This document shows, piece by piece, positions 1-64,000 of a DNA stretch of 64,000 nucleotides; positions within the stretch are counted from its first letter, which is position 1; every line of letters starts with the position of its first letter. Made by a program: the position numbers and the translations under genes. This DNA is from a virus. Location of the stretch: positions 1 to 64,000 of the IMG/VR virus record IMGVR_UViG_3300025362_000005; one strand, 5' to 3'. The notes beneath the pieces were generated by a model that saw only the letters and a list, made by a program, of their open reading frames with translations, was not told the origin of the DNA and ran no database searches.

Positions 1-124
1 GGGCTATCCGTCTGATTTGATCAAATTGATGCCTATAGCACACCATTACACCTCCGTGAGCTATAGCTTCCAACGCCATTGTGTGTGTCTTTCCTATTGC
101 TATTCCTCTTGCATCTACTATCAT
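1..124 (-). CDS. partial protein, N-terminal 41 residues only
   Basis: An open frame begins with ATG at 124 behind an AAAAGGAGAG ribosome binding site and leaves the window at base 1. The visible N-terminus contains RGIAIGKTHT, which resembles a nucleotide-binding loop but is one residue short of a canonical Walker A (G-x4-GK-T). Family not recognised. It is the last visible gene of the leftward operon. Confidence 0.7.
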   Translation of the reverse strand, partial: MIVDARGIAIGKTHTMALEAIAHGGVMVCYRHQFDQIRRIA

Positions 125-139
125 AATTCTCTCCTTTTA

Positions 140-535
140 TTAGTAGCGTATTTCCATCTGTATATTCTCTGTATTAGTGCTTTGTACTCTGCTTTTTAAA
201 AAGTCCTGAACATAACTATCTAGTGTATAGGGTGTTATCAACGCACTTACTTCACTTCCCATAAAACTGTATATGGCATTTTTACGCTCTATTTGTTTAA
301 CAGATCGTACATGAAATATATTATTATTACCATCTTTAATTTCCTGTTTCTGATGATTTATTTTGCAGTTATTTAACCTGTGTGCGTAAAATTCTAGGTT
401 TTCATCACCAATAACTATATTAAATGAGTTTGTATTTACATGAGATAACAAACCAATTACTTTGGTTATAGCCCCTTCAGGACTCATCATTGCATCCATG
501 TCACCTATTATTTCAAGTTCCTTTTTTAAATCCAT
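140..535 (-). CDS. hypothetical protein, 131 aa
   Basis: Start ATG at 535 is chosen because AAAAAGGAGAG lies just upstream; a longer frame from 571 lacks a binding site. The protein begins MDLKKELEIIGDMDAMM and looks like a soluble alpha/beta protein with no membrane segment or metal motif. It lies just after the RuvC-like gene in the leftward operon. Function unknown. Confidence 0.75.
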   Translation of the reverse strand: MDLKKELEIIGDMDAMMSPEGAITKVIGLLSHVNTNSFNIVIGDENLEFYAHRLNNCKINHQKQEIKDGNNNIFHVRSVKQIERKNAIYSFMGSEVSALITPYTLDSYVQDFLKSRVQSTNTENIQMEIRY

Positions 536-548
536 TATTCTCTCCTTT

Positions 549-1055
549 TTATAATTTATGTCTACGTGCATATTCTGCTATTAGTATTCCATCAGCATCT
601 TTATGCTTAGTAATCAGTGCTTTGTGTTCTGGGAAAAAGCGAATACCCACATCCTTACTAGCACTTTTTAACATCTCACTTCCCTTTGTACCATTAGGTA
701 GTAAATCGTGTTGCCATGCGCGACTGTCGAGATAATCATAGGGTATTTCTAATTCTTCAAATACAACAAGAGTGACTTCTAGTGCACGTACCGCAGATAA
801 ACTAGCAGAAAATCTAGCGCTGTTGATCATAGGTCTCTCCAAAAACGCTCTTACACTATACTTTCGGGATAACGGTATCAAAATATCCCTTAATTTATTT
901 ATATCAATTCTTGATATGTTCTTGGGTTTCGTTTTCTGAAATGATAGTTGTTTAAAGGTGGGTACTTTGAAAAACAGTGAGGGAAAATTGTCCCCCACTA
1001 TGCCCCAAGTTGCTGTTACGCCGTTATCACATCCACAGTAAATTGTTGGTTTCAT
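549..1055 (-). CDS. RuvC-like Holliday junction resolvase (RNase H fold)
   Basis: 168 aa. The first strand YCGCDNGVTATWGIVG carries the first catalytic Asp (D10). FLERP supplies the conserved Glu in mid-protein, and KHKDADGILIAEYAR near the C-terminus supplies the last acidic pair. This order is typical of phage RuvC-like resolvases that cut branched DNA before packaging. Start ATG at 1055 follows the upstream stop by one base. Clustering with UvsX, the ssDNA-binding protein and a Dda-like helicase fits recombination or branch resolution. Family assignment is by motif only. Confidence 0.8.
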   Translation of the reverse strand: MKPTIYCGCDNGVTATWGIVGDNFPSLFFKVPTFKQLSFQKTKPKNISRIDINKLRDILIPLSRKYSVRAFLERPMINSARFSASLSAVRALEVTLVVFEELEIPYDYLDSRAWQHDLLPNGTKGSEMLKSASKDVGIRFFPEHKALITKHKDADGILIAEYARRHKL

Positions 1056-1056
1056 T

Positions 1057-1434
1057 TTAAAACCCCATATGCTTGCCAACGGTACTCGCCTGCTCCACAT
1101 ATGCATCATCTTCTACCATTGCATCTATAATGTCTTTCAAATTCAACAAATCCTCACGCCTTAAAGCGTATACCATATTAACATAATCAACACTGATCAT
1201 ATCTATGAATCCCCGTTGCTGTACTGAGTGTATATGATAATTGCTACAGGTTTTGCTATAAGCAACATCTGCTTTGTGTGATTTAGTTGTAAGTTCTTTT
1301 CTGTGTTCATCATCATGTTTTGTGCCCGTTATTTGAATATACCCGTCATCATGGTGATTACGTGCTTCCAACCAATATATGGGGGTATTGTCATTATTTA
1401 TTGCCTCTTGTATTTCTTTATCAATTTCTTTCAT
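1057..1434 (-). CDS. hypothetical protein, 125 aa
   Basis: Begins MKEIDKEIQEAINN behind AAAGGAG. Acidic, His-rich in the first half, with no recognised domain. It ends one base before the RuvC-like start, so the two are translationally coupled. Confidence 0.75.
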   Translation of the reverse strand: MKEIDKEIQEAINNDNTPIYWLEARNHHDDGYIQITGTKHDDEHRKELTTKSHKADVAYSKTCSNYHIHSVQQRGFIDMISVDYVNMVYALRREDLLNLKDIIDAMVEDDAYVEQASTVGKHMGF

Positions 1435-1445
1435 ATTAAACTCCT

Positions 1446-1730
1446 TTATTCATTAGCAAACGCAAAAACACCTTCTTTCGTTTTTGTTTTAAGTTTCTCT
1501 GTAAATGATTGTGTGTGCCCATCTTCATATTTAAACGTTAATTTGTCAAGAGTATCAACTGAAAGGGGTTCGAGAGCGTAAACAGGACACACTGTTACTC
1601 CTTCTTCTTTTAACCAATCCTTTTCAGTCCAATCGTAGTATTTCTTATATATTTCTTTTGCTCTTTCAGGTGATACAGCACATATCCATGTGTAATCCTC
1701 TTCAACTTCATATACATTAAATTTACTCAT
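1446..1730 (-). CDS. hypothetical protein, 94 aa
   Basis: Begins MSKFNVYEVEEDYTWICAV, a pattern seen in small phage proteins that read as a beta-strand, a helix (SPERAKEIYKKYY) and a charged C-terminus. It starts one base after the UvsX stop codon. Function unknown. Confidence 0.75.
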   Translation of the reverse strand: MSKFNVYEVEEDYTWICAVSPERAKEIYKKYYDWTEKDWLKEEGVTVCPVYALEPLSVDTLDKLTFKYEDGHTQSFTEKLKTKTKEGVFAFANE

Positions 1731-1731
1731 A

Positions 1732-2832
1732 CTAAAACCTCGGTTTCCTTCTATTTACTAAACTTGCTTCAATCTCTTCCCACTTAGTAATAACTTTATT
1801 TCGTAAAGCTTCCTCTAGTTCATTATCATATACATAATCACACATTTCCTCTCGTGTGTACTTATCTTCAGAACTTTCATCCCATTGCAACTTGTTTTTT
1901 TCAACCTTTGTGCCCCTCAATTTTCCCGTGGGCGAACGCAGATCATACAAAAAGTCTATGTTACCTGCAATGTCATCAATGCCTATTGAGTAGTCGAGCA
2001 CCATATTTGCTACTCTAAATGGACGCGCAGTTTTGCTCTTTATGTTTGTTGATTTAATGGGTATTCCTGCACGGCGTTGATACTTTTCATCTTCCATTTC
2101 TTTTTTATCTAGTATACCCAATTCTTCAATAGTATGACAATAAAAATCTAATGCTTTTCCACCTGCACGAGTGCTTTGTTTATCATACTTACTTGCACCT
2201 ATATTAGAACGTAACTGACTAATTATTACCAACACAATATTCTTCTCAGCCAATATAGACATAATTTGTGGGAAAAACTCACCACTTAAAAACTTTGCTT
2301 TACTCATAGCATAGGTGCCTTCATCAAAAGCTTTGTCTTTCTTAAACGCTTCGTACCTTTTATCACCACGTTCTATCATTTCTTTTGAAGTGATACCATC
2401 TAATGAATCCAGTGCATAAAATCCTATTTCATCTTTTTTAATCGTGTCTGCAAATGCACGTACATTAGTATAAAAGTCCTCAACAGTATCAGATACAAGG
2501 GTATCTTCATCTATAAAAGGCCTGTCCATTCCATATATTTTAGCTGAATCAAATGAATCACCTCGTTCAGCTATATCTAGATTCCATTTGAACTTTTTAC
2601 CTAGTTTTAAGTAGTTTACTGCTATTGACTGTACAATTAAATAGCTTTTACCAACACTCGACCACGAAATTATGTTATACCCTTTACCCACTTTATAGCC
2701 CATACCTTCACCACCACCTATCTGTAAATCTCTGATGGTATTTCCCGTAGTGATATATTTTGCTACTTTTTTCGTCTTACCTTTTTCTAATTCTGCTACA
2801 ACTGTTTTTGCCACAGGTTTCTTTGTTGCCAT
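1732..2832 (-). CDS. uvsX: UvsX/RecA-like recombinase
   Basis: 366 aa. Walker A is the SSVGKS loop in ISWSSVGKSYLIVQS, Walker B is FYALDSLDGI, and VLVIISQLRSNIGA matches the RecA/UvsX core strand and L2-proximal region. The C-terminus is acidic as in UvsX. Start ATG at 2832 (MATKKP) has AAGGAGACC upstream; the frame extends 11 codons further without a binding site. It would catalyse strand exchange in recombination-dependent replication with the neighbouring ssDNA-binding protein and Dda-like helicase. UvsX rather than host RecA is inferred from that context. Confidence 0.9.
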   Translation of the reverse strand: MATKKPVAKTVVAELEKGKTKKVAKYITTGNTIRDLQIGGGEGMGYKVGKGYNIISWSSVGKSYLIVQSIAVNYLKLGKKFKWNLDIAERGDSFDSAKIYGMDRPFIDEDTLVSDTVEDFYTNVRAFADTIKKDEIGFYALDSLDGITSKEMIERGDKRYEAFKKDKAFDEGTYAMSKAKFLSGEFFPQIMSILAEKNIVLVIISQLRSNIGASKYDKQSTRAGGKALDFYCHTIEELGILDKKEMEDEKYQRRAGIPIKSTNIKSKTARPFRVANMVLDYSIGIDDIAGNIDFLYDLRSPTGKLRGTKVEKNKLQWDESSEDKYTREEMCDYVYDNELEEALRNKVITKWEEIEASLVNRRKPRF

Positions 2833-2888
2833 ACTTTTTGGTCTCCTTATGCAACAACATAACATTATTGCTATGTTGTTGCTATGAA

Positions 2889-3968
2889 TTAACTAGCTTT
2901 AATACAGTTCTTAAAGTTCTCTTTATGCTCGGCTTTGCAGGTCATACAATCTTCCATGTTAGCATCTTCCATGTTGTCATCACCAAAAACGTGGCCATAT
3001 AAACATGTCTTTGTGTCTACAACTTCAGGTTCTGGCTCTGGCTCAACTTCTTCTTCAGGTTCAGGCTCTTCTTCAGGCTCTGGTTCTGTTTTAGGTTTTC
3101 TCGTAGTTCGTTTCTTTTTAGGAGTCTCTACAGCCACTTCGTTTTCATCATCATCGTCCTCTGGTTCTTCAGGAGCCTCACGTAGCATAGCTTCAATTTC
3201 CTCATCACTATGAATATGAAGTAACCCGTCTAAACTGAAGGCACCATGATCAAGCATTTCGTCTTTGAACTCAAAGTCTATTATGCCTTCATCATAAGGT
3301 TCTTCTCTGTCTTCAAAATCGAAGTCTTTGTAGTTAAAGAACTTTCCACTCTTAAACGTTTTTGCTTTTGCACGAAAAACTACAGACTGTCCGTCTTCAG
3401 GGTCTGTGTAATCAATAGGGTCTCCTGTTTCTGCTTTTGCGGCGGCCTTCTCAAGTAGTTCAGCCATGAAAAAGAAATGCACTTCATCTATAATTTGAAT
3501 CTGTCCACCATTCTCATCTTCTTCATCGGGTTTTAAATTGATGCCATTCATAATAGCACGTCTTTTTGGTTTGTAGTTGTCTAGTAAATCATCATACTCT
3601 TTTTGTGTTAGATTCAAATCCTCTGCTTCTAGTTCTTGTAGTCGTGCTCTTTCTGCACAAATTTTACAAGGTTTGCCAAATGTTCGTTTCTTACAAATTA
3701 CTTTGTCAAAGCTTTGATTGAAATTCTTGTGTACATACAAATCCAACATGTACCCGTGCTTTCCTGCTTTCTTACCGGGCATTAGATTCGTGGTGTAGGT
3801 GAACGGTATAATGTCAACTGCATTATTTCCTGCCCGTGCTTTGAAATATGAACGGTCTTCTCCATCCATATTCAAATAGTTCTGTGCTTTTACTCCACCA
3901 CTCTTTATATTGTTGGTGTTGGTAATTACTTCCTGTTGTAACTCTTCTTTTAAATTAAATTTTCCCAT
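2889..3968 (-). CDS. single-stranded DNA-binding protein, gp32-like
   Basis: 359 aa. The core (residues about 35-250) contains a His/Cys zinc motif (H then CKKRTFGKPCKIC) like the zinc-binding OB fold of T4 gp32. It is followed by a strongly acidic Pro-Glu repeat tail, as in proteins that recruit replisome partners. Unusually, the extreme C-terminus carries four more Cys (TKTCLYGHVFG, EDCMTCKAEH, NCIKAS), suggesting a second small metal site after the acidic linker. It sits next to UvsX. Assignment rests on the zinc motif, tail and context. Confidence 0.85.
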   Translation of the reverse strand: MGKFNLKEELQQEVITNTNNIKSGGVKAQNYLNMDGEDRSYFKARAGNNAVDIIPFTYTTNLMPGKKAGKHGYMLDLYVHKNFNQSFDKVICKKRTFGKPCKICAERARLQELEAEDLNLTQKEYDDLLDNYKPKRRAIMNGINLKPDEEDENGGQIQIIDEVHFFFMAELLEKAAAKAETGDPIDYTDPEDGQSVVFRAKAKTFKSGKFFNYKDFDFEDREEPYDEGIIDFEFKDEMLDHGAFSLDGLLHIHSDEEIEAMLREAPEEPEDDDDENEVAVETPKKKRTTRKPKTEPEPEEEPEPEEEVEPEPEPEVVDTKTCLYGHVFGDDNMEDANMEDCMTCKAEHKENFKNCIKAS

Positions 3969-3980
3969 TTCTTTACCTCT

Positions 3981-4487
3981 TTAGTTATTTAGTTTTGCTT
4001 CTATAGCGTCATTAGTTTTTTGTTGTCTTGCTTCTTTACTGTCTTTAATGCCATTTGTTTTGTCCCTTGGTGTAGCGTATTGCTCACGTCCGGTGAGTAT
4101 TACTGCATTCTCTAGCCCTTTCTTTCGTTGATCAAAAGCTATTTCTACTTTCTTCATTAACGTAGCATCTTTCTTGGCGTGATTGTACTCCTTCTTCAAC
4201 GCAATTACTAAGGGGTCTGAGGTAACAAGAGCCAGTATAGCCTTATCTGTTACCTTCATTCCTTCAGGTGCTAACGCATACTCCCCATTCCTAATACTTA
4301 GTTCTGTCTGTGCCTGTAGCACGTCTAACTCATCCTTTTTGTTATCTGCCTCCTCTTGTACCTCTGTGCTTGTTTCCGCATATGACAAATACAAACCGGG
4401 TTGTGCCTGCCATTCCTCTAGTAGATTATATGAATCTACATCCAAATCGTCATAATAGCTTCCTGTGTCTACTTCTTTGGTTTTCAT
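3981..4487 (-). CDS. hypothetical protein, 168 aa
   Basis: Begins MKTKEVDTGSYYDDLDVD. Highly charged and helical in the second half, ending KEARQQKTNDAIEAKLNN. It is directly upstream of the ssDNA-binding protein in the same operon, a position held in some phages by recombination mediators, but no sequence motif supports that here. Confidence 0.75.
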   Translation of the reverse strand: MKTKEVDTGSYYDDLDVDSYNLLEEWQAQPGLYLSYAETSTEVQEEADNKKDELDVLQAQTELSIRNGEYALAPEGMKVTDKAILALVTSDPLVIALKKEYNHAKKDATLMKKVEIAFDQRKKGLENAVILTGREQYATPRDKTNGIKDSKEARQQKTNDAIEAKLNN

Positions 4488-4496
4488 GTTTTCTCC

Positions 4497-4679
4497 TTAG
4501 TTCTTCCCATGTTTAAGCCTCTTTACACCTGTTTTTGCCCACATACGTCTTATTTCACCATTCTCCATAACAACATAAGCAGGTTTTGATTTACCTTTAT
4601 CTGCTACAATTTTAGTTTGCTCTGCCATAGTATGTGTTAGCCCAAAATGGATACCTTTTTTGTTTACGTGTTTATTCAT
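4497..4679 (-). CDS. hypothetical small basic protein, 60 aa
   Basis: Start ATG at 4679 overlaps the upstream stop as ATGA and has AAAGGAAG before it. Lys/Arg-rich, ending GVKRLKHGKN. Function unknown. Confidence 0.7.
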   Translation of the reverse strand: MNKHVNKKGIHFGLTHTMAEQTKIVADKGKSKPAYVVMENGEIRRMWAKTGVKRLKHGKN

Positions 4680-4903
4680 AATACTTCCTTTAAATTCCAA
4701 TCAATATACGTGTCTACGTTAAACCACCGTGTTACCCCATCTCCCACTACTTTTATGGGTTCAGTAAATAGATTTGTGTAGTTGTGCTCTTCTTCAGGCG
4801 TATTGTCTATACACTGTGCTACATAATCATTCACCACTAGCTCCATTACCAGTGCATTGTCTACATACACTGGTTCATTCTTGTAAAATACTTCAAATTT
4901 CAT
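4676..4903 (-). CDS. hypothetical protein, 75 aa
   Basis: Begins MKFEVFYKNEPVYVDNALV. Overlaps both neighbours by four bases (ATGA), so translation is coupled from the zinc-ribbon gene upstream. No recognised domain. Confidence 0.7.
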   Translation of the reverse strand: MKFEVFYKNEPVYVDNALVMELVVNDYVAQCIDNTPEEEHNYTNLFTEPIKVVGDGVTRWFNVDTYIDWNLKEVL

Positions 4904-5076
4904 ACATTCTCCTTTAGTTCTCTACCACACATAGGGCAATAATTAATTGATACACTAGTCCATTCGGTTGTAAACACAGACAATTTAGCGCTCTTCGCAG
5001 TCAGTCGAATGGAAATATCATCCCGATCATATAATGGCTTTGCCCAACATATAATGTCGTTACAATACTCACACAT
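4900..5076 (-). CDS. small zinc-ribbon protein, 58 aa
   Basis: Start ATG at 5076 follows AGGAGGAAGG; the stop overlaps the next start as ATGA. It has an N-terminal MCEYCND pair and a C-terminal INYCPMCGREL pair, so two CxxC knuckles bracket a beta-rich centre. It is clearly a paralogue of the 60-aa protein at 46868-47050, which shares the MCxYCN start and the YCPMCGREL end. Role unknown. Confidence 0.8.
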   Translation of the reverse strand: MCEYCNDIICWAKPLYDRDDISIRLTAKSAKLSVFTTEWTSVSINYCPMCGRELKENV

Positions 5077-5089
5077 ACTTGCCTTCCTC

Positions 5090-6409
5090 CTATTTAAATA
5101 TATTATTTCGTCTATAAAACTTCTTCACATATGGACTCAATTTATTATCGGACGCTCGTATATACCGTGCAAACCCAATACCATCAAGTGTACGTACACG
5201 GCTTATCGCGCAATAACATTGGCCACTAGCAAATGTACGGCGTTCTAAATCCACAAAAGCTCTATCAAGTGTCAATCCCTGTGTCTTGTGTGCAGTCAGT
5301 GCATACCCTAGCTTGAGTGGAATTTGTTTGTACTCACCACTACTGGTTGCCGTAATCTCTTTTTTAGTTTTGTCATATTTGTGGGTATAACGCTTCCACG
5401 TGTAGGGTTCAATAGTATATGTACGGTCATTTACTTCTATTACTACTGCGCCACTGTACATCTCCTTTACTACTCCTATCATCCCATTGTAATAGCCTTT
5501 TGAGTGGTTATTTGCACACACCATTACTTGTGCCCCTTTCTTTAGCTCCACACAGTTTGGTGCAATCTTATCTTCATCAGGAAAATTGGTACTATTGCCA
5601 TAATAGAACTTTGATGGATTGTGATTTAATTGCATCTCTCTACTATTTATACCATTTACTGTCGCGTTTGTCAAGGCAACATGGATAAAAGGATGAGGAG
5701 ATAACGCACGGAATTCTGACTCGCTCATTACTCTAGTATTCATGTAACTCAGGTCTGAATCCTCTATGGTATTGAATCGAAAAGAATTGAGCACATCTAC
5801 AAAAGCAGGGTCTCGTTGTCGAAACACTTTATTAAAAGCTATTATCTCAAAATCAAGATCAATAAATGGTGTGGCGTGAAAAAAGAACTTACTCCCATAC
5901 GTGTCAGCAACATAACTTTTTTCCTCTTTGGTCTTAATAATAGGTGACAACTGACTAGGGTCTCCAATTAATATTAGTCGTACATCAACCCCATTAGTGT
6001 AGTTTCTAATCATGTAAACAATCTTGGTGAGTAGGTCACTGTTCACAGCCCCTATTTCGTCTACAATCAAGGTATGCAAGTTTTTGAATAACGGTATAAG
6101 GTCTGCTTTAACACTTAAACTATTAACAGGTATTATGGACAACGCGGGTAGCCTAAACAAACTATGAATTGTTGTGGCTTTTATCCCATCTGAGCTCGCA
6201 TTTACTGCCGCTACTCCTGTGGGGCAACAAACAACCGTGGAATGAGGGTAGAAGGTTTTATTGCAACACATTTTTATAAACTCTGTTTTTCCACTTCCTG
6301 CCATACCTGTTATACACATGTGTTTATCCGTATTCTGCAACACGGTTATAGCATGTTCTAGCTTATCATGCATCTCAATATAGTCGAACTCTGGTGGTAG
6401 TTTAATCAC
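5090..6409 (-). CDS. dda: Dda-like superfamily 1B DNA helicase
   Basis: 439 aa. Walker A is GMAGSGKTEF, motif II TLIVDEIGAV, motif III LILIGDPSQLSP, and the C-terminal motif is LKLGYALTAHKTQGLTLDRA, all in RecD/Pif1/Dda order. Length matches T4 Dda. It is probably a 5'-3' helicase that remodels replication forks and clears bound protein. Start ATG at 6409 overlaps the preceding stop as ATGA. It lies in the recombination block with UvsX and the ssDNA-binding protein. Confidence 0.9.
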   Translation of the reverse strand: MIKLPPEFDYIEMHDKLEHAITVLQNTDKHMCITGMAGSGKTEFIKMCCNKTFYPHSTVVCCPTGVAAVNASSDGIKATTIHSLFRLPALSIIPVNSLSVKADLIPLFKNLHTLIVDEIGAVNSDLLTKIVYMIRNYTNGVDVRLILIGDPSQLSPIIKTKEEKSYVADTYGSKFFFHATPFIDLDFEIIAFNKVFRQRDPAFVDVLNSFRFNTIEDSDLSYMNTRVMSESEFRALSPHPFIHVALTNATVNGINSREMQLNHNPSKFYYGNSTNFPDEDKIAPNCVELKKGAQVMVCANNHSKGYYNGMIGVVKEMYSGAVVIEVNDRTYTIEPYTWKRYTHKYDKTKKEITATSSGEYKQIPLKLGYALTAHKTQGLTLDRAFVDLERRTFASGQCYCAISRVRTLDGIGFARYIRASDNKLSPYVKKFYRRNNIFK

Positions 6410-6672
6410 ATTTTTCTCAATTGAGGAACCCTGTACTCCATTCGATTAGTTCCACTAGCGTTAAACACAAGTACCTCACCTGATATTCTATTTGCGTAAT
6501 TATCCATGGCTTCAACAGCAGTTTTCCCATCTCCATAGGTACTTGTTAACATATTGTCGTTAAGCACCTCAGCAAGGCTATCAAAAGAACACGCATACCT
6601 TCCATTCTGTTCTACATAATATATTATCCTTAGACCCTGTCTAATCATCTCTGCAAATTCAACTATATTCAT
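6406..6672 (-). CDS. hypothetical protein, 88 aa
   Basis: Begins MNIVEFAEMIRQGLRIIYY behind AAGGAGAAAG and ends coupled to the helicase. One predicted alpha/beta domain, nothing recognised. Confidence 0.75.
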   Translation of the reverse strand: MNIVEFAEMIRQGLRIIYYVEQNGRYACSFDSLAEVLNDNMLTSTYGDGKTAVEAMDNYANRISGEVLVFNASGTNRMEYRVPQLRKM

Positions 6673-6681
6673 ACTTTCTCC

Positions 6682-7104
6682 TTATTCAATTACTTTGATC
6701 GTTCTATGTAACGCAATTATTGTATCCATAAGAATTGCAAAATTTGTTTCTGCCTCATTCTTACTACACTCTTCCCACTGACTCAAGTGCTCTCTATCTT
6801 CTTTTATTTTCTTTACATGCACTTCACCATCGGAATCAATATACCATTCAATACCAAAAATGACTTCAAATTCATAGTCTCCAAATCTATCAGTACCCAT
6901 GTATTGGTATTTTCTATATATGTCCCAATAATCATCATCATTCTCTGGACAAGAATAAGAGTTATTTGAGTATTTATAATATTTACCAATATAGTTTTTT
7001 ATAGTTGCTACAGTGCCTACCCGTTTTCTTTCACTTAACTCACTACTTGCTTTTCTTCCCTGTGCCACAATAACATCTAATTCCCTTTCGTTTAATTCTT
7101 TCAT
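6682..7104 (-). CDS. hypothetical protein, 140 aa
   Basis: Begins MKELNERELDVIVAQGRKA after AGGAGG. Rich in Tyr and acidic residues in the middle. A strong promoter lies about 60 bases upstream inside the end of the clamp-loader gene, so this gene can be transcribed independently. Function unknown. Confidence 0.75.
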   Translation of the reverse strand: MKELNERELDVIVAQGRKASSELSERKRVGTVATIKNYIGKYYKYSNNSYSCPENDDDYWDIYRKYQYMGTDRFGDYEFEVIFGIEWYIDSDGEVHVKKIKEDREHLSQWEECSKNEAETNFAILMDTIIALHRTIKVIE

Positions 7105-7117
7105 ACTTCCTCCTATT

Positions 7118-8023
7118 TTACTTATTCACACACAAATAACACGCGGTAACGAATTCCGCTTTAGTATACAACATATTAGAAAACATGTCAACCACTACTA
7201 CAGCCCGTCTATGAAACTTAGTAGAAGCAGGATTCAAAAGTACTGAACACATATACCCTAGTATAGCGTGTCGCATACCTTCTATGTCCTCAGTCGTTTC
7301 TTTAATAATTTTTATAACAGCTTTCCAACTACTCTCTCCATATAAAAAAGCTCTACATAAATCTATAACAGTCTTACTCGCTATTTCTTCTTCCAGTATT
7401 TTTAATTGAGTGACTTCATCAAATCCGTGGAGTTTATCAAGTGCTACAAGTGCAAGTGCAGGACTACCTTCCGCCTTTACTACAATGACATCAACAACAT
7501 CAGGAGTAACAATAATGTCATGCTTCTTAGCTGTCTTTACAATATACTTGAAAAGCGTGGGTTTGTCAATAGGTTCAACTTTATATTCTGTAAAACGGCG
7601 TCTCAACGTAGGCAATATTTTTGAGGGTGCAGTAGTGCAGATAAAGAAGTATGTCCATGCGTTTGCTTCTTCTGTAGGTTTTAGCATAGCTTCTTGAAAC
7701 TTACCAGTAGCCCCTTGCGTTTCATCAAGAATTATAACCTGTGCTGTTCCAAGAGGCATATTACCAGCTATCTCTGTAATTTCTCGTGCTATATCTATTC
7801 CACCTTTACCCGCTAAATTGTACTCATGAATGTCAATACTCATAGCACCCAATTCTTTCGCCATTATACGTGCTGTAGTTGTTTTACCAACACCCTTTGG
7901 GCCTTTTAGCATATAGCAATGAGGGCGATCAGGATTAGCCAAGTGCATGGTCATAGAGTCTTTTAGTAGTTTATTGCCAAGAAGGTCTTTAAAGCTATCG
8001 GGGCGTTCTGTTATGTGTAACAA
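7118..8023 (-). CDS. DNA polymerase clamp loader, AAA+ (gp44/RFC-like)
   Basis: 301 aa. Walker A LKGPKGVGKTTTARIMA, Walker B VIILDETQGA, sensor 1 FFICTTAPSKI and the arginine-finger region LRRRFTEYKVEP follow the clamp-loader order. The second residue of the DEAD-box equivalent is retained as DET. Length fits the T4 gp44 large subunit. It loads the sliding clamp encoded at 17471-18484. No separate gp62-like subunit is recognisable nearby; 8027-8371 is a positional candidate only. Confidence 0.88.
   Translation of the reverse strand: MLHITERPDSFKDLLGNKLLKDSMTMHLANPDRPHCYMLKGPKGVGKTTTARIMAKELGAMSIDIHEYNLAGKGGIDIAREITEIAGNMPLGTAQVIILDETQGATGKFQEAMLKPTEEANAWTYFFICTTAPSKILPTLRRRFTEYKVEPIDKPTLFKYIVKTAKKHDIIVTPDVVDVIVVKAEGSPALALVALDKLHGFDEVTQLKILEEEIASKTVIDLCRAFLYGESSWKAVIKIIKETTEDIEGMRHAILGYMCSVLLNPASTKFHRRAVVVVDMFSNMLYTKAEFVTACYLCVNK
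7163..7191 (-). promoter_or_regulatory. sigma70-type promoter inside the clamp-loader 3' end
   Basis: On the minus strand TTGACA (7186-7191) and TATACT (7163-7168) are separated by 17 bases. It would drive the leftward block from 7104 through the helicase, UvsX and RuvC-like genes. Confidence 0.6.
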
Positions 8024-8026
8024 CGC

Positions 8027-8371
8027 TTATCTCCTTTTCCATTTTCTAAATTCATGAGAACTCATATGTAAAAAAGACATTTGTAATCGCCTATCTTCTG
8101 CTTGTATTTCTCGTAATTCTTCTTGTAATTCATTTATAGTCTTAATATGTTTTTCTACCCTTTTCTCATCATCTTCTGAATCACGCATTAAATCAGCAAT
8201 AAACTTTGTTTTCTCCCCTGTATTTAATACGATAACATTTTCATCACACCCACAGAACCCTCCACTCCATTGGTGCTTAATCATTATACAAGGGGCATCC
8301 TCATATGCCTTTCGATATTTATCAAACAACTCCACACTTATGGTTACACTTCCATCTACATTTGTTTTCAT
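8027..8371 (-). CDS. hypothetical coiled-coil protein, 114 aa
   Basis: Begins MKTNVDGSVTISVELFDKY. Residues about 65-110 form an E/K/L-rich coiled coil ending HEFRKWKRR. It stands just upstream of the clamp loader, the position where a small clamp-loader subunit could be, but sequence gives no proof. Confidence 0.7.
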   Translation of the reverse strand: MKTNVDGSVTISVELFDKYRKAYEDAPCIMIKHQWSGGFCGCDENVIVLNTGEKTKFIADLMRDSEDDEKRVEKHIKTINELQEELREIQAEDRRLQMSFLHMSSHEFRKWKRR

Positions 8372-8382
8372 ACTTCCTCCTA

Positions 8383-8652
8383 TTAATCTATTAAATCACT
8401 AAAATCTGTCCAATTTTGTGTAATACACAACAGCATCAAATACCCCATCAAATCAGATACATCGTTCTTACGCAATTCACTGCTATTCATAATACGTTTT
8501 AATTTATCATCTAGCCTAATTTTTATTCCCTCTGCACCATCAAGTTTACTAAAACAGGTTAAAGGGTTTGTAGCAGAATTACCGTAGCGTTTGTTTTTCT
8601 CTATCAGCATCTGCATATGTGATTCATATGTCTTGGTTATTATCGCTTTCAA
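8383..8652 (-). CDS. small protein resembling nucleotide-modification-associated domain 1 (DUF1599-like)
   Basis: About 89 aa. The pattern LIEKNKRYGNSATNP, IKIRLDDKLKRIMN and KNDVSDLMGYLMLL matches a small helical phage family with KN.RYG and DD(K)..R...DL..Y motifs. The start is judged to be TTG at 8652 because AGGAGG sits six bases before it; an ATG at 8673 in frame has no usable spacing. Family match is from memory and moderate. Confidence 0.65.
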   Translation of the reverse strand: MKAIITKTYESHMQMLIEKNKRYGNSATNPLTCFSKLDGAEGIKIRLDDKLKRIMNSSELRKNDVSDLMGYLMLLCITQNWTDFSDLID

Positions 8653-8690
8653 TCTCTTCCTCCTCGTATTCATCTTCCATTTCTAGTTCA

Positions 8691-9815
8691 TCATATAGTT
8701 CTGAAGCTGTTAAATCGGGTTTCACCATGTGCCCCCACTATTTGTACCTGCGTTTTAGTAAATAAATCCCAAAAGTAACTTTGTGCAGTAACAGTTGTAT
8801 TATTCAGTTTTTTATATACATACCCCGAATACGGTTTCTTAATAATACGGTTTATATCAGCACGACTCAACCCATACTCTATCACGTGTTCAAATGCTTG
8901 TCCACACACAGTTACATATGCTTGTATAGCTTTTTTAACATTTAAAAAATCATCTGCATATTCAGGAAAATAACTTAAAAACTCTACGTCTTCTCCACTT
9001 TGAAGCAACCCAAGTACCTTCCTAACAGTTAGAACCCCTTCCCCCTTTATATGATGAGCGAGTACGTACTCAGGAGACTTTATTTTAATTCTATTGAAAT
9101 TTTCATCACATACCACATAGCCTTCCTCATCATACCCTAGTTTAGTGCTTGCAGTTATACAATCATCAGCATTGCTAAAAGTATAACTTCGTGGACGATC
9201 AAACCCTAAAACACTTGCACCATCTTCAATACCAGTATAATTAAGTATACGACATAAGAAATACATATTAGTTTCGTCATATGGCACTACTACACGGTTA
9301 TAAACACTTACTATTTCAAAAAGATATGTAGCGTTTTTATTGAATTGCTCAAATATAGGTATCTGATTTGCATAGGTATTTAGCATGTGGTTAGTAACCA
9401 GCTCACCAAAACTATTATACTCCCCTATCTGACTCGGTAAATCACTATCAAAGGCATCTATACATCCACTAGTAGCTATACACCATTTATTGTCGTGGTA
9501 ATAAAAACGGATTAAACTGCCATCTATTTTCTCGGTAATTGTAGCAGAATTCCAATCAATAGCATGTGCTTGGGGTTCGCCTACATTAAAGAAACGATAG
9601 AATCCACGACACACAATATCGTAGGTAACAGCGTTTAAAATCACACCCCTACATTGATTTGTTAAATGACATTTAGGGGAGTTAAACTGATGATATTTCA
9701 GTAATATCAAACCGTTTTTCTCACTTATTTTCATATTGTAATCGTTTCGCAGTACCTCTAATGCATTTTCTACAGTTCTTAAAAATGTTTGCAAGTCATA
9801 ATTATCGTATTTCAT
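8691..9815 (-). CDS. rnlA: T4 Rnl1-like RNA ligase
   Basis: 374 aa. Nucleotidyl-transfer motif I is TEKIDGSLIRFYYH (Lys of KxDGS becomes adenylated), motif IIIa/IV EEGYVVCDEN and motif V RIKIKSPEYV. An N-terminal CRGVIL segment precedes motif I as in Rnl1. It would reseal tRNA cut in the anticodon loop by host defence nucleases after end healing by the kinase/phosphatase encoded immediately upstream in transcription order (9824-10675). Length equals T4 RnlA. Confidence 0.9.
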   Translation of the reverse strand: MKYDNYDLQTFLRTVENALEVLRNDYNMKISEKNGLILLKYHQFNSPKCHLTNQCRGVILNAVTYDIVCRGFYRFFNVGEPQAHAIDWNSATITEKIDGSLIRFYYHDNKWCIATSGCIDAFDSDLPSQIGEYNSFGELVTNHMLNTYANQIPIFEQFNKNATYLFEIVSVYNRVVVPYDETNMYFLCRILNYTGIEDGASVLGFDRPRSYTFSNADDCITASTKLGYDEEGYVVCDENFNRIKIKSPEYVLAHHIKGEGVLTVRKVLGLLQSGEDVEFLSYFPEYADDFLNVKKAIQAYVTVCGQAFEHVIEYGLSRADINRIIKKPYSGYVYKKLNNTTVTAQSYFWDLFTKTQVQIVGAHGETRFNSFRTI

Positions 9816-9823
9816 AAACCCTC

Positions 9824-10675
9824 CTAGAATTCAGTTAAATACATTCGTTGATCAGCGCAAAGCACAGGTAATCCGAGTTTCTTCCACATACGTACAACTG
9901 AAGGACGATCGTCAATAACCATTGTTACATTGTGCTTGTCTTTCACATAGTTTTCATACATTTCTTGTTTCACAACAGTGTCAGGTCGGTTATCTCCTTC
10001 ATCTCTCATGTACAATTCATTGTACTTAATCATGTTCTCATCTAACCACTTTATGGTAGCGTCACGCCCACTTGTGTCTCGTCCACTAAAAAGTATTAAT
10101 GTCTCTTCAGTAACAAGTGCATCAAGTATAGTTGCTATATGCCAATACACAGTGTCTTCCCCTACTTTTGTCATATCATATGGACTACGATTTCCTTTAC
10201 AAGCAAGTGTACCATCTATATCACAGATAACACAGTCATCAAGCTCTTCATCATATTCTACAACAGGTCGTTTATCCATGAACTGATTATAGGTATCTTG
10301 AATAACTTTTGCACCCACACCATTAGCTCTTTTGTTGTCTCTAGTAACACATGTCTGTACCTCTGTAGTAAATACTTCTACATTAAAACTCGCATTACAT
10401 TCATCAGCAATATCTTTCAACACATTGTAATGTTTTTGTGCTAGGTTTGTATCATCAACAACGACGTTATATCCTGTAGTGAGCCAGTGCCTTATAAGCA
10501 TATTTCTAATACGTAACACTTCTTTTTCATTGCCAGTGGTGTAACGCCCTCCATCTACCATAGCACGTAGATCGTCTTTGTTCACTCGCTTCCACTCAGT
10601 TTTTTCACAAAGCTCTTTCGCCATTTTTGTTTTCCCCGATGCTTGTAAGCCCTGTAGCATTAATAATTCTTTCAT
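9824..10675 (-). CDS. polynucleotide 5'-kinase / 3'-phosphatase
   Basis: 283 aa. The N-terminal kinase has P-loop LQGLQASGKTKMAKEL and the DDTNL lid motif. The C-terminal HAD phosphatase has VICDIDGTLACKGN, FSGRDTSGR and MVIDDRPSVV. This is the T4 PseT/Pnkp order. Start ATG at 10675 is chosen over 10690 because GGAGTAGAG is eight bases upstream and it forms an ATGA overlap with the previous gene. It pairs with the RNA ligase to heal and seal cleaved tRNA. Confidence 0.92.
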   Translation of the reverse strand: MKELLMLQGLQASGKTKMAKELCEKTEWKRVNKDDLRAMVDGGRYTTGNEKEVLRIRNMLIRHWLTTGYNVVVDDTNLAQKHYNVLKDIADECNASFNVEVFTTEVQTCVTRDNKRANGVGAKVIQDTYNQFMDKRPVVEYDEELDDCVICDIDGTLACKGNRSPYDMTKVGEDTVYWHIATILDALVTEETLILFSGRDTSGRDATIKWLDENMIKYNELYMRDEGDNRPDTVVKQEMYENYVKDKHNVTMVIDDRPSVVRMWKKLGLPVLCADQRMYLTEF

Positions 10676-11313
10676 ATCTCTACTCCACAAACAGCCCCAC
10701 CAAGATATGTGTAGTATTCAAGTAACTGACTAGGGGTAATTGTACGATCATAACTTAGTTCTAGGCTCCCAAGATGCTGTATACTCTCGTAGTATTTTGT
10801 AATTTTTCTAGGTGGGTACTTTCCCCCCTTGTATATTACTTTGCATCCTAGTAAATCTCGTAATTCTTCATTATTTAAAGGTCTGTATTGTTTAACAGGT
10901 TCTATGTACTCTGCTATAAATTTATAACGCACAGTACCCGTGCTGAATGGGTATGGGCTACTTCTACTTACTCGTAATAACTCAAAAGGTTCTATTTCAC
11001 AAATCCTTTCAAAATCCTCAAGGTAATCACTTCCATATACTTTTTTACCAATTAGCCCTGTTACTCGTTTATCAAGTGGATGACAGATAATGTCTTCTGG
11101 TTTAATATTCACTTCTTTCTCCTTTATTTTTTCTAAATAGACTTCAGCACATACATAAAGCCAATTGCTACACCCTTCTATACCGTAATTAGTAAATATA
11201 TTATGGGGGTGCATACTAACGGTTGTTTCTGTTGATACTATTGTTACTACCGCATTTTCATGCCCCGGCTGTGAACCCACATACCTTACTCTCTCACCTA
11301 TTTCAAACTTCAT
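10672..11313 (-). CDS. KOW/SH3-like two-part protein, 213 aa
   Basis: Begins MKFEIGERVRYVGSQPG, a short SH3/KOW-like strand pattern (G-[ED]-[RK]-V-x-Y-x-G) shared with 11614-12276 and 26585-27679. At about residue 68 the coding sequence contains AAGGAGAAAGAA directly before an in-frame GTG at 11112, so a shorter C-terminal product could be translated separately. Function unknown. Confidence 0.75.
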   Translation of the reverse strand: MKFEIGERVRYVGSQPGHENAVVTIVSTETTVSMHPHNIFTNYGIEGCSNWLYVCAEVYLEKIKEKEVNIKPEDIICHPLDKRVTGLIGKKVYGSDYLEDFERICEIEPFELLRVSRSSPYPFSTGTVRYKFIAEYIEPVKQYRPLNNEELRDLLGCKVIYKGGKYPPRKITKYYESIQHLGSLELSYDRTITPSQLLEYYTYLGGAVCGVEI

Positions 11314-11612
11314 TTTCCCTCCACTGCTACACTATTTATAAAATGACAATTATCAAACATTACTGGCTGTAGCCATTGAGACTTCAACACAGCTTCTAAA
11401 TCATTGGTGTGAAAGAAACCAAGTAACACATTTACATCTATTTTAGCAAATATATATTGTAGCTTTTCCCTCGATATTACTTTACCTGTCATGGTTCCGC
11501 GATAAAACACAAAGTCTTTGGCAAGTATTTTATCAGTGCCATGGGTTACATATTCCACTCCGTCTTCTTCTATAATGTCGTAGTAGTCTACTGTAACAAG
11601 TTTACGTGTCAT
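11310..11612 (-). CDS. hypothetical protein, 100 aa
   Basis: Begins MTRKLVTVDYYDIIEEDG and overlaps the next start as ATGA. Mixed alpha/beta composition, no recognised motif. Confidence 0.75.
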   Translation of the reverse strand: MTRKLVTVDYYDIIEEDGVEYVTHGTDKILAKDFVFYRGTMTGKVISREKLQYIFAKIDVNVLLGFFHTNDLEAVLKSQWLQPVMFDNCHFINSVAVEGK

Positions 11613-11613
11613 T

Positions 11614-12276
11614 TTAAATCCTTACTTCTTTTATCTGTTGCTTGATACTTAAAACTACTGCTTCAGCCTCACTTAATTCATTTTCTAACCTTTTACTTTC
11701 AGTTGTAACAGGCATGGCATACCGCCACCCCATACCATTCATTTGTCGATACCTATTTACTGCAAATTCAATAATGTATATCTGAGAGCATTTATTTGTA
11801 ACAGGGGCTATATCAGAGACATAGCATAGCATAGCACGCCCTCTAGGTAAACCCCGCATCCATTCAGGATAGTCTTTAATATCCACTGTAATATCCACTG
11901 TAACATACTCTGGTTTCACAGGGTCTAGCCATTCATCTGAGCATGTGTGTGTATCTTTTAAATTAAACTGTATAACGTATTCGTCGTTAATCTCATCACA
12001 ATATATAATCACTGCTACTTCATTATTATGTGTTATTTCACCATACCCTGTGTACACCACTTTGTCGCCTTTTCTATATTTCATTTCTTTCTCCTTAACT
12101 ATATTTAACCGACTTTCATGACATTCCCACGTATCTTTATCAGCAAACCGTATTATACATATACTTGTGTTACTGTTATAATTAGTAGAGTACCCTATTA
12201 CTGTAGCGGTTTCTCTATTTCGTCCTTTTACACAACGTCCTGTGTATTTTACTTTGTCACCTACGTTAAATTTCAT
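11614..12276 (-). CDS. tandem KOW-like protein, 220 aa, with internal start
   Basis: Two copies of a KOW-like module, MKFNVGDKVKYTG at residue 1 and MKYRKGDKVVYTG near residue 65. The second Met (ATG at 12084) follows a perfect AAGGAGAAAGAA, so the gene reads like two genes fused in frame and could give a 156-aa isoform. The C-terminal part (YPEWMRGLPRG, CYVSDI, then a coiled coil) is paralogous to the end of the protein at 26585-27679. Role unknown. Confidence 0.78.
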   Translation of the reverse strand: MKFNVGDKVKYTGRCVKGRNRETATVIGYSTNYNSNTSICIIRFADKDTWECHESRLNIVKEKEMKYRKGDKVVYTGYGEITHNNEVAVIIYCDEINDEYVIQFNLKDTHTCSDEWLDPVKPEYVTVDITVDIKDYPEWMRGLPRGRAMLCYVSDIAPVTNKCSQIYIIEFAVNRYRQMNGMGWRYAMPVTTESKRLENELSEAEAVVLSIKQQIKEVRI

Positions 12277-12500
12277 ACTGTCTCCTTTGGAAAAAGTCTA
12301 TTCATTTCGTTTGTGATAGTTTTATAGCAACTAAGGGGACTGTCTTCCCATCTCCCTATTTCCACACACAGACTAGAGTTAACTACAAGTGTGCTTATAT
12401 CCGAATTATCATACTCTATTTGATTGATAGCATCAACTACATGATGCAAAAATCCCATGTCTTCATCAATCACTAAAACCTCTAACTTACATACTTTCAT
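12273..12500 (-). CDS. hypothetical protein, 75 aa
   Basis: Begins MKVCKLEVLVIDEDMGF and is coupled by ATGA overlaps on both sides. No recognised domain. Confidence 0.7.
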   Translation of the reverse strand: MKVCKLEVLVIDEDMGFLHHVVDAINQIEYDNSDISTLVVNSSLCVEIGRWEDSPLSCYKTITNEMNRLFPKETV

Positions 12501-13063
12501 TTTCTACCCCTTTTCTTTATCTCAGCTATTTCCCAATTCTCAGGCAAGTTCTTCATTTCTTCTAAAATAGTATCAAAAGCTACGGGCTTATAATCCCAAA
12601 ACTCACAATTCATATTTAGCATCTTTCCCACAGGCGTGATGCGTGGGGTATTGTTGTGTATGTGTCCATATAGATTAAATGATGTAGCTACATGGCTTCT
12701 GTACCATGTCATCATAGGATGGTGACTTAGTGTTAAATGGTGCTCCCCAATTTTTACTACCTTTTGCATAGCCACTGAATCCCATGCTTTATGGTGAATT
12801 ACTTTCCCCATACGATGATCGTGATTACCTATTATAAGGTGCATAGTAATCCCATGTGGTTTTCGTTTCATGAACTCTAGCGCAGTAGATTGGTTCCACG
12901 CTAAATCACCTAGAATATATAAATTACTTCCCTTAGGGATATCAAATATATTTGTCATCAATACTTCATTCATTTCCTCTATAGAATCAAAAGGTCTATC
13001 CGACATTTTAATCACATTCTTATGTGAAAAGTGGGGGTCACTTAGGTAATAACTATCACTCAT
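12497..13063 (-). CDS. calcineurin-like metallophosphoesterase
   Basis: 188 aa. Metal-binding motifs in order: SDPHFSHKNVIK (DxH), YILGDLAWN (GD), LIIGNHDHRMG (GNHD), LSHHPMMTW and LYGHIHNN (GHxH). Start ATG at 13063 follows GGAGACC and overlaps the preceding stop. These small phage enzymes are phosphodiesterases or phosphatases; substrate unknown. Its place in the RNA-repair and replication operon suggests a nucleic acid or nucleotide target, which is inference. Confidence 0.88.
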   Translation of the reverse strand: MSDSYYLSDPHFSHKNVIKMSDRPFDSIEEMNEVLMTNIFDIPKGSNLYILGDLAWNQSTALEFMKRKPHGITMHLIIGNHDHRMGKVIHHKAWDSVAMQKVVKIGEHHLTLSHHPMMTWYRSHVATSFNLYGHIHNNTPRITPVGKMLNMNCEFWDYKPVAFDTILEEMKNLPENWEIAEIKKRGRK

Positions 13064-13251
13064 ATCATGGTCTCCATAAATGCTTCTGTGGTTTGCTCCC
13101 AACAACTAGGTTTAGTCCCAAATTTATCTACTGGTAATCCAAATGCATGGGCATCAGCAATTACTTTTGGGGTTAGTGCGCGAGCACAATCAAGTGCATA
13201 TAAACAAGTTTTATAAAATGGGCAAAAACTTCGGTCTCGATAACATATCAT
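13060..13251 (-). CDS. small Cys-rich protein, 63 aa
   Basis: Begins MICYRDRSFCPFYKTCLY and has five Cys in its first 22 residues (CYRDRSFC, TC, DC), a likely small metal site or disulfide cluster. A C-rich N-terminus of similar style occurs at 20632-21132 and 26585-27679. Function unknown. Confidence 0.7.
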   Translation of the reverse strand: MICYRDRSFCPFYKTCLYALDCARALTPKVIADAHAFGLPVDKFGTKPSCWEQTTEAFMETMI

Positions 13252-13274
13252 AATTTTCTCCTTTTACTATCTCT

Positions 13275-13303
13275 ATTCTACACGATACAGCAGGTTGTGT
13301 CAA
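13275..13303 (-). promoter_or_regulatory. sigma70-type promoter within the 3' end of 13278-13517
   Basis: TTGACA (13298-13303) and TAGAAT (13275-13280) are 17 bases apart on the minus strand. It would transcribe 13251 leftward through the phosphoesterase, KOW-like genes, kinase and RNA ligase. Confidence 0.55.
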
Positions 13304-13517
13304 CCCCAATTTCAAGAACTGATAAACCTTCCTGTGTTGCTAACTCATTTTCTACATAAATATAGGCAATATCCATAGTGTTCAGCTTCTTAACATTTAT
13401 CCATCGTTTGTTCTGCTTATAGCTTTTAGGCATTTCATGGTTCTCATCAACAACTATCGGACTGCCATCCTGTTTGCGTAATATCCTTCCTGTGTTGTAA
13501 TCGTATAATATAATCAA
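13278..13517 (-). CDS. hypothetical protein, 79 aa, TTG start
   Basis: Begins at TTG 13517 (reads [M]IILYDYNTGRILRKQDG) with AAAGGAC and an A7 run upstream. It overlaps the preceding gene by 71 bases in a different frame. It may be an independent gene or the C-terminal half of its neighbour joined by a frameshift at the A7 run (13518-13524). Confidence 0.6.
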   Translation of the reverse strand: MIILYDYNTGRILRKQDGSPIVVDENHEMPKSYKQNKRWINVKKLNTMDIAYIYVENELATQEGLSVLEIGVDTTCCIV

Positions 13518-13818
13518 GTTTTTTTGTCCTTTTTGTTCTCATAATTTCTACATCGTACTCAAAGTACTTTTGTTGTGCTTTTTCATCTAAAAAATCATAT
13601 AGTATCCCACCTATAATCATGCTACGTGCCATTGACTTAGCAGGTGGCAAATCCTCATATACCTTCTTCCAGTATTCGTCCCATCCACTGTCTTCATATA
13701 TGTTGTATATTTTCATTCTAAAATTATATGCATGACAAACATGACGGCTATAGTTCTGTCTAAAGTGTGTCCACGCTATTACAGACACGGCTAGTGCGAA
13801 ACCAATTACTATTATCAT
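13447..13818 (-). CDS. small membrane-anchored protein, 123 aa
   Basis: Begins MIIVIGFALAVSVIAWTHF, one predicted transmembrane segment, followed by a soluble domain. Its start overlaps the polymerase stop as ATGA. The last 24 residues lie in the overlap with the next gene and look less gene-like than the other frame there. See the A7 frameshift note. Confidence 0.65.
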   Translation of the reverse strand: MIIVIGFALAVSVIAWTHFRQNYSRHVCHAYNFRMKIYNIYEDSGWDEYWKKVYEDLPPAKSMARSMIIGGILYDFLDEKAQQKYFEYDVEIMRTKRTKKLDYIIRLQHRKDITQTGWQSDSC

Positions 13819-16800
13819 CTACTTCGTATTGCTCCCTTTTCAGCCATCTTATTCCATGGCTCTCCTACTTCTGCTTGCTCATATTTTAACTCTAATGGTA
13901 CTATAATCCATTTCCACTCATTAGTCAAGTCCTGTAAACACTCTTTTACAATAATATGAAAAAAGTCTTCTTCAGCAGGTACTACACATGCTACAATAGA
14001 GTCATGTACTTGTCCTGTTAAACGAGTATCCATTTTCAACTCTTTTAATCTCGCATCTATTCTCAAATATAAACTCAATAAACAATGAAAAGCACTACCC
14101 TGTGTTTCAATATTATGTACTTGATTACGAGTACGAAATGTTGTTGACCTAAAACCTGTATTGAAATCTATATACCCTGTTTTCAAATACCGTTTATAGT
14201 TGGCTTCTCTCCATTTACCAAATACCCCAAAGCGTTCTTCCCAAAACACTCGTTCAGCCTCCATCACTAATAACGTATATTGTCTCAACGTCTTATACCC
14301 TTTTGATGCCAAATGGATTTTGCTTTCCTTAGGCATAGTATCCCACAGCGTTTTCGCACAATTCACATAGTACGAACCAAATTGTTGACTAAAGGTAAAG
14401 CCCCCCTTTGTTGCTTGACGTTCCTCTTCTAATAAATCCTTTTCAGTTCTTAAAAATAAATCATAAGCGGTATCAGTATGCATATTGTTTAGTTCAGGAT
14501 GGGCCAAATATTCTAGCATCTGTGGGTCTTTGTGTAAACAAGCCCCTATATTCACTTCTAATGAACTAAAATCCAACTCTTCTAAAAACGTGTTCTTATC
14601 GGGAATAAACGTAGAGCGTATATACCTTTTTGCTGATTTGTTTCGTTTGGGTAAATTTTGGAAGGATATAGCTCCACTCGAAGAATTGTGTACACATATC
14701 TCGTTTGCAAAAAAGTTATGAAATTCTTCTACTTCTATATCGTATACATCTACCACTTTATTTATCCACTCTACATTCGTTATTACATGATTTCCGGGAA
14801 CAAATTCACCAAACTGATTAGCCCATTTTCTGTTGTATTCTATTCCATAAATTTCACATAGTTTTTTTAATTTATAATAATTGTGCCCTATTACTTTACT
14901 TGTATCAGTTAAACCCATAGTTTTTAAATACTTGAGTAACTTATTCTTAGAAATATATCCACCATTTTTGTCATACCTAATCTTTATGACATCATATTTT
15001 ATATTGTATAGTTTTATTGCTCTTTTCATTACATCGTAACTATACTCAGCATGAGTGGGTAGCCCTTTTGCCTTAACCAAAGCACGTATACATTGTATTT
15101 TATTTATCTTAAATCTTGGTACTGGTACATACACAATATCCCTTGCTTTTGGATGTGAGTTATCTGTAGTAAACATCATAGCATCTTTGTCATAAACATA
15201 TTTATCCAGATGTTTGGCAACCCCATGATGATACCCATGTGCTTCCTTTGTTGTTTTCATTAAATTGGTAAATGAGTTGTCTTTATGATTCCAATTCAAA
15301 TGGTGAATCACATCGTCTGTAATTAACTTCTCTTTTGAAAATTGCTCATATATTAATCTATGCTCTATTACACCTTTTCCATGTTTTAGATGCCCTGTAA
15401 AATTTAATTTATCCCCACTGCGAGAACATGATAATGTGCGTGTCTTAGCACTGTGCTTGCTATCTGCTTCTGTTCTGTGGTCTTTATCAAGTAAATGCTG
15501 TGCTTCTACATAGCTTCCGTCTATTAACCTTATTTTATGCTCAGGTGTTACATCAACATACCCACCACCATGTTTCCCACCACCTTTTACACTGTAGTGA
15601 ACACGTACCACTTCCCTGTGTCCAGTCTTCCCCGCCCACAACACTTTTCTTATAGCAGGCTGTTTCGTATCTGAAAAGCAGTAAACATAGGCCCCTTCAC
15701 GTACTTTTTCTATGGGAATACCATCAGGATGTTTTTCATTATCTTTACAAACAAGCACCTTAGTCCCTTCTGCTACGCAAGACCTGAACGTAGGCACTAC
15801 ATTGAAATTAAAACTAGGATGTATGTAATTATCAAGAGTGTTTTTCTGTATACCATCTAAATATGTTGATTTGATCTTCTCCAACTTCCTATATTTTAAT
15901 AACACATCCAAAAACTCTGAGGGCTCAATCTCCCCTAGTTTCTCCAATGCTTCTGCATCTGTTGATGGTTGTTCTTTCTTTGTGAACTTGGTCGGCGTAC
16001 AACCCATGATAGTATATAACAAATGACTTAAATCAGGAGGGGATGCATGATTAAAAGGGGTTGGTTTATCCCATAGGGCTACTTCAGGTGTCTCATACAA
16101 TATCTCATGCATTACCTCTAGTTTTACACCCACTTCTTTGAGATTACGCTCAACAGCTACAACATCTATCTTCATGCCTCTGTACTCTGTGTCAGCAAAT
16201 ACTTTTGTAGCATCCATAAACAATTTAATACCTGTTGCTATATGAGGCATAGTGGCTATAGCTTTCAACTGTGCTTCATATAACCACGCTGTGAACAAAC
16301 TATCGTATGCACAATAGGTGAGTAGTTTATCGGCAATGAGATGTAGCTCCCCTCTTTTCTTATAATAGTAGAGTTGATTAAATGCGTGTATAGTGTCTTC
16401 ATTGGATTCCCATAAATATTTTATGTCGTCATCATACCCTATTATACCAAAATGTAGAAATGACTGGTATTTTAAACTCGTGATGCCTTTAGTGTTATTT
16501 ATACAATGAGCATTTATCATAGTGTCAGCAACAATACCTTCCGGAAAACGTCCTGTCAACGCCTTACTCCATATCATCTCAAATTTAGCATTATGTGCTA
16601 CCTTAGAAGTGTCAGACTGTAAGAACTTGGTCACAATTTCTTTTATCTCAGGAGTAAGCAAAAATACAATAGATTTATGAATCGTGGCTATACTCATACA
16701 AATGACTTCATGACCCTTTCTATAGGGCTGTAGTCCAGTTGCTTCATAGTCAAAAGATTTCACCAATGGACTGTCTATCATTTCTGTTATACCTGCTATA

Positions 16801-17471
16801 ATATCCTTGGTATTACTGAGTATGTGTATTCTTTCATCAGCAAGAGTTTGGTAGTTTACAAAAGAAGTGAAACGTATTGCTTTACGAAATGCCTGCCCCA
16901 TCTTTAATAAAATTACATTGTTTCGCTTCTCTACCACGAAATCATGTACGCTATATGTGGGGTATACAATAGTGGAGCAATCTAACAACGGTATAGCATT
17001 ATTTTCTAGTTTAGCCATTTCTCCGCAAGGTGTACTATTTCCAAAAAGCACAGTCATAGCAGTAACGCCCATAGCTACTACACTTTCAAAATTATGATCG
17101 TTTATGAACGTTTTTAATCTATTCCTACAGACGGGTATCGTAGATTTGTTAAGAACTGAGTGACGGCATTGTATTGCATTTATTACACAAATATCCGAGA
17201 ACTCAATACCTGATGAAACACACAATTCTTTGAGTACTTCTAAGGTTTCTCCACTAGCAACCTTGTGGCGTCTGTCAGCAAGTCTGCTAGGACTATCTAT
17301 AACAACTAACAACTTGCTATTTACATTCCCCATAGGCACCATCTTGGGACTGTCACACTGCTTATAGAGTCCACAACTCTCACAACTATACTCCACTTCT
17401 CTCACGGTTTTAACTGCTTTAGGTTTTACTAGTGTGTCTGTCTCAGGCATTATGTCGAAAAAGCTTTCCAC
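13815..17471 (-). CDS. polA: family A DNA polymerase with UDG-like N-terminus and HNH intein
   Basis: 1218 aa precursor, 853 aa after splicing. Residues about 28-200 resemble a family 4 uracil-DNA glycosylase fold, with Cys at 30, 33, 102 and 115 spaced like its Fe-S ligands. A 3'-5' exonuclease follows (FDYEATGL with D241/E243, HNAKFEMIW, YCAYDSLFTAW). The polymerase domain has motif A LEELDFSSLEVNIG, the O-helix RQATKGGFTFSQQFG and motif C TGQVHDSIV. An intein (residues 565-929) interrupts the TFRS/SSSG.ISFQNLP motif that corresponds to TGRLSS..PNLQN. It acts with the sliding clamp encoded just upstream. Whether the UDG-like domain is catalytic is unclear. Confidence 0.95.
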   Translation of the reverse strand: MESFFDIMPETDTLVKPKAVKTVREVEYSCESCGLYKQCDSPKMVPMGNVNSKLLVVIDSPSRLADRRHKVASGETLEVLKELCVSSGIEFSDICVINAIQCRHSVLNKSTIPVCRNRLKTFINDHNFESVVAMGVTAMTVLFGNSTPCGEMAKLENNAIPLLDCSTIVYPTYSVHDFVVEKRNNVILLKMGQAFRKAIRFTSFVNYQTLADERIHILSNTKDIIAGITEMIDSPLVKSFDYEATGLQPYRKGHEVICMSIATIHKSIVFLLTPEIKEIVTKFLQSDTSKVAHNAKFEMIWSKALTGRFPEGIVADTMINAHCINNTKGITSLKYQSFLHFGIIGYDDDIKYLWESNEDTIHAFNQLYYYKKRGELHLIADKLLTYCAYDSLFTAWLYEAQLKAIATMPHIATGIKLFMDATKVFADTEYRGMKIDVVAVERNLKEVGVKLEVMHEILYETPEVALWDKPTPFNHASPPDLSHLLYTIMGCTPTKFTKKEQPSTDAEALEKLGEIEPSEFLDVLLKYRKLEKIKSTYLDGIQKNTLDNYIHPSFNFNVVPTFRSCVAEGTKVLVCKDNEKHPDGIPIEKVREGAYVYCFSDTKQPAIRKVLWAGKTGHREVVRVHYSVKGGGKHGGGYVDVTPEHKIRLIDGSYVEAQHLLDKDHRTEADSKHSAKTRTLSCSRSGDKLNFTGHLKHGKGVIEHRLIYEQFSKEKLITDDVIHHLNWNHKDNSFTNLMKTTKEAHGYHHGVAKHLDKYVYDKDAMMFTTDNSHPKARDIVYVPVPRFKINKIQCIRALVKAKGLPTHAEYSYDVMKRAIKLYNIKYDVIKIRYDKNGGYISKNKLLKYLKTMGLTDTSKVIGHNYYKLKKLCEIYGIEYNRKWANQFGEFVPGNHVITNVEWINKVVDVYDIEVEEFHNFFANEICVHNSSSGAISFQNLPKRNKSAKRYIRSTFIPDKNTFLEELDFSSLEVNIGACLHKDPQMLEYLAHPELNNMHTDTAYDLFLRTEKDLLEEERQATKGGFTFSQQFGSYYVNCAKTLWDTMPKESKIHLASKGYKTLRQYTLLVMEAERVFWEERFGVFGKWREANYKRYLKTGYIDFNTGFRSTTFRTRNQVHNIETQGSAFHCLLSLYLRIDARLKELKMDTRLTGQVHDSIVACVVPAEEDFFHIIVKECLQDLTNEWKWIIVPLELKYEQAEVGEPWNKMAEKGAIRSR
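14685..15779 (-). mobile_element. PolA intein (365 aa) with HNH homing endonuclease
   Basis: It begins with Cys565 (CVAEGTKVLV), has block B YVDVTPEHKIRL, and ends FFANEICVHN followed by Ser, so it has the Cys1, HN and Ser+1 residues of a class 1 intein. The insert between splicing blocks holds an HNH nuclease (IEHRLIYEQF, VIHHLNWNHKDNSFTNL). Removing the codons joins TFRS to SSSGAISFQNLP exactly at the conserved polymerase motif. Confidence 0.92.
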
Positions 17472-18484
17472 TATTTCTTCCTTAATATTTTAATAAATAA
17501 AGAACTGACTTCATTACGTGCACACAAAAAACATCCTATCTTATCCTCTAGTAAATACATGGTACCTTCTCCTGCTTTCAAACACTTTAAAAACATATCC
17601 ACTGGTATAGTATAAATATTATCTTTTACATTTTCACTGACGTAATCCACGTGCTCAGTAATTTTATCACCACTTATAGACGCTATAGTCAGGTCTTTAT
17701 TAGTGCGTAGTGAAAATACTTGATGTTGATCATCATTCACACTGGTACTAATTTGTACACGGTTGATAGCATCAAGCACAGCCTGTGTGTCGGCAATAAC
17801 TATTTTATGAGTAAAATCTGACTTAGGAGCGAGGACTTGATTAATTACATTTAATGGATACTCCATACCAATACGTAGTTTAAACCCTATTATTGCTTCA
17901 TCGGTATACACATATAGAAATCCTTGGGTAATGGCATAATGTGTGAGATTTTGTAGATTGATGATTGTTTCACAGGCTTCACGTGGTAGCCAAAACGATG
18001 TGCCAAAAGGAGAGGCTATTTTATACACTCCTATATCACGTGCATTCAACATATATGCTGTATCGTCATCGACATAAACCCCACTTACTGCTTTCTTGTG
18101 ATTCTGAAATCTGACTATTCCCAACATTTCCAAGAAATCTGTGGGTAGTGGTGTGCGTACAAGGTTATCAGGGAATACTGTTTTCTTATAGAGTGCTAAT
18201 GCATCTTCTTGCTTACGAAAACTTGCTTTATTTCTGCCGTATTTCACGAGTACAAGACTTGGGTCATCAATAAATATAGAATCCTCTACTGTAATTCTAC
18301 TCAGTAGTGTACCAAATTTCTGTGCATCGATACTACCTGTTACTGTTAAATCTGTTACTGCTTTTACTGCCATCAACCCATTGTATGCAAACACTTCCTC
18401 GTTTTCAAAATACAGGGTGTTACTACCTGCTAGTTGTGTGGCGTTCTTAGTTGTTGCTTTTAACGCTAATTCAATACTGTTCAT
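17471..18484 (-). CDS. DNA polymerase sliding clamp, DnaN-like
   Basis: 337 aa, beta-strand-rich, begins MNSIELALKATTKNATQLAG and ends SSLFIKILRKK. The ARDIGVYKIAS and GMEYPLNVINQVLAPK segments resemble the second and third clamp domains of bacterial beta clamps. No single catalytic motif exists for clamps, so the call rests on length, fold-like pattern and position directly upstream of the polymerase (one-base overlap). A promoter lies just upstream at 18502-18531. Confidence 0.8.
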   Translation of the reverse strand: MNSIELALKATTKNATQLAGSNTLYFENEEVFAYNGLMAVKAVTDLTVTGSIDAQKFGTLLSRITVEDSIFIDDPSLVLVKYGRNKASFRKQEDALALYKKTVFPDNLVRTPLPTDFLEMLGIVRFQNHKKAVSGVYVDDDTAYMLNARDIGVYKIASPFGTSFWLPREACETIINLQNLTHYAITQGFLYVYTDEAIIGFKLRIGMEYPLNVINQVLAPKSDFTHKIVIADTQAVLDAINRVQISTSVNDDQHQVFSLRTNKDLTIASISGDKITEHVDYVSENVKDNIYTIPVDMFLKCLKAGEGTMYLLEDKIGCFLCARNEVSSLFIKILRKK

Positions 18485-18499
18485 ATTTTCTCCTTTATT

Positions 18500-18967
18500 T
18501 TATCTTAACACCATTTGTGGAAACATGTCAACACATATTTCCATATAGCGTTTCGTATCCATAGAACATATTACACATGGGTCAAGCACATTGCGTATCT
18601 GTTGTTGTTTGTCAATACTATATGTTTTCAGTAACTTTTGTACACGCTTTTCCCCTGCTTCACTCAACACATACCATTCTTGGGTCTCAAAGAAATCAGA
18701 ATTAATTATTGTGTCCAATTTATTAGTACCTTGTAACGCCATGATCTGTTTACTTATAAACCCCTTTTTATTTAATAGCGCTATAACATCTATAGTTTTT
18801 TTGGTGTACGCTCCATAGTCTGTGGCTACAAACTTTGTTGGTCTCATGGGTATACAATCGCTTAACCACATGTATGTTAAAAACACATTAGCATTCCATA
18901 AGAACTGAGTAGACGCTTTGTGTGTGAAATAAAGTACAACTAAAAAAGTATCCTCTAATGACAGCAT
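18500..18967 (-). CDS. hypothetical protein with winged-helix-like region, 155 aa
   Basis: Begins MLSLEDTFLVVLYFTHKAST. The segment GAYTKKTIDVIALLNKKG followed by WYVLSEAGEKRVQKLL reads like a winged helix (helix, then wing, then YxLTExG helix) and recalls SocA/Panacea-type small domains, but the match is weak. It starts within the end of the upstream gene. Confidence 0.72.
   Translation of the reverse strand: MLSLEDTFLVVLYFTHKASTQFLWNANVFLTYMWLSDCIPMRPTKFVATDYGAYTKKTIDVIALLNKKGFISKQIMALQGTNKLDTIINSDFFETQEWYVLSEAGEKRVQKLLKTYSIDKQQQIRNVLDPCVICSMDTKRYMEICVDMFPQMVLR
18502..18531 (-). promoter_or_regulatory. promoter for clamp and polymerase
   Basis: TTGACA (18526-18531) and TAAGAT (18502-18507) lie 18 bases apart on the minus strand, inside the last codons of the preceding gene and just before the clamp start at 18484. 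The -35 box is perfect, the -10 box is weaker. Confidence 0.45.
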
Positions 18968-19266
18968 AATAATTTCCTCATGTCGTCACTACGTCTCCAT
19001 TCTAAAATAGCCTTGTAGTCATACTCTTCATAGGGGATTAAACTGTATAGCCGAGGATTTGTGTTATTAAATCTATATAATGATATAATTGAAGCCTGTG
19101 TTTCATCTGTGTAAATATACAAAGATGATGCATTCCAATTGTAATCTCTGTCTACATATATTTCATACCCTAAATCATGTAAATGATTCAACACATCTAC
19201 TTCATATATACAAGGTATGTGTGCTTTAAACGGTATAAATTGCATTGCTAATCGACTTATTATCAT
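18955..19266 (-). CDS. hypothetical protein, 103 aa
   Basis: Begins MIISRLAMQFIPFKAH behind GGAGAATA, Tyr-rich, ends KLLCCH. It overlaps the next gene by 13 bases in another frame. No recognised domain. Confidence 0.7.
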   Translation of the reverse strand: MIISRLAMQFIPFKAHIPCIYEVDVLNHLHDLGYEIYVDRDYNWNASSLYIYTDETQASIISLYRFNNTNPRLYSLIPYEEYDYKAILEWRRSDDMRKLLCCH

Positions 19267-19267
19267 A

Positions 19268-20632
19268 TTATTCTCCTTGGTATTCGGGTATATCTTTCTT
19301 CCACCTACTATCTATATACGTTCTTCCCGTGCCATAGCTATATAGCACTACTACTTCATCCATTTCCGTGTATTCTCCAAATCGTTCAGCGGTAGCCGTA
19401 ATTCTCATAATACCTTGTTGCTTTTCTTCTATAGTTTGATTCAATATAAATAGTCCTGACACATGGTGTAACTTCCTTTTGTCTTCAGCAACATTTGCAC
19501 CATCACCATCTTTGCGAATAGCTTCCCCATTTAAGTGACTAGCTGTTATTACTGCACAGTCAAACTCTTTAGCCCAACCTTTTAGTCCCAACCATGTGTT
19601 GTTTGTTCGGTCTCGTGCATCATAGCCCTGTCCCACAATCATATCCGCGTAGTCAACAAGAATAACATCAGGAATAAACCCATACAGGTATTCAAGTGCT
19701 AGGATTTCATCATGTAATTGCTCCAACGTAGTACTATTTCGTACCACTAATCGTAGTGGACTACAGCGTACCCGTGCTTTCTTCTGCCACTTCGTAAAAT
19801 TGGTTTCTGTTCGTTGATCAAACTCTACTTCTTTATGTAGTATTTCATTGGTGTCATCAGCAAAAAAAGGGAGAGTATATGCTCCTTCGTTACGTGGCTT
19901 ACGTACAAAATTATTAAGCAGTACTTCACTCACTTCTGGTTTAGTCATTTCAAGTTCAAAAAGCAGTGCGTTACATCCTGACAAGCTTGCTATATTAGCT
20001 GTTTGTGCCAGCCACCGCGTTTTACCCCGTTTAGCAATTCCTGCATAGGAGTAAAGATTTCCTCGTCTAAACGCCCCCATGTATTTGCCAAGCACTCCGG
20101 GCATAGAAAATACTTCTTGTTGCTCATTGTTGAAAATATCTGAAACTATTTGTGTGTCTTCCCATAAATTTGTTTCTTCATGATCAATACGTGCTACTTT
20201 GTTATAGGACATCACCAAATTCTCGGCTTTGGCTATATTTGATGTCAACAACGATTTCTCAAGTTCTTCTATGAGTAACGTAATCTTTCTTTCACTTATA
20301 TAATGACGCGCACGGTCTATCATGTAGGGTACATTGTATTTGTCTTTAATAGCATAGGTATCACTCACGTGCTTCAACACTTTTGCGATAATAGCACTAT
20401 CTGCTTCTGTTAAACTAGTTTTATGTTGCGCATAAATCTCTTGTATGAATTGCTTTGGGGCTTCGTTGTACTGTTCATAATACCCTAATACCCAGCCAAG
20501 TATGGTTTTACTGCTATTAGCCTGCAAGTGCTTTGCCAACACAATCCCATTTATTTGTTTAATAAACTCATCTGATACTATCAAGCCAATAAGCAGTTCT
20601 TTCTCAGGTGTCATGCGTAGTGCTTTTGCCAC
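19268..20632 (-). CDS. DnaB-family replicative DNA helicase (gp41-like)
   Basis: 454 aa. The RecA-like domain (from about residue 185) has Walker A YAGIAKRGKTRWLAQ, a Glu of the H1a type in LLFELEMTKPE, Walker B DVILVDYADMI and the DnaB H3/H4 region GWAKEFDCAVITASHLN. The N-terminal 170 residues are helical as in the DnaB collar. It unwinds DNA ahead of the PolA-type polymerase and should partner the primase at 28204-29085. Start overlaps the stop of the gene upstream. Confidence 0.92.
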   Translation of the reverse strand: MAKALRMTPEKELLIGLIVSDEFIKQINGIVLAKHLQANSSKTILGWVLGYYEQYNEAPKQFIQEIYAQHKTSLTEADSAIIAKVLKHVSDTYAIKDKYNVPYMIDRARHYISERKITLLIEELEKSLLTSNIAKAENLVMSYNKVARIDHEETNLWEDTQIVSDIFNNEQQEVFSMPGVLGKYMGAFRRGNLYSYAGIAKRGKTRWLAQTANIASLSGCNALLFELEMTKPEVSEVLLNNFVRKPRNEGAYTLPFFADDTNEILHKEVEFDQRTETNFTKWQKKARVRCSPLRLVVRNSTTLEQLHDEILALEYLYGFIPDVILVDYADMIVGQGYDARDRTNNTWLGLKGWAKEFDCAVITASHLNGEAIRKDGDGANVAEDKRKLHHVSGLFILNQTIEEKQQGIMRITATAERFGEYTEMDEVVVLYSYGTGRTYIDSRWKKDIPEYQGE

Positions 20633-21132
20633 TATTTATTTCCTTTATGTATTAGTTTTGCTACCACCCCATTTACGGTACGTATCTTAAAACAACTTTG
20701 TAATGGGTTGCGTTCTACCACGTAACCACGTGCCCACAAATCAGCAAGTGACGCCGCAGGTGTTGAGCCACGAGGATACCCATCCCATTTGTCTACTACA
20801 ATTATAGAGGCGAGATGTGCCCAAAAAGCATTACGTGCATCTGCGGTAATATCCGTCCCTAGTGTATAGCATAAAGCCTCTGTAACGCATAAGAAGTTCC
20901 AGTAGCACATCTTTTTACCTAAAGTGGTGCATACACACGTTTCTGCGTCTTCGAGCCAGTCAGCACCGATTATGTGCGTCTCACAGGGTGTGGGTACAAC
21001 TTTCATAGGATTTATTAACTTAGAGGGCAAATATAGATATTCATCCCATTTGCAATTACTAGCATTATCACACTCTTTTCTATAAGGACATTTTTTCTTC
21101 AACACAGCTCTACTATCTTGTACATACTTCAT
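20632..21132 (-). CDS. Cys-rich hypothetical protein, 166 aa
   Basis: Begins MKYVQDSRAVLKKKCPYRK. CPYRKECDNASNCKW plus later Cys (CETH, CVCTTLGKKMC) suggest a metal-binding N-terminal half. It is translationally coupled to the helicase, so a replication role is possible but not shown by sequence. Confidence 0.75.
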   Translation of the reverse strand: MKYVQDSRAVLKKKCPYRKECDNASNCKWDEYLYLPSKLINPMKVVPTPCETHIIGADWLEDAETCVCTTLGKKMCYWNFLCVTEALCYTLGTDITADARNAFWAHLASIIVVDKWDGYPRGSTPAASLADLWARGYVVERNPLQSCFKIRTVNGVVAKLIHKGNK

Positions 21133-21152
21133 ATCTACTTCCTTTATACAAA

Positions 21153-21196
21153 AGAGGGGTGCTTTATTTAGCTCATGTTGTTGCCCACACCCCTCT
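21153..21196 (-). terminator. hairpin upstream of the 20632-21132 gene
   Basis: A perfect 9-bp stem AGAGGGGTG/CACCCCTCT with a 26-base loop; on the minus strand the stem is followed by TTTTG. It lies 21 bases before a start codon. It may be an attenuator, or a 5' hairpin of a transcript starting from an extended -10 like TGGTATAAA just upstream (about 21206-21214). Confidence 0.5.
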
Positions 21197-21267
21197 AATG
21201 CTTTATACCATAGTCTTCCCTACAATGCAGAGAGTAATGGCTTTCCACACGATTAATGGCAACTCTT

Positions 21268-21447
21268 TTAAAATGAAACCAATTCAATAAAATATACAAG
21301 AACATCACACACATATTCTTTACTAGGTGTGTCACCTGTACTAGTGTTAAATATAATAGTCACTTTATCCCCTACTCTTTCGATAGACCCTACAGTTTCT
21401 ATTGGAAACCATATTTCATGATCTTTTGTTAATGTAATTTTAATCAT
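21268..21447 (-). CDS. hypothetical small protein, 59 aa
   Basis: ATG at 21447 behind AAAAGGAGAAAGAA. Begins MIKITLTKDHEIWFPIETV; an all-beta pattern. It ends about 130 bases before the next gene, the gap that contains the hairpin. Function unknown. Confidence 0.72.
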   Translation of the reverse strand: MIKITLTKDHEIWFPIETVGSIERVGDKVTIIFNTSTGDTPSKEYVCDVLVYFIELVSF

Positions 21448-21469
21448 TTCTTTCTCCTTTTAATCTTAA

Positions 21470-21862
21470 TTATTTTTCAAGTACTCCACAAGGACTACCA
21501 TCTAAAAAAGTCCAGCTATCTAATAATTCTTGCAAAGACATTTGTCTCGCACTATTACTAGTGATTATGTTATAAGCACCTACCCATATAACAATTGCAA
21601 AATATTGAGGTTTTCCCTTCATCATAATAGGACGCCCAATAATATTTGCCCCATCTGCCCATGAAAAAGGTTTGTATACTTTTAGTGGTATGGGTTCAAC
21701 TACTACACAGTCACACTCTCTTACACAATATGTACCCGTGGTTTCCCCTATTGCTACCTGATAAGTGTCATAGCCATCACGTGCAGTTACTTCAAATACA
21801 CATCCTACTAACTATCTATACCAGAATACTTTATCACTACATCCTGTAATCTTAATTTTCAT
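21470..21862 (-). pseudogene. small gene interrupted by an in-frame TAG
   Basis: ATG at 21862 follows AAAAGGAGGCAG. Codons 1-16 read MKIKITGCSDKVFWYR, then TAG (21812-21814), then 113 uninterrupted codons in the same frame (LVGCVFEVTARDGYDTYQ to GVLEK) ending TAA at 21470. No start with a ribosome binding site follows the TAG. The downstream part is clearly protein-like, with Cys pairs in CVRECDC. It is a nonsense-interrupted gene, a readthrough gene or a sequencing error. Confidence 0.75.
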
Positions 21863-21873
21863 ACTGCCTCCTT

Positions 21874-22149
21874 TTAATAATGCACCATCATAAATTCATA
21901 TCCACTTTCAAACCCTCTGCTGTAGTACTGTGGTGCAAAAAGTGGAACACTAAAGTTCTGGCTAAGATTTTCTGCACTTGAGTAATTATAAAACATTGTC
22001 TCCTCATCTAATAGCAATACTGCATTGTGTGTCCCATATACGGGGGTATTTAACAATGTAGTATTGGCTCTTAATTGCCCAACTACTTCATTAAACTGTG
22101 GCTCAGTCAATGTACTGAAATCCATTACTCCGTCACCTTTGTACATCAT
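21874..22149 (-). CDS. hypothetical protein, 91 aa
   Basis: Start ATG at 22149 overlaps the preceding stop (GTATGATG); an alternative start at residue 9 (MDFSTL) also has GGAG before it. No recognised domain. Confidence 0.7.
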   Translation of the reverse strand: MMYKGDGVMDFSTLTEPQFNEVVGQLRANTTLLNTPVYGTHNAVLLLDEETMFYNYSSAENLSQNFSVPLFAPQYYSRGFESGYEFMMVHY

Positions 22150-22526
22150 ACGAGCTCCGCGTATTTACCCATAATATGCTTTATTTCTTTAATAGCCTCA
22201 ACACGCGCTTTTAATGTGTTATCATACATGACGCTATTTCTATTATATAGAACAGCAGGTGTCTCACAATTACTATCTGCCCCATCATACGTTTCTGTTG
22301 ATACGCTTAATAGTATATTATGTTTATTAAAAACGTATTTTATTACATGTTTTGTATCATATTTTGTAGAAACATAGGTTTTATACACCTTTATCTCATT
22401 ATCATGTAATACATATTGCGTTTCTTTAAACCCATCACTATCTACCTTTCTGTACTTCATATAATCTAATCCATCTAGTTTATACTCTACCAAATCACAG
22501 GGTCTAACCCCTTCATTTACTTTCAT
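22146..22526 (-). CDS. hypothetical protein, 126 aa
   Basis: Begins MKVNEGVRPCDLVEYKLDG behind AAGGAG, beta-rich middle, helical end (VEAIKEIKHIMGKY). Coupled by overlaps on both sides. Function unknown. Confidence 0.75.
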   Translation of the reverse strand: MKVNEGVRPCDLVEYKLDGLDYMKYRKVDSDGFKETQYVLHDNEIKVYKTYVSTKYDTKHVIKYVFNKHNILLSVSTETYDGADSNCETPAVLYNRNSVMYDNTLKARVEAIKEIKHIMGKYAELV

Positions 22527-22822
22527 ACTAACTCCTTTTTTGCTACATCAATAACTTCATTAAGATACCCGTTTCCACAAATATAGTCAATAGGTCGTAC
22601 ATTCTTATTTTTAGCACGTTCCACAAAATCTATGTGCATGTATAGTCTACACATTCTATATAAATCCATCCAAGCATAATCAAACCCCAAGTCATAGGTA
22701 TTACAGTATTTGGCGACAATGTCGTGTAGTGCTCTACGGTGTTTGGGTACGTCTTTAGTAGTGCTTTGAATTCCTAGTCGTTTCTCTATTGCTGTTAAAC
22801 GATCTAATATTTGTTGTTCCAT
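22523..22822 (-). CDS. hypothetical protein, 99 aa
   Basis: Start ATG at 22822 follows CAAGGAGGAAGC. Begins MEQQILDRLTAIEKRLG (coiled coil), then a globular part rich in Tyr and Met. It is the first coding gene downstream of the tRNA/ncRNA block. Confidence 0.75.
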   Translation of the reverse strand: MEQQILDRLTAIEKRLGIQSTTKDVPKHRRALHDIVAKYCNTYDLGFDYAWMDLYRMCRLYMHIDFVERAKNKNVRPIDYICGNGYLNEVIDVAKKELV

Positions 22823-22844
22823 GCTTCCTCCTTGTAAAAATAAA

Positions 22845-22918
22845 AACGCCATAAGAGATTCGAACTCTTACCCTGAGATTGGAAATCTCACATGCTAACC
22901 GTTAAACACCAATGACGC
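22845..22918 (-). tRNA. tRNA-Gly (anticodon UCC)
   Basis: A full cloverleaf can be drawn: 7-bp acceptor GCGTCAT/ATGGCGT, D-arm GTGT/GCAT with a GG-containing loop, anticodon stem TGAGA/TCTCA with loop TTTCCAA, T-stem AAGAG/CTCTT with canonical loop TTCGAAT. CCA is not encoded. Confidence 0.82.
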
Positions 22919-22919
22919 G

Positions 22920-22991
22920 TGGTCGGGCAATTTTGTCAATCTCTCTACGGCTACCCCGAATCTCCTTAGTTCATTTGGGAATGACCCAACC
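22920..22991 (-). other. possible degenerate tRNA between tRNA-Gly and tRNA-Met
   Basis: The 72 bases begin GGTTGGG and end CCCGACCA, a 7-bp acceptor-like pairing with one G-T pair at exactly tRNA length. A weak D-like arm (TTC/GAA) is visible, but no convincing anticodon or T arm could be folded. It is either a decayed tRNA or an odd spacer. Confidence 0.35.
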
Positions 22992-22993
22992 TC

Positions 22994-23064
22994 TAACAGG
23001 AACAGAGTACGATTCTGTATCTACGGGTCTATGAATCCCGTGCTCTACATTGAGCTATCCTGCT
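22994..23064 (-). tRNA. tRNA-Met-like (anticodon CAU)
   Basis: Acceptor AGCAGGA/TCCTGTT (7 bp with one G-T pair), T8A9, D-stem GCTC/GAGC with an unusually short 6-base loop, anticodon stem CGGGA/ACCCG (last pair mismatched) with loop TTCATAG, T-stem ACAGA/TCTGT with a non-canonical loop ATCGTAC. CAU could also read AUA if lysidine-modified. Divergent loops lower confidence. Confidence 0.7.
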
Positions 23065-23070
23065 ATGAAT

Positions 23071-23632
23071 CAGTTTTATCCCACCCACCTATAGAAAGTG
23101 GGACTAACAATACACTGGCATACCGGAAGCCTTATGTTTTTTACATGGGGCGTGTCTACCGCCATAACATTCAAGATTTAAGCCACACCATCCACCGTGT
23201 ACTTGAAACGACCCGTCCATCTTTGGTAGCTTATAACGAAAGCGTTTTTAAACCAACATCTTCAAACGCCCTTTCGGGTAAAGGCTACAGACCCATAGGC
23301 TATGTAGCTCAATCCACTTTGTAGAACCTAACAGCTCATCTAAGCCATTACAACTTTGATTTTGGATTCTATACCTCAAGGACTCTGGTTTGTTCTACAG
23401 TACTATAGTCCCTTTTTCTGCGACTTTAATTGTATGGGGGTGGTAAATTGCTACCCTTATAAAACTCCACCAACACAGCTTCCATACACTGTGGTGGCTT
23501 CAACGTCTACTAAATACAACTAGTGTACTTACTGGAAGTGAGGGCATTGCAGCCCTGTCCTATAAAATCTCAGGCTGTTTTCTCGTGCATTTAACCTTCA
23601 AATGACTTTATAGTCGAAACTATTACACTCCC
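23071..23632 (-). ncRNA. large structured RNA of about 560 nt beside tRNAs, with a 5' tRNA-like domain
   Basis: No convincing minus-strand coding frame is present in this gap. The first 100 bases form a cloverleaf-like fold: GGGAGTG/CACTTCC (23626-23632 with 23534-23540), ATAG/CTAT, CATTT/AAATG with a 7-base loop, AGGGC/GCCCT stacked on the acceptor. Downstream lie CCACCA/TGGTGG (23492-23497 with 23467-23472), TGTAGAAC/GTTCTACA (23392-23399 with 23320-23327), GCTACA/TGTAGC, an 11-bp helix 23264-23276 with 23237-23247 whose loop-side ACCCG also matches CGGGT at 23211-23215 (pseudoknot), and GGGACTA/TAGTCCC joining 23406-23412 to 23100-23106. Size, density of helices and tRNA neighbours recall ROOL/GOLLD-type ornate RNAs; some elements recall tmRNA. 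Class not determined. Confidence 0.6.
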
Positions 23633-23637
23633 TTCTT

Positions 23638-23904
23638 CTAAACGATTCTCCATTCATACACACTATTACCTGTTTTAAACTTTATGTAGTTTTCAGTTTC
23701 CTCAATAATTTCAGTTATGTAGCTTGTTTGCCACCAGTCTTGATGGCACATTGTACGCCCTATAATACTTCCTACTCTTATTGCTACCCCTACTCGTGGG
23801 CGTCCACTGTTTTCAAACTCTATATCCCCATCTGCTTCCCACAGTAAAGTACTCATACCACCCCTGTCGCCAGCATCATCTCCAACTCTTTTTAAACTAT
23901 ACAT
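23638..23904 (-). CDS. hypothetical protein, 88 aa
   Basis: Start ATG at 23904 (MYSLKRVGDD) follows AAAAGGA; upstream codons in frame start only with TTG. It ends six bases before the 5' end of the large RNA, so both are probably on one transcript. Beta-rich, no recognised motif. Confidence 0.7.
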   Translation of the reverse strand: MYSLKRVGDDAGDRGGMSTLLWEADGDIEFENSGRPRVGVAIRVGSIIGRTMCHQDWWQTSYITEIIEETENYIKFKTGNSVYEWRIV

Positions 23905-24131
23905 CTTACCCATTCCTTTTCCCAAAAATGATTATTCCACTTCTTTATCTGTAGAAAATGTTTTTGTTCAATTTCCAATTTATACTTAACAACTACTGTC
24001 CACCAAGTTTCATCCCCACCCAGTGTTATCCTAGTGTCTGTTTTAACATCCTTTTTGTTAGGTAGCCACACAACCGTTTCTGTAGTCAAATCAGTTTCGT
24101 GTCTTTGTAACAAATACTGTACAACTTTCAT
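23892..24131 (-). CDS. hypothetical protein, 79 aa
   Basis: Begins MKVVQYLLQRHETDLTTET, Trp-rich. It starts one base after the secreted-protein gene and overlaps the next start by 13 bases. Confidence 0.7.
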   Translation of the reverse strand: MKVVQYLLQRHETDLTTETVVWLPNKKDVKTDTRITLGGDETWWTVVVKYKLEIEQKHFLQIKKWNNHFWEKEWVRCIV

Positions 24132-24581
24132 TTAATTTGCCGTTATAACAAAAACCAGATCATATTCATACAAATCTGGACTTAATTCATAAGCAACTAT
24201 AGTATAACTGATTGTAAATATTTTGTCAACCCCACTTGTTTTTACCCCATTAGCAAGTATTTCTACTGCTGTACTGCTTAGTGTTATAGCTACTCCATCA
24301 TACTTCGCGGTGTAAACAAGTTCCTCTGCTGTGGCATTGCCAATTAATTTACCTGCGTTTGTTGAACTCACTGTTATATTATATCCAGTGTTTGCCTTTT
24401 CAGTAATAACTCCTATAGTTGTATCAACCACAGTTGTTGTTAAATCCAATGGTAGGTTTTGCTCTGTAAACGTAATCTCCACCGCACTAGGTATAGTGCC
24501 TGTTAGCGACACTGTTGCTGTTGCCCCAAATAAACCCATAGACAACAGTATTACTACGCCTATCATTATTAATCTTTTCAT
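24132..24581 (-). CDS. secreted beta-rich protein with signal peptide, 149 aa
   Basis: Start ATG at 24581 follows AAAAAGGAGATTAT. Begins MKRLIMIGVVILLSMGLFG, a classical Sec signal peptide with likely cleavage after FGA or ATA. The mature part is Thr/Val/Ser-rich (ATVSLTGTIPSAVEITFTEQ) and resembles pilin or coat-like beta-sandwich domains. It would be exported, so it could alter the host surface or periplasm (for example superinfection exclusion); this is inference. No transmembrane segment follows the signal. Confidence 0.8.
   Translation of the reverse strand: MKRLIMIGVVILLSMGLFGATATVSLTGTIPSAVEITFTEQNLPLDLTTTVVDTTIGVITEKANTGYNITVSSTNAGKLIGNATAEELVYTAKYDGVAITLSSTAVEILANGVKTSGVDKIFTISYTIVAYELSPDLYEYDLVFVITAN
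24201..24229 (-). promoter_or_regulatory. sigma70-type promoter upstream of the ncRNA/tRNA block
   Basis: TTGACA (24224-24229) and TATACT (24201-24206) 17 bases apart on the minus strand, inside the secreted-protein gene. It would drive 24131, 23904, the large RNA and the tRNAs. Confidence 0.62.
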
Positions 24582-24598
24582 ATAATCTCCTTTTTGCA

Positions 24599-24627
24599 TT
24601 TATACCCTATAAGACATATCTTTGCAA
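24599..24627 (-). promoter_or_regulatory. promoter for the secreted protein
   Basis: TTGCAA (24622-24627), 17 bases, TATAAA (24599-24604), directly before the start at 24581. A short AGCCCC-TGT-GGGGT hairpin lies just upstream. Confidence 0.5.
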
Positions 24628-24642
24628 TATACCCCACAGGGG

Positions 24643-24897
24643 CTATGTAATCTCTATCTGTTCTCCTGTTTCTAGTACTCGTACTTTTAGGGTACACCTA
24701 TAGTCATAGTGATTTCCAAGCCGATCCCCAATTATTACAAAATAAGGGAGCTCACACTTATATTTTTTTACACACTGCACGATACTACCTGCTCGTGCGC
24801 TTGAATGCATGGCAACAATAACTGCTACTTGACCACCTTCCAATTCATTCATTGGAATAATCCGTTTACCAATCTCTTCTACTAATTTACTTCCCAT
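24643..24897 (-). CDS. small FeoA/SH3-like protein, 84 aa
   Basis: Start ATG at 24897 (MGSKLVEEIGKR) follows AAAAAGGAGAAACA; the frame runs upstream without a binding site. The pattern IPMNELEGGQVAVIV, GSIVQCV, IIGD, ending TGEQIEIT is shared with the 93-aa protein at 33412-33693 (SLSEMKDGQLAEVL, GTVVQYV). The two are paralogues with an SH3-like strand pattern. Function unknown. Confidence 0.75.
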   Translation of the reverse strand: MGSKLVEEIGKRIIPMNELEGGQVAVIVAMHSSARAGSIVQCVKKYKCELPYFVIIGDRLGNHYDYRCTLKVRVLETGEQIEIT

Positions 24898-24965
24898 TTG
24901 TTTCTCCTTTTTAATTACACATATACCCTTGGATTGCTGTGAGACGCACGAGGTGAACCCACACC

Positions 24966-25015
24966 AGACTTTATACAGAAAGTTATACAACTATACTACT
25001 TTAGTTATAAAGTCT
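24966..25015. repeat. 10-bp perfect inverted repeat in the ligase-downstream gap
   Basis: AGACTTTATA (24966-24975) and TATAAAGTCT (25006-25015) are perfect complements, with a smaller AAAGT/ACTTT pairing nested inside. It lies directly behind the RNA ligase stop on the minus strand; there is no T-run, so it may be an RNA processing or stabilising hairpin. The rest of 24898-25014 shows nothing else. Confidence 0.6.
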
Positions 25016-26115
25016 CATAGAGTAGCGTTTTTACGCTCAAACTCAACAGCATATTTTCTGCTCTTTGCTTTAAAACCTATGTGCTGATCTGTAGTACTTC
25101 TCCACACCACGCCTTCACGTTTGACGACCTTGCCATTGTTTTTAAACACAGAGTCGCCATCGGCTTCCGCAAGTATTTCTTCAAGTGTTTGTGGTAATTT
25201 ACTAGGGAGTATAAAAGGCACCATTTGCAATTTAGTTATTTCACAGAAACGTATTAAATCATCTACATTGAGTACTTGACCCGTATCCACCTTAGTTACT
25301 TTGTACACAAATAGTTTTTTGTTGGTAAATCCATAGATATTGCCTTGAATACCTGTGCCACAGATTTCACCCTGTATACACCAATTACCTCGTATGTCTT
25401 TTAGGATGGCCTCTATATTTAGTTCACGTCCTAATGTCTCCCATGTACCACCGCCTTTATTATCTCGCATTACATTATGAGAATACACACGGTATTTCCC
25501 CTTAACCAACATATAGCTTACTGCTTGACCCTCTAGTTTCTCTGTTTTGTAGAAAAGAGTGTCACCATAGTTAGCCTTGTATTTATTGAACAGCTTTTGT
25601 ATGTTTGTTTCATCAGATTTCTGCACTGTAGCGGGATAGTTTTTATTCACACGCTTCTTTAAAAACAGTTTTCTGAAAAAGCTATAACGCAATAACATCT
25701 TCATAAATCGTGAACGCTTCTTAGTGCTACTGGTTGCCCTTTCTTTCAGTTCCTCAACATCATACTTTTGTACCCCCAATATTTCAGTGACATCTACCCC
25801 TTCTTTTACCTTCGTGGATTCGGGTAAAATAGATGTATTAAACACAATACCACTGCTGTATTCTCCTGACATTTTCATATTTTTGATGCGAAAGCCTTGG
25901 AAACCCTCACTCCAACACCGTTTTCTTAAAAACTCAAACTCAGGTCTTACAGGTAAAATGGTATCGTATTCACAAAATACTACTAAATCACCTACTTGAA
26001 ACTCATTTTTCCCTACTATTACTGGATAGTTTTCTACTGTTGCAAGCTCAATTCTATCCTTGCCTTCTATAGGGCGCAGTGTTTGTATGACTGCTATTTT
26101 TGCTAAATCTCGCAC
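25015..26115 (-). CDS. RNA ligase, DRB0094 (Rnl5-like) family
   Basis: 366 aa, GTG start at 26115 behind GGGGGATG. The N-terminal OB-like module has the signature PIEGKDRIELATVENYPVIV and VGDLVVFCEYDTILP, typical of the DRB0094 type. The nucleotidyltransferase motif I is YKTEKLEGQAVSY, with IQGEICGTGIQGN (III) and REGVVWR (IV). These ligases seal nicked RNA bearing 5' phosphates. A second RNA ligase besides the Rnl1 type suggests repair of several kinds of RNA damage. Confidence 0.88.
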   Translation of the reverse strand: MRDLAKIAVIQTLRPIEGKDRIELATVENYPVIVGKNEFQVGDLVVFCEYDTILPVRPEFEFLRKRCWSEGFQGFRIKNMKMSGEYSSGIVFNTSILPESTKVKEGVDVTEILGVQKYDVEELKERATSSTKKRSRFMKMLLRYSFFRKLFLKKRVNKNYPATVQKSDETNIQKLFNKYKANYGDTLFYKTEKLEGQAVSYMLVKGKYRVYSHNVMRDNKGGGTWETLGRELNIEAILKDIRGNWCIQGEICGTGIQGNIYGFTNKKLFVYKVTKVDTGQVLNVDDLIRFCEITKLQMVPFILPSKLPQTLEEILAEADGDSVFKNNGKVVKREGVVWRSTTDQHIGFKAKSRKYAVEFERKNATL

Positions 26116-26588
26116 CCCATCCCCCTTACTATTTCAATACCATTCGCTTCTAGTTGGTTTTTTTCTTTCTTTGTCACATCTATAACAATTGTTTGTTTTA
26201 TTTCAGAGTAATTGTCCCAAACTTCACAAACAAAAGCTAACTGAGCCAAATAAGCAGTTTCAGTATCACCACTTACAGCCATAACTTTTTGTTTATAGAA
26301 CCCCACAAGAATACGACTCACGGCTTCACTCTTATTTTTATTCCATACCAGCACTCTTTTTCGCAGTAGTAGTGAAGCAGGGTTAATACGGGTAACTTCA
26401 GTTATTGAACGTACTGTCCAATCAGCCCTCCATTCATCACGTATCTCAGCATTTCTTTGAGAAGAAAATGTATATAGTTTTACTGATACTCCACGTCCAT
26501 CATATTTACCAATTAGTCCTTTATAATAGCCTACAGCCCCGTCACTTACTCTTTTATAAATTTGTCCCGTGAATAGTTTACTACTCAT
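26103..26588 (-). CDS. hypothetical protein, 161 aa
   Basis: Begins MSSKLFTGQIYKRVSDGAV, beta-rich, ends IEIVRGMGCEI and overlaps the ligase start. The N-terminal GQIYKRVSDGAVGYYKG segment looks SH3/KOW-like, as in neighbours. Function unknown. Confidence 0.75.
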   Translation of the reverse strand: MSSKLFTGQIYKRVSDGAVGYYKGLIGKYDGRGVSVKLYTFSSQRNAEIRDEWRADWTVRSITEVTRINPASLLLRKRVLVWNKNKSEAVSRILVGFYKQKVMAVSGDTETAYLAQLAFVCEVWDNYSEIKQTIVIDVTKKEKNQLEANGIEIVRGMGCEI

Positions 26589-27679
26589 TTTAATGCCTTT
26601 ATTGCCTCTTGTGCAACTACCACCATTGCTTGAGCATCAATAAGAGCTTTTTCAGCAATAGCTTTTTCTGGACTTATTACAGGAGTTGTTACAGGAGTTG
26701 TTACAGGAGAAGCAAACAACCATTCCTCACCATCAGTATCCGTAAAATAACCCTCAGTAAATGAATGAATATCTTCTACACATTCACAGCTTTCTTCATC
26801 AAGAATATTATTTACATCAGATACCCAACAACTAATAACTTCATCACGCGGAATAGCTTTCAACCAATCAGGAAAATCTTCTATTTTTGTGGTAGTATAT
26901 GATGGGATTAGTTTAATGTTTGGAGGATTTTTCACTTCCACATACCCTGTGTCATCACGTTTTACCCATACAGTGCTTTTTTCTACTTTTTCAACCACTC
27001 CTGTATCTCCTTTACTTCCATTATACCCACCACTATCACCATCATTAGTGTACACTACTCTATCACCTTTCTTAAACACATCGTCCTCCTCTGTTATTAA
27101 ATCAATTCTGAATTCATACATATTAAGTACTCGCCCTTTGTCTGTTTTTATGTTCACAAATGGCATACCTTTATTACTACCTGTACCTACATCACCATCG
27201 TATTTTACAAATGTAGCCTTTTCACCCGCTTCAATAGCCCCGTACTTACAATTTATTACTACTCTGTCACCTGCTTTGAACCTCATAATTTCTCCTTTGT
27301 TATTAAATATTCTATGCATTAATTTCAATGAATCAAACATGTTTTTGCCCACAGCTTTTATTTCTTGGGGTATAGTGCTTTGTACCCCTCCAATAAATTT
27401 AGACGCTATTTCACAATTCTTATATATGTCGGGAATAGGTAGGGGTTCATCTATTACAACATTTGTGTATGATTGTCCTTTCATGAGGGGTACTGCTTCA
27501 AACCATGATTCACGCACATGATTTTCATTTAGCCATTTATTTGCATATTTTAATGATTCTTGATCGTTTTCACAACCCTTAGACAATGCATATAATGGAC
27601 AATCATCACAGGCATAGCCATAATTATCACACGTGCCTTCCCTTGCTTTAATGTCTTCAACTATTTCTCTGTTTGTCAT
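26585..27679 (-). CDS. multidomain KOW-like protein, 364 aa, with internal start
   Basis: Residues 1-35 hold a Cys cluster (GTCDNYGYACDDCPLYALSKGC). Two KOW-like modules follow (MRFKAGDRVVINC from about 132, VFKKGDRVVYTND from about 210). The C-terminal part (FPDWLKAIPRD, CWVSDV, then an Ala-rich coil) is paralogous to the end of 11614-12276. The codons before Met132 spell AAAGGAGAAATTATG (start at 27286), an ideal internal translation start. Likely a fusion of two genes. Function unknown. Confidence 0.75.
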   Translation of the reverse strand: MTNREIVEDIKAREGTCDNYGYACDDCPLYALSKGCENDQESLKYANKWLNENHVRESWFEAVPLMKGQSYTNVVIDEPLPIPDIYKNCEIASKFIGGVQSTIPQEIKAVGKNMFDSLKLMHRIFNNKGEIMRFKAGDRVVINCKYGAIEAGEKATFVKYDGDVGTGSNKGMPFVNIKTDKGRVLNMYEFRIDLITEEDDVFKKGDRVVYTNDGDSGGYNGSKGDTGVVEKVEKSTVWVKRDDTGYVEVKNPPNIKLIPSYTTTKIEDFPDWLKAIPRDEVISCWVSDVNNILDEESCECVEDIHSFTEGYFTDTDGEEWLFASPVTTPVTTPVISPEKAIAEKALIDAQAMVVVAQEAIKALK

Positions 27680-27876
27680 ATGTTCTCCCCCATAATATCA
27701 TCGTAATATTTGGACACTGCTTTTCTTATATTGTAAGAAGGGTATCTCACCCTTATTGCCTTTGCTATTTTAGTCAGCTCTCTCTTACCTTTATCAGTAG
27801 TTAAATGCCCACAAAAGTTCTTAACAAAATCTTCTGTTGCACCAACATCCTTATCAAACAATTCTTCTTTAGTCAT
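27676..27876 (-). CDS. hypothetical protein, 66 aa
   Basis: Start ATG at 27876 follows ACAAGGAGAACAT; longer in-frame codons to 27963 lack a binding site. Helical, ends YYDDIMGENI, coupled to the next gene by ATGA. Confidence 0.72.
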   Translation of the reverse strand: MTKEELFDKDVGATEDFVKNFCGHLTTDKGKRELTKIAKAIRVRYPSYNIRKAVSKYYDDIMGENI

Positions 27877-27889
27877 ATGTTCTCCTTGT

Positions 27890-28168
27890 TTAAAGTGGAT
27901 AATTTCCCACTGTTTTTGGAATATGTAATGATTCTTTGATTGAATAATGTACATAATCAGCATCAGTTACACAAGAAGAAGGTATAGAAGCACTCCTACT
28001 TTCAATACAACTCATGTCATTTACATCTTCTTGATAAATTGGCTTTACATCTGTCATTATTGTCATTATCCCTTTATTTATTTTTGAAAAACAAATATAC
28101 ATTCCTGTAAAATCAGCCCACTCCTGTAATGAGTGTTTTGTATATCCTAATTCTGGTAGTAATTTCAT
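27890..28168 (-). CDS. hypothetical protein, 92 aa
   Basis: Begins MKLLPELGYTKHSLQEWAD behind AAGGAGAACC and is preceded by the strongest promoter in this part of the window. No recognised domain. Confidence 0.75.
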   Translation of the reverse strand: MKLLPELGYTKHSLQEWADFTGMYICFSKINKGIMTIMTDVKPIYQEDVNDMSCIESRSASIPSSCVTDADYVHYSIKESLHIPKTVGNYPL

Positions 28169-28192
28169 TGGTTCTCCTTGTAATCTAAATCA

Positions 28193-28221
28193 AGTATACT
28201 GTATCAGCCAAACTTTGTCAA
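28193..28221 (-). promoter_or_regulatory. sigma70-type promoter at the primase 3' end
   Basis: TTGACA (28216-28221), 17 bases, TATACT (28193-28198) on the minus strand, overlapping the last primase codons. It drives 28168 leftward to the RNA ligase. Confidence 0.68.
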
Positions 28222-29085
28222 TAGCTGATTCATGTATTCTTGAGATTGTTTTTCACTTAGTTCTCCGGGGTCGTTTACGCCACACTCTGCTAGTAGGGTG
28301 TTATTGACAGATACTGAGCATCCCATCATGTCCAGCTCGATTGCTAGTTTATTTGCTGATCTTTGGGCTGGTTTTTCGTTATCAAAAAGGATGATTGTGT
28401 GTTTGTCTAGTCTAGCAATTTCATAAGATTGGGCTTTGGTATATGATGTACCGAACGTACATACGCTATTGTCTCCTAAACGCCAGACATCGGTTATACC
28501 CTCTACGATTACAATTACATTATTAAAAATATTGTCAATATTATATAAAATCTCCTTATTATTCATTATGGCTGACTCTAAAGGACAGTTTTTGTAAAAC
28601 TTTTGCCTAACGTCTCTTTCCTGAAAGGATACGATTTGATGTTGGTAGTACACTGGTATTACTATTTTATAACCATCGCTACGCAAATCGTACTTGGTTT
28701 TGATGACCCCTGCATTAAACCCCCTACTTCTCAAGAAATCTCCGTGACTCTTTTTGATTGGTTTATTAGAAATTTTGAATTCTGATTTCTTTATAGTTTG
28801 GGCTTTATCAACATAGACAACGTCATCACTTGAATACTCAGCAATTATCTTATACGCTTCTTTAGCACTTACATTGAGTATATCTTGTATATAGTTGTTT
28901 AGTGAGTGCCACCCCGTTTTCCAGCTTGAAAGGTATCCCTTGCTTTTGTGAAAACCGAGGTGGTATGAGGTGTCATTTACAGCATAGATGTCCATCAGCC
29001 CAACATAGTTTTGAGAGATGTTCTTGCCTGTTAATGAGTAAAGAATTGAGTGGTCGTCACAGAATTGTACCATATCAAAGGCCAT
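28204..29085 (-). CDS. DNA primase, TOPRIM (DnaG-like)
   Basis: 293 aa. The TOPRIM core is VIVIVEGITDVWRLGD (catalytic Glu) followed by TIILFDNEKPAQRSANKLA (DxN/D) and NDPGELS. The N-terminal 90 residues lack the usual Cys/His zinc ribbon and instead contain an HLGFHKSKGYLSSWKTG segment, so template recognition may differ. It should work with the DnaB-type helicase at 19268-20632, as gp61 does with gp41. Confidence 0.82.
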   Translation of the reverse strand: MAFDMVQFCDDHSILYSLTGKNISQNYVGLMDIYAVNDTSYHLGFHKSKGYLSSWKTGWHSLNNYIQDILNVSAKEAYKIIAEYSSDDVVYVDKAQTIKKSEFKISNKPIKKSHGDFLRSRGFNAGVIKTKYDLRSDGYKIVIPVYYQHQIVSFQERDVRQKFYKNCPLESAIMNNKEILYNIDNIFNNVIVIVEGITDVWRLGDNSVCTFGTSYTKAQSYEIARLDKHTIILFDNEKPAQRSANKLAIELDMMGCSVSVNNTLLAECGVNDPGELSEKQSQEYMNQLLTKFG

Positions 29086-29111
29086 AATTGTTCTTCCTAT
29101 TTGTTTCTATT

Positions 29112-29191
29112 AGTAGTAACACTAGATGAGTAACTGATTCTCAACCAACCACACAGTATCTTTTATGATTTAAATTGAAGTAGTAACACTA
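29112..29191. repeat. 13-bp direct repeat pair upstream of the primase
   Basis: AGTAGTAACACTA occurs at 29112-29124 and 29179-29191, 67 bases apart. The second copy lies just downstream of a candidate -10 box, so it may be an operator. Apart from these, the promoter and the terminator, the 490-base gap 29086-29576 holds no gene. Confidence 0.5.
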
Positions 29192-29195
29192 TACT

Positions 29196-29225
29196 ATTGT
29201 ATATTCATTACTATAGGTGTCCCAA
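29196..29225 (-). promoter_or_regulatory. candidate primase promoter
   Basis: TTGGGA (29220-29225), 18 bases, TACAAT (29196-29201) on the minus strand, about 110 bases before the primase start and next to the 13-bp repeat. Confidence 0.35.
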
Positions 29226-29410
29226 CACATAACGTGAATTAGTTACTTCCACATCCCAACCGTGCACACACAATATCGTTTATTTAACAACACTAGGGTT
29301 TTTCTTCTGGTATCTATACTAGCATTTTTATTTCTTAGGGTTCCCTAGTCTAATTGCCTACCCTATTCCACGTATTTCGTAACTGTGCTTACCCGTAACG
29401 ATCAGGACAT

Positions 29411-29491
29411 AAAAAAGACTATATATAGCCCCTTTGGGAACTACCCCTGTCAACCAATAGTATAAAACTGACAAGAGGCTACATATAATCT
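29411..29491 (-). terminator. intrinsic terminator after the HNH gene
   Basis: On the minus strand a 15-base near-perfect stem (29477-29491 with 29416-29430) with a nested TGTCA/TGACA pairing ends in AGTCTTTTTTATG. It separates the NAD/HNH operon from the primase unit. Confidence 0.65.
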
Positions 29492-29576
29492 CTATGACAT
29501 ACTATTTATTAACACAGGGTAGTTAATTCCTGATAACTATACTATATAACAATTATTAAATTTCATCAAGGTACCT

Positions 29577-30062
29577 CTAGGGTCTCCACTTTTCACTGTA
29601 ATCATCACTTTTCCCATCATTACAGCGTTTACATAAAATTTGCAAATTTTCTATATTATAGGAAAATTCTGATTCGGGGTGAGCACTGCGAGGTACAATG
29701 TGGTCTACAGTCAATTTAGCACCATCTTCAACCCCTCTTCCGCAAAGACAGCATTTACGACCATACTTAATAAACGCCTCCACCCGTAGCTTCTTCCACC
29801 TCTTACTTGAATAAAAGTCCGTTTTAGCCTTTGGTTTTGGCTTTGTCTCTACAGGTTTACACCCTTTAAAATTACTAACACTATTTATATGTGCCCATAA
29901 ACAACTACACACATTTGATTTAAGCGCATGATTGCCTGTAAGATGTCTATAAATTTTTATAAGGGTTTTGTTGCTGACATTATTATTAGTTGTACATAAC
30001 CCCTTCTTGAAAACCCAATTTACTATCATCTGACGCCGTTCTGCGGTTATTTTATGACTCAC
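29577..30062 (-). CDS. HNH endonuclease
   Basis: 161 aa. The C-terminal HNH has CCLCGRGVEDGAKLTVDHI, then PRSAHPES, and NIENLQILCKRCNDGKS with two CxxC zinc pairs. The N-terminal 80 residues are basic. It may be a homing endonuclease or a packaging-type HNH; being free-standing and next to another homing endonuclease favours the former. Confidence 0.88.
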   Translation of the reverse strand: MSHKITAERRQMIVNWVFKKGLCTTNNNVSNKTLIKIYRHLTGNHALKSNVCSCLWAHINSVSNFKGCKPVETKPKPKAKTDFYSSKRWKKLRVEAFIKYGRKCCLCGRGVEDGAKLTVDHIVPRSAHPESEFSYNIENLQILCKRCNDGKSDDYSEKWRP

Positions 30063-30072
30063 ATATACCCCT

Positions 30073-31086
30073 TTAGTTAAATAACGTATCCACTATTTTC
30101 TTAGCACTTAACAACCTTTCTAAATATGTGCCTGTAATTATATGACAAGGCATATGTCTCCTCGTGTACATATCTTTTAAAGTACGGTTATTTCGTTCTC
30201 TCTCAGCAACCTCTCCTTGGAATCTTAACCCATCATCTACCCACGGCACATCTGGCTCTAAATATAATATGAGATCAAACTCTTGCTGATCAATAATGTT
30301 CTCAACCACCTTAGAGGTTCTGTCATGATACATTCCCAAATAGTACTGTGTGATAACTGCATCAGAATCAACAAACAATATTTTATTGCTTTCATACGCT
30401 AATTTATTTTGTAGTAGTATATGTTCCATTGCTATTTGTGGAAACATTTCGGTTGTTAGATTGTTTTTATACCGCTTGCAGTAGTCACGTCCGACTTCAT
30501 GACAGTAATTAGTGTAGTAAAGATTAGCAAGCTGTTTTGTTAACGTACTCTTACCACAGCTCTCTGTGCCCACAATAGCTACTTTTTTAGTAAAGAACTG
30601 CCGTGCTGATTTTGTTAAATACTCCCAATTACTGTATATATCTTTTTTTATTTCCGTAGCACTTATGTTTACCGTGTCGCGCCTGCTATCAATTACAATG
30701 TGTTCAGCATTTGGGTAATACTGGGCAAAGAAAGGGGTATAACTGTGTTCTGAACTAAATACATGAGTGATGGGTTCAACTATAATATTCCTTACATCCC
30801 TAGTACCATTTTCCCAATCGTATTCAGACTCATCAGCACTACAGGTATCGACAATTTCCACTACTTCTATGTTTTCAAAATTATTTAGTTCTTCACTTAT
30901 CCATGATTTTCTCGTACTACCCGAAATATACTTAATACCTGCTCGTTCACATAATGCCCGATCTCGTTTTATCGAAGAAATCAATACAACATATAGTTTA
31001 TCCACAAAGTTGCTTGCGTACATTATAGCATATAAATGACCAATATGGAAAGGCAGGAATTTACCACCGATAAAACCTGTTTTCAT
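30073..31086 (-). CDS. nadR: NadR-like NMN adenylyltransferase / ribosylnicotinamide kinase
   Basis: 337 aa. The N-terminal nucleotidyltransferase has GFIGGKFLPFHIGHLYAIM (HxGH) and ISATEIKKDIYSNWEYL (the ISxT motif). The C-terminal kinase has a P-loop VAIVGTESCGKSTLTKQL and VGRDYCKRY. This is the NadR order without the DNA-binding domain. It makes NAD from nicotinamide riboside taken up by the PnuC encoded nearby, which could refill NAD drained by host defence systems (inference). Confidence 0.93.
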   Translation of the reverse strand: MKTGFIGGKFLPFHIGHLYAIMYASNFVDKLYVVLISSIKRDRALCERAGIKYISGSTRKSWISEELNNFENIEVVEIVDTCSADESEYDWENGTRDVRNIIVEPITHVFSSEHSYTPFFAQYYPNAEHIVIDSRRDTVNISATEIKKDIYSNWEYLTKSARQFFTKKVAIVGTESCGKSTLTKQLANLYYTNYCHEVGRDYCKRYKNNLTTEMFPQIAMEHILLQNKLAYESNKILFVDSDAVITQYYLGMYHDRTSKVVENIIDQQEFDLILYLEPDVPWVDDGLRFQGEVAERERNNRTLKDMYTRRHMPCHIITGTYLERLLSAKKIVDTLFN

Positions 31087-31940
31087 TATTTACTCCTCTT
31101 TTTATTTTTACTTCTGCCCTGAGTATATTCTATAGGGCATTCATATCGCATCACATCTTCTTTGCCGTTAGTAAACCATTTTTTCCCTTTATTTACACAT
31201 GTTTGTCCTTTTAGAGCATTACTAATCTTTTTCTTGTGTTCTTCACTGTGTGGCTTACCTTTATTAGCTTTTAATAACGCTTCTTTTACCGAGTCAGGCA
31301 TTGCATGCCCCTTTAAAGCATTACTTATTTTCTGTCTGACATCTTCTGGGGGGTTATTCCCATAAAGGTGGTGTTCCTTTCCCCTTTTATACTCTCTATT
31401 TTTTGCTCTAATTATTAAATTTTTTCTATGCTCTTTAGTAATTAACCTTCCTAGAGTAAACCCATTAGGGCACCCTCCCTTAGTATATATATTCGTTATT
31501 CCATCATTATAATATTTCTTCCCTAAATTTGGATTGTCATTTTCTATATACCAATTTCTTATTTTTTCAGAAGCCCTTTTCAATCTATCAGGGTCTCTAT
31601 TCTCTTTTAGTCTTGACTTTGAAAACCCTTTTTTAAGACGCTCATATTCTTTGGAATTCCTTACACAATAATTATTCTGACCATCGTTTGCTAACCACCA
31701 TAAAGACATAAACATCCCTATTCCCGGATATATTTTATCTAACAATTGATGACAGATATAGTGCTCTCGTGCTGTTAATAACGTAATATTTCCTTTTCTC
31801 TTTGCCCAAAGGGGAAACAATGATTTTGGTAAAATATGGTGTTTTTCATAGTAATTCCCCTCTTTCTTTTTAACCCCCCTTTCTTTTTTATTTTTAATCG
31901 AATTTCTTATTATAGAAATATAAATCTTCCTGTATTCCAT
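31086..31940 (-). CDS. free-standing homing endonuclease, HNH with NUMOD3-like repeats
   Basis: 284 aa. The nuclease end has YYEKHHILPKSLFPLW and NITLLTAREHYICHQLL. Downstream come DNA-binding repeats of NUMOD3 type: ENRDPDRLKRASEKI, HHLYGNNPPEDVRQKISNA, GKPHSEEHKKKISNALKG. It sits exactly between nadR and pnuC and overlaps the nadR start by one base. Confidence 0.92.
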   Translation of the reverse strand: MEYRKIYISIIRNSIKNKKERGVKKKEGNYYEKHHILPKSLFPLWAKRKGNITLLTAREHYICHQLLDKIYPGIGMFMSLWWLANDGQNNYCVRNSKEYERLKKGFSKSRLKENRDPDRLKRASEKIRNWYIENDNPNLGKKYYNDGITNIYTKGGCPNGFTLGRLITKEHRKNLIIRAKNREYKRGKEHHLYGNNPPEDVRQKISNALKGHAMPDSVKEALLKANKGKPHSEEHKKKISNALKGQTCVNKGKKWFTNGKEDVMRYECPIEYTQGRSKNKKRSK

Positions 31941-31992
31941 TCCCTCTCCTATACAAATTGTTTAGTTTGTATATATAATAATACAAAAACGT

Positions 31993-32754
31993 TTATTTAC
32001 TAGACCCCTTCAGCCAATTAACATAACCATAGGTAGCATTTACTAAAAATGCAATCCACATTAATAAGATTCCTATTGCAAAAAGCCCACCTTCGTTTAT
32101 AACTATGTTAGCCCACATATATACCGTTACCAAATCCACAATTATCCACAAAATCCATTGCTCGGCATATAAATAAGCCATTAATATCATTGCAATAACA
32201 GATAACACGGTACTCATGGAGTCAAAATAAGGAGTTAGTCCCCCCATGGCTTTTAATATAACACCATACCCTATTACACCAATAATAGATACTATTCCCC
32301 ATGTTACTGCACCACGTATACTCAGTCGCTTCATTACTACCGTGTCTTTAGCTTCTACATTCTTTGGAGAAACCCACAAATACCATCCATAAAACTGCAT
32401 AGGTAGAAAATAGAATGCGTTAAGCATAGCATCCCCATATAATCGCCATAAATAAGCAGAATATGCATACGCAATTACATTTATTAACCCAAACACGTAA
32501 TTACTTATACGTCCTTTGGCGACAAGTATTACACACCATATACCTGTTATGCTTGAAACCAGTGCTACCCATGACGCAAGTGCATTTGTGGTATCCCATG
32601 TGAAAATAGATGCCACGAGTATAACTACTGTTGAAACACTTATCCACAGTTTTTCCCATAGTGTCCAATCACGGAAATAGTCTGCAACAGTTACCCCTTT
32701 CTGTGCACGGAAATAATTCTTGCTATTGTCTATAAAATTCCTACATACTTTCAT
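31993..32754 (-). CDS. pnuC: PnuC nicotinamide riboside transporter
   Basis: 253 aa integral membrane protein with about seven transmembrane segments. The family signature SNYVFGLINVIAYAYSAYL followed by WRLYGD, FYLPMQFYGWYLW-like (FYFLPMQFYGWYLW) and QWILWIIVDLVTVYMW contains the substrate-stacking aromatics. It imports nicotinamide riboside for the NadR-like enzyme. Confidence 0.93.
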   Translation of the reverse strand: MKVCRNFIDNSKNYFRAQKGVTVADYFRDWTLWEKLWISVSTVVILVASIFTWDTTNALASWVALVSSITGIWCVILVAKGRISNYVFGLINVIAYAYSAYLWRLYGDAMLNAFYFLPMQFYGWYLWVSPKNVEAKDTVVMKRLSIRGAVTWGIVSIIGVIGYGVILKAMGGLTPYFDSMSTVLSVIAMILMAYLYAEQWILWIIVDLVTVYMWANIVINEGGLFAIGILLMWIAFLVNATYGYVNWLKGSSK

Positions 32755-32772
32755 AATTTCTCCTATTATATT

Positions 32773-33081
32773 CTATCTAACAAAGTAAAACCCTATCCAC
32801 GCCAATCCCCAAACTATAAATGGTTTCATTATTGCTTGTGCAAGTTTTTGCAAGTTTTCCTCTGTAGATTCATCAACATGTATTGCCTCTAGTTTACTAA
32901 ACATCATTTGTATAGCCATGATAAAGAAAGTCACACCTACTGCATACCAATATGTTATAAGAGGTGTGTTCACCCACAACACTATATAGTGATTGTATAC
33001 CCACATTATAGGTAATGCCCATAACAGATATATAGAAAATGCAAACAACGCCCCTACTACAAATTTACCAATTATTTTCAT
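32773..33081 (-). CDS. small membrane protein, 102 aa
   Basis: Begins MKIIGKFVVGALFAFSIYL; three predicted transmembrane segments with a short charged stretch EAIHVDESTEENLQKL between the second and third. It shares the operon with pnuC. Function unknown. Confidence 0.78.
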   Translation of the reverse strand: MKIIGKFVVGALFAFSIYLLWALPIMWVYNHYIVLWVNTPLITYWYAVGVTFFIMAIQMMFSKLEAIHVDESTEENLQKLAQAIMKPFIVWGLAWIGFYFVR

Positions 33082-33410
33082 TTTGTCTCCTTATTTAACA
33101 ACTTTAATGCACTATTTAGACAATTTCTACACACTTTTATTACTTTCTTACCGCCTCTTAACGCCACTAATGCGTCTGCATCTTTATGACACTCATCACA
33201 AAGGTAGTCTGTCCAACTATGGTTTCCAATAATGTCGTCTATTTGTTTTCTATTAGGGGTTGCTCCTAATGCCACTAATTTATTATACACTGCTTCATCA
33301 GTTTTGATTATCCACCCCTCCCCTGTAAAATACATTGATTCCCATTGTTGTTTTTTAAACGTTTTTGCAATTATATTCAGCACACCTTCTTGCCTTGTTA
33401 TTACATGCAT
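33078..33410 (-). CDS. zinc-knuckle protein, 110 aa
   Basis: Begins MHVITRQEGVLNIIAKTF. The C-terminal half has YLCDECHKDADAL and VCRNCLNSALK, two CxxC pairs of a zinc ribbon. Coupled by ATGA to the membrane protein gene. Function unknown. Confidence 0.78.
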   Translation of the reverse strand: MHVITRQEGVLNIIAKTFKKQQWESMYFTGEGWIIKTDEAVYNKLVALGATPNRKQIDDIIGNHSWTDYLCDECHKDADALVALRGGKKVIKVCRNCLNSALKLLNKETK

Positions 33411-33411
33411 T

Positions 33412-33693
33412 TCAATCGTCCTTTTGATTATCAGACACTACAAGGCATTCACCTTCTTCAAGAATACGTACATTTCCACAAACATCATTTTTATGTTCTG
33501 CAACAAACGCTTGATCTGCCCATTCGCCTATTTCAATCCATCTGTATTTATCCCCTTTGTTTATAGGGGCTACATATTGTACTACCGTACCGCTGGGCAT
33601 TCCACCTAGGGTTAATACCTCTGCTAACTGCCCATCTTTCATTTCACTTAATGACACAATTTTGCTTTCTATTGATCTTTTCAATACTATCAT
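33412..33693 (-). CDS. FeoA/SH3-like protein, 93 aa
   Basis: Begins MIVLKRSIESKIVSLSEMK. Paralogue of 24643-24897 by the pattern SLSEMKDGQLAEV, SGTVVQYV, IEIGEW and LEEGECLVVS. A promoter is just upstream. Function unknown. Confidence 0.75.
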   Translation of the reverse strand: MIVLKRSIESKIVSLSEMKDGQLAEVLTLGGMPSGTVVQYVAPINKGDKYRWIEIGEWADQAFVAEHKNDVCGNVRILEEGECLVVSDNQKDD

Positions 33694-33713
33694 CTCGTCC
33701 TCCTATTTCTTTC

Positions 33714-33742
33714 AGTGTATACTATTTTCTATTTTTAGTCAA
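33714..33742 (-). promoter_or_regulatory. promoter at the 3' end of the SNF2-like gene
   Basis: TTGACT (33737-33742), 17 bases, TACACT (33714-33719) on the minus strand; it would drive 33693 leftward through pnuC and nadR. Confidence 0.5.
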
Positions 33743-35275
33743 GTCCTTTACCAATTCTTTTAAGAAATTAATTTCATCTACTTCTTTACCGTCTATTATT
33801 TGCTCAACCATCTTTCTACTACGATCTAGTAAAGTCATTATTCGTTGCTCAATAGAATTCCTTGCCATAAAAACAAACACGTTTACATTTGCTTCTTGTC
33901 CAATTCTCCACAACCTGTCTGTTGCTTGATCAAAAGTAGTGCTTGTCCAAGGCAATTGTACAAATCCCACATTTGAACAAACCGCTTGAAAACCATCTAA
34001 ACCCGTTGCCATTGCCGCCGTATTCCCAATGATTAACTGCTTATCTCCTAGAAACTGTGCTTTGGCTTCGTCCTTCTGCTTTTGGCTCATGCCCCCATAG
34101 TATTTTACAGCAACATCTTTAAATGTTTCTTGTATATTTACAACAATTTTCCTGTGATTAGCAAACAATACTAGCTTTTCACCAGTACTTAAAAAATCTG
34201 TTATCCAAGCAATCATAGCATCTCGTTTACCTAAATATGCAAGATACTGTAAATATGTCATAGATGCTTTGCTTTGTAGATAATTACCCTCTCCAAACAC
34301 TTCCTTTATCGCTCGTTGTTTCTCTGTGTTATATTCTTCTAACACGGCTTTATCCATATCAAATAACAATGGAATCACTACTTTTGATGGCATGTCCATA
34401 GAATCTTCTTTTGTACGCCTTATCATAATATTAGCTAAATGCTCACGTAGCTCCTCTACATTTGACAACCCCGTCACATCCCAGCCATTGCGACCTATCT
34501 TTCTATCGCAGTAACGTGCAGTAAAATGAAAATAATCAGTAAAAACTACAGGATTTAAAATATGGAGAATTGGGTAAAATTGCGCCGTGTGAGATGCTAT
34601 GGGAGTTCCTGATAGCCCTAGTGTTCTGCCTATATTCATAGCTATAGCAGTGAAAGCCTTTGTACGCTGTGCTTTTGTATTACTTACAAACTGCACCTCA
34701 TCCCCTACTAAAATGCTAGCATTTAATGTCTTCAGCACCTTTTCATGATAACTTAGTATTTCGTAGTTTATAATAATATACTTACAACGTGGGATGTTAT
34801 AAGGCTTTTGTCCATAAACTATATGATAATCTGTGGAATCAACCCATTTAGTTATTTGATCACCCCACTGAGATTTTATCGAAGCTTGACAAACAATAAT
34901 AGTGCATTCAGCTTTTAGAAAGTGTTTTACATACAACAAAGCAATAGCAGTCTTTCCCATGCCCATCGAAAAACTCAATAAGCAATTGCCCTCAGTATTA
35001 TACAAAAACCGCAATGCCTCTAATTGTGCATTATACAAATTAGGAGGCAAAGTCTTCAATATCTTATCAGGAATTGGTTTGATTTCTAACCTTTTTATCT
35101 GTTGTACAAACCCACGTTTTTGCAATACCAACCTATTCATCTCAGTTTTTGGTATATTCCACGTCTTTGTTTTTGCCAGATATTTAGCATCTTCTAAAAA
35201 GTGAATGAGTTTCCCTATATCAGCCTTACGATGAACGGGTACAAAATACCCATTAGTGTGTTCAATAAAACGCAC
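33722..35275 (-). CDS. SNF2/SMARCAL1-like DNA-dependent ATPase
   Basis: 517 aa, GTG start overlapping the upstream TAG. Walker A LSFSMGMGKTAIALLYV, motif II LVGDEVQFVSN, motif III GLSGTPIASH, and in the second RecA lobe KLVLFANHRKIV, TAAMATGLDGFQAV and QATDRLWRIGQ. This short SNF2 form resembles annealing/fork-remodelling helicases. A role in fork reversal or displacing proteins from phage DNA is inferred. Confidence 0.9.
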   Translation of the reverse strand: MRFIEHTNGYFVPVHRKADIGKLIHFLEDAKYLAKTKTWNIPKTEMNRLVLQKRGFVQQIKRLEIKPIPDKILKTLPPNLYNAQLEALRFLYNTEGNCLLSFSMGMGKTAIALLYVKHFLKAECTIIVCQASIKSQWGDQITKWVDSTDYHIVYGQKPYNIPRCKYIIINYEILSYHEKVLKTLNASILVGDEVQFVSNTKAQRTKAFTAIAMNIGRTLGLSGTPIASHTAQFYPILHILNPVVFTDYFHFTARYCDRKIGRNGWDVTGLSNVEELREHLANIMIRRTKEDSMDMPSKVVIPLLFDMDKAVLEEYNTEKQRAIKEVFGEGNYLQSKASMTYLQYLAYLGKRDAMIAWITDFLSTGEKLVLFANHRKIVVNIQETFKDVAVKYYGGMSQKQKDEAKAQFLGDKQLIIGNTAAMATGLDGFQAVCSNVGFVQLPWTSTTFDQATDRLWRIGQEANVNVFVFMARNSIEQRIMTLLDRSRKMVEQIIDGKEVDEINFLKELVKDLTKNRK

Positions 35276-35646
35276 TAAGTGTTCTCTATAATAGTTTTCA
35301 ACATATTCACAACAGTGTATGCATTGCAGTCATAGTTCTCACTGTACTGTGTAATAATGTCATCTAAGGTTTTCTGGTTTTGTTCCTTACTAGCTACTGC
35401 TATTGTTGAACCCAACACAGCTATAGCAGTTTCCATATGCTGTTTAGACACATACCCTATAGTTATAGAAGGGGCGTCTGTAAACCTGTACGTGTAACTA
35501 CTAAAGTTATCAATAGTATCCACATCAATAACCACATCTTTCATTTGTTTAGCAAACCAATCAACACTAGCTTTTATTGCACGGTCATCAAATGACGTAT
35601 ATACATCTGTGCTTTTTAACAAAAACTCTATGTATCGCTTTAGCAC
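35275..35646 (-). CDS. hypothetical protein, 123 aa, GTG start
   Basis: The start GTG at 35646 is chosen because AAAGAGGT lies six bases before it and it forms TAGTG with the upstream stop. The protein is mixed alpha/beta and ends NMLKTIIENT; its own stop forms TAGTG with the helicase start. Confidence 0.7.
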   Translation of the reverse strand: MLKRYIEFLLKSTDVYTSFDDRAIKASVDWFAKQMKDVVIDVDTIDNFSSYTYRFTDAPSITIGYVSKQHMETAIAVLGSTIAVASKEQNQKTLDDIITQYSENYDCNAYTVVNMLKTIIENT

Positions 35647-35831
35647 TACACTACCTCTTTTAAACAAGTGTCTATAAATTCATAACACTCTTTACGGGTA
35701 TCAAAACTCCCAAAATAATCTTTGCTTCGCCATATCTCCCACTTGCTGTTCACCGGGTTTTTAAATACACGAAATCCATTGTGTGTATACTTCGTAAATG
35801 TTTGAATTTTAAAATCGTTTGAACCAATCAT
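35646..35831 (-). CDS. hypothetical protein, 61 aa
   Basis: Start ATG at 35831 (MIGSNDFKIQTF) overlaps the upstream stop (ATGA) behind GAGGAGAC. Small beta-rich protein with FRVFKNPVNSKWEIWRS. Function unknown. Confidence 0.72.
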   Translation of the reverse strand: MIGSNDFKIQTFTKYTHNGFRVFKNPVNSKWEIWRSKDYFGSFDTRKECYEFIDTCLKEVV

Positions 35832-36202
35832 GTTGTCTCCTCTGGTATAGGTAGCCATTTAATAACATTTGTAGGTGAACCAAACTGAAAACTTGTGGGC
35901 TCAAAATAGCGTAGCCCCACCCATTCAATTATCTCATCACTGTCTTCATCCTGACTGACACCACGCATTATGGCTATTACGTTACCCTTTACCTCTGGTT
36001 TATTTTCAACACTTCGCCATGTAACCATACCAAGCAATTCATTTCGTTGGTTCTCATACAACTTACATCGTTTTGCCTTAGATATTCCCCAACGTTTTGT
36101 TATTGATAACATATCCTCATCACCACTTAGTTCTCGATACTCTTTAAGTAGTTCTGCATCCAATGCTTCTTCTTGCACTTTAAATCGTTTTTGTGTATTC
36201 AT
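35828..36202 (-). CDS. DUF551-like protein, 124 aa
   Basis: The C-terminal part WRSVENKPEVKGNVIAIM ... GLRYFEP ... VIKWLPIPE follows the common phage pattern W-x3-P-x4-G.vl......W.plPepP. The N-terminal half is helical and charged. Function unknown for the family. Confidence 0.75.
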   Translation of the reverse strand: MNTQKRFKVQEEALDAELLKEYRELSGDEDMLSITKRWGISKAKRCKLYENQRNELLGMVTWRSVENKPEVKGNVIAIMRGVSQDEDSDEIIEWVGLRYFEPTSFQFGSPTNVIKWLPIPEETT

Positions 36203-36342
36203 GAGGTCTCCTTATACTTCTTTTTATCTTTATACGGTATTGCTTTCCAATCACTGCAACCATGCCCGCAATCATCATTGTGGAGTCCGTCATATCCGTG
36301 GTACTTTAACCATTGAACTAAAATACTTTTTGCTGTTATCAT
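36199..36342 (-). CDS. small conserved-type phage protein, 47 aa
   Basis: ATG at 36342 follows CAAGGAGAACCGGT; ATGA overlap with the next gene. QWLKYHGYDGLHNDDCGHGC matches a widespread short phage protein with a W-L...G.DGL-(5-8)-CGC motif. Function unknown. Confidence 0.75.
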   Translation of the reverse strand: MITAKSILVQWLKYHGYDGLHNDDCGHGCSDWKAIPYKDKKKYKETS

Positions 36343-36644
36343 ACCGGTTCTCCTTGTATGGCTTCTGCTATTATTATATCTATATCATCTTCCGAAATAC
36401 CCTGCTCATTTTTATAGTAAGATAGTACGGATACAATCTTATTCAACGCTGTCAGTAGTGCTTGATTTTCTGATCTTAACTCTTTTATCTGCCTTCTTAA
36501 TGATGTTTCTACTGTTTTGAATAGAACTAAATCATTAGCCATTGTTTCGCCAGTATGTACATATCTAGGTTTACAAAATCCGCAATATTCATGCTCAGCT
36601 AAATTAAGGTTTACTCCACATCCTAAACAATATTTCTCACTCAT
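36339..36644 (-). CDS. zinc-ribbon plus coiled-coil protein, 101 aa
   Basis: Start ATG at 36644 (MSEKYCLGCGVNLN) overlaps the upstream stop. Cys pairs CLGCG and CGFC form a small zinc ribbon; residues about 45-80 are a coiled coil (SLRRQIKELRSENQALLTAL). Function unknown. Confidence 0.75.
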   Translation of the reverse strand: MSEKYCLGCGVNLNLAEHEYCGFCKPRYVHTGETMANDLVLFKTVETSLRRQIKELRSENQALLTALNKIVSVLSYYKNEQGISEDDIDIIIAEAIQGEPV

Positions 36645-36886
36645 TCCATCCCCTCCAATGCTAAATATTCCGGTGTATAACAATGGTTTGTTTTTATCGG
36701 TTTGCCATCTTCGGTAATGCCCTTGTCATATTCTTTTGCTCTTAGTACTCTGATGTCGGCATAATCAACATTTGTATAACACGCATCAAGTGCAGTTATC
36801 CTTGTTATATGTCGTGCCTTGCTTGCTGTTTCTGCGTAAACTATAGATACAACATCATCTAATTCTGTTCTAAATGCTCTTATCAT
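36641..36886 (-). CDS. hypothetical protein, 81 aa
   Basis: Start ATG at 36886 (MIRAFRTELDDVV) is eight bases from AAGGAG; a GTG three codons earlier is too close. The EYDKG..EDG pattern is typical of small phage proteins acting on unknown targets. Confidence 0.72.
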   Translation of the reverse strand: MIRAFRTELDDVVSIVYAETASKARHITRITALDACYTNVDYADIRVLRAKEYDKGITEDGKPIKTNHCYTPEYLALEGME

Positions 36887-36901
36887 CACATCCACTCCTT
36901 T

Positions 36902-37081
36902 TTATGGGTGTACCGACAAAACCGTTTTAATATCTTTTACTTCGCCATCTTCCCAACATAGTTCATCGTGAGTCTCTTCAACCTCTTCAATAGTTCCCTC
37001 TTTATCTAGTAATACAATTGCAATTTCTGTAACGGTTCTTGTTATCTTTGCTTTTACTCTTCTTGGTTTCGGTTCATTCAT
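36902..37081 (-). CDS. hypothetical acidic protein, 59 aa
   Basis: ATG at 37081 is behind GGAGATAAAAA and overlaps the upstream stop. Begins MNEPKPRRVKAKITRTVTE and is acidic afterwards (EEVEETHDELCWEDGEV). Beta-hairpin pattern, unknown function. Confidence 0.74.
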   Translation of the reverse strand: MNEPKPRRVKAKITRTVTEIAIVLLDKEGTIEEVEETHDELCWEDGEVKDIKTVLSVHP

Positions 37082-37395
37082 TTTTTATCTCCTTGTATGG
37101 CTTTTCTGGCTCGCTTGTTAATACATTTCAAGCATAAGCATTTCTGAGATACATCTGCATAATGCATTGAGTCTTGAGACATCCCTTGAATAATTCCAGA
37201 GTTTAGATAGTCTTTCAACGCTTCCAGTAGTGCTTTCTCAATAGGTCGTGTGTTCCAAACATTTATCGCTTCTTCCTCTGTGTTGAAACAATCGGTTGAA
37301 GCATTACACTTTGTGCATTCCATCCAAAAAACCACTATATTATTTCTTTTTATTGGTTTACTTCCGCAAAATGGACAATTCTTTAATTCACTCAT
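37078..37395 (-). CDS. Lar-like zinc-ribbon protein, 105 aa
   Basis: Begins MSELKNCPFCGSKPIKRNN with ECTKCNAST and a conserved AINVWNTR, the hallmark of the Lar family named after a restriction-alleviation protein. The C-terminal extension holds a third CLCLKC motif. Anti-restriction activity is not implied for all members. Confidence 0.82.
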   Translation of the reverse strand: MSELKNCPFCGSKPIKRNNIVVFWMECTKCNASTDCFNTEEEAINVWNTRPIEKALLEALKDYLNSGIIQGMSQDSMHYADVSQKCLCLKCINKRARKAIQGDKK

Positions 37396-37670
37396 TCCAT
37401 CCCCTCCAAATTGGTTGGTTGTATGGCTTTTTCTGCCAAAGCATACATTTCCATTGCTGTTTCCCTAGTTACACTTGCACAAGTATTTCCACAAATTAAC
37501 ATATAAAAGTTTAGTGCCGTTAGTAGTACTTGCTCTCTGATATGTGCTCTTTCAATAATATCGGCTGCTTCATGTAGCTGTTTAAATAGAACCGTGGCCA
37601 CCGGTTCTGACATTGCTAGAAAAACACATTTTGCAGACCTTCGCAATTCTTCTGTAACTGTATCACTCAT
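37392..37670 (-). CDS. hypothetical helical protein, 92 aa
   Basis: Start ATG at 37670 makes TAATG with the upstream stop. Helical throughout (ELRRSAKCVFLAMSEP, FKQLHEAADIIERAH). Function unknown. Confidence 0.72.
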   Translation of the reverse strand: MSDTVTEELRRSAKCVFLAMSEPVATVLFKQLHEAADIIERAHIREQVLLTALNFYMLICGNTCASVTRETAMEMYALAEKAIQPTNLEGME

Positions 37671-37900
37671 TACCAACTCCCTCTATTATTTATATGAGTG
37701 TAATGAAAGTAATCGTCAATCAGTTTTTGCCTTGTATCATGTGTTATGTCTGCTCCACGTAATATATACAACCAACTGTTGAAATGTAATATACAACGCT
37801 CCATAGTGTGTAATTGCATACATATACATGCCTGTTCTGTGAATTGACTAATAGATTGACCTGCTTCTGCGTATAATAACGGTGTTGATGTAATTATCAT
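37670..37900 (-). CDS. hypothetical protein, 76 aa
   Basis: Begins MIITSTPLLYAEAGQSIS, His/Tyr-rich C-terminus. Starts one base after the Thg1 stop. Function unknown. Confidence 0.7.
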   Translation of the reverse strand: MIITSTPLLYAEAGQSISQFTEQACICMQLHTMERCILHFNSWLYILRGADITHDTRQKLIDDYFHYTHINNRGSW

Positions 37901-37901
37901 C

Positions 37902-38651
37902 CTAATTCTCCTCTGTATAATTTGCGTAAAACCCTATAAGCTCACGTGCTTCGGGAAAGAACAACTCATGGTCAACACACATACCCACTTTATCTACAGG
38001 TGTGTACAAATATGTACCGTTTTTCCACTGGGGCTCAAGTGTGTGCCAATCACTCCCTTTTTCAAAGCACATGTCAATCATTTGTTGTGTGTTTTTCTTA
38101 TGAAGCTCGCCATGACTGAATAAACTTTGTGCCAACATCTGAATAGAATTACGCTTCCAGTCAATTTGTCGCCAGTAAAAGTAATTAGCTACTTCTTCAC
38201 GTGGAATATTAAATACTCGTGCATCAAAAAGAGCAGGTGGAGGTAAAACGCCCTTTCCTACTATTTCTGGATGTGTTTTTATAAGTTGAGACTCTATATA
38301 TCTAGTGAATTCAGTACTAGCAATAGCACTTGCTACAGATACCATTTTCTGTACATTGTAGTCAAACCACCCCTGTGACCCAAACTTTGTATAATCGCAC
38401 AGCAGTAAACTTATTTCATCTGACTGCGTATAAGCTATGCGTGTGCCCTGTATTTGATTCATTAATACGCGAGTAGTATACGTCATAGCATCTTTTAATA
38501 AATCACTATAAGGTTTATCAAATCCACGTGTGTACGTGTGAAATGCCTTACCATCTAATCTCATGATAACGGGTGTACGTGCGGTTAAAAAGGTTTTAGC
38601 ACGGTTCTCATAGTTGTTCTTCATTCTATTGCCTATGTCGTCTTTCTTCAT
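37902..38651 (-). CDS. tRNA-His guanylyltransferase (Thg1-like)
   Basis: 249 aa, start ATG at 38651 overlapping the upstream stop. Thg1 signatures are PVIMRLDGKAFHTYTRGFDK (metal-binding Asp and RxDG.xF), AYTQSDEISLLL (second metal Asp/Glu), and ALFDARVFNIPREEVANYF followed by WRQIDWKRNSI. Thg1 adds G at tRNA 5' ends, and bacterial/phage forms perform 3'-5' template-dependent repair of 5'-truncated tRNA. It fits the RNA-repair set. Confidence 0.93.
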   Translation of the reverse strand: MKKDDIGNRMKNNYENRAKTFLTARTPVIMRLDGKAFHTYTRGFDKPYSDLLKDAMTYTTRVLMNQIQGTRIAYTQSDEISLLLCDYTKFGSQGWFDYNVQKMVSVASAIASTEFTRYIESQLIKTHPEIVGKGVLPPPALFDARVFNIPREEVANYFYWRQIDWKRNSIQMLAQSLFSHGELHKKNTQQMIDMCFEKGSDWHTLEPQWKNGTYLYTPVDKVGMCVDHELFFPEARELIGFYANYTEEN

Positions 38652-39280
38652 AAAGCTATTCCCAGTGCAATACAAACTGCTAAATATATTGAACCCCCAT
38701 GTGTGTTGCCCCTATGGTTTTCACTCATTTTGGGCATATCAGGGTGGTCGTTAAACCCATGCACATGTTCTTTATAAATTGTTGTTGCTTCATCACATTC
38801 ACCTGTAATACCTTTTTCAGCAAATAAGGTTTTGAAATACTCAATAAGCTTAGATGCTTCAACACAGCAAAACAGTTCATAATCTGCACCATCTAAGAAA
38901 GCTGGTTTAAATCCACCATGATCTTGTATAATCCTGTTCATACGAATTTTAAGAGGAGTAGGTAGATTAGCGATATCAAGTAACCACATTTCTTTCGACA
39001 AATTATATTTATCAAGTTTCTGTTGTGCGTACTTGATTTTCCACTCTTTGCGTTCCCGTGCTATGTCTTCCTCAGTTTTCAGCATAATGATTAGCCCATC
39101 AAGCTTTACCCCCACAACATAACTAGCACCTTGAATCGCTAACTCTACTTCTTGCCCCTCACGCACTTCACCAATAAATTCAACACTAAATCTGGTACTG
39201 CTTGTGGTTGTAATACGCCATCTACTTCCTGATTTCGTAGCTTCTTTTACAAATCCTTCATTTCTCCAATTATATTTCAT
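38648..39280 (-). CDS. hypothetical protein, 210 aa
   Basis: Begins MKYNWRNEGFVKEATKSGS. The N-terminal third is beta-rich, then a basic helix (RERKEWKIKYAQQKLDKY), and a C-terminal segment that resembles small conserved phage domains of unknown role (NRIIQDHGGFKPAFLDGADY). It ends with a short hydrophobic stretch SIYLAVCIALGIAL, a possible membrane anchor. Confidence 0.75.
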   Translation of the reverse strand: MKYNWRNEGFVKEATKSGSRWRITTTSSTRFSVEFIGEVREGQEVELAIQGASYVVGVKLDGLIIMLKTEEDIARERKEWKIKYAQQKLDKYNLSKEMWLLDIANLPTPLKIRMNRIIQDHGGFKPAFLDGADYELFCCVEASKLIEYFKTLFAEKGITGECDEATTIYKEHVHGFNDHPDMPKMSENHRGNTHGGSIYLAVCIALGIAL

Positions 39281-39293
39281 ACCATCTCCTATT

Positions 39294-39593
39294 TTACTTA
39301 AATACGTGTACTAATTTCCATTTATCCATATAACCAAACAATGTTTCAAGCCTTGTTGTGGCTTCATATACCCCATTTTCATCTGCAATAATCCATTCAG
39401 ATTCCCCTGATGCAAACCTACAGAGTCCCACATAACTAGTAACAAGCGCTTTAATAATCTTATCATCTTTATCATGGTGTAAACTACGAGTGAAATCACG
39501 TTCCACCCAAATACTCGCTACATCATTCGCAATATCAGGTTCTATATCTGTTTCCCAAGGCCATGGAGTTAATAACCCAAATTTGTATTTCAT
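39294..39593 (-). CDS. hypothetical protein, 99 aa
   Basis: Begins MKYKFGLLTPWPWETDIEP behind AGGAGAAGT, Trp-rich, no recognised domain. Confidence 0.72.
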   Translation of the reverse strand: MKYKFGLLTPWPWETDIEPDIANDVASIWVERDFTRSLHHDKDDKIIKALVTSYVGLCRFASGESEWIIADENGVYEATTRLETLFGYMDKWKLVHVFK

Positions 39594-39609
39594 AACTTCT
39601 CCTACCTAT

Positions 39610-39831
39610 TTATGCCGTGCCTAATGGCATTCCTAGTTTAATATAACAATTGGTACACCAAAACTTACCCGTCATTGCATTAAAAGTACCTTCCTCTTTA
39701 ATAACATATTGACGCGGTGTGCAGTTGTTTTCTACTGCTTCAAGAATATATTCCATAATCTTATTAGGTGTCTTATCACATCTTTTACATCTAATATCTA
39801 ATGTTGCTACCCATGCTTCTTTATCTGTCAT
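39610..39831 (-). CDS. zinc-knuckle protein, 73 aa
   Basis: Has IRCKRCDKTPNK and FWCTNCYIKLG, two CxxC pairs of one zinc ribbon. Begins MTDKEAWVATLD. Function unknown. Confidence 0.75.
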   Translation of the reverse strand: MTDKEAWVATLDIRCKRCDKTPNKIMEYILEAVENNCTPRQYVIKEEGTFNAMTGKFWCTNCYIKLGMPLGTA

Positions 39832-39833
39832 AT

Positions 39834-40088
39834 TTACGCCACCTCTACTAATTTATACTTCTTCACAAATGCCTCAAACTCTTCCCATACATACCAACCT
39901 GTAAGAGTACAGTTTTGAAAGTCCATTACACAAACAACAGGGAGAGTGTCGTCATGTATATAACACAAATAAGGAATGTCTACAAAGATTTTCCCGCTTT
40001 TATTACTTGCACGAATACTTAAAAACTGATCTTCTTTCTCTGTAATTAGTAAATCGTATGCCCTCTTTACCTTAGTTATTAAATCCAT
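39834..40088 (-). CDS. hypothetical protein, 84 aa
   Basis: Begins MDLITKVKRAYDLLITEKE behind AAGGAGAAATT and directly follows a strong promoter. A single alpha/beta domain of unknown function. Confidence 0.75.
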   Translation of the reverse strand: MDLITKVKRAYDLLITEKEDQFLSIRASNKSGKIFVDIPYLCYIHDDTLPVVCVMDFQNCTLTGWYVWEEFEAFVKKYKLVEVA

Positions 40089-40105
40089 AATTTCTCCTTG
40101 TTAAT

Positions 40106-40134
40106 ACAATACTGCATATAACTAATTTTGTCAA
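40106..40134 (-). promoter_or_regulatory. sigma70-type promoter before 40088
   Basis: TTGACA (40129-40134), 17 bases, TATTGT (40106-40111) on the minus strand. It would drive the operon from 40088 through Thg1 and the small zinc-ribbon genes. Confidence 0.68.
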
Positions 40135-40146
40135 CCCCAATACCTA

Positions 40147-41541
40147 TTATTTATACAAATCATCAAAATCATCATCACCATACAGTTCTTCAGCATTATA
40201 CACCACATGAGCCTCTTCATGTTTCTTTTTAACCACGTATTTATCATTTACTCCATGGAGCTGACACACATGATTTACAAAATTGTCAAAAATAGTTCCG
40301 GTATCAAAAGAACTAGGATATAGTTCTGGTAAACGCTCTATGTATGCTATCCACTGCTTTGTTACTTCCTTCTCACTAGTCGTATAAGGACTGCCACCTT
40401 GGGACTTAAATACAGCTATGAGCCTTAGTATCTCCTTTTGTGTATTAAGGGCTTTTACGTAGATTTGAGACAGTGTGTTGTCACTTGCATGGGGCATCCG
40501 TCTGTTAATGAGTTTACTTACAGCCTTTCTCATCACAGGACTCAGGTAGTTGAAAAACACTGAGGGCACTACAGCATCACTTTTTGTTATTCCATGACGT
40601 GCAAGGTATAAAAATGTGCTATAACCATTTCTATTACAGAAGAAATCTTTTAAACTTTTAGGTGATTTTGCCTTGTCTCCGGTATGATCAGCATCAAGAC
40701 TTTTATCAAATAAATCTATTATGTCAGTTATGTATACAAAATCTATAGGCGCTTTATAAAGGTTTTTCAAATGATTATCAAGCATAAATGGTTTATTCAA
40801 TTCAGGTTTATATGTTCCTTCAAGAATTTTATTAATTATTTCATTTGTTTGTTTATATAGTTTAGTGCTGTGATTCAAGTGCTTTACAACATTATTCTTT
40901 TTATTCCAGTATTTAATTATTTTATTATCAATACATATATTCTTATTTATATCAAATAGATTTATATTATTTTTATCAGGTTTATCTTTTATTTTATTTT
41001 CAGATTTATTATCTTTATTTTCAGATTTATTTATGTTTTTATTTAAATCATCCAGAGAGGACACATCTGCGACAGCAGGGTGTGCTATCAGGAAATTACT
41101 GTTTCCTGTCTTAAGAGAATCTACGTCAGTAGTATTCGATATAGGATAATCATTATTAATATAGTATTTATTATTCTCTGACAGGTTTTCAGACTTACGG
41201 GTTTCTGGTAAGTCGGCTTTCTTGCATGTTAAAGGCTGTGCAAAATCATATACTACATAATCCCATCCTGTAAACTGTTTAGTATCTTCACTTTTAACAG
41301 GGGTTTTTGTAACATAGCCCCTTTCTTCTAATTCCTTAAAAGCACTTCTTGTTGCTTCTCGTCCTTCTGTTGCACGGTTTTTTAGATCATATAACTTTAT
41401 ATTCCAATTAGGAGGAAGGGACATAAAATAAAAGTACAGTCCTTTGGCTCTGAATGATATTGTATTGTCTCTTAAGATAAGGTTTGGTGTTAATGTATAG
41501 TTTCCTGTAATAGTGATGCTTCTTGTAATGTTTCCACTCAT
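40147..41541 (-). CDS. winged-helix replication-initiator-like protein, 464 aa
   Basis: The N-terminal 100 residues match the phage/plasmid initiator helix-turn-helix pattern (LTPNLILRDNTISFRAKGLY, LPPNWNIKLYDLKNRA, RSAFKELEERGYV). A long Asn/Lys-rich low-complexity linker (about 120-215) leads to a helical C-terminal domain (PHASDNTLSQIYVKALNT). It may recognise an origin or load the helicase, like DnaD/Rep-type proteins. It is the last of three winged-helix genes in one operon. Confidence 0.78.
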   Translation of the reverse strand: MSGNITRSITITGNYTLTPNLILRDNTISFRAKGLYFYFMSLPPNWNIKLYDLKNRATEGREATRSAFKELEERGYVTKTPVKSEDTKQFTGWDYVVYDFAQPLTCKKADLPETRKSENLSENNKYYINNDYPISNTTDVDSLKTGNSNFLIAHPAVADVSSLDDLNKNINKSENKDNKSENKIKDKPDKNNINLFDINKNICIDNKIIKYWNKKNNVVKHLNHSTKLYKQTNEIINKILEGTYKPELNKPFMLDNHLKNLYKAPIDFVYITDIIDLFDKSLDADHTGDKAKSPKSLKDFFCNRNGYSTFLYLARHGITKSDAVVPSVFFNYLSPVMRKAVSKLINRRMPHASDNTLSQIYVKALNTQKEILRLIAVFKSQGGSPYTTSEKEVTKQWIAYIERLPELYPSSFDTGTIFDNFVNHVCQLHGVNDKYVVKKKHEEAHVVYNAEELYGDDDFDDLYK

Positions 41542-41948
41542 GACAAATGCCTCATTCTCTTATTAAGTGTATTTGGTTTTAAGTAGTTTATAGTGTATCG
41601 TTTTTGGTCAATAAAAGGGTACACGCCTTTTTCTATATCTCCTCCATTCGTTATAAACATATCTCTTAAATAAATGAATCTTTTTTTTCTATTTTTATCT
41701 GTTTCAAAGGTAACAACACTTATAATAAGATTATGTTCTTCAAGGGTTCTGAGGCTTCGTTGTACAGTTCGTGTAGATACCCCTAAATTTTCTGCTATGT
41801 ATTTGTTCGTTTTCCAAGTGTACCCCTCTTTGTAAGACAATCCTGCTAAAATACCATAAAGTATTCTATCTGTTAAAGACAACGTGGTGTCGTGCATAAC
41901 AAAATGGGGTACAACCATATAATAATTTTCCATTGCTGTATTACTCAT
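41538..41948 (-). CDS. winged-helix DNA-binding protein, 136 aa
   Basis: PHFVMHDTTLSLTDRILYG ... GYTWKTNKYIAENLGVSTRT ... LRTLEEHNLI is a classical initiator-type winged helix as in the neighbouring gene, which it overlaps by ATGA. Probably a DNA-binding regulator or replication factor. Confidence 0.78.
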   Translation of the reverse strand: MSNTAMENYYMVVPHFVMHDTTLSLTDRILYGILAGLSYKEGYTWKTNKYIAENLGVSTRTVQRSLRTLEEHNLIISVVTFETDKNRKKRFIYLRDMFITNGGDIEKGVYPFIDQKRYTINYLKPNTLNKRMRHLS

Positions 41949-42270
41949 GGTGTACCCTCATATATTGTGTAAATTCATTAGTAAATGCATACCATTTTGT
42001 TTTATCTAGTGGGTGTTTATTATAATTATGTGCTAATAATATTTTGTCAGTAGATACTAACTCTTGTATAAGTCTACTTATTTTTTTAATGGACATATAG
42101 GGTATTAATCCAGACAGGGCTTTATATGTTGTCGCTGTCCAATACCGCCCATCATGAAGATTTTCTTTGTGTAACCTGTCTATTTGTAGACACAACTCAA
42201 ATGTATTTATAATTACTGCTTTTTCTACTCCGTACTTTTCTGCTAGTTTTGTTGAGAAATAATGTATCAT
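41941..42270 (-). CDS. winged-helix protein, 109 aa
   Basis: Start ATG at 42270 (MIHYFSTKLAEKYG) follows AAGGAAAAT; an earlier start at 42324 lacks a site. LAEKYGVEKAVIINTFE and YWTATTYKALSGLIPYMSIK then ISRLIQELVSTDKIL match phage replisome-organiser-type winged helices. First gene of the operon behind a structured leader. Confidence 0.78.
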   Translation of the reverse strand: MIHYFSTKLAEKYGVEKAVIINTFELCLQIDRLHKENLHDGRYWTATTYKALSGLIPYMSIKKISRLIQELVSTDKILLAHNYNKHPLDKTKWYAFTNEFTQYMRVHHE

Positions 42271-42294
42271 GAAAATTTTCCTTGCAAAAGAAAA

Positions 42295-42375
42295 GGGATA
42301 ATGTATGCAGTGATCAAACCACACAATTTATAAGCTGTCCAACACAACAAGCTTCTTATAAATATTCATTATCCC
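42295..42375 (-). promoter_or_regulatory. nested hairpin in the leader of the winged-helix operon
   Basis: GGGATAATG (42295-42303) pairs with CATTATCCC (42367-42375), enclosing ATTTATAAG (42326-42334) with CTTATAAAT (42355-42363). It lies between the promoter at 42.42 kb and the first start codon at 42270, so the mRNA leader is folded. Possible autoregulatory site. The 184-base gap holds only this and the promoter. Confidence 0.55.
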
Positions 42376-42418
42376 TCTTCGTTTGTGTTGTATTTGCTGT
42401 TGATCAGTCAGTAACTAT

Positions 42419-42447
42419 ACTCTATACCAATTATTAGTTTTTGTCAA
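42419..42447 (-). promoter_or_regulatory. promoter of the winged-helix operon
   Basis: TTGACA (42442-42447), 17 bases, TAGAGT (42419-42424) inside the longer string TAGAGTATAGT, which recurs with the same spacing at 59403-59436 on the plus strand. The better -10 candidates TATAGA or TATAGT have poor spacing. Confidence 0.5.
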
Positions 42448-42454
42448 GGTACTG

Positions 42455-42934
42455 TTATTCGTAGTTTCTTGTTCGTTTAAAAAACCGTTGAACCCTATAA
42501 GCTATGGTGTCAGTGAGGCCATATAACCCGTCAATATTAAAGTAGTTAAGGCGTTGCCAGTATAGTATATCACTATCATCATCCAATATTACATAGTCGT
42601 TAAATTCTGATGGAGTACACGGTAACATATCAGCATTATCATGTAACCATTTATAGATAAGGTTGCCTCGTAGTACATGGAAAGGGATATTGTGTTTATC
42701 CGTCATTCCCACTATTTCACCGGTAAATCCTTTTGTCTCTAGTAACGCTTGTATTTCAATAATGGTGTCAAAACTCATTCTCCATGTAGATGTAATTACT
42801 ACTTTTGCTTGTGTTACATCCATAAGTTTATTTAGTGTTGTCATACATCTAGGCAATATGGGGCGTACTTCTCTAGGGGTCTCAGTTGTACATGTGTTGA
42901 GTACCCCATCTATGTCTAAAAATATAAGTTTCAT
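42455..42934 (-). CDS. HAD-family hydrolase (RNA-repair-type HAD)
   Basis: 159 aa. Catalytic motif I MKLIFLDIDGVLNT (D7, D9), motif II VVITSTWR, and the acidic motif DYVILDDDSDILY. STWR with a DDD end resembles the HAD domains of 'Swiss-army-knife' RNA-repair proteins, so it may remove 3' phosphates from RNA. Substrate is not proven. Confidence 0.82.
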   Translation of the reverse strand: MKLIFLDIDGVLNTCTTETPREVRPILPRCMTTLNKLMDVTQAKVVITSTWRMSFDTIIEIQALLETKGFTGEIVGMTDKHNIPFHVLRGNLIYKWLHDNADMLPCTPSEFNDYVILDDDSDILYWQRLNYFNIDGLYGLTDTIAYRVQRFFKRTRNYE

Positions 42935-43074
42935 CCTTTACTCCTGTTTGCAATAAATGCTTCTAAATTCTCATAAAATGATTTACTGTCTTTTGAAATA
43001 CCAACAATACGTATTACTTCATCATATTCCATATCATAATCATTTGCTGTTTGCCATATATTAAATTCTGCCAT
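42931..43074 (-). CDS. hypothetical small protein, 47 aa
   Basis: ATG at 43074 after AGGAGAACTAAA; stop overlaps the HAD start as ATGA. Begins MAEFNIWQTANDYDMEYDE. Helical, acidic. Unknown function. Confidence 0.72.
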   Translation of the reverse strand: MAEFNIWQTANDYDMEYDEVIRIVGISKDSKSFYENLEAFIANRSKG

Positions 43075-43075
43075 T

Positions 43076-43300
43076 TTAGTTCTCCTGTAAGCCAACAATA
43101 GTTTGTGCTAGTCGCAATGCTTGTCTTTTATTGGGGAACTCATTTAATTCATCTGCCAAGTCGTTAGCACGTTCAACATCTTCAAACTGTATTTGTATAA
43201 ACTTACGTGTTTCAGCTATACGTGCGACTTCAAACCAACTAAACCCAATTACTACAAATTTATCATCCTGTAATTTTACTGCATATTTACGGTCACTCAT
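43076..43300 (-). CDS. hypothetical protein, 74 aa
   Basis: Begins MSDRKYAVKLQDDKFVVIG behind AGGAGAAATA. A beta-hairpin then two helices (DVERANDLADELNEF). Unknown function. Confidence 0.72.
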   Translation of the reverse strand: MSDRKYAVKLQDDKFVVIGFSWFEVARIAETRKFIQIQFEDVERANDLADELNEFPNKRQALRLAQTIVGLQEN

Positions 43301-43736
43301 TTATTTCTCCTGTGTATTGATATTTGTATGCTCTATCTACTTCACGTTGTTCCTCTAATATAGCTATTTTTATTTGCTTAATGATAAAGATAACAAGAGT
43401 CACAAGTAAATATATAATAAGCGATGCAACAGTGAGTAAAATCACTAATGCAATTCCTAAATTTGTTTCATCTGCTAATGATGCAGAGCTGTATATAAAA
43501 CCAGTGCTCCATGGCACAAAACTATTAGAAAGTAATTGTACAAAGGTAATAGGGGTGTCTACAGCCCAAAAACTACCTCCAAAAGACGCTACTACCATAC
43601 CTATTGAACCCAACAGGAAAGCGACTATCATCCCTACTATAAGTATAACTATAATGAGTACTGCTATGGATAATAACACTACTACAAGTTTTTTTGTCAG
43701 ATTCCATACTATTCTCGCAATTAATTTTAATCCCAT
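43293..43736 (-). CDS. integral membrane protein, 147 aa
   Basis: Two long hydrophobic segments at residues about 17-50 and 93-120, with a Trp-containing loop in between and a charged C-terminal tail (EEQREVDRAYKYQY). Overlaps both neighbours slightly. Function unknown. Confidence 0.75.
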   Translation of the reverse strand: MGLKLIARIVWNLTKKLVVVLLSIAVLIIVILIVGMIVAFLLGSIGMVVASFGGSFWAVDTPITFVQLLSNSFVPWSTGFIYSSASLADETNLGIALVILLTVASLIIYLLVTLVIFIIKQIKIAILEEQREVDRAYKYQYTGEINE

Positions 43737-43984
43737 AACATTTCCTCTCCCTTTTTATCAAAACAATGCCAAAAGGATTTCCCTAGTCTCGATATACTCC
43801 AAGTAAACATACTGCTAAAACTACCATCTAGCATATATTCTATGTAGCTCATAGTTCTTTTTTGTGCTATCATCTCATCAAACGCGTGTCCAAACAGCTT
43901 ATAAGCATACCCACCATACCGTTTTACATATAATGCTCCTAAATCTGATACACTATACTTTTCAATAAATTCTTGTTTGTTCAT
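43727..43984 (-). CDS. hypothetical protein, 85 aa
   Basis: Begins MNKQEFIEKYSVSDLGALY behind AGGAGAAATT, about 40 bases after a promoter. Aromatic-rich, no recognised domain. Confidence 0.72.
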   Translation of the reverse strand: MNKQEFIEKYSVSDLGALYVKRYGGYAYKLFGHAFDEMIAQKRTMSYIEYMLDGSFSSMFTWSISRLGKSFWHCFDKKGEEMLWD

Positions 43985-43992
43985 AATTTCTC

Positions 43993-44160
43993 CTATTGTA
44001 TATTACATTCTATGGTTCTATTATACTGATATTTAAAAGTATTACAAGTACTACAGTATAAAATTTGTCCTTCAGTTCGACTACTGCCACATAATCTATA
44101 CAGGGTGTCGCACGTGGTGCAAATACTCTTCTTGTCGGGCTTTGGCTTTTTCGTGATCAC
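43993..44160 (-). CDS. possible zinc-ribbon protein, 55 aa, GTG start
   Basis: From GTG 44160 (after AAAGGGGG) the frame gives MITKKPKPDKKSICTTCDT ... YRLCG ... YCSTCNTFKYQYN, with two CxxC pairs. It overlaps the preceding small membrane protein by 65 bases in another frame. Cys spacing supports it as a real gene. Confidence 0.5.
   Translation of the reverse strand: MITKKPKPDKKSICTTCDTLYRLCGSSRTEGQILYCSTCNTFKYQYNRTIECNIQ
44020..44047 (-). promoter_or_regulatory. sigma70-type promoter before 43984
   Basis: TTGTAA (44042-44047), 16 bases, perfect TATAAT (44020-44025) on the minus strand. Confidence 0.6.
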
Positions 44161-44251
44161 GAACCCCCTTTACATAATCTAATCGTATGTATACACAATA
44201 TCCGAGTGGTACTCCAAAAACTGCTAATAATACTATGGTGATTGCTATCAA
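44096..44251 (-). CDS. small single-pass membrane protein, 51 aa, TTG start
   Basis: TTG at 44251 is six bases from AAGGAAG and gives [M]IAITIVLLAVFGVPLGYCV, a transmembrane helix, then a charged tail (RDHEKAKARQEEYLHH). The frame extends further upstream into the previous gene without a site. Function unknown. Confidence 0.55.
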   Translation of the reverse strand: MIAITIVLLAVFGVPLGYCVYIRLDYVKGVRDHEKAKARQEEYLHHVRHPV

Positions 44252-44267
44252 ATTTCTTCCTTTTTCA

Positions 44268-45032
44268 TTAATAACTCTCTGCTTCTGCTTTTGTAAGGAA
44301 AAAATGTATACCGCTTGAACACTCGTTCCACCTGTTTTTGTCAAAATCTTTTACCTCTACCGTTTCACCTTTTTTATAGGTAAAATTACTATTGTAATTT
44401 GATATGCCGACATCTGCACCAATTACTTCTAATACTTTTGCTTTTGAACATCTACATTTTCTTGACGTACCACTGCTTCTTTTTGCACTTGATGGTATTC
44501 TCAATTTTACGAGTACATTAGATGTACATTTTTTCCACGCATCAAAGCTACCTGTTTCTGGACATTGTAATGCATAATGAGATGTACATTCATTTACTTT
44601 AATATTACTGAGATCAGCATACCTGAGATCAGCATACCTGAGATTAGCATACCTGAGATCAGCATCACTGAGATTAGCATACTTGAGATTAGCATCACTG
44701 AGATTAGCACCACTGAGATCAGCATACCTGAGATTAGCATCACTGAGATTAGCACCACTGAGATCAGCATACCTGAGATCAGCATTACTGAGATTAGCAT
44801 ACCTGAGATCAGCATACCTGAGATTAGCATCACTGAGATTAGCACCACTGAGATCAGCATACCTGAGATCAGCATTACTGAGATTAGCATACCTGAGATT
44901 AGTATCACTGAGATTAGCACCACTGAGATTAGCATCACTGAGATCAGCACGTTTACCACTACTTCTATTTATTAGCCACATTTCGTGTTGTTTTAAAATA
45001 AGACTTAATTCTTTTTCTGTATACGTTTTCAT
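44268..45032 (-). CDS. pentapeptide-repeat protein with DUF5758-like C-terminus
   Basis: 254 aa. Residues about 28-143 are more than 20 pentapeptides of type A(D/N)LS/R (for example ADLSDANLSGANLSD), which form a right-handed quadrilateral beta helix. The C-terminal domain (PETGSFDAWKKC, RIPSSAKRSSGTSRKCR, CSSGIHFF.TKAEAESY) is found in phage and giant-virus pentapeptide proteins. Some such proteins mimic DNA, but its role here is unknown. The coding DNA is a 15-bp-period repeat and is therefore open in several frames. Confidence 0.88.
   Translation of the reverse strand: MKTYTEKELSLILKQHEMWLINRSSGKRADLSDANLSGANLSDTNLRYANLSNADLRYADLSGANLSDANLRYADLRYANLSNADLRYADLSGANLSDANLRYADLSGANLSDANLKYANLSDADLRYANLRYADLRYADLSNIKVNECTSHYALQCPETGSFDAWKKCTSNVLVKLRIPSSAKRSSGTSRKCRCSKAKVLEVIGADVGISNYNSNFTYKKGETVEVKDFDKNRWNECSSGIHFFLTKAEAESY
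44594..44952. repeat. 15-bp-period tandem repeat coding the pentapeptides
   Basis: Units such as GAGATTAGCATCACT and GAGATCAGCATACCT recur in mosaic order over about 360 bases. Near-identity at DNA level suggests recent expansion or gene conversion. Confidence 0.85.
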
Positions 45033-45080
45033 AATTTCTCCTATTTCATATAGTTATAATTAACTATTACTAGCTTTAAT

Positions 45081-45245
45081 CTACTTTAAACCCTGTTCCT
45101 GTGCGAGAGTTGTTAGCCCATAATCAGTATAATTTCCATAAAATGTATATGCTCTGAAATTCTCCTCATACTGGAACACTTTTCATGTCCCATTATTGTA
45201 CTCTACTCTAAACCCATTTTCTTCTAATAACTCAACTGTTTTCAT
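45081..45245 (-). pseudogene. small gene interrupted by an in-frame TGA
   Basis: ATG at 45245 after AAGAGGTAACAAA overlaps the upstream stop as ATGA. Twenty codons (MKTVELLEENGFRVEYNNGT) precede TGA (45183-45185), then 33 codons KVFQYEENFRAYTFYGNYTD to QGLK end at TAG. A TGG-to-TGA change would explain it. Confidence 0.7.
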
Positions 45246-45382
45246 TTTGTTACCTCTTTTAGTGTCACTTCAAGATTATAATATTCTCTGCGTAGTGCTT
45301 CAGCACGTTCATGTGCATCATACAATCCAATAATTGTAGCCACTTTCTTATTATCTAAATAAATGTCATATGTTTTATTCAT
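45242..45382 (-). CDS. hypothetical small protein, 46 aa
   Basis: ATG at 45382 follows AAAGGGGTAATGATT. Begins MNKTYDIYLDNKKVATIIG, then a basic helix. It overlaps both neighbours by a few bases. Unknown function. Confidence 0.7.
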   Translation of the reverse strand: MNKTYDIYLDNKKVATIIGLYDAHERAEALRREYYNLEVTLKEVTK

Positions 45383-45512
45383 AATCATTACCCCTTTCTA
45401 GCTCATGTACTTTGTCCTCTAATACATCATTACTCCCCCATACTGTAGTATGGCCATCAACACAATGGCGTTCAACCCACTTTGCTAAAATGTTTATTGC
45501 AAGTTCATCCAT
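45375..45512 (-). CDS. hypothetical small protein, 45 aa
   Basis: ATG at 45512, formed as TAATG with the upstream frame. MDELAINILAKWVERHCVD then HTTVWGSNDVLEDKVHEL. The W-V...V-x-G-x-V-W-G-S-x-D-V-L pattern is repeated in the interrupted gene just upstream (QWIQWNAYNGSSVTWGSCDV), so the two are tandem paralogues. Confidence 0.68.
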   Translation of the reverse strand: MDELAINILAKWVERHCVDGHTTVWGSNDVLEDKVHELERGNDYE

Positions 45513-45751
45513 TACCAACCACTCCCCTCTAAATCCTCTATACATTCTTGTAGATAATCTACTTTTTCTTCTAACCCTTTAATCTCTTTTTCATATGCTT
45601 CATGAATTTCCATAGCAAGCATTTCCAGATCAACAACTCTAACTTATTTTAAGTTTAACACATCACAGCTACCCCACGTTACACTACTGCCATTATATGC
45701 GTTCCACTGTATCCACTGTCTTACACGTTTTACTGCTTTGTTTAAAATCAT
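45512..45751 (-). pseudogene. small gene interrupted by an in-frame TAA
   Basis: ATG at 45751 follows GGAGAAAACGAA and overlaps the upstream stop. Thirty-five codons (MILNKAVKRVRQWIQWNAYN to DVLNLK) precede TAA (45644-45646); the same frame continues 43 codons as a coiled coil (VRVVDLEMLAMEIHEAYE to EDLEGSGW) to TAA at 45512. The second part has no convincing start signal. Confidence 0.65.
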
Positions 45752-45948
45752 TTCGTTTTCTCCAAATAGTTTTTTGCAATTTTTACACATTCTGCATCCG
45801 TTTCTGAAGTATAAAGGGTAACATCACAATAAGCAGAGCATGGACATTCATTCAGTGTGTCTTCTTCACACATCAAACCCGTTACTATCCCACTAAAACA
45901 ATTACCATTTAATTCAATTAATAATTCTGCCTTTTCTTTTTTATTCAT
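45748..45948 (-). CDS. small Cys-rich protein, 66 aa
   Basis: Begins MNKKEKAELLIELNGNCFS. Cys spaced in TGLMCEEDTLNECPCSAYC suggests a metal site or disulfides. Promoter immediately upstream. Function unknown. Confidence 0.72.
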   Translation of the reverse strand: MNKKEKAELLIELNGNCFSGIVTGLMCEEDTLNECPCSAYCDVTLYTSETDAECVKIAKNYLEKTK

Positions 45949-46127
45949 TAATTACTCCTTACTACATAGTATCTTACTTTGCGATTATTGTCAAACATAA
46001 CTCGTGCAATTACTTTGTTTTCACTATTTATATGCAGTAGCAGGTCGTGAGTAGCTTGTACGGGTTTATTAAAACAGTTACAGATGAAGGTTTGATAAGT
46101 TTTTTTGTTTACTTGTTTAAGACTCAT
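45948..46127 (-). CDS. hypothetical small protein, 59 aa
   Basis: ATG at 46127 follows AGAGGTACAAA. Begins MSLKQVNKKTYQTFICNCF; the promoter for the next gene lies within its 3' end. Basic, unknown function. Confidence 0.7.
   Translation of the reverse strand: MSLKQVNKKTYQTFICNCFNKPVQATHDLLLHINSENKVIARVMFDNNRKVRYYVVRSN
45966..45994 (-). promoter_or_regulatory. sigma70-type promoter before 45948
   Basis: TTGACA (45989-45994), 17 bases, TACTAT (45966-45971) on the minus strand, inside the end of the 59-aa gene. Confidence 0.55.
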
Positions 46128-46404
46128 TTTGTACCTCTAAATTTAATACAGTGATTAATGATCTGTGCTGTCCCACTGTGTATTGACTAAAACCTGTCGG
46201 TACTGGTTTATCCCATCCATTTCTTCGTGCTTCGCTTACTGAGCTAAACAAATTAGCGCGGTGCATTAAATGAGCTAGTACAAGTTTGTCAAAGGGATTA
46301 TACACCATTGTTACTTGCCCATTGTCTACAGGAGATAAAAACAAGTCTATGTCTGCTTGATTTGTACCCGTTTTAATAAAATTAATATCTATTCTACCAT
46401 TCAT
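46117..46404 (-). CDS. hypothetical protein, 95 aa
   Basis: Start ATG at 46404 (MNGRIDINFIKTGTN) follows GGAGAAACAATC and overlaps the upstream stop. Unknown function. Confidence 0.72.
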   Translation of the reverse strand: MNGRIDINFIKTGTNQADIDLFLSPVDNGQVTMVYNPFDKLVLAHLMHRANLFSSVSEARRNGWDKPVPTGFSQYTVGQHRSLITVLNLEVQNES

Positions 46405-46637
46405 GATTGTTTCTCCAATAAAGCTATAAGCCAAGTGACAAACTCCGGTTTATAAAATACGTGGTGTGCTTCACATATCCATACAGTTTGCGTAGCACTT
46501 TTATTTGTAGCTTCAAGATATTGTTGTGTATAAGATTCCATATTATTAAAATCTCTGTCTTCTGTGTAAATCTCATAATCATTTTTGTTTAATGCTCTCA
46601 TCAGTTCAATTACTTTGTTTTCCTGTTCTTTTGTCAT
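46401..46637 (-). CDS. hypothetical protein, 78 aa
   Basis: Begins MTKEQENKVIELMRALNKN behind AGGAGTTTATC. The ICEAHHVFYKPEFVTWL segment is His/Cys-containing but no zinc motif is clear. Unknown function. Confidence 0.72.
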   Translation of the reverse strand: MTKEQENKVIELMRALNKNDYEIYTEDRDFNNMESYTQQYLEATNKSATQTVWICEAHHVFYKPEFVTWLIALLEKQS

Positions 46638-46646
46638 GATAAACTC

Positions 46647-46871
46647 CTATATAACTTCTAATACATACCCAATTGATAATAATTCATTGTATAAACTATA
46701 ATATTCTCGTGGTGATACGGTTTCTAGCTCAGTTATTAAATTTACATCTGCACCTCCGTGTTGCCCTACGTGCTGATATGATTCTATAAAAATGTTATTA
46801 GTAATAACTTCTGGAAATAATGCTATGACATCACCTTCTGGAAATTTACGGAAACATACTTTTGTTTTCAT
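46647..46871 (-). CDS. hypothetical protein, 74 aa
   Basis: Start ATG at 46871 overlaps the zinc-ribbon stop (ATGA). KVCFRKFPEGDVIALFPEV with GADVNLITELETVSPREY resembles a common small phage protein starting F-R.fp.GdviAlfP. Function unknown. Confidence 0.74.
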   Translation of the reverse strand: MKTKVCFRKFPEGDVIALFPEVITNNIFIESYQHVGQHGGADVNLITELETVSPREYYSLYNELLSIGYVLEVI

Positions 46872-47050
46872 AATTCTCTCCCACACATAGGACAATAATT
46901 AATAGCAACTTTTACTTGTATGCTCCTATTAGAATTCAATAACAACAAAGTAGAATCTAAGGTTATATTATAGCCACAGATATTTTCAAAGCTACTTAAT
47001 ATATCTTTATCTGCTACTGTTATTTCTGTACTATTACAATATTTACACAT
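46868..47050 (-). CDS. small zinc-ribbon protein, 60 aa
   Basis: Begins MCKYCNSTEITVADKDIL and ends INYCPMCGREL. Paralogue of 4900-5076, with the same start, end and length, and its stop again overlaps the next gene. Confidence 0.8.
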   Translation of the reverse strand: MCKYCNSTEITVADKDILSSFENICGYNITLDSTLLLLNSNRSIQVKVAINYCPMCGREL

Positions 47051-47052
47051 AA

Positions 47053-47283
47053 TTATATCCTTTTTAAGTTGTTAAAATCTCTGATATTACCCTTACACCA
47101 TTTTTCAGCAACACGCTCAATACTAGCTCTAATTATAGTTGACTTGCTCTCGTTGCCTATGTCAACTGCACCGCTAAGATATATATGGTTTAATTCTTCA
47201 ATAATTTCATCACCTATATTTTTTAATCGTGCTGTATAAATTTTCTGATCTTCTTCACAAATTCTGTCTGTAAATTTTGTCAT
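47053..47283 (-). CDS. hypothetical protein, 76 aa
   Basis: Begins MTKFTDRICEEDQKIYTAR behind AGGAGTTTATC. Helical, charged, unknown function. Confidence 0.72.
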   Translation of the reverse strand: MTKFTDRICEEDQKIYTARLKNIGDEIIEELNHIYLSGAVDIGNESKSTIIRASIERVAEKWCKGNIRDFNNLKRI

Positions 47284-47324
47284 GATAAACTCCTCTGTTA
47301 ATTTAATTAAAATATCCGTATAGT

Positions 47325-47354
47325 TACACTGTGCTAAGTTATTAACACAGTGTA
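47325..47354. repeat. 9-bp inverted repeat, possible operator or terminator stem
   Basis: TACACTGTG (47325-47333) and CACAGTGTA (47346-47354) are separated by 12 bases, overlapping the end of the 36-aa frame and preceding 47283. No T-run follows on either strand. Confidence 0.55.
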
Positions 47355-47452
47355 TTAATATAGTTATTCAAACGGTAAATTAGGGCATGATAGCACCTCC
47401 TATTTAAATCACTTTGCAATCTATTTAGCATCATGTATTCAAATTTCTGCAT
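47342..47452 (-). CDS. possible 36-aa protein
   Basis: ATG at 47452 follows AAGGGGTATATT. Begins MQKFEYMMLNRLQSDLNRR. Inside it, AGGAGG precedes ATGCCCTAA (a two-codon frame), so this may be a leader rather than a gene. Confidence 0.4.
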   Translation of the reverse strand: MQKFEYMMLNRLQSDLNRRCYHALIYRLNNYINTLC

Positions 47453-47462
47453 AATATACCCC

Positions 47463-47897
47463 TTAATTATCGTAACTTAATACAATTGCTTTGGCTTCTC
47501 TCAATGCACTAAGCATCAACGGGTTTTTATTTACTTCTTCAATACTTATTCCCAAGCTATCAAGCGTGTCTGTCAAGTCATAAGTAACACAAAATTCGTG
47601 ATTAGCTAATTCGTATGTGAACATATCCAACATATAACCTGTTCCAGTTTTATCATTTTCAATAGCTTGTGATTTTTCAGTGTGAAAACGTTCAAAAGTA
47701 TCATGTATTACTTTGCTGTCGGTTTTTAAATAGAAACTTCCTGCAATACCACGTACCAATTTATCTTTGCAGTTTTCTGTTGTTAAATTCATTTCAGCAA
47801 GTGCTTTTTTGAATTGGTCATTATTAAAAGCGAAGTGCATTGGTAGGGCGTTCATTTCTTTTTCTTGTCTGTTTCTTAATTCACTGTATTTATTCAT
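47463..47897 (-). CDS. hypothetical protein, 144 aa
   Basis: Begins MNKYSELRNRQEKEMNALP behind AGGGAGTAACAA and follows the best promoter of the region. Mostly alpha/beta, ends REAKAIVLSYDN. Unknown function. Confidence 0.78.
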   Translation of the reverse strand: MNKYSELRNRQEKEMNALPMHFAFNNDQFKKALAEMNLTTENCKDKLVRGIAGSFYLKTDSKVIHDTFERFHTEKSQAIENDKTGTGYMLDMFTYELANHEFCVTYDLTDTLDSLGISIEEVNKNPLMLSALREAKAIVLSYDN

Positions 47898-47927
47898 TTG
47901 TTACTCCCTTAAATTTGTTTATACTCT

Positions 47928-47955
47928 ATTATAACATACTGACAACTGGTGTCAA
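47928..47955 (-). promoter_or_regulatory. strong sigma70-type promoter before 47897
   Basis: Perfect TTGACA (47950-47955) and TATAAT (47928-47933), 16 bases apart on the minus strand. Confidence 0.72.
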
Positions 47956-47960
47956 GCTTT

Positions 47961-48299
47961 TTATTCTCCAATATGCCATATCCTATAACTATCTTCATAA
48001 TCGTGTAATTCAAGAGCTAAATTATAGTCAGTATAGTGTACACCATGTAAGTCATTTTCAGCATAATCTGGTAGATTCACCCAACTACTATTAGTCATTA
48101 TAAAATCACCTAAATAATATATGCTATGACTAGTTTTTATAAACTTACCACATATTAATTCTGTGTCATCATCATCATAATCATAATTAGCAAACTCCTG
48201 TTGATAAATTTGCTCTGATTTTGTTAAGTCATCCCATGTATAAAACTCAACAAATTTCCCGTTGCTAGTAGCTGATAAGTTATTAATATTTTTCTTCAT
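47961..48299 (-). CDS. hypothetical acidic protein, 112 aa
   Basis: Begins MKKNINNLSATSNGKFVEF, Asp/Tyr-rich (YDYDDDDTELICGKFI), ends YRIWHIGE. Very acidic small phage proteins can be anti-defence DNA mimics, but that is not established here. Confidence 0.75.
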   Translation of the reverse strand: MKKNINNLSATSNGKFVEFYTWDDLTKSEQIYQQEFANYDYDDDDTELICGKFIKTSHSIYYLGDFIMTNSSWVNLPDYAENDLHGVHYTDYNLALELHDYEDSYRIWHIGE

Positions 48300-48651
48300 T
48301 TTCTGTGTCCTCTATATAATTCATCCATAATAAAGCTTGTAATGCTGTTTTATCACTAAGCATAACGGCCTTTCCAGCACTATCATCTTCATTCATAGCG
48401 CGTGAAGCTTCCCAAAAATCAATATATATTGACTTGTTATCATCGTTATTTAATCCACTTTCAATAAGTTTATTACGGTATAAGTTACCAAGATAATCAG
48501 CAATGGCATATTTACTATGAGTAAACTCTAGCCATTCAATTTCCCATGCTGTTAATTCATAATGACAATAACCACTTTCAAATTGTAAGTTATACATTTT
48601 TTCATCATCATGAAACATTTCTAATACTTCTTTACTTGTGTAAATTCTCAT
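48283..48651 (-). CDS. hypothetical acidic protein, 122 aa
   Basis: Begins MRIYTSKEVLEMFHDDEKM behind AGGGAGTATGTA, helical, acidic. Overlaps the next gene by 17 bases. The 100-base gap on its upstream side (48652-48752) shows nothing of note. Confidence 0.75.
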   Translation of the reverse strand: MRIYTSKEVLEMFHDDEKMYNLQFESGYCHYELTAWEIEWLEFTHSKYAIADYLGNLYRNKLIESGLNNDDNKSIYIDFWEASRAMNEDDSAGKAVMLSDKTALQALLWMNYIEDTENEEKY

Positions 48652-48752
48652 TACATACTCCCTTTTAAATTTGTTTCTAAGCCATGAGGATTGCGTGTAA
48701 GCTCATAACTTTAGAAAGCTATAGAACTATACCACTAACTTGTTTAAATAGC

Positions 48753-48953
48753 TTACAGTTCGTTTATATAAAAATCTTCAGGTTTCTCATTCATAGTAAC
48801 GTTATCAGCCCACGTCAGAAAACAACAACAACTATTATTGGGAGTACACTTAATCATGTAACCTGCTTTTCCGAGTATTACTTGATAGTTGTCATTTTTC
48901 CAGTGTACAATCATACCTTTATTTACTGCATCTTTAATTTCTTGTAAGTTCAT
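48753..48953 (-). CDS. hypothetical small protein, 66 aa
   Basis: Begins MNLQEIKDAVNKGMIVHWK behind AGAGGAGTAACAA. Three consecutive Cys (NSCCCFLTW) are notable. Promoter directly upstream. Confidence 0.74.
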   Translation of the reverse strand: MNLQEIKDAVNKGMIVHWKNDNYQVILGKAGYMIKCTPNNSCCCFLTWADNVTMNEKPEDFYINEL

Positions 48954-48979
48954 TTGTTACTCCTCTAAATGTTTAAGTA

Positions 48980-49008
48980 ATTATAACATAGCACTAGGTA
49001 CTAATCAA
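48980..49008 (-). promoter_or_regulatory. sigma70-type promoter before 48953
   Basis: TTGATT (49003-49008), 17 bases, perfect TATAAT (48980-48985) on the minus strand, overlapping the upstream stop. Confidence 0.65.
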
Positions 49009-49264
49009 GAATTATTTCAATATTTTTATGGATTTGTTTCCATGTTATATGAGACTGCCAGTAATCGCGTAATGATGAGATATGAATAATTACAAAATTA
49101 GGGAATCCGCGTTTACTCATGCACTCTATAGTTGATTGCATATGCTTTTGTATGTTTTCACGGCCATCTAATTGTAATATGTGACAACTACCGCATGGTG
49201 CAATATAAAAATGTTCTCCAGTTGTGTCTATTCTTTCATCTAATCCTACTGCGTAAGTTTTCAT
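49001..49264 (-). CDS. hypothetical protein, 87 aa
   Basis: Begins MKTYAVGLDERIDTTGEHF after AAAAGGAGTAAATA. Contains YIAPCGSCHILQLDG, a single CxxC. Unknown function. Confidence 0.73.
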   Translation of the reverse strand: MKTYAVGLDERIDTTGEHFYIAPCGSCHILQLDGRENIQKHMQSTIECMSKRGFPNFVIIHISSLRDYWQSHITWKQIHKNIEIILD

Positions 49265-49276
49265 TATTTACTCCTT

Positions 49277-49477
49277 TTATTTACATGCGTATGCTAGGAT
49301 TGACGCATCAACCCCACAAAAAACACTTATTGAACCATCTGCGTATTCGAAACTAGTTGTTTCGTTTTCATAATCTTGTTTATAAGCATCAGCAATTTCA
49401 GAAGTTTCAATCAGTAATTCCGTGAAACTCATTCTTTTTTGACTGTATGCCAGTGTTGTCTGTTCTGCTCTGTTCAT
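49277..49477 (-). CDS. hypothetical protein, 66 aa
   Basis: Begins MNRAEQTTLAYSQKRMSFT behind AAGGAGCGTATAAA, ends VDASILAYACK. Unknown function. Confidence 0.72.
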   Translation of the reverse strand: MNRAEQTTLAYSQKRMSFTELLIETSEIADAYKQDYENETTSFEYADGSISVFCGVDASILAYACK

Positions 49478-49478
49478 T

Positions 49479-49670
49479 TTATACGCTCCTTATTAGTGTA
49501 GTAATATTTATATGACCATTGTTGTAATCTTCTATTAAGTGTTGATGTTTTAAAGCAGTAATTATTTCATTAGGAGTCATAGCCATATTAAATAAGACAT
49601 AACATTCATTCAATTTCAATTGATCATTTGCAATTGCATACAAGTCATTAGCACTTTTATTTTCTTTCAT
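49479..49670 (-). CDS. hypothetical protein, 63 aa
   Basis: Begins MKENKSANDLYAIANDQLK behind AAGGGGTTACAAA. Helical. Unknown function. Confidence 0.72.
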   Translation of the reverse strand: MKENKSANDLYAIANDQLKLNECYVLFNMAMTPNEIITALKHQHLIEDYNNGHINITTLIRSV

Positions 49671-49682
49671 TTTGTAACCCCT

Positions 49683-49871
49683 TTATATATCATATTCGCA
49701 AGTAAATACTAGTAATACATATTTGTGTATAACCTCTTTAGGAATATCAACACAATAACTTTGTTTTATATTTGATACTATGCAAGGTATTAAATATTCT
49801 TTTAGCCATATGTCTTTAATTTCACTTGTTACATCTAGAAATGCCTTTTTCATTTTCTCTATTGTTTCCAT
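49683..49871 (-). CDS. hypothetical protein, 62 aa
   Basis: Start ATG at 49871 (METIEKMKKAFLDV) follows AAGGAGTTTACA; an earlier frame start lacks a site and would precede the promoter's start point. Unknown function. Confidence 0.72.
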   Translation of the reverse strand: METIEKMKKAFLDVTSEIKDIWLKEYLIPCIVSNIKQSYCVDIPKEVIHKYVLLVFTCEYDI

Positions 49872-49891
49872 TGTAAACTCCTTATTAATTA

Positions 49892-49920
49892 AGTATATCA
49901 CAGTACTATGTACTATGCAA
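49892..49920 (-). promoter_or_regulatory. sigma70-type promoter before 49871
   Basis: TTGCAT (49915-49920), 17 bases, TATACT (49892-49897) on the minus strand, overlapping the end of the J-domain gene. Confidence 0.6.
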
Positions 49921-50350
49921 GCTTTAAATCTTTTTTAGTTTTAATCTTTTTATAACCATGCTTATTTTCTATGTCAATAAGTGTGCATTTACTATAAGTA
50001 TTTCTTTTACGTGTTCCAGTATATACCCAAGCTTTATGCTTAGAACTAAACCAAAAACCTAAAGTCTTTAAATAGTCTTTGTCATTATATGCATTGAAAC
50101 AGTAAACCCATGTTCCAATAATTTCTATAGTTATATCTAGCTTGATAATTTTAGAAAGTATAATCATGTAAGTGTCAGTAAATTCAGTAAAATGTTCATA
50201 AGAGTAGTTTTTTATAGCCGTTTCATATTGATTATTGAGTGTTTTAAAGTCTTCTGCATTCCCGCCAGTGTCGGGGTGCAGTTTTATGGATAGTGTTCTA
50301 TAAGTTTTTTTAATATCCTCTATAGTACGGCAATTGCTAAAATAATTCAT
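49913..50350 (-). CDS. J-domain protein, 145 aa
   Basis: The N-terminal J domain has the invariant HPD in IKLHPDTGGNAEDFKTLNNQ, helix II IEDIKKTYRTLSIKLHP and the following QYETAIK. The C-terminal part (KTLGFWFSSKHKAWVYTG) is a beta-rich motif that recurs beside J domains in mobile-element proteins. It could recruit host DnaK, for replication or against defence; its target is unknown. Confidence 0.87.
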   Translation of the reverse strand: MNYFSNCRTIEDIKKTYRTLSIKLHPDTGGNAEDFKTLNNQYETAIKNYSYEHFTEFTDTYMIILSKIIKLDITIEIIGTWVYCFNAYNDKDYLKTLGFWFSSKHKAWVYTGTRKRNTYSKCTLIDIENKHGYKKIKTKKDLKLA

Positions 50351-50569
50351 AATAAACCCCTTAAATTGTTATAAGTAATTATTGTGTTACTTTATTAAAA
50401 ATGTATTGCTCATGTTCTGGTGTCAGTTTATAGCCATAATCCTGTAAGTTATCGCTACAAGTAGTTATAAAACTTAATCCAAAACACAATGCGGTATCTA
50501 TAGAATCGTCAATAATTATTTGCTCTTGTTTAGTCATAATAAACCCCTTAAATTGTTATAAGTAATTAT
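50348..50569. repeat. 35-bp perfect direct repeat, duplicated leader
   Basis: The same 35 bases (start codon, AAGGGG site and AT-rich leader) occur at 50348-50382 and 50535-50569, before the J-domain gene and the next gene. Recent duplication of a promoter/leader unit. Confidence 0.8.
50379..50537 (-). CDS. hypothetical small protein, 52 aa
   Basis: ATG at 50537 follows AAGGGGTTTATT. Begins MTKQEQIIIDDSIDTALCF. Acidic, unknown function. It follows a strong promoter. Confidence 0.72.
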   Translation of the reverse strand: MTKQEQIIIDDSIDTALCFGLSFITTCSDNLQDYGYKLTPEHEQYIFNKVTQ

Positions 50570-50593
50570 AAACCCTAGTAGTTGGGTTGTCAA
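50565..50593 (-). promoter_or_regulatory. strong sigma70-type promoter before 50537
   Basis: Perfect TTGACA (50588-50593) and TATAAT (50565-50570), 17 bases apart on the minus strand. Confidence 0.72.
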
Positions 50594-50663
50594 GTAAAAT
50601 GTACTGTATATAGTAAAATAAATAAAATAATGTAAGTAGTAAGTTTGTGCATATAAGTAAACC

Positions 50664-50815
50664 AGTAAGTTTTTATGTATTACTTACACTATGTAAGTAT
50701 GATAAGTAACAGAAATAAATAATAAGAAATAAGGCAATAAGTAAGTTTTTATGTATTACTTACACTATGTAAGTATGATAAGTAACAGAAATAAATAATA
50801 AGAAATAAGGCAATA
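50664..50815. repeat. two perfect 76-bp tandem repeats plus partial copies
   Basis: Unit 1 (50664-50739) and unit 2 (50740-50815) are identical; a third partial copy begins at 50816 and shorter AGTAAGTTTTTGCGTGT copies follow to about 50870. Each unit has the inverted repeat TACTTAC/GTAAGTA and several AAGTAA boxes in AT-rich DNA. Candidate origin iterons or operator array. No gene lies in 50594-51062. Confidence 0.85.
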
Positions 50816-50889
50816 AGTAAGTTTTTGCGTGTATAATGGTCAATAAGTAAGTTTTTGCGTGTGCTTAAAATTATAAAGGTATACTATAT

Positions 50890-51064
50890 AAGCAATAAGC
50901 TTTTGAGCGTGTAAGTTTTTGGGTAGCCTGCCAACCGTACGTAATAGCGTACGGTTGCTTAAAATTGCCCTTTTTGGGAGTATAGTCCTACTTTTAGCCT
51001 ATTTATAGCACTATTCTGTCAATTATGTGTAATAGTTTTATTGACAGAATAGTGCTAGTTTTTT
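50890..51064 (+). ncRNA. candidate plus-strand small RNA ending at a strong terminator
   Basis: In gene-free DNA between minus-strand genes, a 10-bp perfect hairpin (50932-50941 with 50948-50957) is followed by an 18-bp perfect stem (51006-51023 with 51040-51057) and T6 (51059-51064), a textbook intrinsic terminator for rightward transcription. A weak promoter (TTGCGT, 19 bases, TATACT) lies near 50855-50885. No rightward gene is present, so the product would be an RNA of about 170 nt. Confidence 0.5.
51006..51064 (+). terminator. intrinsic terminator, 18-bp perfect stem
   Basis: TAGCACTATTCTGTCAAT pairs perfectly with 51040-51057 across a 16-base loop, then GTTTTTT. It faces rightward while the genes on both sides are leftward; the T-run overlaps the stop of 51063-51323. 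Confidence 0.75.
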
Positions 51065-51323
51065 AATCTTCAATAAAATCTATAATATCCATATATGGAT
51101 AGAGTGCCAAAAGCATGCAATCATCATAGCAGAAATTATCCTGGTTATATAATATTGTTACTTCCTGCATTAAATGTAAATATTCGTAGTCTTGCATAAT
51201 AAAATTACTGTTGGTTACTGCTAAATAGTCAGCAGTAAAATTGTTGTCAATTCTTTGGTTATTCTCTGCTAAGCTTAAACTCACATAAGTAATCATGGGT
51301 TGTTGTGCTTCTTTTAATGTCAT
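51063..51323 (-). CDS. hypothetical protein, 86 aa
   Basis: Begins MTLKEAQQPMITYVSLSLA behind AAGGAGCGTATT. Tyr/Asp-rich, ends YPYMDIIDFIED. Unknown function. Confidence 0.73.
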   Translation of the reverse strand: MTLKEAQQPMITYVSLSLAENNQRIDNNFTADYLAVTNSNFIMQDYEYLHLMQEVTILYNQDNFCYDDCMLLALYPYMDIIDFIED

Positions 51324-51338
51324 AATAATACGCTCCTT

Positions 51339-51713
51339 CTAAAATGTTTTTATAATAAACTCAGTTATTTGCTGTTTATGTACCTCATTCAAACACAACC
51401 TATATTTATTTACAGGGCTATTACAGTATGTTCTATCCATACTTGTTATAAACCAATCAGAGAAGTATTCCACCGTGAATTGTGTTGATTCAGGAATCCC
51501 ACTATAGCGGTTAGGAAAGTGTTGTGCATGTACATCAACAATTACTTTTATACCTTTCCAAGTACTTTTAGGTAGTAGTTTTGTAAGTTTTGACTCAATA
51601 GCTTCTATTGCAGATTGAATACTCATGGAATCAATTGTTCTGACTCTAGATTTTTTTTGAATTAAAGCAAGTTTTTCATTAATTTCTTGTGAGTTTGTTT
51701 TATTAATCTTCAT
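51339..51713 (-). CDS. hypothetical protein, 124 aa
   Basis: Begins MKINKTNSQEINEKLALIQ. Preceded by the long repeated leader 51711-51808. Unknown function. Confidence 0.74.
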   Translation of the reverse strand: MKINKTNSQEINEKLALIQKKSRVRTIDSMSIQSAIEAIESKLTKLLPKSTWKGIKVIVDVHAQHFPNRYSGIPESTQFTVEYFSDWFITSMDRTYCNSPVNKYRLCLNEVHKQQITEFIIKTF

Positions 51714-51808
51714 AATAATATGCTCCTTCTGGGAAAGTTTTTTAAAGCTATAATATAGCTGTACAACCCCACTATAGCGGTTATAATGGGGTAATATAGA
51801 TATACTAT
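51711..51808 (-). repeat. repeated 97-98-bp leader, copy 1
   Basis: Nearly identical to 52234-52330 (one T difference). It includes start codon, AGAAGGAGCATATT site, the palindrome AGCTATAATATAGCT, and a stem ACCCCA...TGGGGT flanking CTATAGCGGTTATAA. Two hairpins precede each gene, so expression of both genes is likely controlled together. Confidence 0.85.
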
Positions 51809-52236
51809 AATAACAACATTAGTTTTTTTAGTACTTTCATTGACGGCATGCCAAATGGATTCACATATAAGCGGGTTTTGTGTTGATGTATTATATCATT
51901 ATTAAGTGTGTTTCTAAAATATGTCGTAAAATCACTTCTATAGCCGTCAAGCTCAAGTGTGCTTTCAATAAATAGTATCTTATTCTCTTTATCGGGTGCA
52001 TAGATGTTCATTACTGTAATATGTAAGTTATACCCAGTTTTGTTATTATGGGACAATAAACTAAAGAATTGCCGTTGCTCAATCCCTGTATCGTTATTAG
52101 GGGTGAATAAGTCGTCAAACATCGCAAGTATTTTTTTCTGTTTTTCTGTACAGAATTCAGTAAAAACCTCTTTACTACTGTGGTATAATTTTAAGCTGTT
52201 TACACTGTACTCCACTTTTAATTTAACATTTTTCAT
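51805..52236 (-). CDS. hypothetical protein, 143 aa
   Basis: Begins MKNVKLKVEYSVNSLKLYH, alpha/beta, ends MKVLKKLMLLL. Shares its leader with the next gene downstream. Unknown function. Confidence 0.74.
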   Translation of the reverse strand: MKNVKLKVEYSVNSLKLYHSSKEVFTEFCTEKQKKILAMFDDLFTPNNDTGIEQRQFFSLLSHNNKTGYNLHITVMNIYAPDKENKILFIESTLELDGYRSDFTTYFRNTLNNDIIHQHKTRLYVNPFGMPSMKVLKKLMLLL

Positions 52237-52330
52237 AATAATATGCTCCTTCTGGGAAAGTTTTTAAAGCTATAATATAGCTGTACAACCCCACTATAGC
52301 GGTTATAATGGGGTAATATAGATATACTAT
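52234..52330 (-). repeat. repeated 97-98-bp leader, copy 2
   Basis: Same sequence and hairpins as 51711-51808, placed before the 143-aa gene. Confidence 0.85.
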
Positions 52331-52734
52331 TTTATACACTTGTCAATTATCTGTTTCAGTTTATTACATGTTAGAGCACAAGTAGTGTCTTTAAATAAAG
52401 TTGTTGACATATCTTGATTGTTGTCTTTAATGTCAGAAACTACCCGTATAGTGTGGATTAATCGTGTACGGTCTTTTGAAACGTGTAGCCAGTATTCTAT
52501 GTATACTCTATCTCCATTATTTACGTAATCATAGTTGATAGAAATATCCACTCCATGCACTTTAGGAATATCATCATATGATAGCTTGGGAGTAATATGC
52601 ACTTCTCTATTCTCAGTATCATAATAAGAAGTAAAACACTCAACTAACTTAATGTACTTTGCTGATAATATCGTATACATAGTACCTTTACTGACTTTAT
52701 CCATACTAATATAATAAGTAATATTTTTTTCCAT
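52327..52734 (-). CDS. hypothetical protein, 135 aa
   Basis: Begins MEKNITYYISMDKVSKGTM behind an AAATGGAGTG site. Beta-rich middle, helical C-terminus (ALTCNKLKQIIDKCIK). It lies behind the palindrome array. Unknown function. Confidence 0.74.
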   Translation of the reverse strand: MEKNITYYISMDKVSKGTMYTILSAKYIKLVECFTSYYDTENREVHITPKLSYDDIPKVHGVDISINYDYVNNGDRVYIEYWLHVSKDRTRLIHTIRVVSDIKDNNQDMSTTLFKDTTCALTCNKLKQIIDKCIK

Positions 52735-52750
52735 TTTTTCACTCCATTTG

Positions 52751-52892
52751 TTGAGGTAAACCTCAATTTGTATAAATGCTTATTAAGCATTTAGTTATCA
52801 CAAGTTTATAAAATTATACACCATAGTTGGTACTGATAATTTTATAAGCTGTTGCGTTATACCTCAAAATAGGGTTGCTAAATTGAGGTATA
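52751..52892 (-). promoter_or_regulatory. array of four perfect palindromes upstream of 52734
   Basis: In order: TTGAGGTAAACCTCAA (52751-52766); AAATGCTTA/TAAGCATTT (52774-52792); TTATAAAATTAT/ATAATTTTATAA (52806-52817 with 52836-52847); TATACCTCAA/TTGAGGTATA (52858-52867 with 52883-52892). The first and last share the TTGAGGT box. The stretch between 52734 and 52925 has no gene. Confidence 0.75.
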
Positions 52893-52924
52893 CATCGATA
52901 TAGGTTATTTCTTGTTTAATCTAT

Positions 52925-53083
52925 TCATTTTATAGCCTCAATTCTTTGCAATTCTACAAGCTCTTTTTTCCACTCAAGTAATAAATCATCTGCGTGGTAC
53001 CCCGGGTGCGCATTATTAATTGTCGTCGTCAATTCTGCAATACTTTTTTTCTTGTTATCGATTGCTCTTTTTATATCGTACAT
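52925..53083 (-). CDS. hypothetical small protein, 52 aa
   Basis: ATG at 53083 behind AATGGAGTGATAAT. Begins MYDIKRAIDNKKKSIAELT, then NAHPGYHADDLLLEWKKEL; all helical, possibly a small helical hairpin. Unknown function. Confidence 0.72.
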   Translation of the reverse strand: MYDIKRAIDNKKKSIAELTTTINNAHPGYHADDLLLEWKKELVELQRIEAIK

Positions 53084-53140
53084 ATTATCACTCCATTAAT
53101 TGAAATATAGGCCGATTATACACCGGCCGTTATAGTTATA
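53081..53140 (-). repeat. repeated 58-60-bp leader, copy 1
   Basis: Same as 53418-53475: start codon, TGGAGTG site and a GGCCG/CGGCC hairpin whose loop contains TATAAT on the minus strand. It may be promoter and operator in one. Confidence 0.8.
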
Positions 53141-53420
53141 GTACTTCCCATGCTCCAGCGTTAAAATACTGAATGCTTGTCACTCCCAGATCGTACATGT
53201 AAAAATTAAGAGGCTGAAACGCGCGTTCGTTATTATAGTGACTACACAAGCCGTACAGATAGACGTGGCCATCGTCATCTAATAACCTGAATCTATATAT
53301 ACATTGTTTCCTCATTTTAGCAGTCAATTCTTTTAATTCAGTACCCGTTTTACTCGTTCGTAGAAAAGTAAAACCATTGAATTCGCCATTGCAGATTACA
53401 TCTTTCGTTATTATAAACAT
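53136..53420 (-). CDS. hypothetical protein, 94 aa
   Basis: Begins MFIITKDVICNGEFNGFTF behind TGGAGTGATAAT. RLLDDDGHVYLYGLCSH segment, beta-rich. Unknown function. Confidence 0.74.
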   Translation of the reverse strand: MFIITKDVICNGEFNGFTFLRTSKTGTELKELTAKMRKQCIYRFRLLDDDGHVYLYGLCSHYNNERAFQPLNFYMYDLGVTSIQYFNAGAWEVL

Positions 53421-53475
53421 ATTATCACTCCATTAATTGAAATATGGCCGATTATACACCGGCCGTTATAGTTAT
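53418..53475 (-). repeat. repeated 58-60-bp leader, copy 2
   Basis: Matches 53081-53140 except for a two-base insertion. It precedes the 94-aa gene. Confidence 0.8.
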
Positions 53476-53630
53476 AACCAATTAACAGCATAGGAACTGT
53501 TTCTATGTAGAATTCTGTCAATTTCTGTATTGACATTTTCTATTGTTGATAGTGTGCAGCTATAGTGGTTATTTATAAAAATACTATAACCTTTTCCGAA
53601 TCGCGCAGAATCCTTGTAAATGTTTATCAT
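53472..53630 (-). CDS. hypothetical small protein, 52 aa
   Basis: Start ATG at 53630 (MINIYKDSARFGKG) follows AGGGAGTGATACC. It is the first leftward gene after the control region. Unknown function. Confidence 0.72.
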   Translation of the reverse strand: MINIYKDSARFGKGYSIFINNHYSCTLSTIENVNTEIDRILHRNSSYAVNWL

Positions 53631-53656
53631 GGTATCACTCCCTAAAATAAAATAAA

Positions 53657-53708
53657 TATACTGTACAGTATATAGAGTAGTACACAAATGTATACTTGTG
53701 TACTACTC
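53657..53708 (-). promoter_or_regulatory. 16-bp palindrome and 13-bp hairpin in the leader of 53630
   Basis: TATACTGTACAGTATA (53657-53672) is a perfect palindrome. Next to it GAGTAGTACACAA (53675-53687) pairs with TTGTGTACTACTC (53696-53708). Typical operator or leader hairpins. Confidence 0.7.
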
Positions 53709-53725
53709 AATAAACTGGTTTATAA

Positions 53726-53853
53726 AATCCACTCCAATGATGCCATGCACGGCTGAAACCGCTGGCCTAGGCGGTGGATTCTGATGAACCCGCGAGCGAT
53801 ATACACGCTCGACTATGAACCGCACGGATAATTTAATATTTCCGTTACCCACC
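53726..53853. other. folded element with several helices, unknown class
   Basis: AATCCAC/GTGGATT (53726-53732 with 53774-53780), CGAGCG/CGCTCG (53793-53798 with 53806-53811) and ACGGA/TCCGT (53824-53828 with 53841-53845) form a row of helices, with alternative GGTGG/CCACC and ACCGC/GCGGT pairings. Boxes CTGATGAACCCGCG and CTATGAACCGCACG repeat around the middle hairpin. GC content is higher than the surroundings. It may be a cis-acting RNA of either strand. Confidence 0.5.
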
Positions 53854-53991
53854 CTAAACTATCAAAAAACATTGACACTCGTCTATTAATTATAACATAC
53901 ATATGGTAAAAATAGGTAAAAAACTTTATTTATTTTACGATAGATATGTATAAAATTAGCCAGTAACAACAGTATTCTATTGTATTTTATT

Positions 53992-54121
53992 GTATACAAA
54001 ATATGGGAAATTGTATATATCAGTAGTTTATTGCATGGCGGGGTATACCGGGGTTACTCAGTGTATACAATGGTATACAAAATATGGGAAATTGTATATG
54101 ATGGTATACAATGGTATACAA
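53992..54121. repeat. iteron-like GTATACAA cluster with 27-bp direct repeats
   Basis: A 27-base sequence starting GTATACAAAATATGGG is identical at 53992-54018 and 54073-54099; GTATACAA also starts at 54063, 54104 and 54114. The core GTATAC is self-complementary. Confidence 0.8.
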
Positions 54122-54143
54122 ACAGAACCGGGTTGATGCGTGT

Positions 54144-54207
54144 ACTAGTTGGGTAGTACACTAGTTGGGTAGTACACTAGTTGGGTAGTACACTAGTTGG
54201 GTAGTAC
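54144..54207. repeat. four perfect 16-bp tandem repeats
   Basis: ACTAGTTGGGTAGTAC is repeated four times without a mismatch. With the adjacent GTATACAA cluster it looks like an origin or multi-site operator. Confidence 0.9.
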
Positions 54208-54217
54208 AGTGGAACAG

Positions 54218-54274
54218 CCCCCCTACATAGACGTGAGTACACAACCACCCCCCTGTCCCTAGCCTAGCCCCCCC
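54218..54274 (-). other. G-run cluster on the minus strand (possible G-quadruplex)
   Basis: C6 (54218-54223), C6 (54248-54253), CCC (54257-54259) and C7 (54268-54274) on the plus strand give four G-runs on the minus strand, in otherwise AT-rich DNA. Confidence 0.5.
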
Positions 54275-54413
54275 AAACTGTCTCCATATTATTGTTCTTT
54301 ACACCCCACTGTGGTATATATTTTTTTACACTTTTACCCATAAGGTTCATTAAACCCATAGCCACATAAACGCTGTCATTCGCACGTAAATAAACTTGTT
54401 ATACATTTATACT

Positions 54414-54457
54414 ACTTTCAATACTTATTGCACTACACCGCGTTCTCATGCGTCTCA
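54414..54457 (+). promoter_or_regulatory. duplicated 44-bp module, copy 1
   Basis: A 25-base identical block beginning ACTTTCAATACTTATTGC and ending CACTACAC, then 13 variable bases, then GTCTCA. The same layout recurs at 54552-54595. Placed upstream of the rightward genes, it is a candidate phage-specific (late) promoter or activator site. Confidence 0.55.
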
Positions 54458-54551
54458 CAGTAATATGGAATACCTGTACTCCTTGGGTTCTTTACGCTAC
54501 TATATAAATTTCCTCTACTACACGTAAAAGAAATAGATAACGTATTACCCC

Positions 54552-54595
54552 ACTTTCAATACTTATTGCACTACACGTAATCCTCGTGTGTCTCA
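54552..54595 (+). promoter_or_regulatory. duplicated 44-bp module, copy 2
   Basis: Identical 25-base block and GTCTCA at the same 13-base spacing as copy 1, about 95 bases before the first rightward start. No TTGACA/TATAAT pair is seen for the rightward genes here. 54275-54689 holds no gene. Confidence 0.55.
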
Positions 54596-54689
54596 TCAAG
54601 TTCTACAGCCTTATCTAACACTATATATTATCAATACTAGTATCTTGTAAAGAAGTTGGTAAAGAGGTAGTATAAGGCAGGAGGAAACA

Positions 54690-54926
54690 ATGACAGAAGC
54701 AAAAAACACGAGCACAGATTACAATGAATGGTATAGCAAGGTTGAGAGCATAAATGAAAAGTTTACCTGTGATAAATGCGGTAAAAAGTGGCGTATGGTG
54801 GAATTAAGCCGAGTAGCTATTAATTGGGCAACACCTGAGAATTGTGTAGACAGGGTGTATGAGTTATGTCCTAATTGTCAAAAAGCTGTATTTAATTTTA
54901 TAGAGGTAAATTATGAAAATAAATGA
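54690..54926 (+). CDS. zinc-ribbon protein, 78 aa
   Basis: First rightward gene, ATG at 54690 behind CAGGAGGAAACA. FTCDKCGKKWRMV and YELCPNCQKAVF are two CxxC pairs. Unknown function. Confidence 0.8.
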   Translation: MTEAKNTSTDYNEWYSKVESINEKFTCDKCGKKWRMVELSRVAINWATPENCVDRVYELCPNCQKAVFNFIEVNYENK

Positions 54927-55191
54927 ATCAAACAAAGCTCCACAGCGATCACCATCATTGTTAGCAAACGAAGCCAAGTGGAAAACTATTTTTAAGAAAC
55001 ACATGGGGCATAGCTTAAGTGTAGACATACCACGAGTAGGTATTGACCCCTATCTTGATAACGGTACACTTATGTGCCTTACCTGTGATAAGGTGGGAAA
55101 TGCAGAGATTGTGGTTGATGAAGTAATAGAAAGCAGTATTGCTTTTAAAACCCTGCCTATATACAGGTACAGCTTATGGAATGTGGTTTAA
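54913..55191 (+). CDS. hypothetical protein, 92 aa
   Basis: Begins MKINESNKAPQRSPSLLAN and overlaps the previous gene by 14 bases. LMCLTCDKVGN holds one CxxC. Unknown function. Confidence 0.73.
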   Translation: MKINESNKAPQRSPSLLANEAKWKTIFKKHMGHSLSVDIPRVGIDPYLDNGTLMCLTCDKVGNAEIVVDEVIESSIAFKTLPIYRYSLWNVV

Positions 55192-55259
55192 TACCACTCA
55201 AATGAAAGCACTACGATCAGTGCTTGACACGATTATAGAAAATTCGGAAGGAGAAACAA

Positions 55260-55469
55260 ATGGCTAAAAGCACACAACCACGTATAGAAGTGGTTCAGCA
55301 CGAGGAATTCGTGGTAAAGATTGGAGAGGATAAATTAAGGTTAAGTCGAGATGAAGCACTAAAGCTTTATAACGAGCTACAAACCGTATTGGCAATAGAA
55401 ATAAAATGTGAAGAGGTAGAAATTACGCTAGACCCCGTTTGCCCTTGTATACCTTGGTATAGGCCATAA
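55260..55469 (+). CDS. hypothetical protein, 69 aa
   Basis: ATG behind GAAGGAGAAACAA. VVKIGEDKLRLSRDEALKLY reads as a strand, turn and helix typical of small phage proteins; ends DPVCPCIPWYRP. The gap 55470-55604 holds two inverted repeats (ACAGGTG/CACCTGT and a hairpin with ACACCC/GGGT), nothing else. Confidence 0.73.
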   Translation: MAKSTQPRIEVVQHEEFVVKIGEDKLRLSRDEALKLYNELQTVLAIEIKCEEVEITLDPVCPCIPWYRP

Positions 55470-55604
55470 AACCCATATATAACTGTGTAAAAACAGGTGA
55501 CATCAAACAGCATTTAAACCACCTGTATTGCAGTTATTGTCGGGGTACAAGTGAGAAAAGTAGTGACACCCACTTTTATGGGTATTACTGTGTAAGGAGA
55601 AAGA

Positions 55605-55961
55605 ATGAATTTCAGAATAAAGCTACCAATATTTAATGTAGACTGTGAATTTTATATAGGGGTTGAAAACATACCCACGTATTATAAAGCACTTGTTAAA
55701 GAAGGATATAAAGGTACACAGCCTGAAAACGTTGATAGCAAGGGACTCGCATGGGGCAGTTATGTTTACTTGAAAGACATGACTGATGACAGCAATATAG
55801 CACATGAGCTCGTGCATTTAGTGACAAATATACTAGAGGACAGAGGAGTTGAGTGTGATGAAACTCGTGCATATATCACAGGATATATAACAGGAAAGTT
55901 TTATAAGAAAGCTAAAGAATTAAAAGAAAAGGAGAAGAACGATGCCTACGTACAGTTATAA
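55605..55961 (+). CDS. HExxH metalloprotein, possible zincin-like peptidase
   Basis: 118 aa. SNIAHELVHLVTNILEDRGV has an HExxH motif (HELVH), followed by a conserved-looking ECDETRAYITGYI helix that could supply a third ligand (Glu), as in small zincins. Its short N-terminal part is beta-rich. Whether it cleaves protein is unknown. Confidence 0.7.
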   Translation: MNFRIKLPIFNVDCEFYIGVENIPTYYKALVKEGYKGTQPENVDSKGLAWGSYVYLKDMTDDSNIAHELVHLVTNILEDRGVECDETRAYITGYITGKFYKKAKELKEKEKNDAYVQL

Positions 55962-56127
55962 ATGCCCAAATTGTGGCAAGATAATAGAAGAGTTTCACGC
56001 TATGAGTGACACCCCGGTTTTTGTTTGTGACACCTGTGGAAATAAATTTGTGAGAGTAGTCAGTGGAGGCACCGCTACACTCTATAAATCGAGTGGTTTT
56101 ACAAAATACAATGGACGAAGCAATTAA
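55942..56127 (+). CDS. FmdB-type zinc ribbon protein, 61 aa
   Basis: Begins MPTYSYKCPNCGKIIEEFH with VCDTCGNKFVRVVSGG, matching the FmdB putative regulatory zinc-ribbon family in order and length. It overlaps the previous gene by 20 bases. Confidence 0.85.
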   Translation: MPTYSYKCPNCGKIIEEFHAMSDTPVFVCDTCGNKFVRVVSGGTATLYKSSGFTKYNGRSN

Positions 56128-56199
56128 CAGGACATGAATAGGACAGCAAATCATGTATTTAGGCGTATAAAACAGCGTTAACAGGACATGAATAGGACA
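56124..56199 (+). repeat. 22-bp direct repeat carrying a ribosome binding site and start codon
   Basis: TTAACAGGACATGAATAGGACA occurs at 56124-56145 and 56178-56199. Each copy supplies AGGAC-ATG; the first opens a 15-codon frame (56134-56181), the second the 35-codon frame listed next. Confidence 0.8.
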
Positions 56200-56295
56200 A
56201 TAAACAGAAATGAGACAGATGACTCATTAAGTGGGTTAGTGAGCATATATGGGGCAAAGGGGAAACAGTGGAAACAAGTCTTACAAAAGAAATAA
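56188..56295 (+). CDS. possible 35-aa protein
   Basis: ATG at 56188 behind ACAGGAC. MNRTINRNETDDSLSGLVSI followed by a basic end. It overlaps the next start by 28 bases. Uncertain. Confidence 0.4.
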   Translation: MNRTINRNETDDSLSGLVSIYGAKGKQWKQVLQKK

Positions 56296-56999
56296 AATAC
56301 AAATTACTTGAACACTATAGAACCAAGCGTGATATGCGTGTGGCACAAGAATGTGGAAACATGGATGTACTCGCTATTAGCAAAGAAGGAATTAGTTATG
56401 AGTTTGAAGTAAAAATCAGTAAGAGTGATTTAGTAGCTGATAAGAAAAAGACAAAACATAAACGAAGACACATGACACATTTCTTCTATTACGTGGTTAC
56501 ACAAGAGCTAGGGGAAACAGCGTTATTACAAGCAAGTGCATTAAGCGATTCCTATGGAGTCATGACATATAACGGCACGGGGTTTGAAACGCTTAAACGG
56601 GCTAAAAAACGCAAGACAAGCGTAGATTTAGAGAATCTGTTATATGGACATATTAGTTATGCTTATTTACGTAACTACAAGAAGGTTTGCTTATATGAAA
56701 CCGATAGAGAATTGTTTATTCCACACGGGGTTTCTAAAAGAGCGGAAACCGTTTACAGGAACTTATTGAAAACTTACTCCATAGACATTGTAGAGCTATT
56801 TCTCTATAATGTAGATAAAGATGTTATTACATACAACAACAAATACACTATAGTGTTTAAAGAGAAATCATGCTATGTGGCACAAAAACTAGTACACTAC
56901 AAAAAACCTGTGTATGGTGATAGTTGGGTGGAGACAGTATTACAGGGGGTAGATAAATGGATAAACGACTCAAAAAAAGACATAGTATTCACGATGTAG
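56268..56999 (+). CDS. possible PD-(D/E)XK-type nuclease (MmcB-like), 243 aa
   Basis: GTG start at 56268 after AAAGGGGAAACA. RVAQECGNMDVLAISKEG then YEFEVKISKSDLVADKKK gives a D...E-x-K arrangement typical of PD-(D/E)XK enzymes of the MmcB type. The C-terminal part is not recognised. Functional call is moderate. Confidence 0.65.
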   Translation: METSLTKEIKYKLLEHYRTKRDMRVAQECGNMDVLAISKEGISYEFEVKISKSDLVADKKKTKHKRRHMTHFFYYVVTQELGETALLQASALSDSYGVMTYNGTGFETLKRAKKRKTSVDLENLLYGHISYAYLRNYKKVCLYETDRELFIPHGVSKRAETVYRNLLKTYSIDIVELFLYNVDKDVITYNNKYTIVFKEKSCYVAQKLVHYKKPVYGDSWVETVLQGVDKWINDSKKDIVFTM

Positions 57000-57256
57000 C
57001 AGTGTTATGTAGAGTACAGGACTATATCGTTCGCGACTATGAGCAAGGCGTTATAGACTCATTAGATTTTACTACATGGATGTCATTAGCGTCCTACTAT
57101 GGCAGAGATATGCTACTCATTCCATTTTATATTCACAGTTTGGAAAGGGATTTGAGTGATATATATTTTATGCACTTACGGGCTGGTGAGCCGATACAGT
57201 TCAGTTGCCTACAGACTATGAAGGAAATGAAACAAATGAAGGAGACAGAATGTTAG
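56957..57256 (+). CDS. hypothetical protein, 99 aa
   Basis: ATG at 56957 behind AGGGGGTAGATAA, overlapping the previous gene by 43 bases. VAVLCRVQDYIVRDYEQGV is helix-turn-helix-like. Unknown function. Confidence 0.68.
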   Translation: MDKRLKKRHSIHDVAVLCRVQDYIVRDYEQGVIDSLDFTTWMSLASYYGRDMLLIPFYIHSLERDLSDIYFMHLRAGEPIQFSCLQTMKEMKQMKETEC

Positions 57257-58491
57257 AAAATATTCCAAATTCAAGATTAAAAGAAGTGAGCGAGTATACA
57301 GAGACTTTTGGCATAGAGAAAGCTGAAATTTTCTTTGGTATACTGCGTGATACTATTAAGCGATACATTAGATTGTATAAGAAGAGAATGGAAGAAGGAG
57401 AAAAAGTGGAAGGAATAGATGGAGTCAAAGAAGAGGTTGTTGAAAAAAACACTATTAAACAAACAGTGTTGTCATCAACCAAATTCACAAATGCTGAACA
57501 ACTAGCAGAGTTTTGTAATATAGATTTGAGTATTTGGGAAGCATCTAAAATTGTAACCAATCAATGGGGTAAAACAGATCAACCTATGTGGCAGTTCAAG
57601 GTCATATGGAATAGAATCAAGGGACTCAGCCCACTGAATGTTGTTGAGTTACTGGAAAAAAACTTAGAGAAATATGATGCACCCGTACTTCCTGTGTATG
57701 AGCAAAAACAGGGAAATGTTACAATTGAGGTGGAAATTCCGGACATACATTTGGGGCGTTTATCGTGGCATCGCGAGACAGATCACGACTACAACTCAGA
57801 AATTGCGTATAACGAATGGATAAAAGCTCATCAGTATTTTTATAATCAAACATCCCATTTAGCAGTAGAGAAAATGGTGTGCGTTATTGGTTCAGATTTT
57901 TTTAATTGTGAAGGAGCATCGGGAGAGACTACAAAAGGTACACGTCAAGTAGAAGATGGGAGATGGCAACGTAGTTTTGAAATAGGCTGTAGAGCCTCTG
58001 TAGATGCAATAGAGTTTTGGCGTTCAAAAGGGATGGCTGTAGAAATAAAGATTATTCCCGGAAATCACGATATGGAACGAATATATTATCTAGGAGCTTA
58101 CTTAGTGGCTTGGTACAAAGACGTTGCTGAAGTTACAATAGACAACGCACCAACAGTAAGAAAGTATTTTGTATATGGACGTAACATGATCGGGTTCTCG
58201 CACGGACAAGCAGATTATAAACGATTACGTACTGTGTATCAATCAGAAATGAGAGAACATTTGTCCACATGTGACTGTATTGAATTTCATGTAGGGCATA
58301 CACATCAAGAAAAAGTGGTAGAGGATTTTGGTAGTGTAATTATACGTACTATTCCGTCATTGGCACAACATGGAAATTGGGAATATGAAATGGGGTATAC
58401 AGGTAATAGACGAGCACAAGCATTTATATGGCATAAAACCAAGGGATTGATGAACATAGAGTATTACACGCCTGATTTTTTAGATAAATAG
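57250..58491 (+). CDS. large metallophosphoesterase, 413 aa
   Basis: Start ATG at 57250 follows AAGGAGACAGA. N-terminal 170 residues are helical, with an HTH-like segment; the C-terminal calcineurin fold has VEIPDIHLGRLSW (DxH), VIGSDFFNCE (GSD), IIPGNHDMERI (GNHD), GFSHGQAD and FHVGHTHQEK (GHTH). These proteins are common in front of phage packaging genes. Substrate unknown, possibly DNA. Confidence 0.88.
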   Translation: MLENIPNSRLKEVSEYTETFGIEKAEIFFGILRDTIKRYIRLYKKRMEEGEKVEGIDGVKEEVVEKNTIKQTVLSSTKFTNAEQLAEFCNIDLSIWEASKIVTNQWGKTDQPMWQFKVIWNRIKGLSPLNVVELLEKNLEKYDAPVLPVYEQKQGNVTIEVEIPDIHLGRLSWHRETDHDYNSEIAYNEWIKAHQYFYNQTSHLAVEKMVCVIGSDFFNCEGASGETTKGTRQVEDGRWQRSFEIGCRASVDAIEFWRSKGMAVEIKIIPGNHDMERIYYLGAYLVAWYKDVAEVTIDNAPTVRKYFVYGRNMIGFSHGQADYKRLRTVYQSEMREHLSTCDCIEFHVGHTHQEKVVEDFGSVIIRTIPSLAQHGNWEYEMGYTGNRRAQAFIWHKTKGLMNIEYYTPDFLDK

Positions 58492-58499
58492 GAGAAGAA

Positions 58500-59393
58500 A
58501 TGAATGTACTGAGTTTATTTGATGGGATGAGTTGTGGGCAAATTGCGTTGGAAAGAGCAGGGGTTAAAGTAGATAATTATTATGCGAGTGAGATAAAAGC
58601 TCATGCGATTAAAGTAGCACAATATAACTACCCAAGTACGATACAATTAGGGGATGTAACAAAACTAAATACTAGTCAGTTACCTAAAATTGATTTACTA
58701 ATTGGGGGCAGCCCTTGCCAAGATTTTTCAAGGCTAAAAGTAGGGGATGATAGAAGTGGTTTACGCGGTAGTAAAAGTAATTTATTTTATGAGTATTTAC
58801 GTATTTTAAAAGAAGTGCATCCTACATACTTTTTGTTGGAAAATGTGAAGATGAAAAGGGAACATAAAGAGGAGCTTGATAACTATTTAGGTGTACGTGG
58901 AATTAATATTAATAGTAATATGTTTTCGTTCCAAAACAGAGATAGATTTTATTGGACAAACATATCTATAGCACCTTATATAGATAAAAACATAAATTTT
59001 CAAGATTATAAGGACACTGATACGACTTATTGTTTTAATTTTAAAGCAAATAAAACTCCGAGTAGGGTGAGGATGTATGAGAAGCAGTGTCCAAATGTTA
59101 CTTATAGAAAGAAGATAAATTGTGTAACATGTAAGCAGGATAGGTGGAGTAATTCAGGATTAATTGATTTTGATGGATTTTGTAGGTATTTGACTACAAG
59201 GGAATTGGAATTAGCGCAAACAGTGCCTATAGGGTACACAAAATGTTTAAGTATGAGACAAGCGGAAAATGTATTGGGGGATGGATGGACAGTGGATGTC
59301 ATAGCACATATTTTAAAAGGAATTGAACATCCTTATGAATTGACAGATGAGGAAGAACAAAACAAGCCTTTATTCGATTTAGGGGACAAATAA
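58500..59393 (+). CDS. DNA cytosine-5 methyltransferase
   Basis: 297 aa. Motif I LSLFDGMSCGQIALERAG, motif IV IGGSPCQDFS (catalytic Cys in PC), motif VI LLENVKM, motif VIII NRDRFYWTN, motif X AENVLGDGWTVDVIAHIL; the variable region is short. A stand-alone enzyme without a nuclease partner probably protects phage DNA from host restriction. Recognition site not predictable. Confidence 0.93.
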   Translation: MNVLSLFDGMSCGQIALERAGVKVDNYYASEIKAHAIKVAQYNYPSTIQLGDVTKLNTSQLPKIDLLIGGSPCQDFSRLKVGDDRSGLRGSKSNLFYEYLRILKEVHPTYFLLENVKMKREHKEELDNYLGVRGININSNMFSFQNRDRFYWTNISIAPYIDKNINFQDYKDTDTTYCFNFKANKTPSRVRMYEKQCPNVTYRKKINCVTCKQDRWSNSGLIDFDGFCRYLTTRELELAQTVPIGYTKCLSMRQAENVLGDGWTVDVIAHILKGIEHPYELTDEEEQNKPLFDLGDK

Positions 59394-59402
59394 TCACCTA
59401 CA

Positions 59403-59436
59403 TTGCATTTAATTAATTTATAAGATAGAGTATAGT
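59403..59436 (+). promoter_or_regulatory. promoter-like element before the terminase operon
   Basis: TTGCAT (59403-59408), 17 bases, TAGAGT within TAGAGTATAGT (59426-59436). The same 11-base string at the same spacing from TTGACA occurs at 42.4 kb on the other strand. Sits in the 66-base gap before 59460. Confidence 0.45.
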
Positions 59437-59459
59437 AAATAACAAGAAAGGAGAACAAA

Positions 59460-59747
59460 GTGATAGTAAAAATAGTAGGAAAAGTAAATGGTACTTATAC
59501 AGAGAGGGTTGAGGACGATGTAAAACGGTATTTATTTGAAAATAGGTGTGACGAATTAGAGACCCTAGTATTCACTGGGCCGAGAGATGTTCCTTATTCA
59601 CGTGTAACACTTATATTTAAGGATAAGGATGAAGACAAGGGAGACCCTCCTATTAGCATTTCTTTCAATGACAAAGTATTTTGTATGGAGGGCTCTAACG
59701 GGCGTACAATAGACATACTCAAATATGATGCTCGAAAGGATTACTAA
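59460..59747 (+). CDS. hypothetical protein, 95 aa, GTG start
   Basis: GTG at 59460 follows AAAGGAGAACAAA. [M]IVKIVGKVNGTYTERVEDD; beta-rich. It overlaps TerS by one base. Unknown function. Confidence 0.74.
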   Translation: MIVKIVGKVNGTYTERVEDDVKRYLFENRCDELETLVFTGPRDVPYSRVTLIFKDKDEDKGDPPISISFNDKVFCMEGSNGRTIDILKYDARKDY

Positions 59748-60388
59748 TGTCTGATGGGCAAGAAGTAATAACCAAATTAGAAAAAGACTCGACATGGTTT
59801 AAGACATTAAAGCCACAGGAAAAGCTGTATGTAGCATATGTATGCACAAATGGTGGGAGTGCTTTAAAGGCGGCGAAGAAAGCAGGTCGTAAAAGTGTGG
59901 GTGCATTGGCATCTAGTGAAGCAATCATGGAAGCCAAAAAGGAATTTATGACCGCGGTACTTGCTGACAGAGTTTCGGAACTAGAGTCAAAGATAACGCA
60001 TGTACTATGGACACGAGCATTTTATAATCCATTTGATTTGATTGATGAAATGGGACAGCCACTGACTGCGGATGGTTTCCCCTATGATTCTGATACCTTT
60101 AGTTTAAAAGAGTACAAAGAACGTATTGGGGATTTGGCGGTATGTATTGAAGGCGTGAAACGATTAATAAACCCACGGAGTCCTGATTCGATTATTATAA
60201 CATTAGAACTAGCAGATAGACGACAGGCACTAAAAGAGCTAACAAATTACATTGGTATGAGCCATGAGGACACTGCTGAAAAAGGTAGTTCATTTGTGGT
60301 TAATGTAACTGTTGATACAGAGCATGTGAAAAAAGAGGCTTATAAAATAGCTGAGTATAAACCTGACCCTAAAGTTAAGGTTTTGTAG
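59747..60388 (+). CDS. terminase small subunit
   Basis: 213 aa. The N-terminal region LKPQEKLYVAYVCTNGGSALKAAKKAGRK is the helix-turn-helix of the terminase small subunit type, followed by a helical oligomerisation region and a C-terminal tail that would meet TerL. Directly precedes TerL. It recognises the packaging site. Confidence 0.85.
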   Translation: MSDGQEVITKLEKDSTWFKTLKPQEKLYVAYVCTNGGSALKAAKKAGRKSVGALASSEAIMEAKKEFMTAVLADRVSELESKITHVLWTRAFYNPFDLIDEMGQPLTADGFPYDSDTFSLKEYKERIGDLAVCIEGVKRLINPRSPDSIIITLELADRRQALKELTNYIGMSHEDTAEKGSSFVVNVTVDTEHVKKEAYKIAEYKPDPKVKVL

Positions 60389-60406
60389 AATATAAGGAAT
60401 GAATGA

Positions 60407-63400
60407 ATGGCATTAGATATAAAATTACACCCAAAGCAACTACTCGCACTCAACACACCTGCAACAGAAGTGTTATATGGCGGAGCTGTAGGCGGTGGAA
60501 AAGCATTAGATGTACATACACCTATACTCACTACGTGTGGTTGGAAAACTATGGAGACACTTGTTGTAGGGGACAGGGTATTTGATGAGTTGGGACTTCC
60601 TTGTAATGTAGTAGCTAAATCCAAAGTAGATAAAAAAAGTGCTACGTATGAAGTTGAGTTTGATGGCAACAAAGACAAAGTTGTGGCATGTGATGGACGA
60701 CATCAGTGGAGCACGTTGACACGCACAGATAGAACAGCAAAGATTGAAAGGTTTCCCACTCCTAAAACCACGAATGAAATACGTCATAGTCTAACAGCAG
60801 AACGTGGTAAACGAAACAATCATTCTATACAGGTGACAGAACCCCTACAGTTTGTGGAGAAATTACTTGACATAGACCCTTATATTTTAGGGGTATTTCT
60901 TGGTGGGGGCATGTATGATCGTAAAGCAAAGAAAGGTATGGTTATTACAAGCAAGTGTGCTTCAACAACAACCAATTTAGCTACGTATAAAGGTGGAAAA
61001 TATTACGACAAAGAGCATTGGAAAGACTTACTAAAGATTGTGGGGTTATATGGATTAGAACCACGTGACCATTTTATACCCATAGATTATCAACTTGGTT
61101 CAGTAGCCCAACGCACAGAGTTACTTAAAGGTATGTTAGATGTACGGGGCACTATTTACAGTGATAGTTTTAAGTATAAGCGTTCAGCGGGACAAGTAGA
61201 GATGTATACCGATGGGCAACAGCTCTGTAAAGATGTTCATTTCATGTTGTTGTCACTGGGGCAAAAATCATGGATGTATGAACGAGAAGAGAATAATCGT
61301 AAAAGAAGACCAAGTTGTGCATGGCGTGTACGTGTATATGCTGATATGATATTGTTTAATAGTCGTGATAGGGCCACACAACAACGCCATAGCATGGGTA
61401 GTATTAGAACAGCTCGTCAACGACATTATATTTCTGATGTACGTAAAGTAGAAAAACGTGCGGTACAATGTATACAGGTTGACAGTCCTTCTAATTGTTA
61501 TCTTGCCGGTGAATATTTAATACCTACTCACAATAGTTATTTAATGCGAGTAGCATCTATTGTTTGGGCTATGGAGGTACCGGGCATACAAATATATTTA
61601 TTTAGATTAACACAGAAAGAATTGGATGACAATCACATGGTAGGTAGCGGTGGATATTACACCCTACTTCTTGATGCAGTTCATTCCAAATATGTGAAGA
61701 TAAACAGCTCTAAAAACATTATACAATTTAGGAATGGAAAGCACAATAGTTTTATGGGTGGTTCTATAATTCATTTATGCCATTGTCAGCATGAGGATGA
61801 TAAATACTTATACAAAGGTGCGGAGATGGATGTGCTGATGATTGATGAAGCCACTCACTTTACCCATACAAAATATGAGTATTTGCGAACACGTGTTAGA
61901 CGCCCCAAAGACAATCCACTTCCCGATGCAGTAATAAAAAAATACGGGGAAAAATACTTCCCACGTATATTGCTTGGAACTAATCCGGGCGGTATTTCAC
62001 ATTGTGTAAGATTTGGTAATGTATTGACAACAAAAGGGTTTGTACCTATACAAGATGTTGTTGTTGGTGATATGGTGTTATCTATGAACGCAGACACATT
62101 TGATATTGAACGAAACAAAGTAACAGAAACGTTTGAATATGATTACACAGGAAACATTGTTCATATAGATAATAAAAAGATTAATATAGAGTGTACGCCG
62201 AATCATAGTATTGCTTACATACCTGACCCAAAGAAGAACAAGTATTTTAAGATGAAACCTTTTACTGAACTACCGAATCAAGCAAATGTTGTGAGAGCAG
62301 GGAACAAAATAAAAGGGGGGAGTAGGCGTAGAGTATTTAAAATTGCTGATGAATATCATTTAAAACAACAGAGGGCAAATCAGCCATTAAAGATAAAGTA
62401 TAGAGACTACGCTGAATTAATGGGATGGGTATTATCAGAAGGATTCTTTGTTGCTGATAAAAAGTATGGGTCTCCACGATTTGCTATAGCGCAGAGTAAG
62501 AAGAATACACGGCTTATTATTGAGGACTTGCTAGATAGGTGTGGGTTTACTTATAATTATCATTCACAGGCGTACACAATGTACTCTTATGAGTGGGCAC
62601 ATTATATTAAGCAGTTTGGTAAATGTGAGGACAAATTTATACCACGTGAGTTACTTAATTCCACGGATATTGATGCTGTTTTTACATCGTTGATGTTAGG
62701 TGATGGTCATTGGATAACGGATGAAAGCGGAAATTACTCTACTTACAGCACTAGGCTACGAGACGATGTTATGGAGCTGTGTGTTAAATTAGGATACACA
62801 GTACATTATACAATTCGTCAGCAAGAGGATAGAAGACTTCCTACACAAGTGGTACATTTTCACAAAACGAAACAACCTGTTACTGAAATATTTACGGGGA
62901 ACAAACGATACAAAAATAGAAAAGAAGTTACAGTACATGATAGTAACTGTTCTGAAGAGTACGTAGAAAACGAAAAGATTTATTGTATTGAAGTAGAAAA
63001 TAACCATAACTTCTTCTTAGAACAGAATGGGCATGTATGGTTATCTGGCAATTCGTTTTGGAGACGAGAATTTGTAAAAATAGCTGAACCAATGACGATT
63101 ACGCAGATGCCAAACACGAAAGGCGGTATGTTACGACAGTTTATACCCGCACAATTATCTGACAATCCTTCAATAGACAAAGAAGAGTATGAGGGCAAGG
63201 TAATGGGTGTCGGTAATGAAGCCACGGTACGTATGTTGCTTGAAGGTGATTGGGACGCAGTTGCAGGTGGAATGTTTGATGATGTATGGGATGAAACCGT
63301 GCATATGATACCGCCATTTGAAATTCCTTATACATGGTATTGTGACCGATCTTTTGATTGGGGACACACAGACCCGTTTAGTGTTGGTTGGTGGGCTCAG

Positions 63401-64000
63401 TCAGATGGTAGTTCAGTAAAATTGGCTGACACCGTAGCAGAAGATGGTACAGTAGTAAAAGGAGAAACAGTAGTATTTCCAAAAGGTAGTTTATTTCGTA
63501 TAGCAGAATGGTATGGATGGACAGGTGAAGAAAATATCGGCATAGGACTTACTGCCTATGAGATTGGGCAAGGTATTGCTAAAATGGAAAGAACAAATGA
63601 TGTATTGAAAAACATTGAGAAGATAGTGCCGGGCCCCGGAGATCATCAGGTATGGAATAACAGCCCCAAGCAGGACTCTAGTTACCGTTCACTTATTCAT
63701 GAATTAAACTCAGGGTATTATGGAAATGACCACTATATGCTGTTTGATATATTCACAAAAGCAGATCAAACAGCGGGTAGTCGTCCACGAGGATGGGACA
63801 TATTAAGGACTCACTTGAAAAATTCTGTAAATTATCCTAAGATAGATAGACCATGTTTATTTGTGTTCAACACATGCCCTACACCAAATAGGATATTACC
63901 GACATTAATCAGACATGATAAGAAGATTGAGGATATCGCAGACCATCTTGAAGATCACGTTGCGGATGAAATAAGATATCGAGTACAGCACTCTGTACAT
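60407..64000 (+). CDS. terL: terminase large subunit with two inteins (3' end beyond the window)
   Basis: ATG at 60407 after AAGGA; open for 1198 codons to the window end. Extein parts: Walker A YGGAVGGGK + SYLMR (split by intein 1), Walker B DVLMIDEATHF, coupling motif LLGTNPGGISH + SFWRREF (split by intein 2), and nuclease motif RSFDWGHTDPFSVGWW with its first catalytic Asp. It is the packaging ATPase and nuclease and must be spliced to work. At least 504 extein residues are present. C-terminal nuclease motifs may lie outside. Confidence 0.95.
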   Translation, partial: MALDIKLHPKQLLALNTPATEVLYGGAVGGGKALDVHTPILTTCGWKTMETLVVGDRVFDELGLPCNVVAKSKVDKKSATYEVEFDGNKDKVVACDGRHQWSTLTRTDRTAKIERFPTPKTTNEIRHSLTAERGKRNNHSIQVTEPLQFVEKLLDIDPYILGVFLGGGMYDRKAKKGMVITSKCASTTTNLATYKGGKYYDKEHWKDLLKIVGLYGLEPRDHFIPIDYQLGSVAQRTELLKGMLDVRGTIYSDSFKYKRSAGQVEMYTDGQQLCKDVHFMLLSLGQKSWMYEREENNRKRRPSCAWRVRVYADMILFNSRDRATQQRHSMGSIRTARQRHYISDVRKVEKRAVQCIQVDSPSNCYLAGEYLIPTHNSYLMRVASIVWAMEVPGIQIYLFRLTQKELDDNHMVGSGGYYTLLLDAVHSKYVKINSSKNIIQFRNGKHNSFMGGSIIHLCHCQHEDDKYLYKGAEMDVLMIDEATHFTHTKYEYLRTRVRRPKDNPLPDAVIKKYGEKYFPRILLGTNPGGISHCVRFGNVLTTKGFVPIQDVVVGDMVLSMNADTFDIERNKVTETFEYDYTGNIVHIDNKKINIECTPNHSIAYIPDPKKNKYFKMKPFTELPNQANVVRAGNKIKGGSRRRVFKIADEYHLKQQRANQPLKIKYRDYAELMGWVLSEGFFVADKKYGSPRFAIAQSKKNTRLIIEDLLDRCGFTYNYHSQAYTMYSYEWAHYIKQFGKCEDKFIPRELLNSTDIDAVFTSLMLGDGHWITDESGNYSTYSTRLRDDVMELCVKLGYTVHYTIRQQEDRRLPTQVVHFHKTKQPVTEIFTGNKRYKNRKEVTVHDSNCSEEYVENEKIYCIEVENNHNFFLEQNGHVWLSGNSFWRREFVKIAEPMTITQMPNTKGGMLRQFIPAQLSDNPSIDKEEYEGKVMGVGNEATVRMLLEGDWDAVAGGMFDDVWDETVHMIPPFEIPYTWYCDRSFDWGHTDPFSVGWWAQSDGSSVKLADTVAEDGTVVKGETVVFPKGSLFRIAEWYGWTGEENIGIGLTAYEIGQGIAKMERTNDVLKNIEKIVPGPGDHQVWNNSPKQDSSYRSLIHELNSGYYGNDHYMLFDIFTKADQTAGSRPRGWDILRTHLKNSVNYPKIDRPCLFVFNTCPTPNRILPTLIRHDKKIEDIADHLEDHVADEIRYRVQHSVH
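60503..61534 (+). mobile_element. TerL intein 1 (344 aa), class 3-like, in Walker A
   Basis: Residues 33-376. It starts with Ala (ALDVHTPILT), not Cys or Ser. Block B CDGRHQWSTL has Trp, block F AVQCIQVDSP has Cys, block G PTHN has Thr before HN, and +1 is Ser: the WCT set of class 3 inteins. The LAGLIDADG-like motifs read ILGVFLGGGMY and LLKGMLDVRGTI, missing key acidic residues, so the endonuclease is probably inactive. Confidence 0.9.
62003..63052 (+). mobile_element. TerL intein 2 (350 aa) with LAGLIDADG endonuclease
   Basis: Residues 533-882. Starts CVRFGNVLTTKGFVPI, ends HVWLSGN followed by Ser (Gly in place of the penultimate His). Endonuclease motifs ELMGWVLSEGFF and FTSLMLGDGHW keep acidic residues, so it may be active. 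Confidence 0.92.

Follow-up and report, generated by a model that had tools for sequence, protein, structure and literature searches.

The window analysed here comprises 64,000 nucleotides of a 90,240-base virus record (IMG/VR record IMGVR_UViG_3300025362_000005) and codes for phage replication and structural genes, plus an RNA repair kit consisting of an Rnl1-type RNA ligase, Pnkp, a second RNA ligase and Thg1 (Table 1). Within the window, a minus-strand array runs from the RNAs of a non-coding gap, which form its 5' part, through tRNA-Met and a conserved 74-nt RNA to tRNA-Gly, with the gap directly abutting tRNA-Met on its upstream side. No convincing gene was found on the minus strand of 23066-23637, as an earlier sequence-only reading of the locus had stated, and the longest stop-to-stop frames in this interval span 48 codons on the minus strand and 83 on the plus strand. 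Intron-aware ARAGORN called only the two tRNAs in the region, together with one further intron-type tRNA elsewhere in the window (60715-60990). Apart from the array, the window holds genes for a NadR-like ATPase and an NMN transporter (PnuC; 30073-31086 and 31993-32754), possibly a NAD salvage pair, as well as an intein-like insert in a family A DNA polymerase (13815-17471; weak Pfam intein match) and, judged by eye, intein-like inserts in a terminase-like frame (60407-64000).

Table 1. Features of the array and the RNA repair kit (window positions; L191 and L206 positions belong to the phages G781 and G786, respectively).
Feature	Position	Strand	Remarks
Rnl1-type RNA ligase	8691-9815		RNA repair kit
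Pnkp	9824-10690		RNA repair kit
tRNA-Gly (TCC)	22845-22918	minus	ARAGORN and Rfam
Conserved element, ~74 nt	22919-22992	minus	Counterparts L191:8759-8832, L206:10706-10781
tRNA-Met (CAT)	22993-23065	minus	ARAGORN and Rfam
Remainder of array	23071-23404	minus	No family; ordinary stability
35-nt piece	23190-23224	minus	Recurs in G781 array, L191:9463-9497
Drum-like RNA domain	23405-23508	minus	Rfam RF02958 and model R1
Drum-like parts: P1 AGAC/GUUU, conserved GUUGAA, P2 hairpin, GGAG, ACC		minus	
Pseudoknot GUAUGG/CCAUAC	23487-23482 with 23437-23432	minus	In drum-like domain
Hairpin AAGTACA/TGTATTT	23512-23530	minus	Just ahead of drum-like domain; weak fold
Compact tmRNA-like tRNA domain, no mRNA part	23533-23632	minus	Plan shared with G781 and G786; fold z
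Acceptor, 7 bp, GGGAGTG/CACTTCC	23632-23626 with 23540-23534	minus	In tmRNA-like domain
GTTTCGAC	23620-23613	minus	In tmRNA-like domain
P2, 10 bp	23613-23604 with 23569-23560	minus	In tmRNA-like domain
T-arm-like hairpin, loop TGCAAT	23556-23541	minus	T-stem AGGGC/GCCCT
A73	23533	minus	In tmRNA-like domain
Second RNA ligase	25015-26115		RNA repair kit
Thg1	37902-38675		RNA repair kit

The gap had been read as one large folded RNA resembling ROOL and GOLLD. Folding of the whole region yielded a z-score of -0.64, with 25 of 100 shuffles being equally stable, and the z-scores of 120-nt sub-windows ranged from -1.8 to +1.2, most of them not beyond shuffles. Comparative support for the proposed long-range 7-bp closing helix was absent, and a covariance search with the ROOL, GOLLD and tmRNA models returned no match in the region up to E = 10, leaving size and tRNA neighbours as the extent of the resemblance. 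When all Rfam models were run on the region, one family matched, namely drum (RF02958). A row of separate minus-strand RNA modules describes the gap better than one big RNA does, and the more general proposal, that non-coding RNA is encoded here next to the phage's tRNAs, was supported.

The strongest identity in the region, overlooked by the sequence-only reading, is that of the drum-like RNA. RF02958 matched the window with 31 bits (E 6e-4 to 1.2e-3, the lower value from a 575-base search), below its 43-bit gathering score. Genome contigs and 391 genomes belonging to a single class served as the source of drum RNAs; we aligned 22 of these RNAs and built a model (R1) on the 22, leaving out the window sequence as well as the pseudoknot described below. 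With R1, the window's score was 39 bits (E 9e-7), whereas the second-best match in the 90-kb phage reached 16 bits and falls within a capsid gene, as does the drum-tail match at L115:2992 (window's phage), which was dismissed. In the alignment, the P2 loop pairs with a segment located four bases past the conserved ACC; the structure line printed with the Rfam match does not include this pseudoknot. Two-sided changes were present at all six of its pairs, and 90.9% of cells were paired in the pseudoknot helix (90.3% overall), compared to 64.9% in shuffles and 35-47% in slid versions. The window shows P1, P2, GUUGAA, GGAG and ACC, and its loop-to-3' pseudoknot, already suspected from the sequence alone, forms 6/6 pairs with the identical 4-nt spacing past ACC, which is expected by chance with a probability of about 0.0025. 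At the 3' end, the family tail is CGAAAGAAAA and that of the window GCAGAAAAA; both the tail and P3 (~4 bp) are weak. Since the pseudoknot is intact even though it lies outside the R1 score, and in view of the R1 match itself, 23508-23405 is very likely a divergent homologue of drum with a diverged 3' end. The hairpin just ahead of this domain has a counterpart at the equivalent place in bacterial drum loci, as indicated by sequence comparison. A strict drum-core scan of IMG/VR returned mostly chance matches and one true drum, located at a contig end.

The first 100 bases of the gap had been taken for a tRNA-like domain composed of acceptor, D, anticodon and T arms. Such a domain is real and was placed correctly: a strict cloverleaf search reported 23632-23534 as its sole match in the region (any match in 6 out of 200 shuffles), and the fold z-score is -2.87, with 2 out of 200 shuffles performing as well. 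The predicted fold, however, has the topology of a tmRNA and not the D-arm-bearing one of a tRNA. The minimum-energy structure consists of the 7-bp acceptor, an unpaired GUUUCGA, a 10-bp stem and the T arm, and along the sequence GGGAGTG is followed by five bases, GTTTCGAC, the 10-bp P2, the T-stem, CACTTCC and A. The acceptor holds G3·U70, with GUUUCGAC 12 nt on. As in tmRNA, GNUUCGAC stands behind the acceptor, a D stem is absent and P2 comes next; the earlier remark that GTTTCGAC recalls tmRNA was right, and the relatives described below confirm a tmRNA-like tRNA domain. U33, a GG D loop, UUCRA and a tRNA-grade model score are all missing, in agreement with the previous judgement that this is not a normal tRNA. 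Departures from tmRNA are the T loop, which is UGCAAU in the window instead of UUCRA (TTCGA and TTCAA in the relatives), and the lack of an mRNA-like part with its tag frame and its pseudoknots, the domain closing within 99 nt. ARAGORN called no tmRNA, and the Rfam tmRNA model (RF00023) did not match the window at E values of up to 10, short of its gathering score.

Two further, distantly related phages carry related modules. G781 (70,851 bases) was reached via capsid-protein relatives at 55% identity, and G786, retrieved with the RNA ligase as query, has an RNA ligase and the 74-nt element in common, its ligase region showing no synteny with the window's phage. No close relative of the window's phage was found: in protein-based searches of viral contigs, neither the helicase nor the 109-aa neighbour retrieved any relatives, and distant DNA searches of phage and plasmid collections returned no homologue of the region or of the 74-nt element. 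Whole-array alignments to the relatives with lax gaps were not significant. In G781, Rfam reports a tmRNA match of 54.1 bits (gathering 47) at L191:12221-12298, spanning about 79 bases (GGGGTAAAATTGGTTTCGAC...GTGGGTTCGATTCCCACTTGCTCCA). It stands alone between genes, ~2.9 kb off the tRNA array (L191:12221 vs 9370); in G786, the domain lies within the array (L206:10932-10855). All three phages share a tRNA-like acceptor with 7/7 pairing, G3·U70 and A73, as in tmRNA, and the 12-nt offset to GNNTCGAC, and in each of them acceptor, P2 and T stem pair throughout, using different bases. Searching for this plan within 120 bases or less yielded these three phages only in ~1.7 Mb scanned on both strands (~3.4 Mb) and no match in 27 Mb of random sequence; as the plan was composed after the sequences had been seen, these counts are descriptive, and the G781 case stands on Rfam by itself. 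Together, the comparisons show that 23632-23533 is a tmRNA-like tRNA domain lacking the message part. Because its UUCRA T loop is lost and its P2 loop is long, the window's copy may be decayed.

The 74-nt element is 84-88% identical to its counterparts in G781 and G786, with an invariant core, GGGGTAGCCGTAGAGAGATTGACAAAATTGCCC, and lies within a few nt of a tRNA in all three phages; it belongs to no Rfam family. The 35-nt piece is identical to G781 at 28 of 35 positions, as good a match arising in 1 of 500 shuffles, and its pattern occurs a single time in IMG/VR, in G781. Furthermore, an abiF RNA (RF03085; L191:8115-8151) lies in the G781 array; its score is 46.6 bits, above the gathering value of 37, and its outer stem is compensated. 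The 70.8-kb record of this phage yielded no Abi_2 gene. The window has no abiF RNA, and neither G781 nor G786 has a drum match. Equivalent arrays in two phages hence carry different RNAs that are, by family assignment, of antitoxin type, with the toxin gene absent from the records, which may be incomplete. Several other observations were made in these genomes. tRNA-like units with long inserts, missed by default ARAGORN, lie at L191:7962-8087 and 8130-8760 and at L206:10850-11330, and the G781 array includes a tRNA-Gln(ctg) bearing a 46-base insert. The G786 and G781 arrays have in common a 37-nt piece that includes a GTCAGCCATAGANNGAC hairpin (L206:11264-11228 and L191:9389-9425) and was not seen in the window. 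TnpB-type genes are found in the window's phage (L115:7513-8730) and in G781 (L191:10442-11623), the latter with a RAGATH-18 RNA match just downstream (L191:11667-11728).

We know of no function for drum RNA. At 17 of 26 drum loci (Clostridia; L082-L103, L111, L113), the RNA is followed, after 45-87 nt, by a PBECR4-type ribonuclease gene in the same orientation, and at most loci a T run between the two suggests a terminator; at the other nine, PBECR4 was not nearby. All nine downstream proteins tested matched Pfam PBECR4. Among the 391 genomes, 19 have drum, 29 have PBECR4 and 15 have both, against ~1.4 expected, and PBECR4 genes obtained from a separate protein search are preceded by drum or a weaker relative. 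PADLOC and PDB gave no match for PBECR4, and its AlphaFold model is of low confidence (pLDDT 51). The layout equals that of ToxIN and AbiF, in which an RNA antitoxin precedes the ribonuclease gene (PMC12373285), and gene order, the sole basis for this assignment, points to drum as a candidate RNA antitoxin of PBECR4. The type III toxin-antitoxin order of RNA, terminator and endoribonuclease gene is present for drum in Clostridia but not in the phage record, 90 kb in which no PBECR4 gene was found. Alternatively, drum could be a cis attenuator; abiF RNA does both, combining neutralisation with cis attenuation. To our knowledge, drum and PBECR4 have not been recognised as a toxin-antitoxin pairing before, and our search of open-access literature, which covers part of the journals, returned no publication that connects the two.

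In our preferred reading, which we give an even chance of being right, the locus is a phage cassette of host-RNA mimics for counter-defence; the homologies are observed, and the function is proposed from them. The phage RNAs would mimic host RNAs, silencing host toxins and competing with host tmRNA, by analogy to pseudo-ToxI of phage phiTE and the coding-free tmRNA of phage DS6A, the two precedents with which this reading was drawn. Carrying no PBECR4 gene of its own, the phage might use the drum-like RNA to bind and silence such a toxin of the host, an orphan state that is paralleled by the abiF RNA of G781. The tmRNA-like piece, given G3·U70 and A73, would be charged with alanine and could vie with the tmRNA of the host for access to SmpB, EF-Tu and stalled ribosomes. 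The modules may be exchanged singly between related phages. A more specific version, which we put forward tentatively and hold to be somewhat less probable, describes a lineage-wide cassette beside tRNAs, in which a message-free tmRNA blocks ribosome rescue, swappable orphan antitoxins (drum here, abiF in a relative) disarm RNA-guarded toxins and drum is the antitoxin of PBECR4.

Foremost among the rival explanations is that RNA genes were captured from hosts and have decayed: host-derived copies of tmRNA, drum and tRNAs would be lying functionless in a phage tRNA island. Damaged genes are frequent in phage tRNA islands, and the degenerate T loop of the tmRNA-like piece, the weak drum-like tail and the 3' 330 nt, which are not unusually structured, all fit such an origin. 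Decay would, however, hardly preserve full pairing of acceptor, P2 and T stem from differing bases in three phages, retain G3·U70 and A73, keep the drum-like pseudoknot intact and leave the 74-nt element as similar as it is although the capsid proteins are only 55% identical, and we regard this explanation as rather unlikely. We also considered it unlikely, and more so, that the array is part of a tRNA-operon precursor in which the extra RNAs guide processing of the tRNAs or stabilise them, with drum acting as a cis element. In G781 and G786, the modules do lie in alternation with tRNAs, and the 74-nt element keeps its place a few nt from tRNAs in the three phages, but both drum and abiF occur as stand-alone RNAs ahead of toxin genes, and the tmRNA-like RNA of G781 is solitary between genes.

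The cassette of mimics also accounts for the locus better than two readings that had been suggested from the sequence. A single large ornate RNA, either ROOL/GOLLD-like or a new class of this kind, would agree in size and in its place beside phage tRNAs with reports on these RNAs (PMC12286853); the silence of the models up to E = 10, an overall fold no better than shuffles and the separation of the modules in the relatives, where the tmRNA-like domain is either kilobases away from the array or inside it, make it very improbable. A working tmRNA encoding the tag AEKGTIVL (frame 23395-23421) would explain both GTTTCGAC and the tRNA-like domain, yet the 3' strand of the acceptor (23540-23534) shuts the domain ahead of this frame, the frame sits inside the drum-like 3' tail (GCAGAAAAAGG) and the relatives' versions, at 77-78 nt, could not accommodate it; we found no support for the tag frame and consider a working tmRNA barely credible.

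If the cassette reading holds, phage tRNA islands would be a hunting ground for RNA inhibitors of host systems, and orphan RNA families of unknown function located in such islands may point to new toxin-antitoxin pairs. The findings suggest that these islands may hide anti-defence RNAs missed by gene finders and default tRNA tools, and a phage may jam host rescue and defence systems via look-alikes of host RNAs. For drum RNA, in turn, a role emerges that can be tested directly, namely that of antitoxin to PBECR4 ribonucleases. Each part of this picture has a known precedent; what appears to be new is how they are combined, the presence of drum-like and abiF RNAs as orphans in the tRNA arrays of phages and the link between drum and PBECR4.

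Compared to known systems, the locus shares with ROOL and GOLLD a position in phages close to tRNAs and a length of several hundred nt, but it matches neither model in sequence or structure. With drum (RF02958), the window domain has P1, P2, GUUGAA/GGAG/ACC and the pseudoknot spacing in common, and differs in scoring below gathering, in its divergent 3' tail, in having no PBECR4 downstream and in residing in a phage tRNA array. According to PMC11915505, which cites Mao et al. 2009, the coding-free tmRNA of Mycobacterium phage DS6A is likewise a phage-borne tmRNA-like tRNA domain without an mRNA part, and in E. coli it reportedly inhibits the endogenous tmRNA; here, in contrast, the domain has a degenerate T loop and shares its array with tRNAs and a drum-like RNA. 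Pseudo-ToxI of phiTE sets the precedent for a phage RNA that mimics an antitoxin (PMC3475682) and, like the window's RNA, resembles a host RNA antitoxin with the toxin gene absent, although other RNA and toxin families are involved and the phiTE case was tested by experiment. The abiF RNA, which neutralises AbiF in trans (PMC12373285), is an antitoxin-type RNA too and an orphan in the G781 array, with a sequence unrelated to the window's drum-like RNA. Phage tRNAs that evade defence systems (PMC11555353) belong to the same theme.
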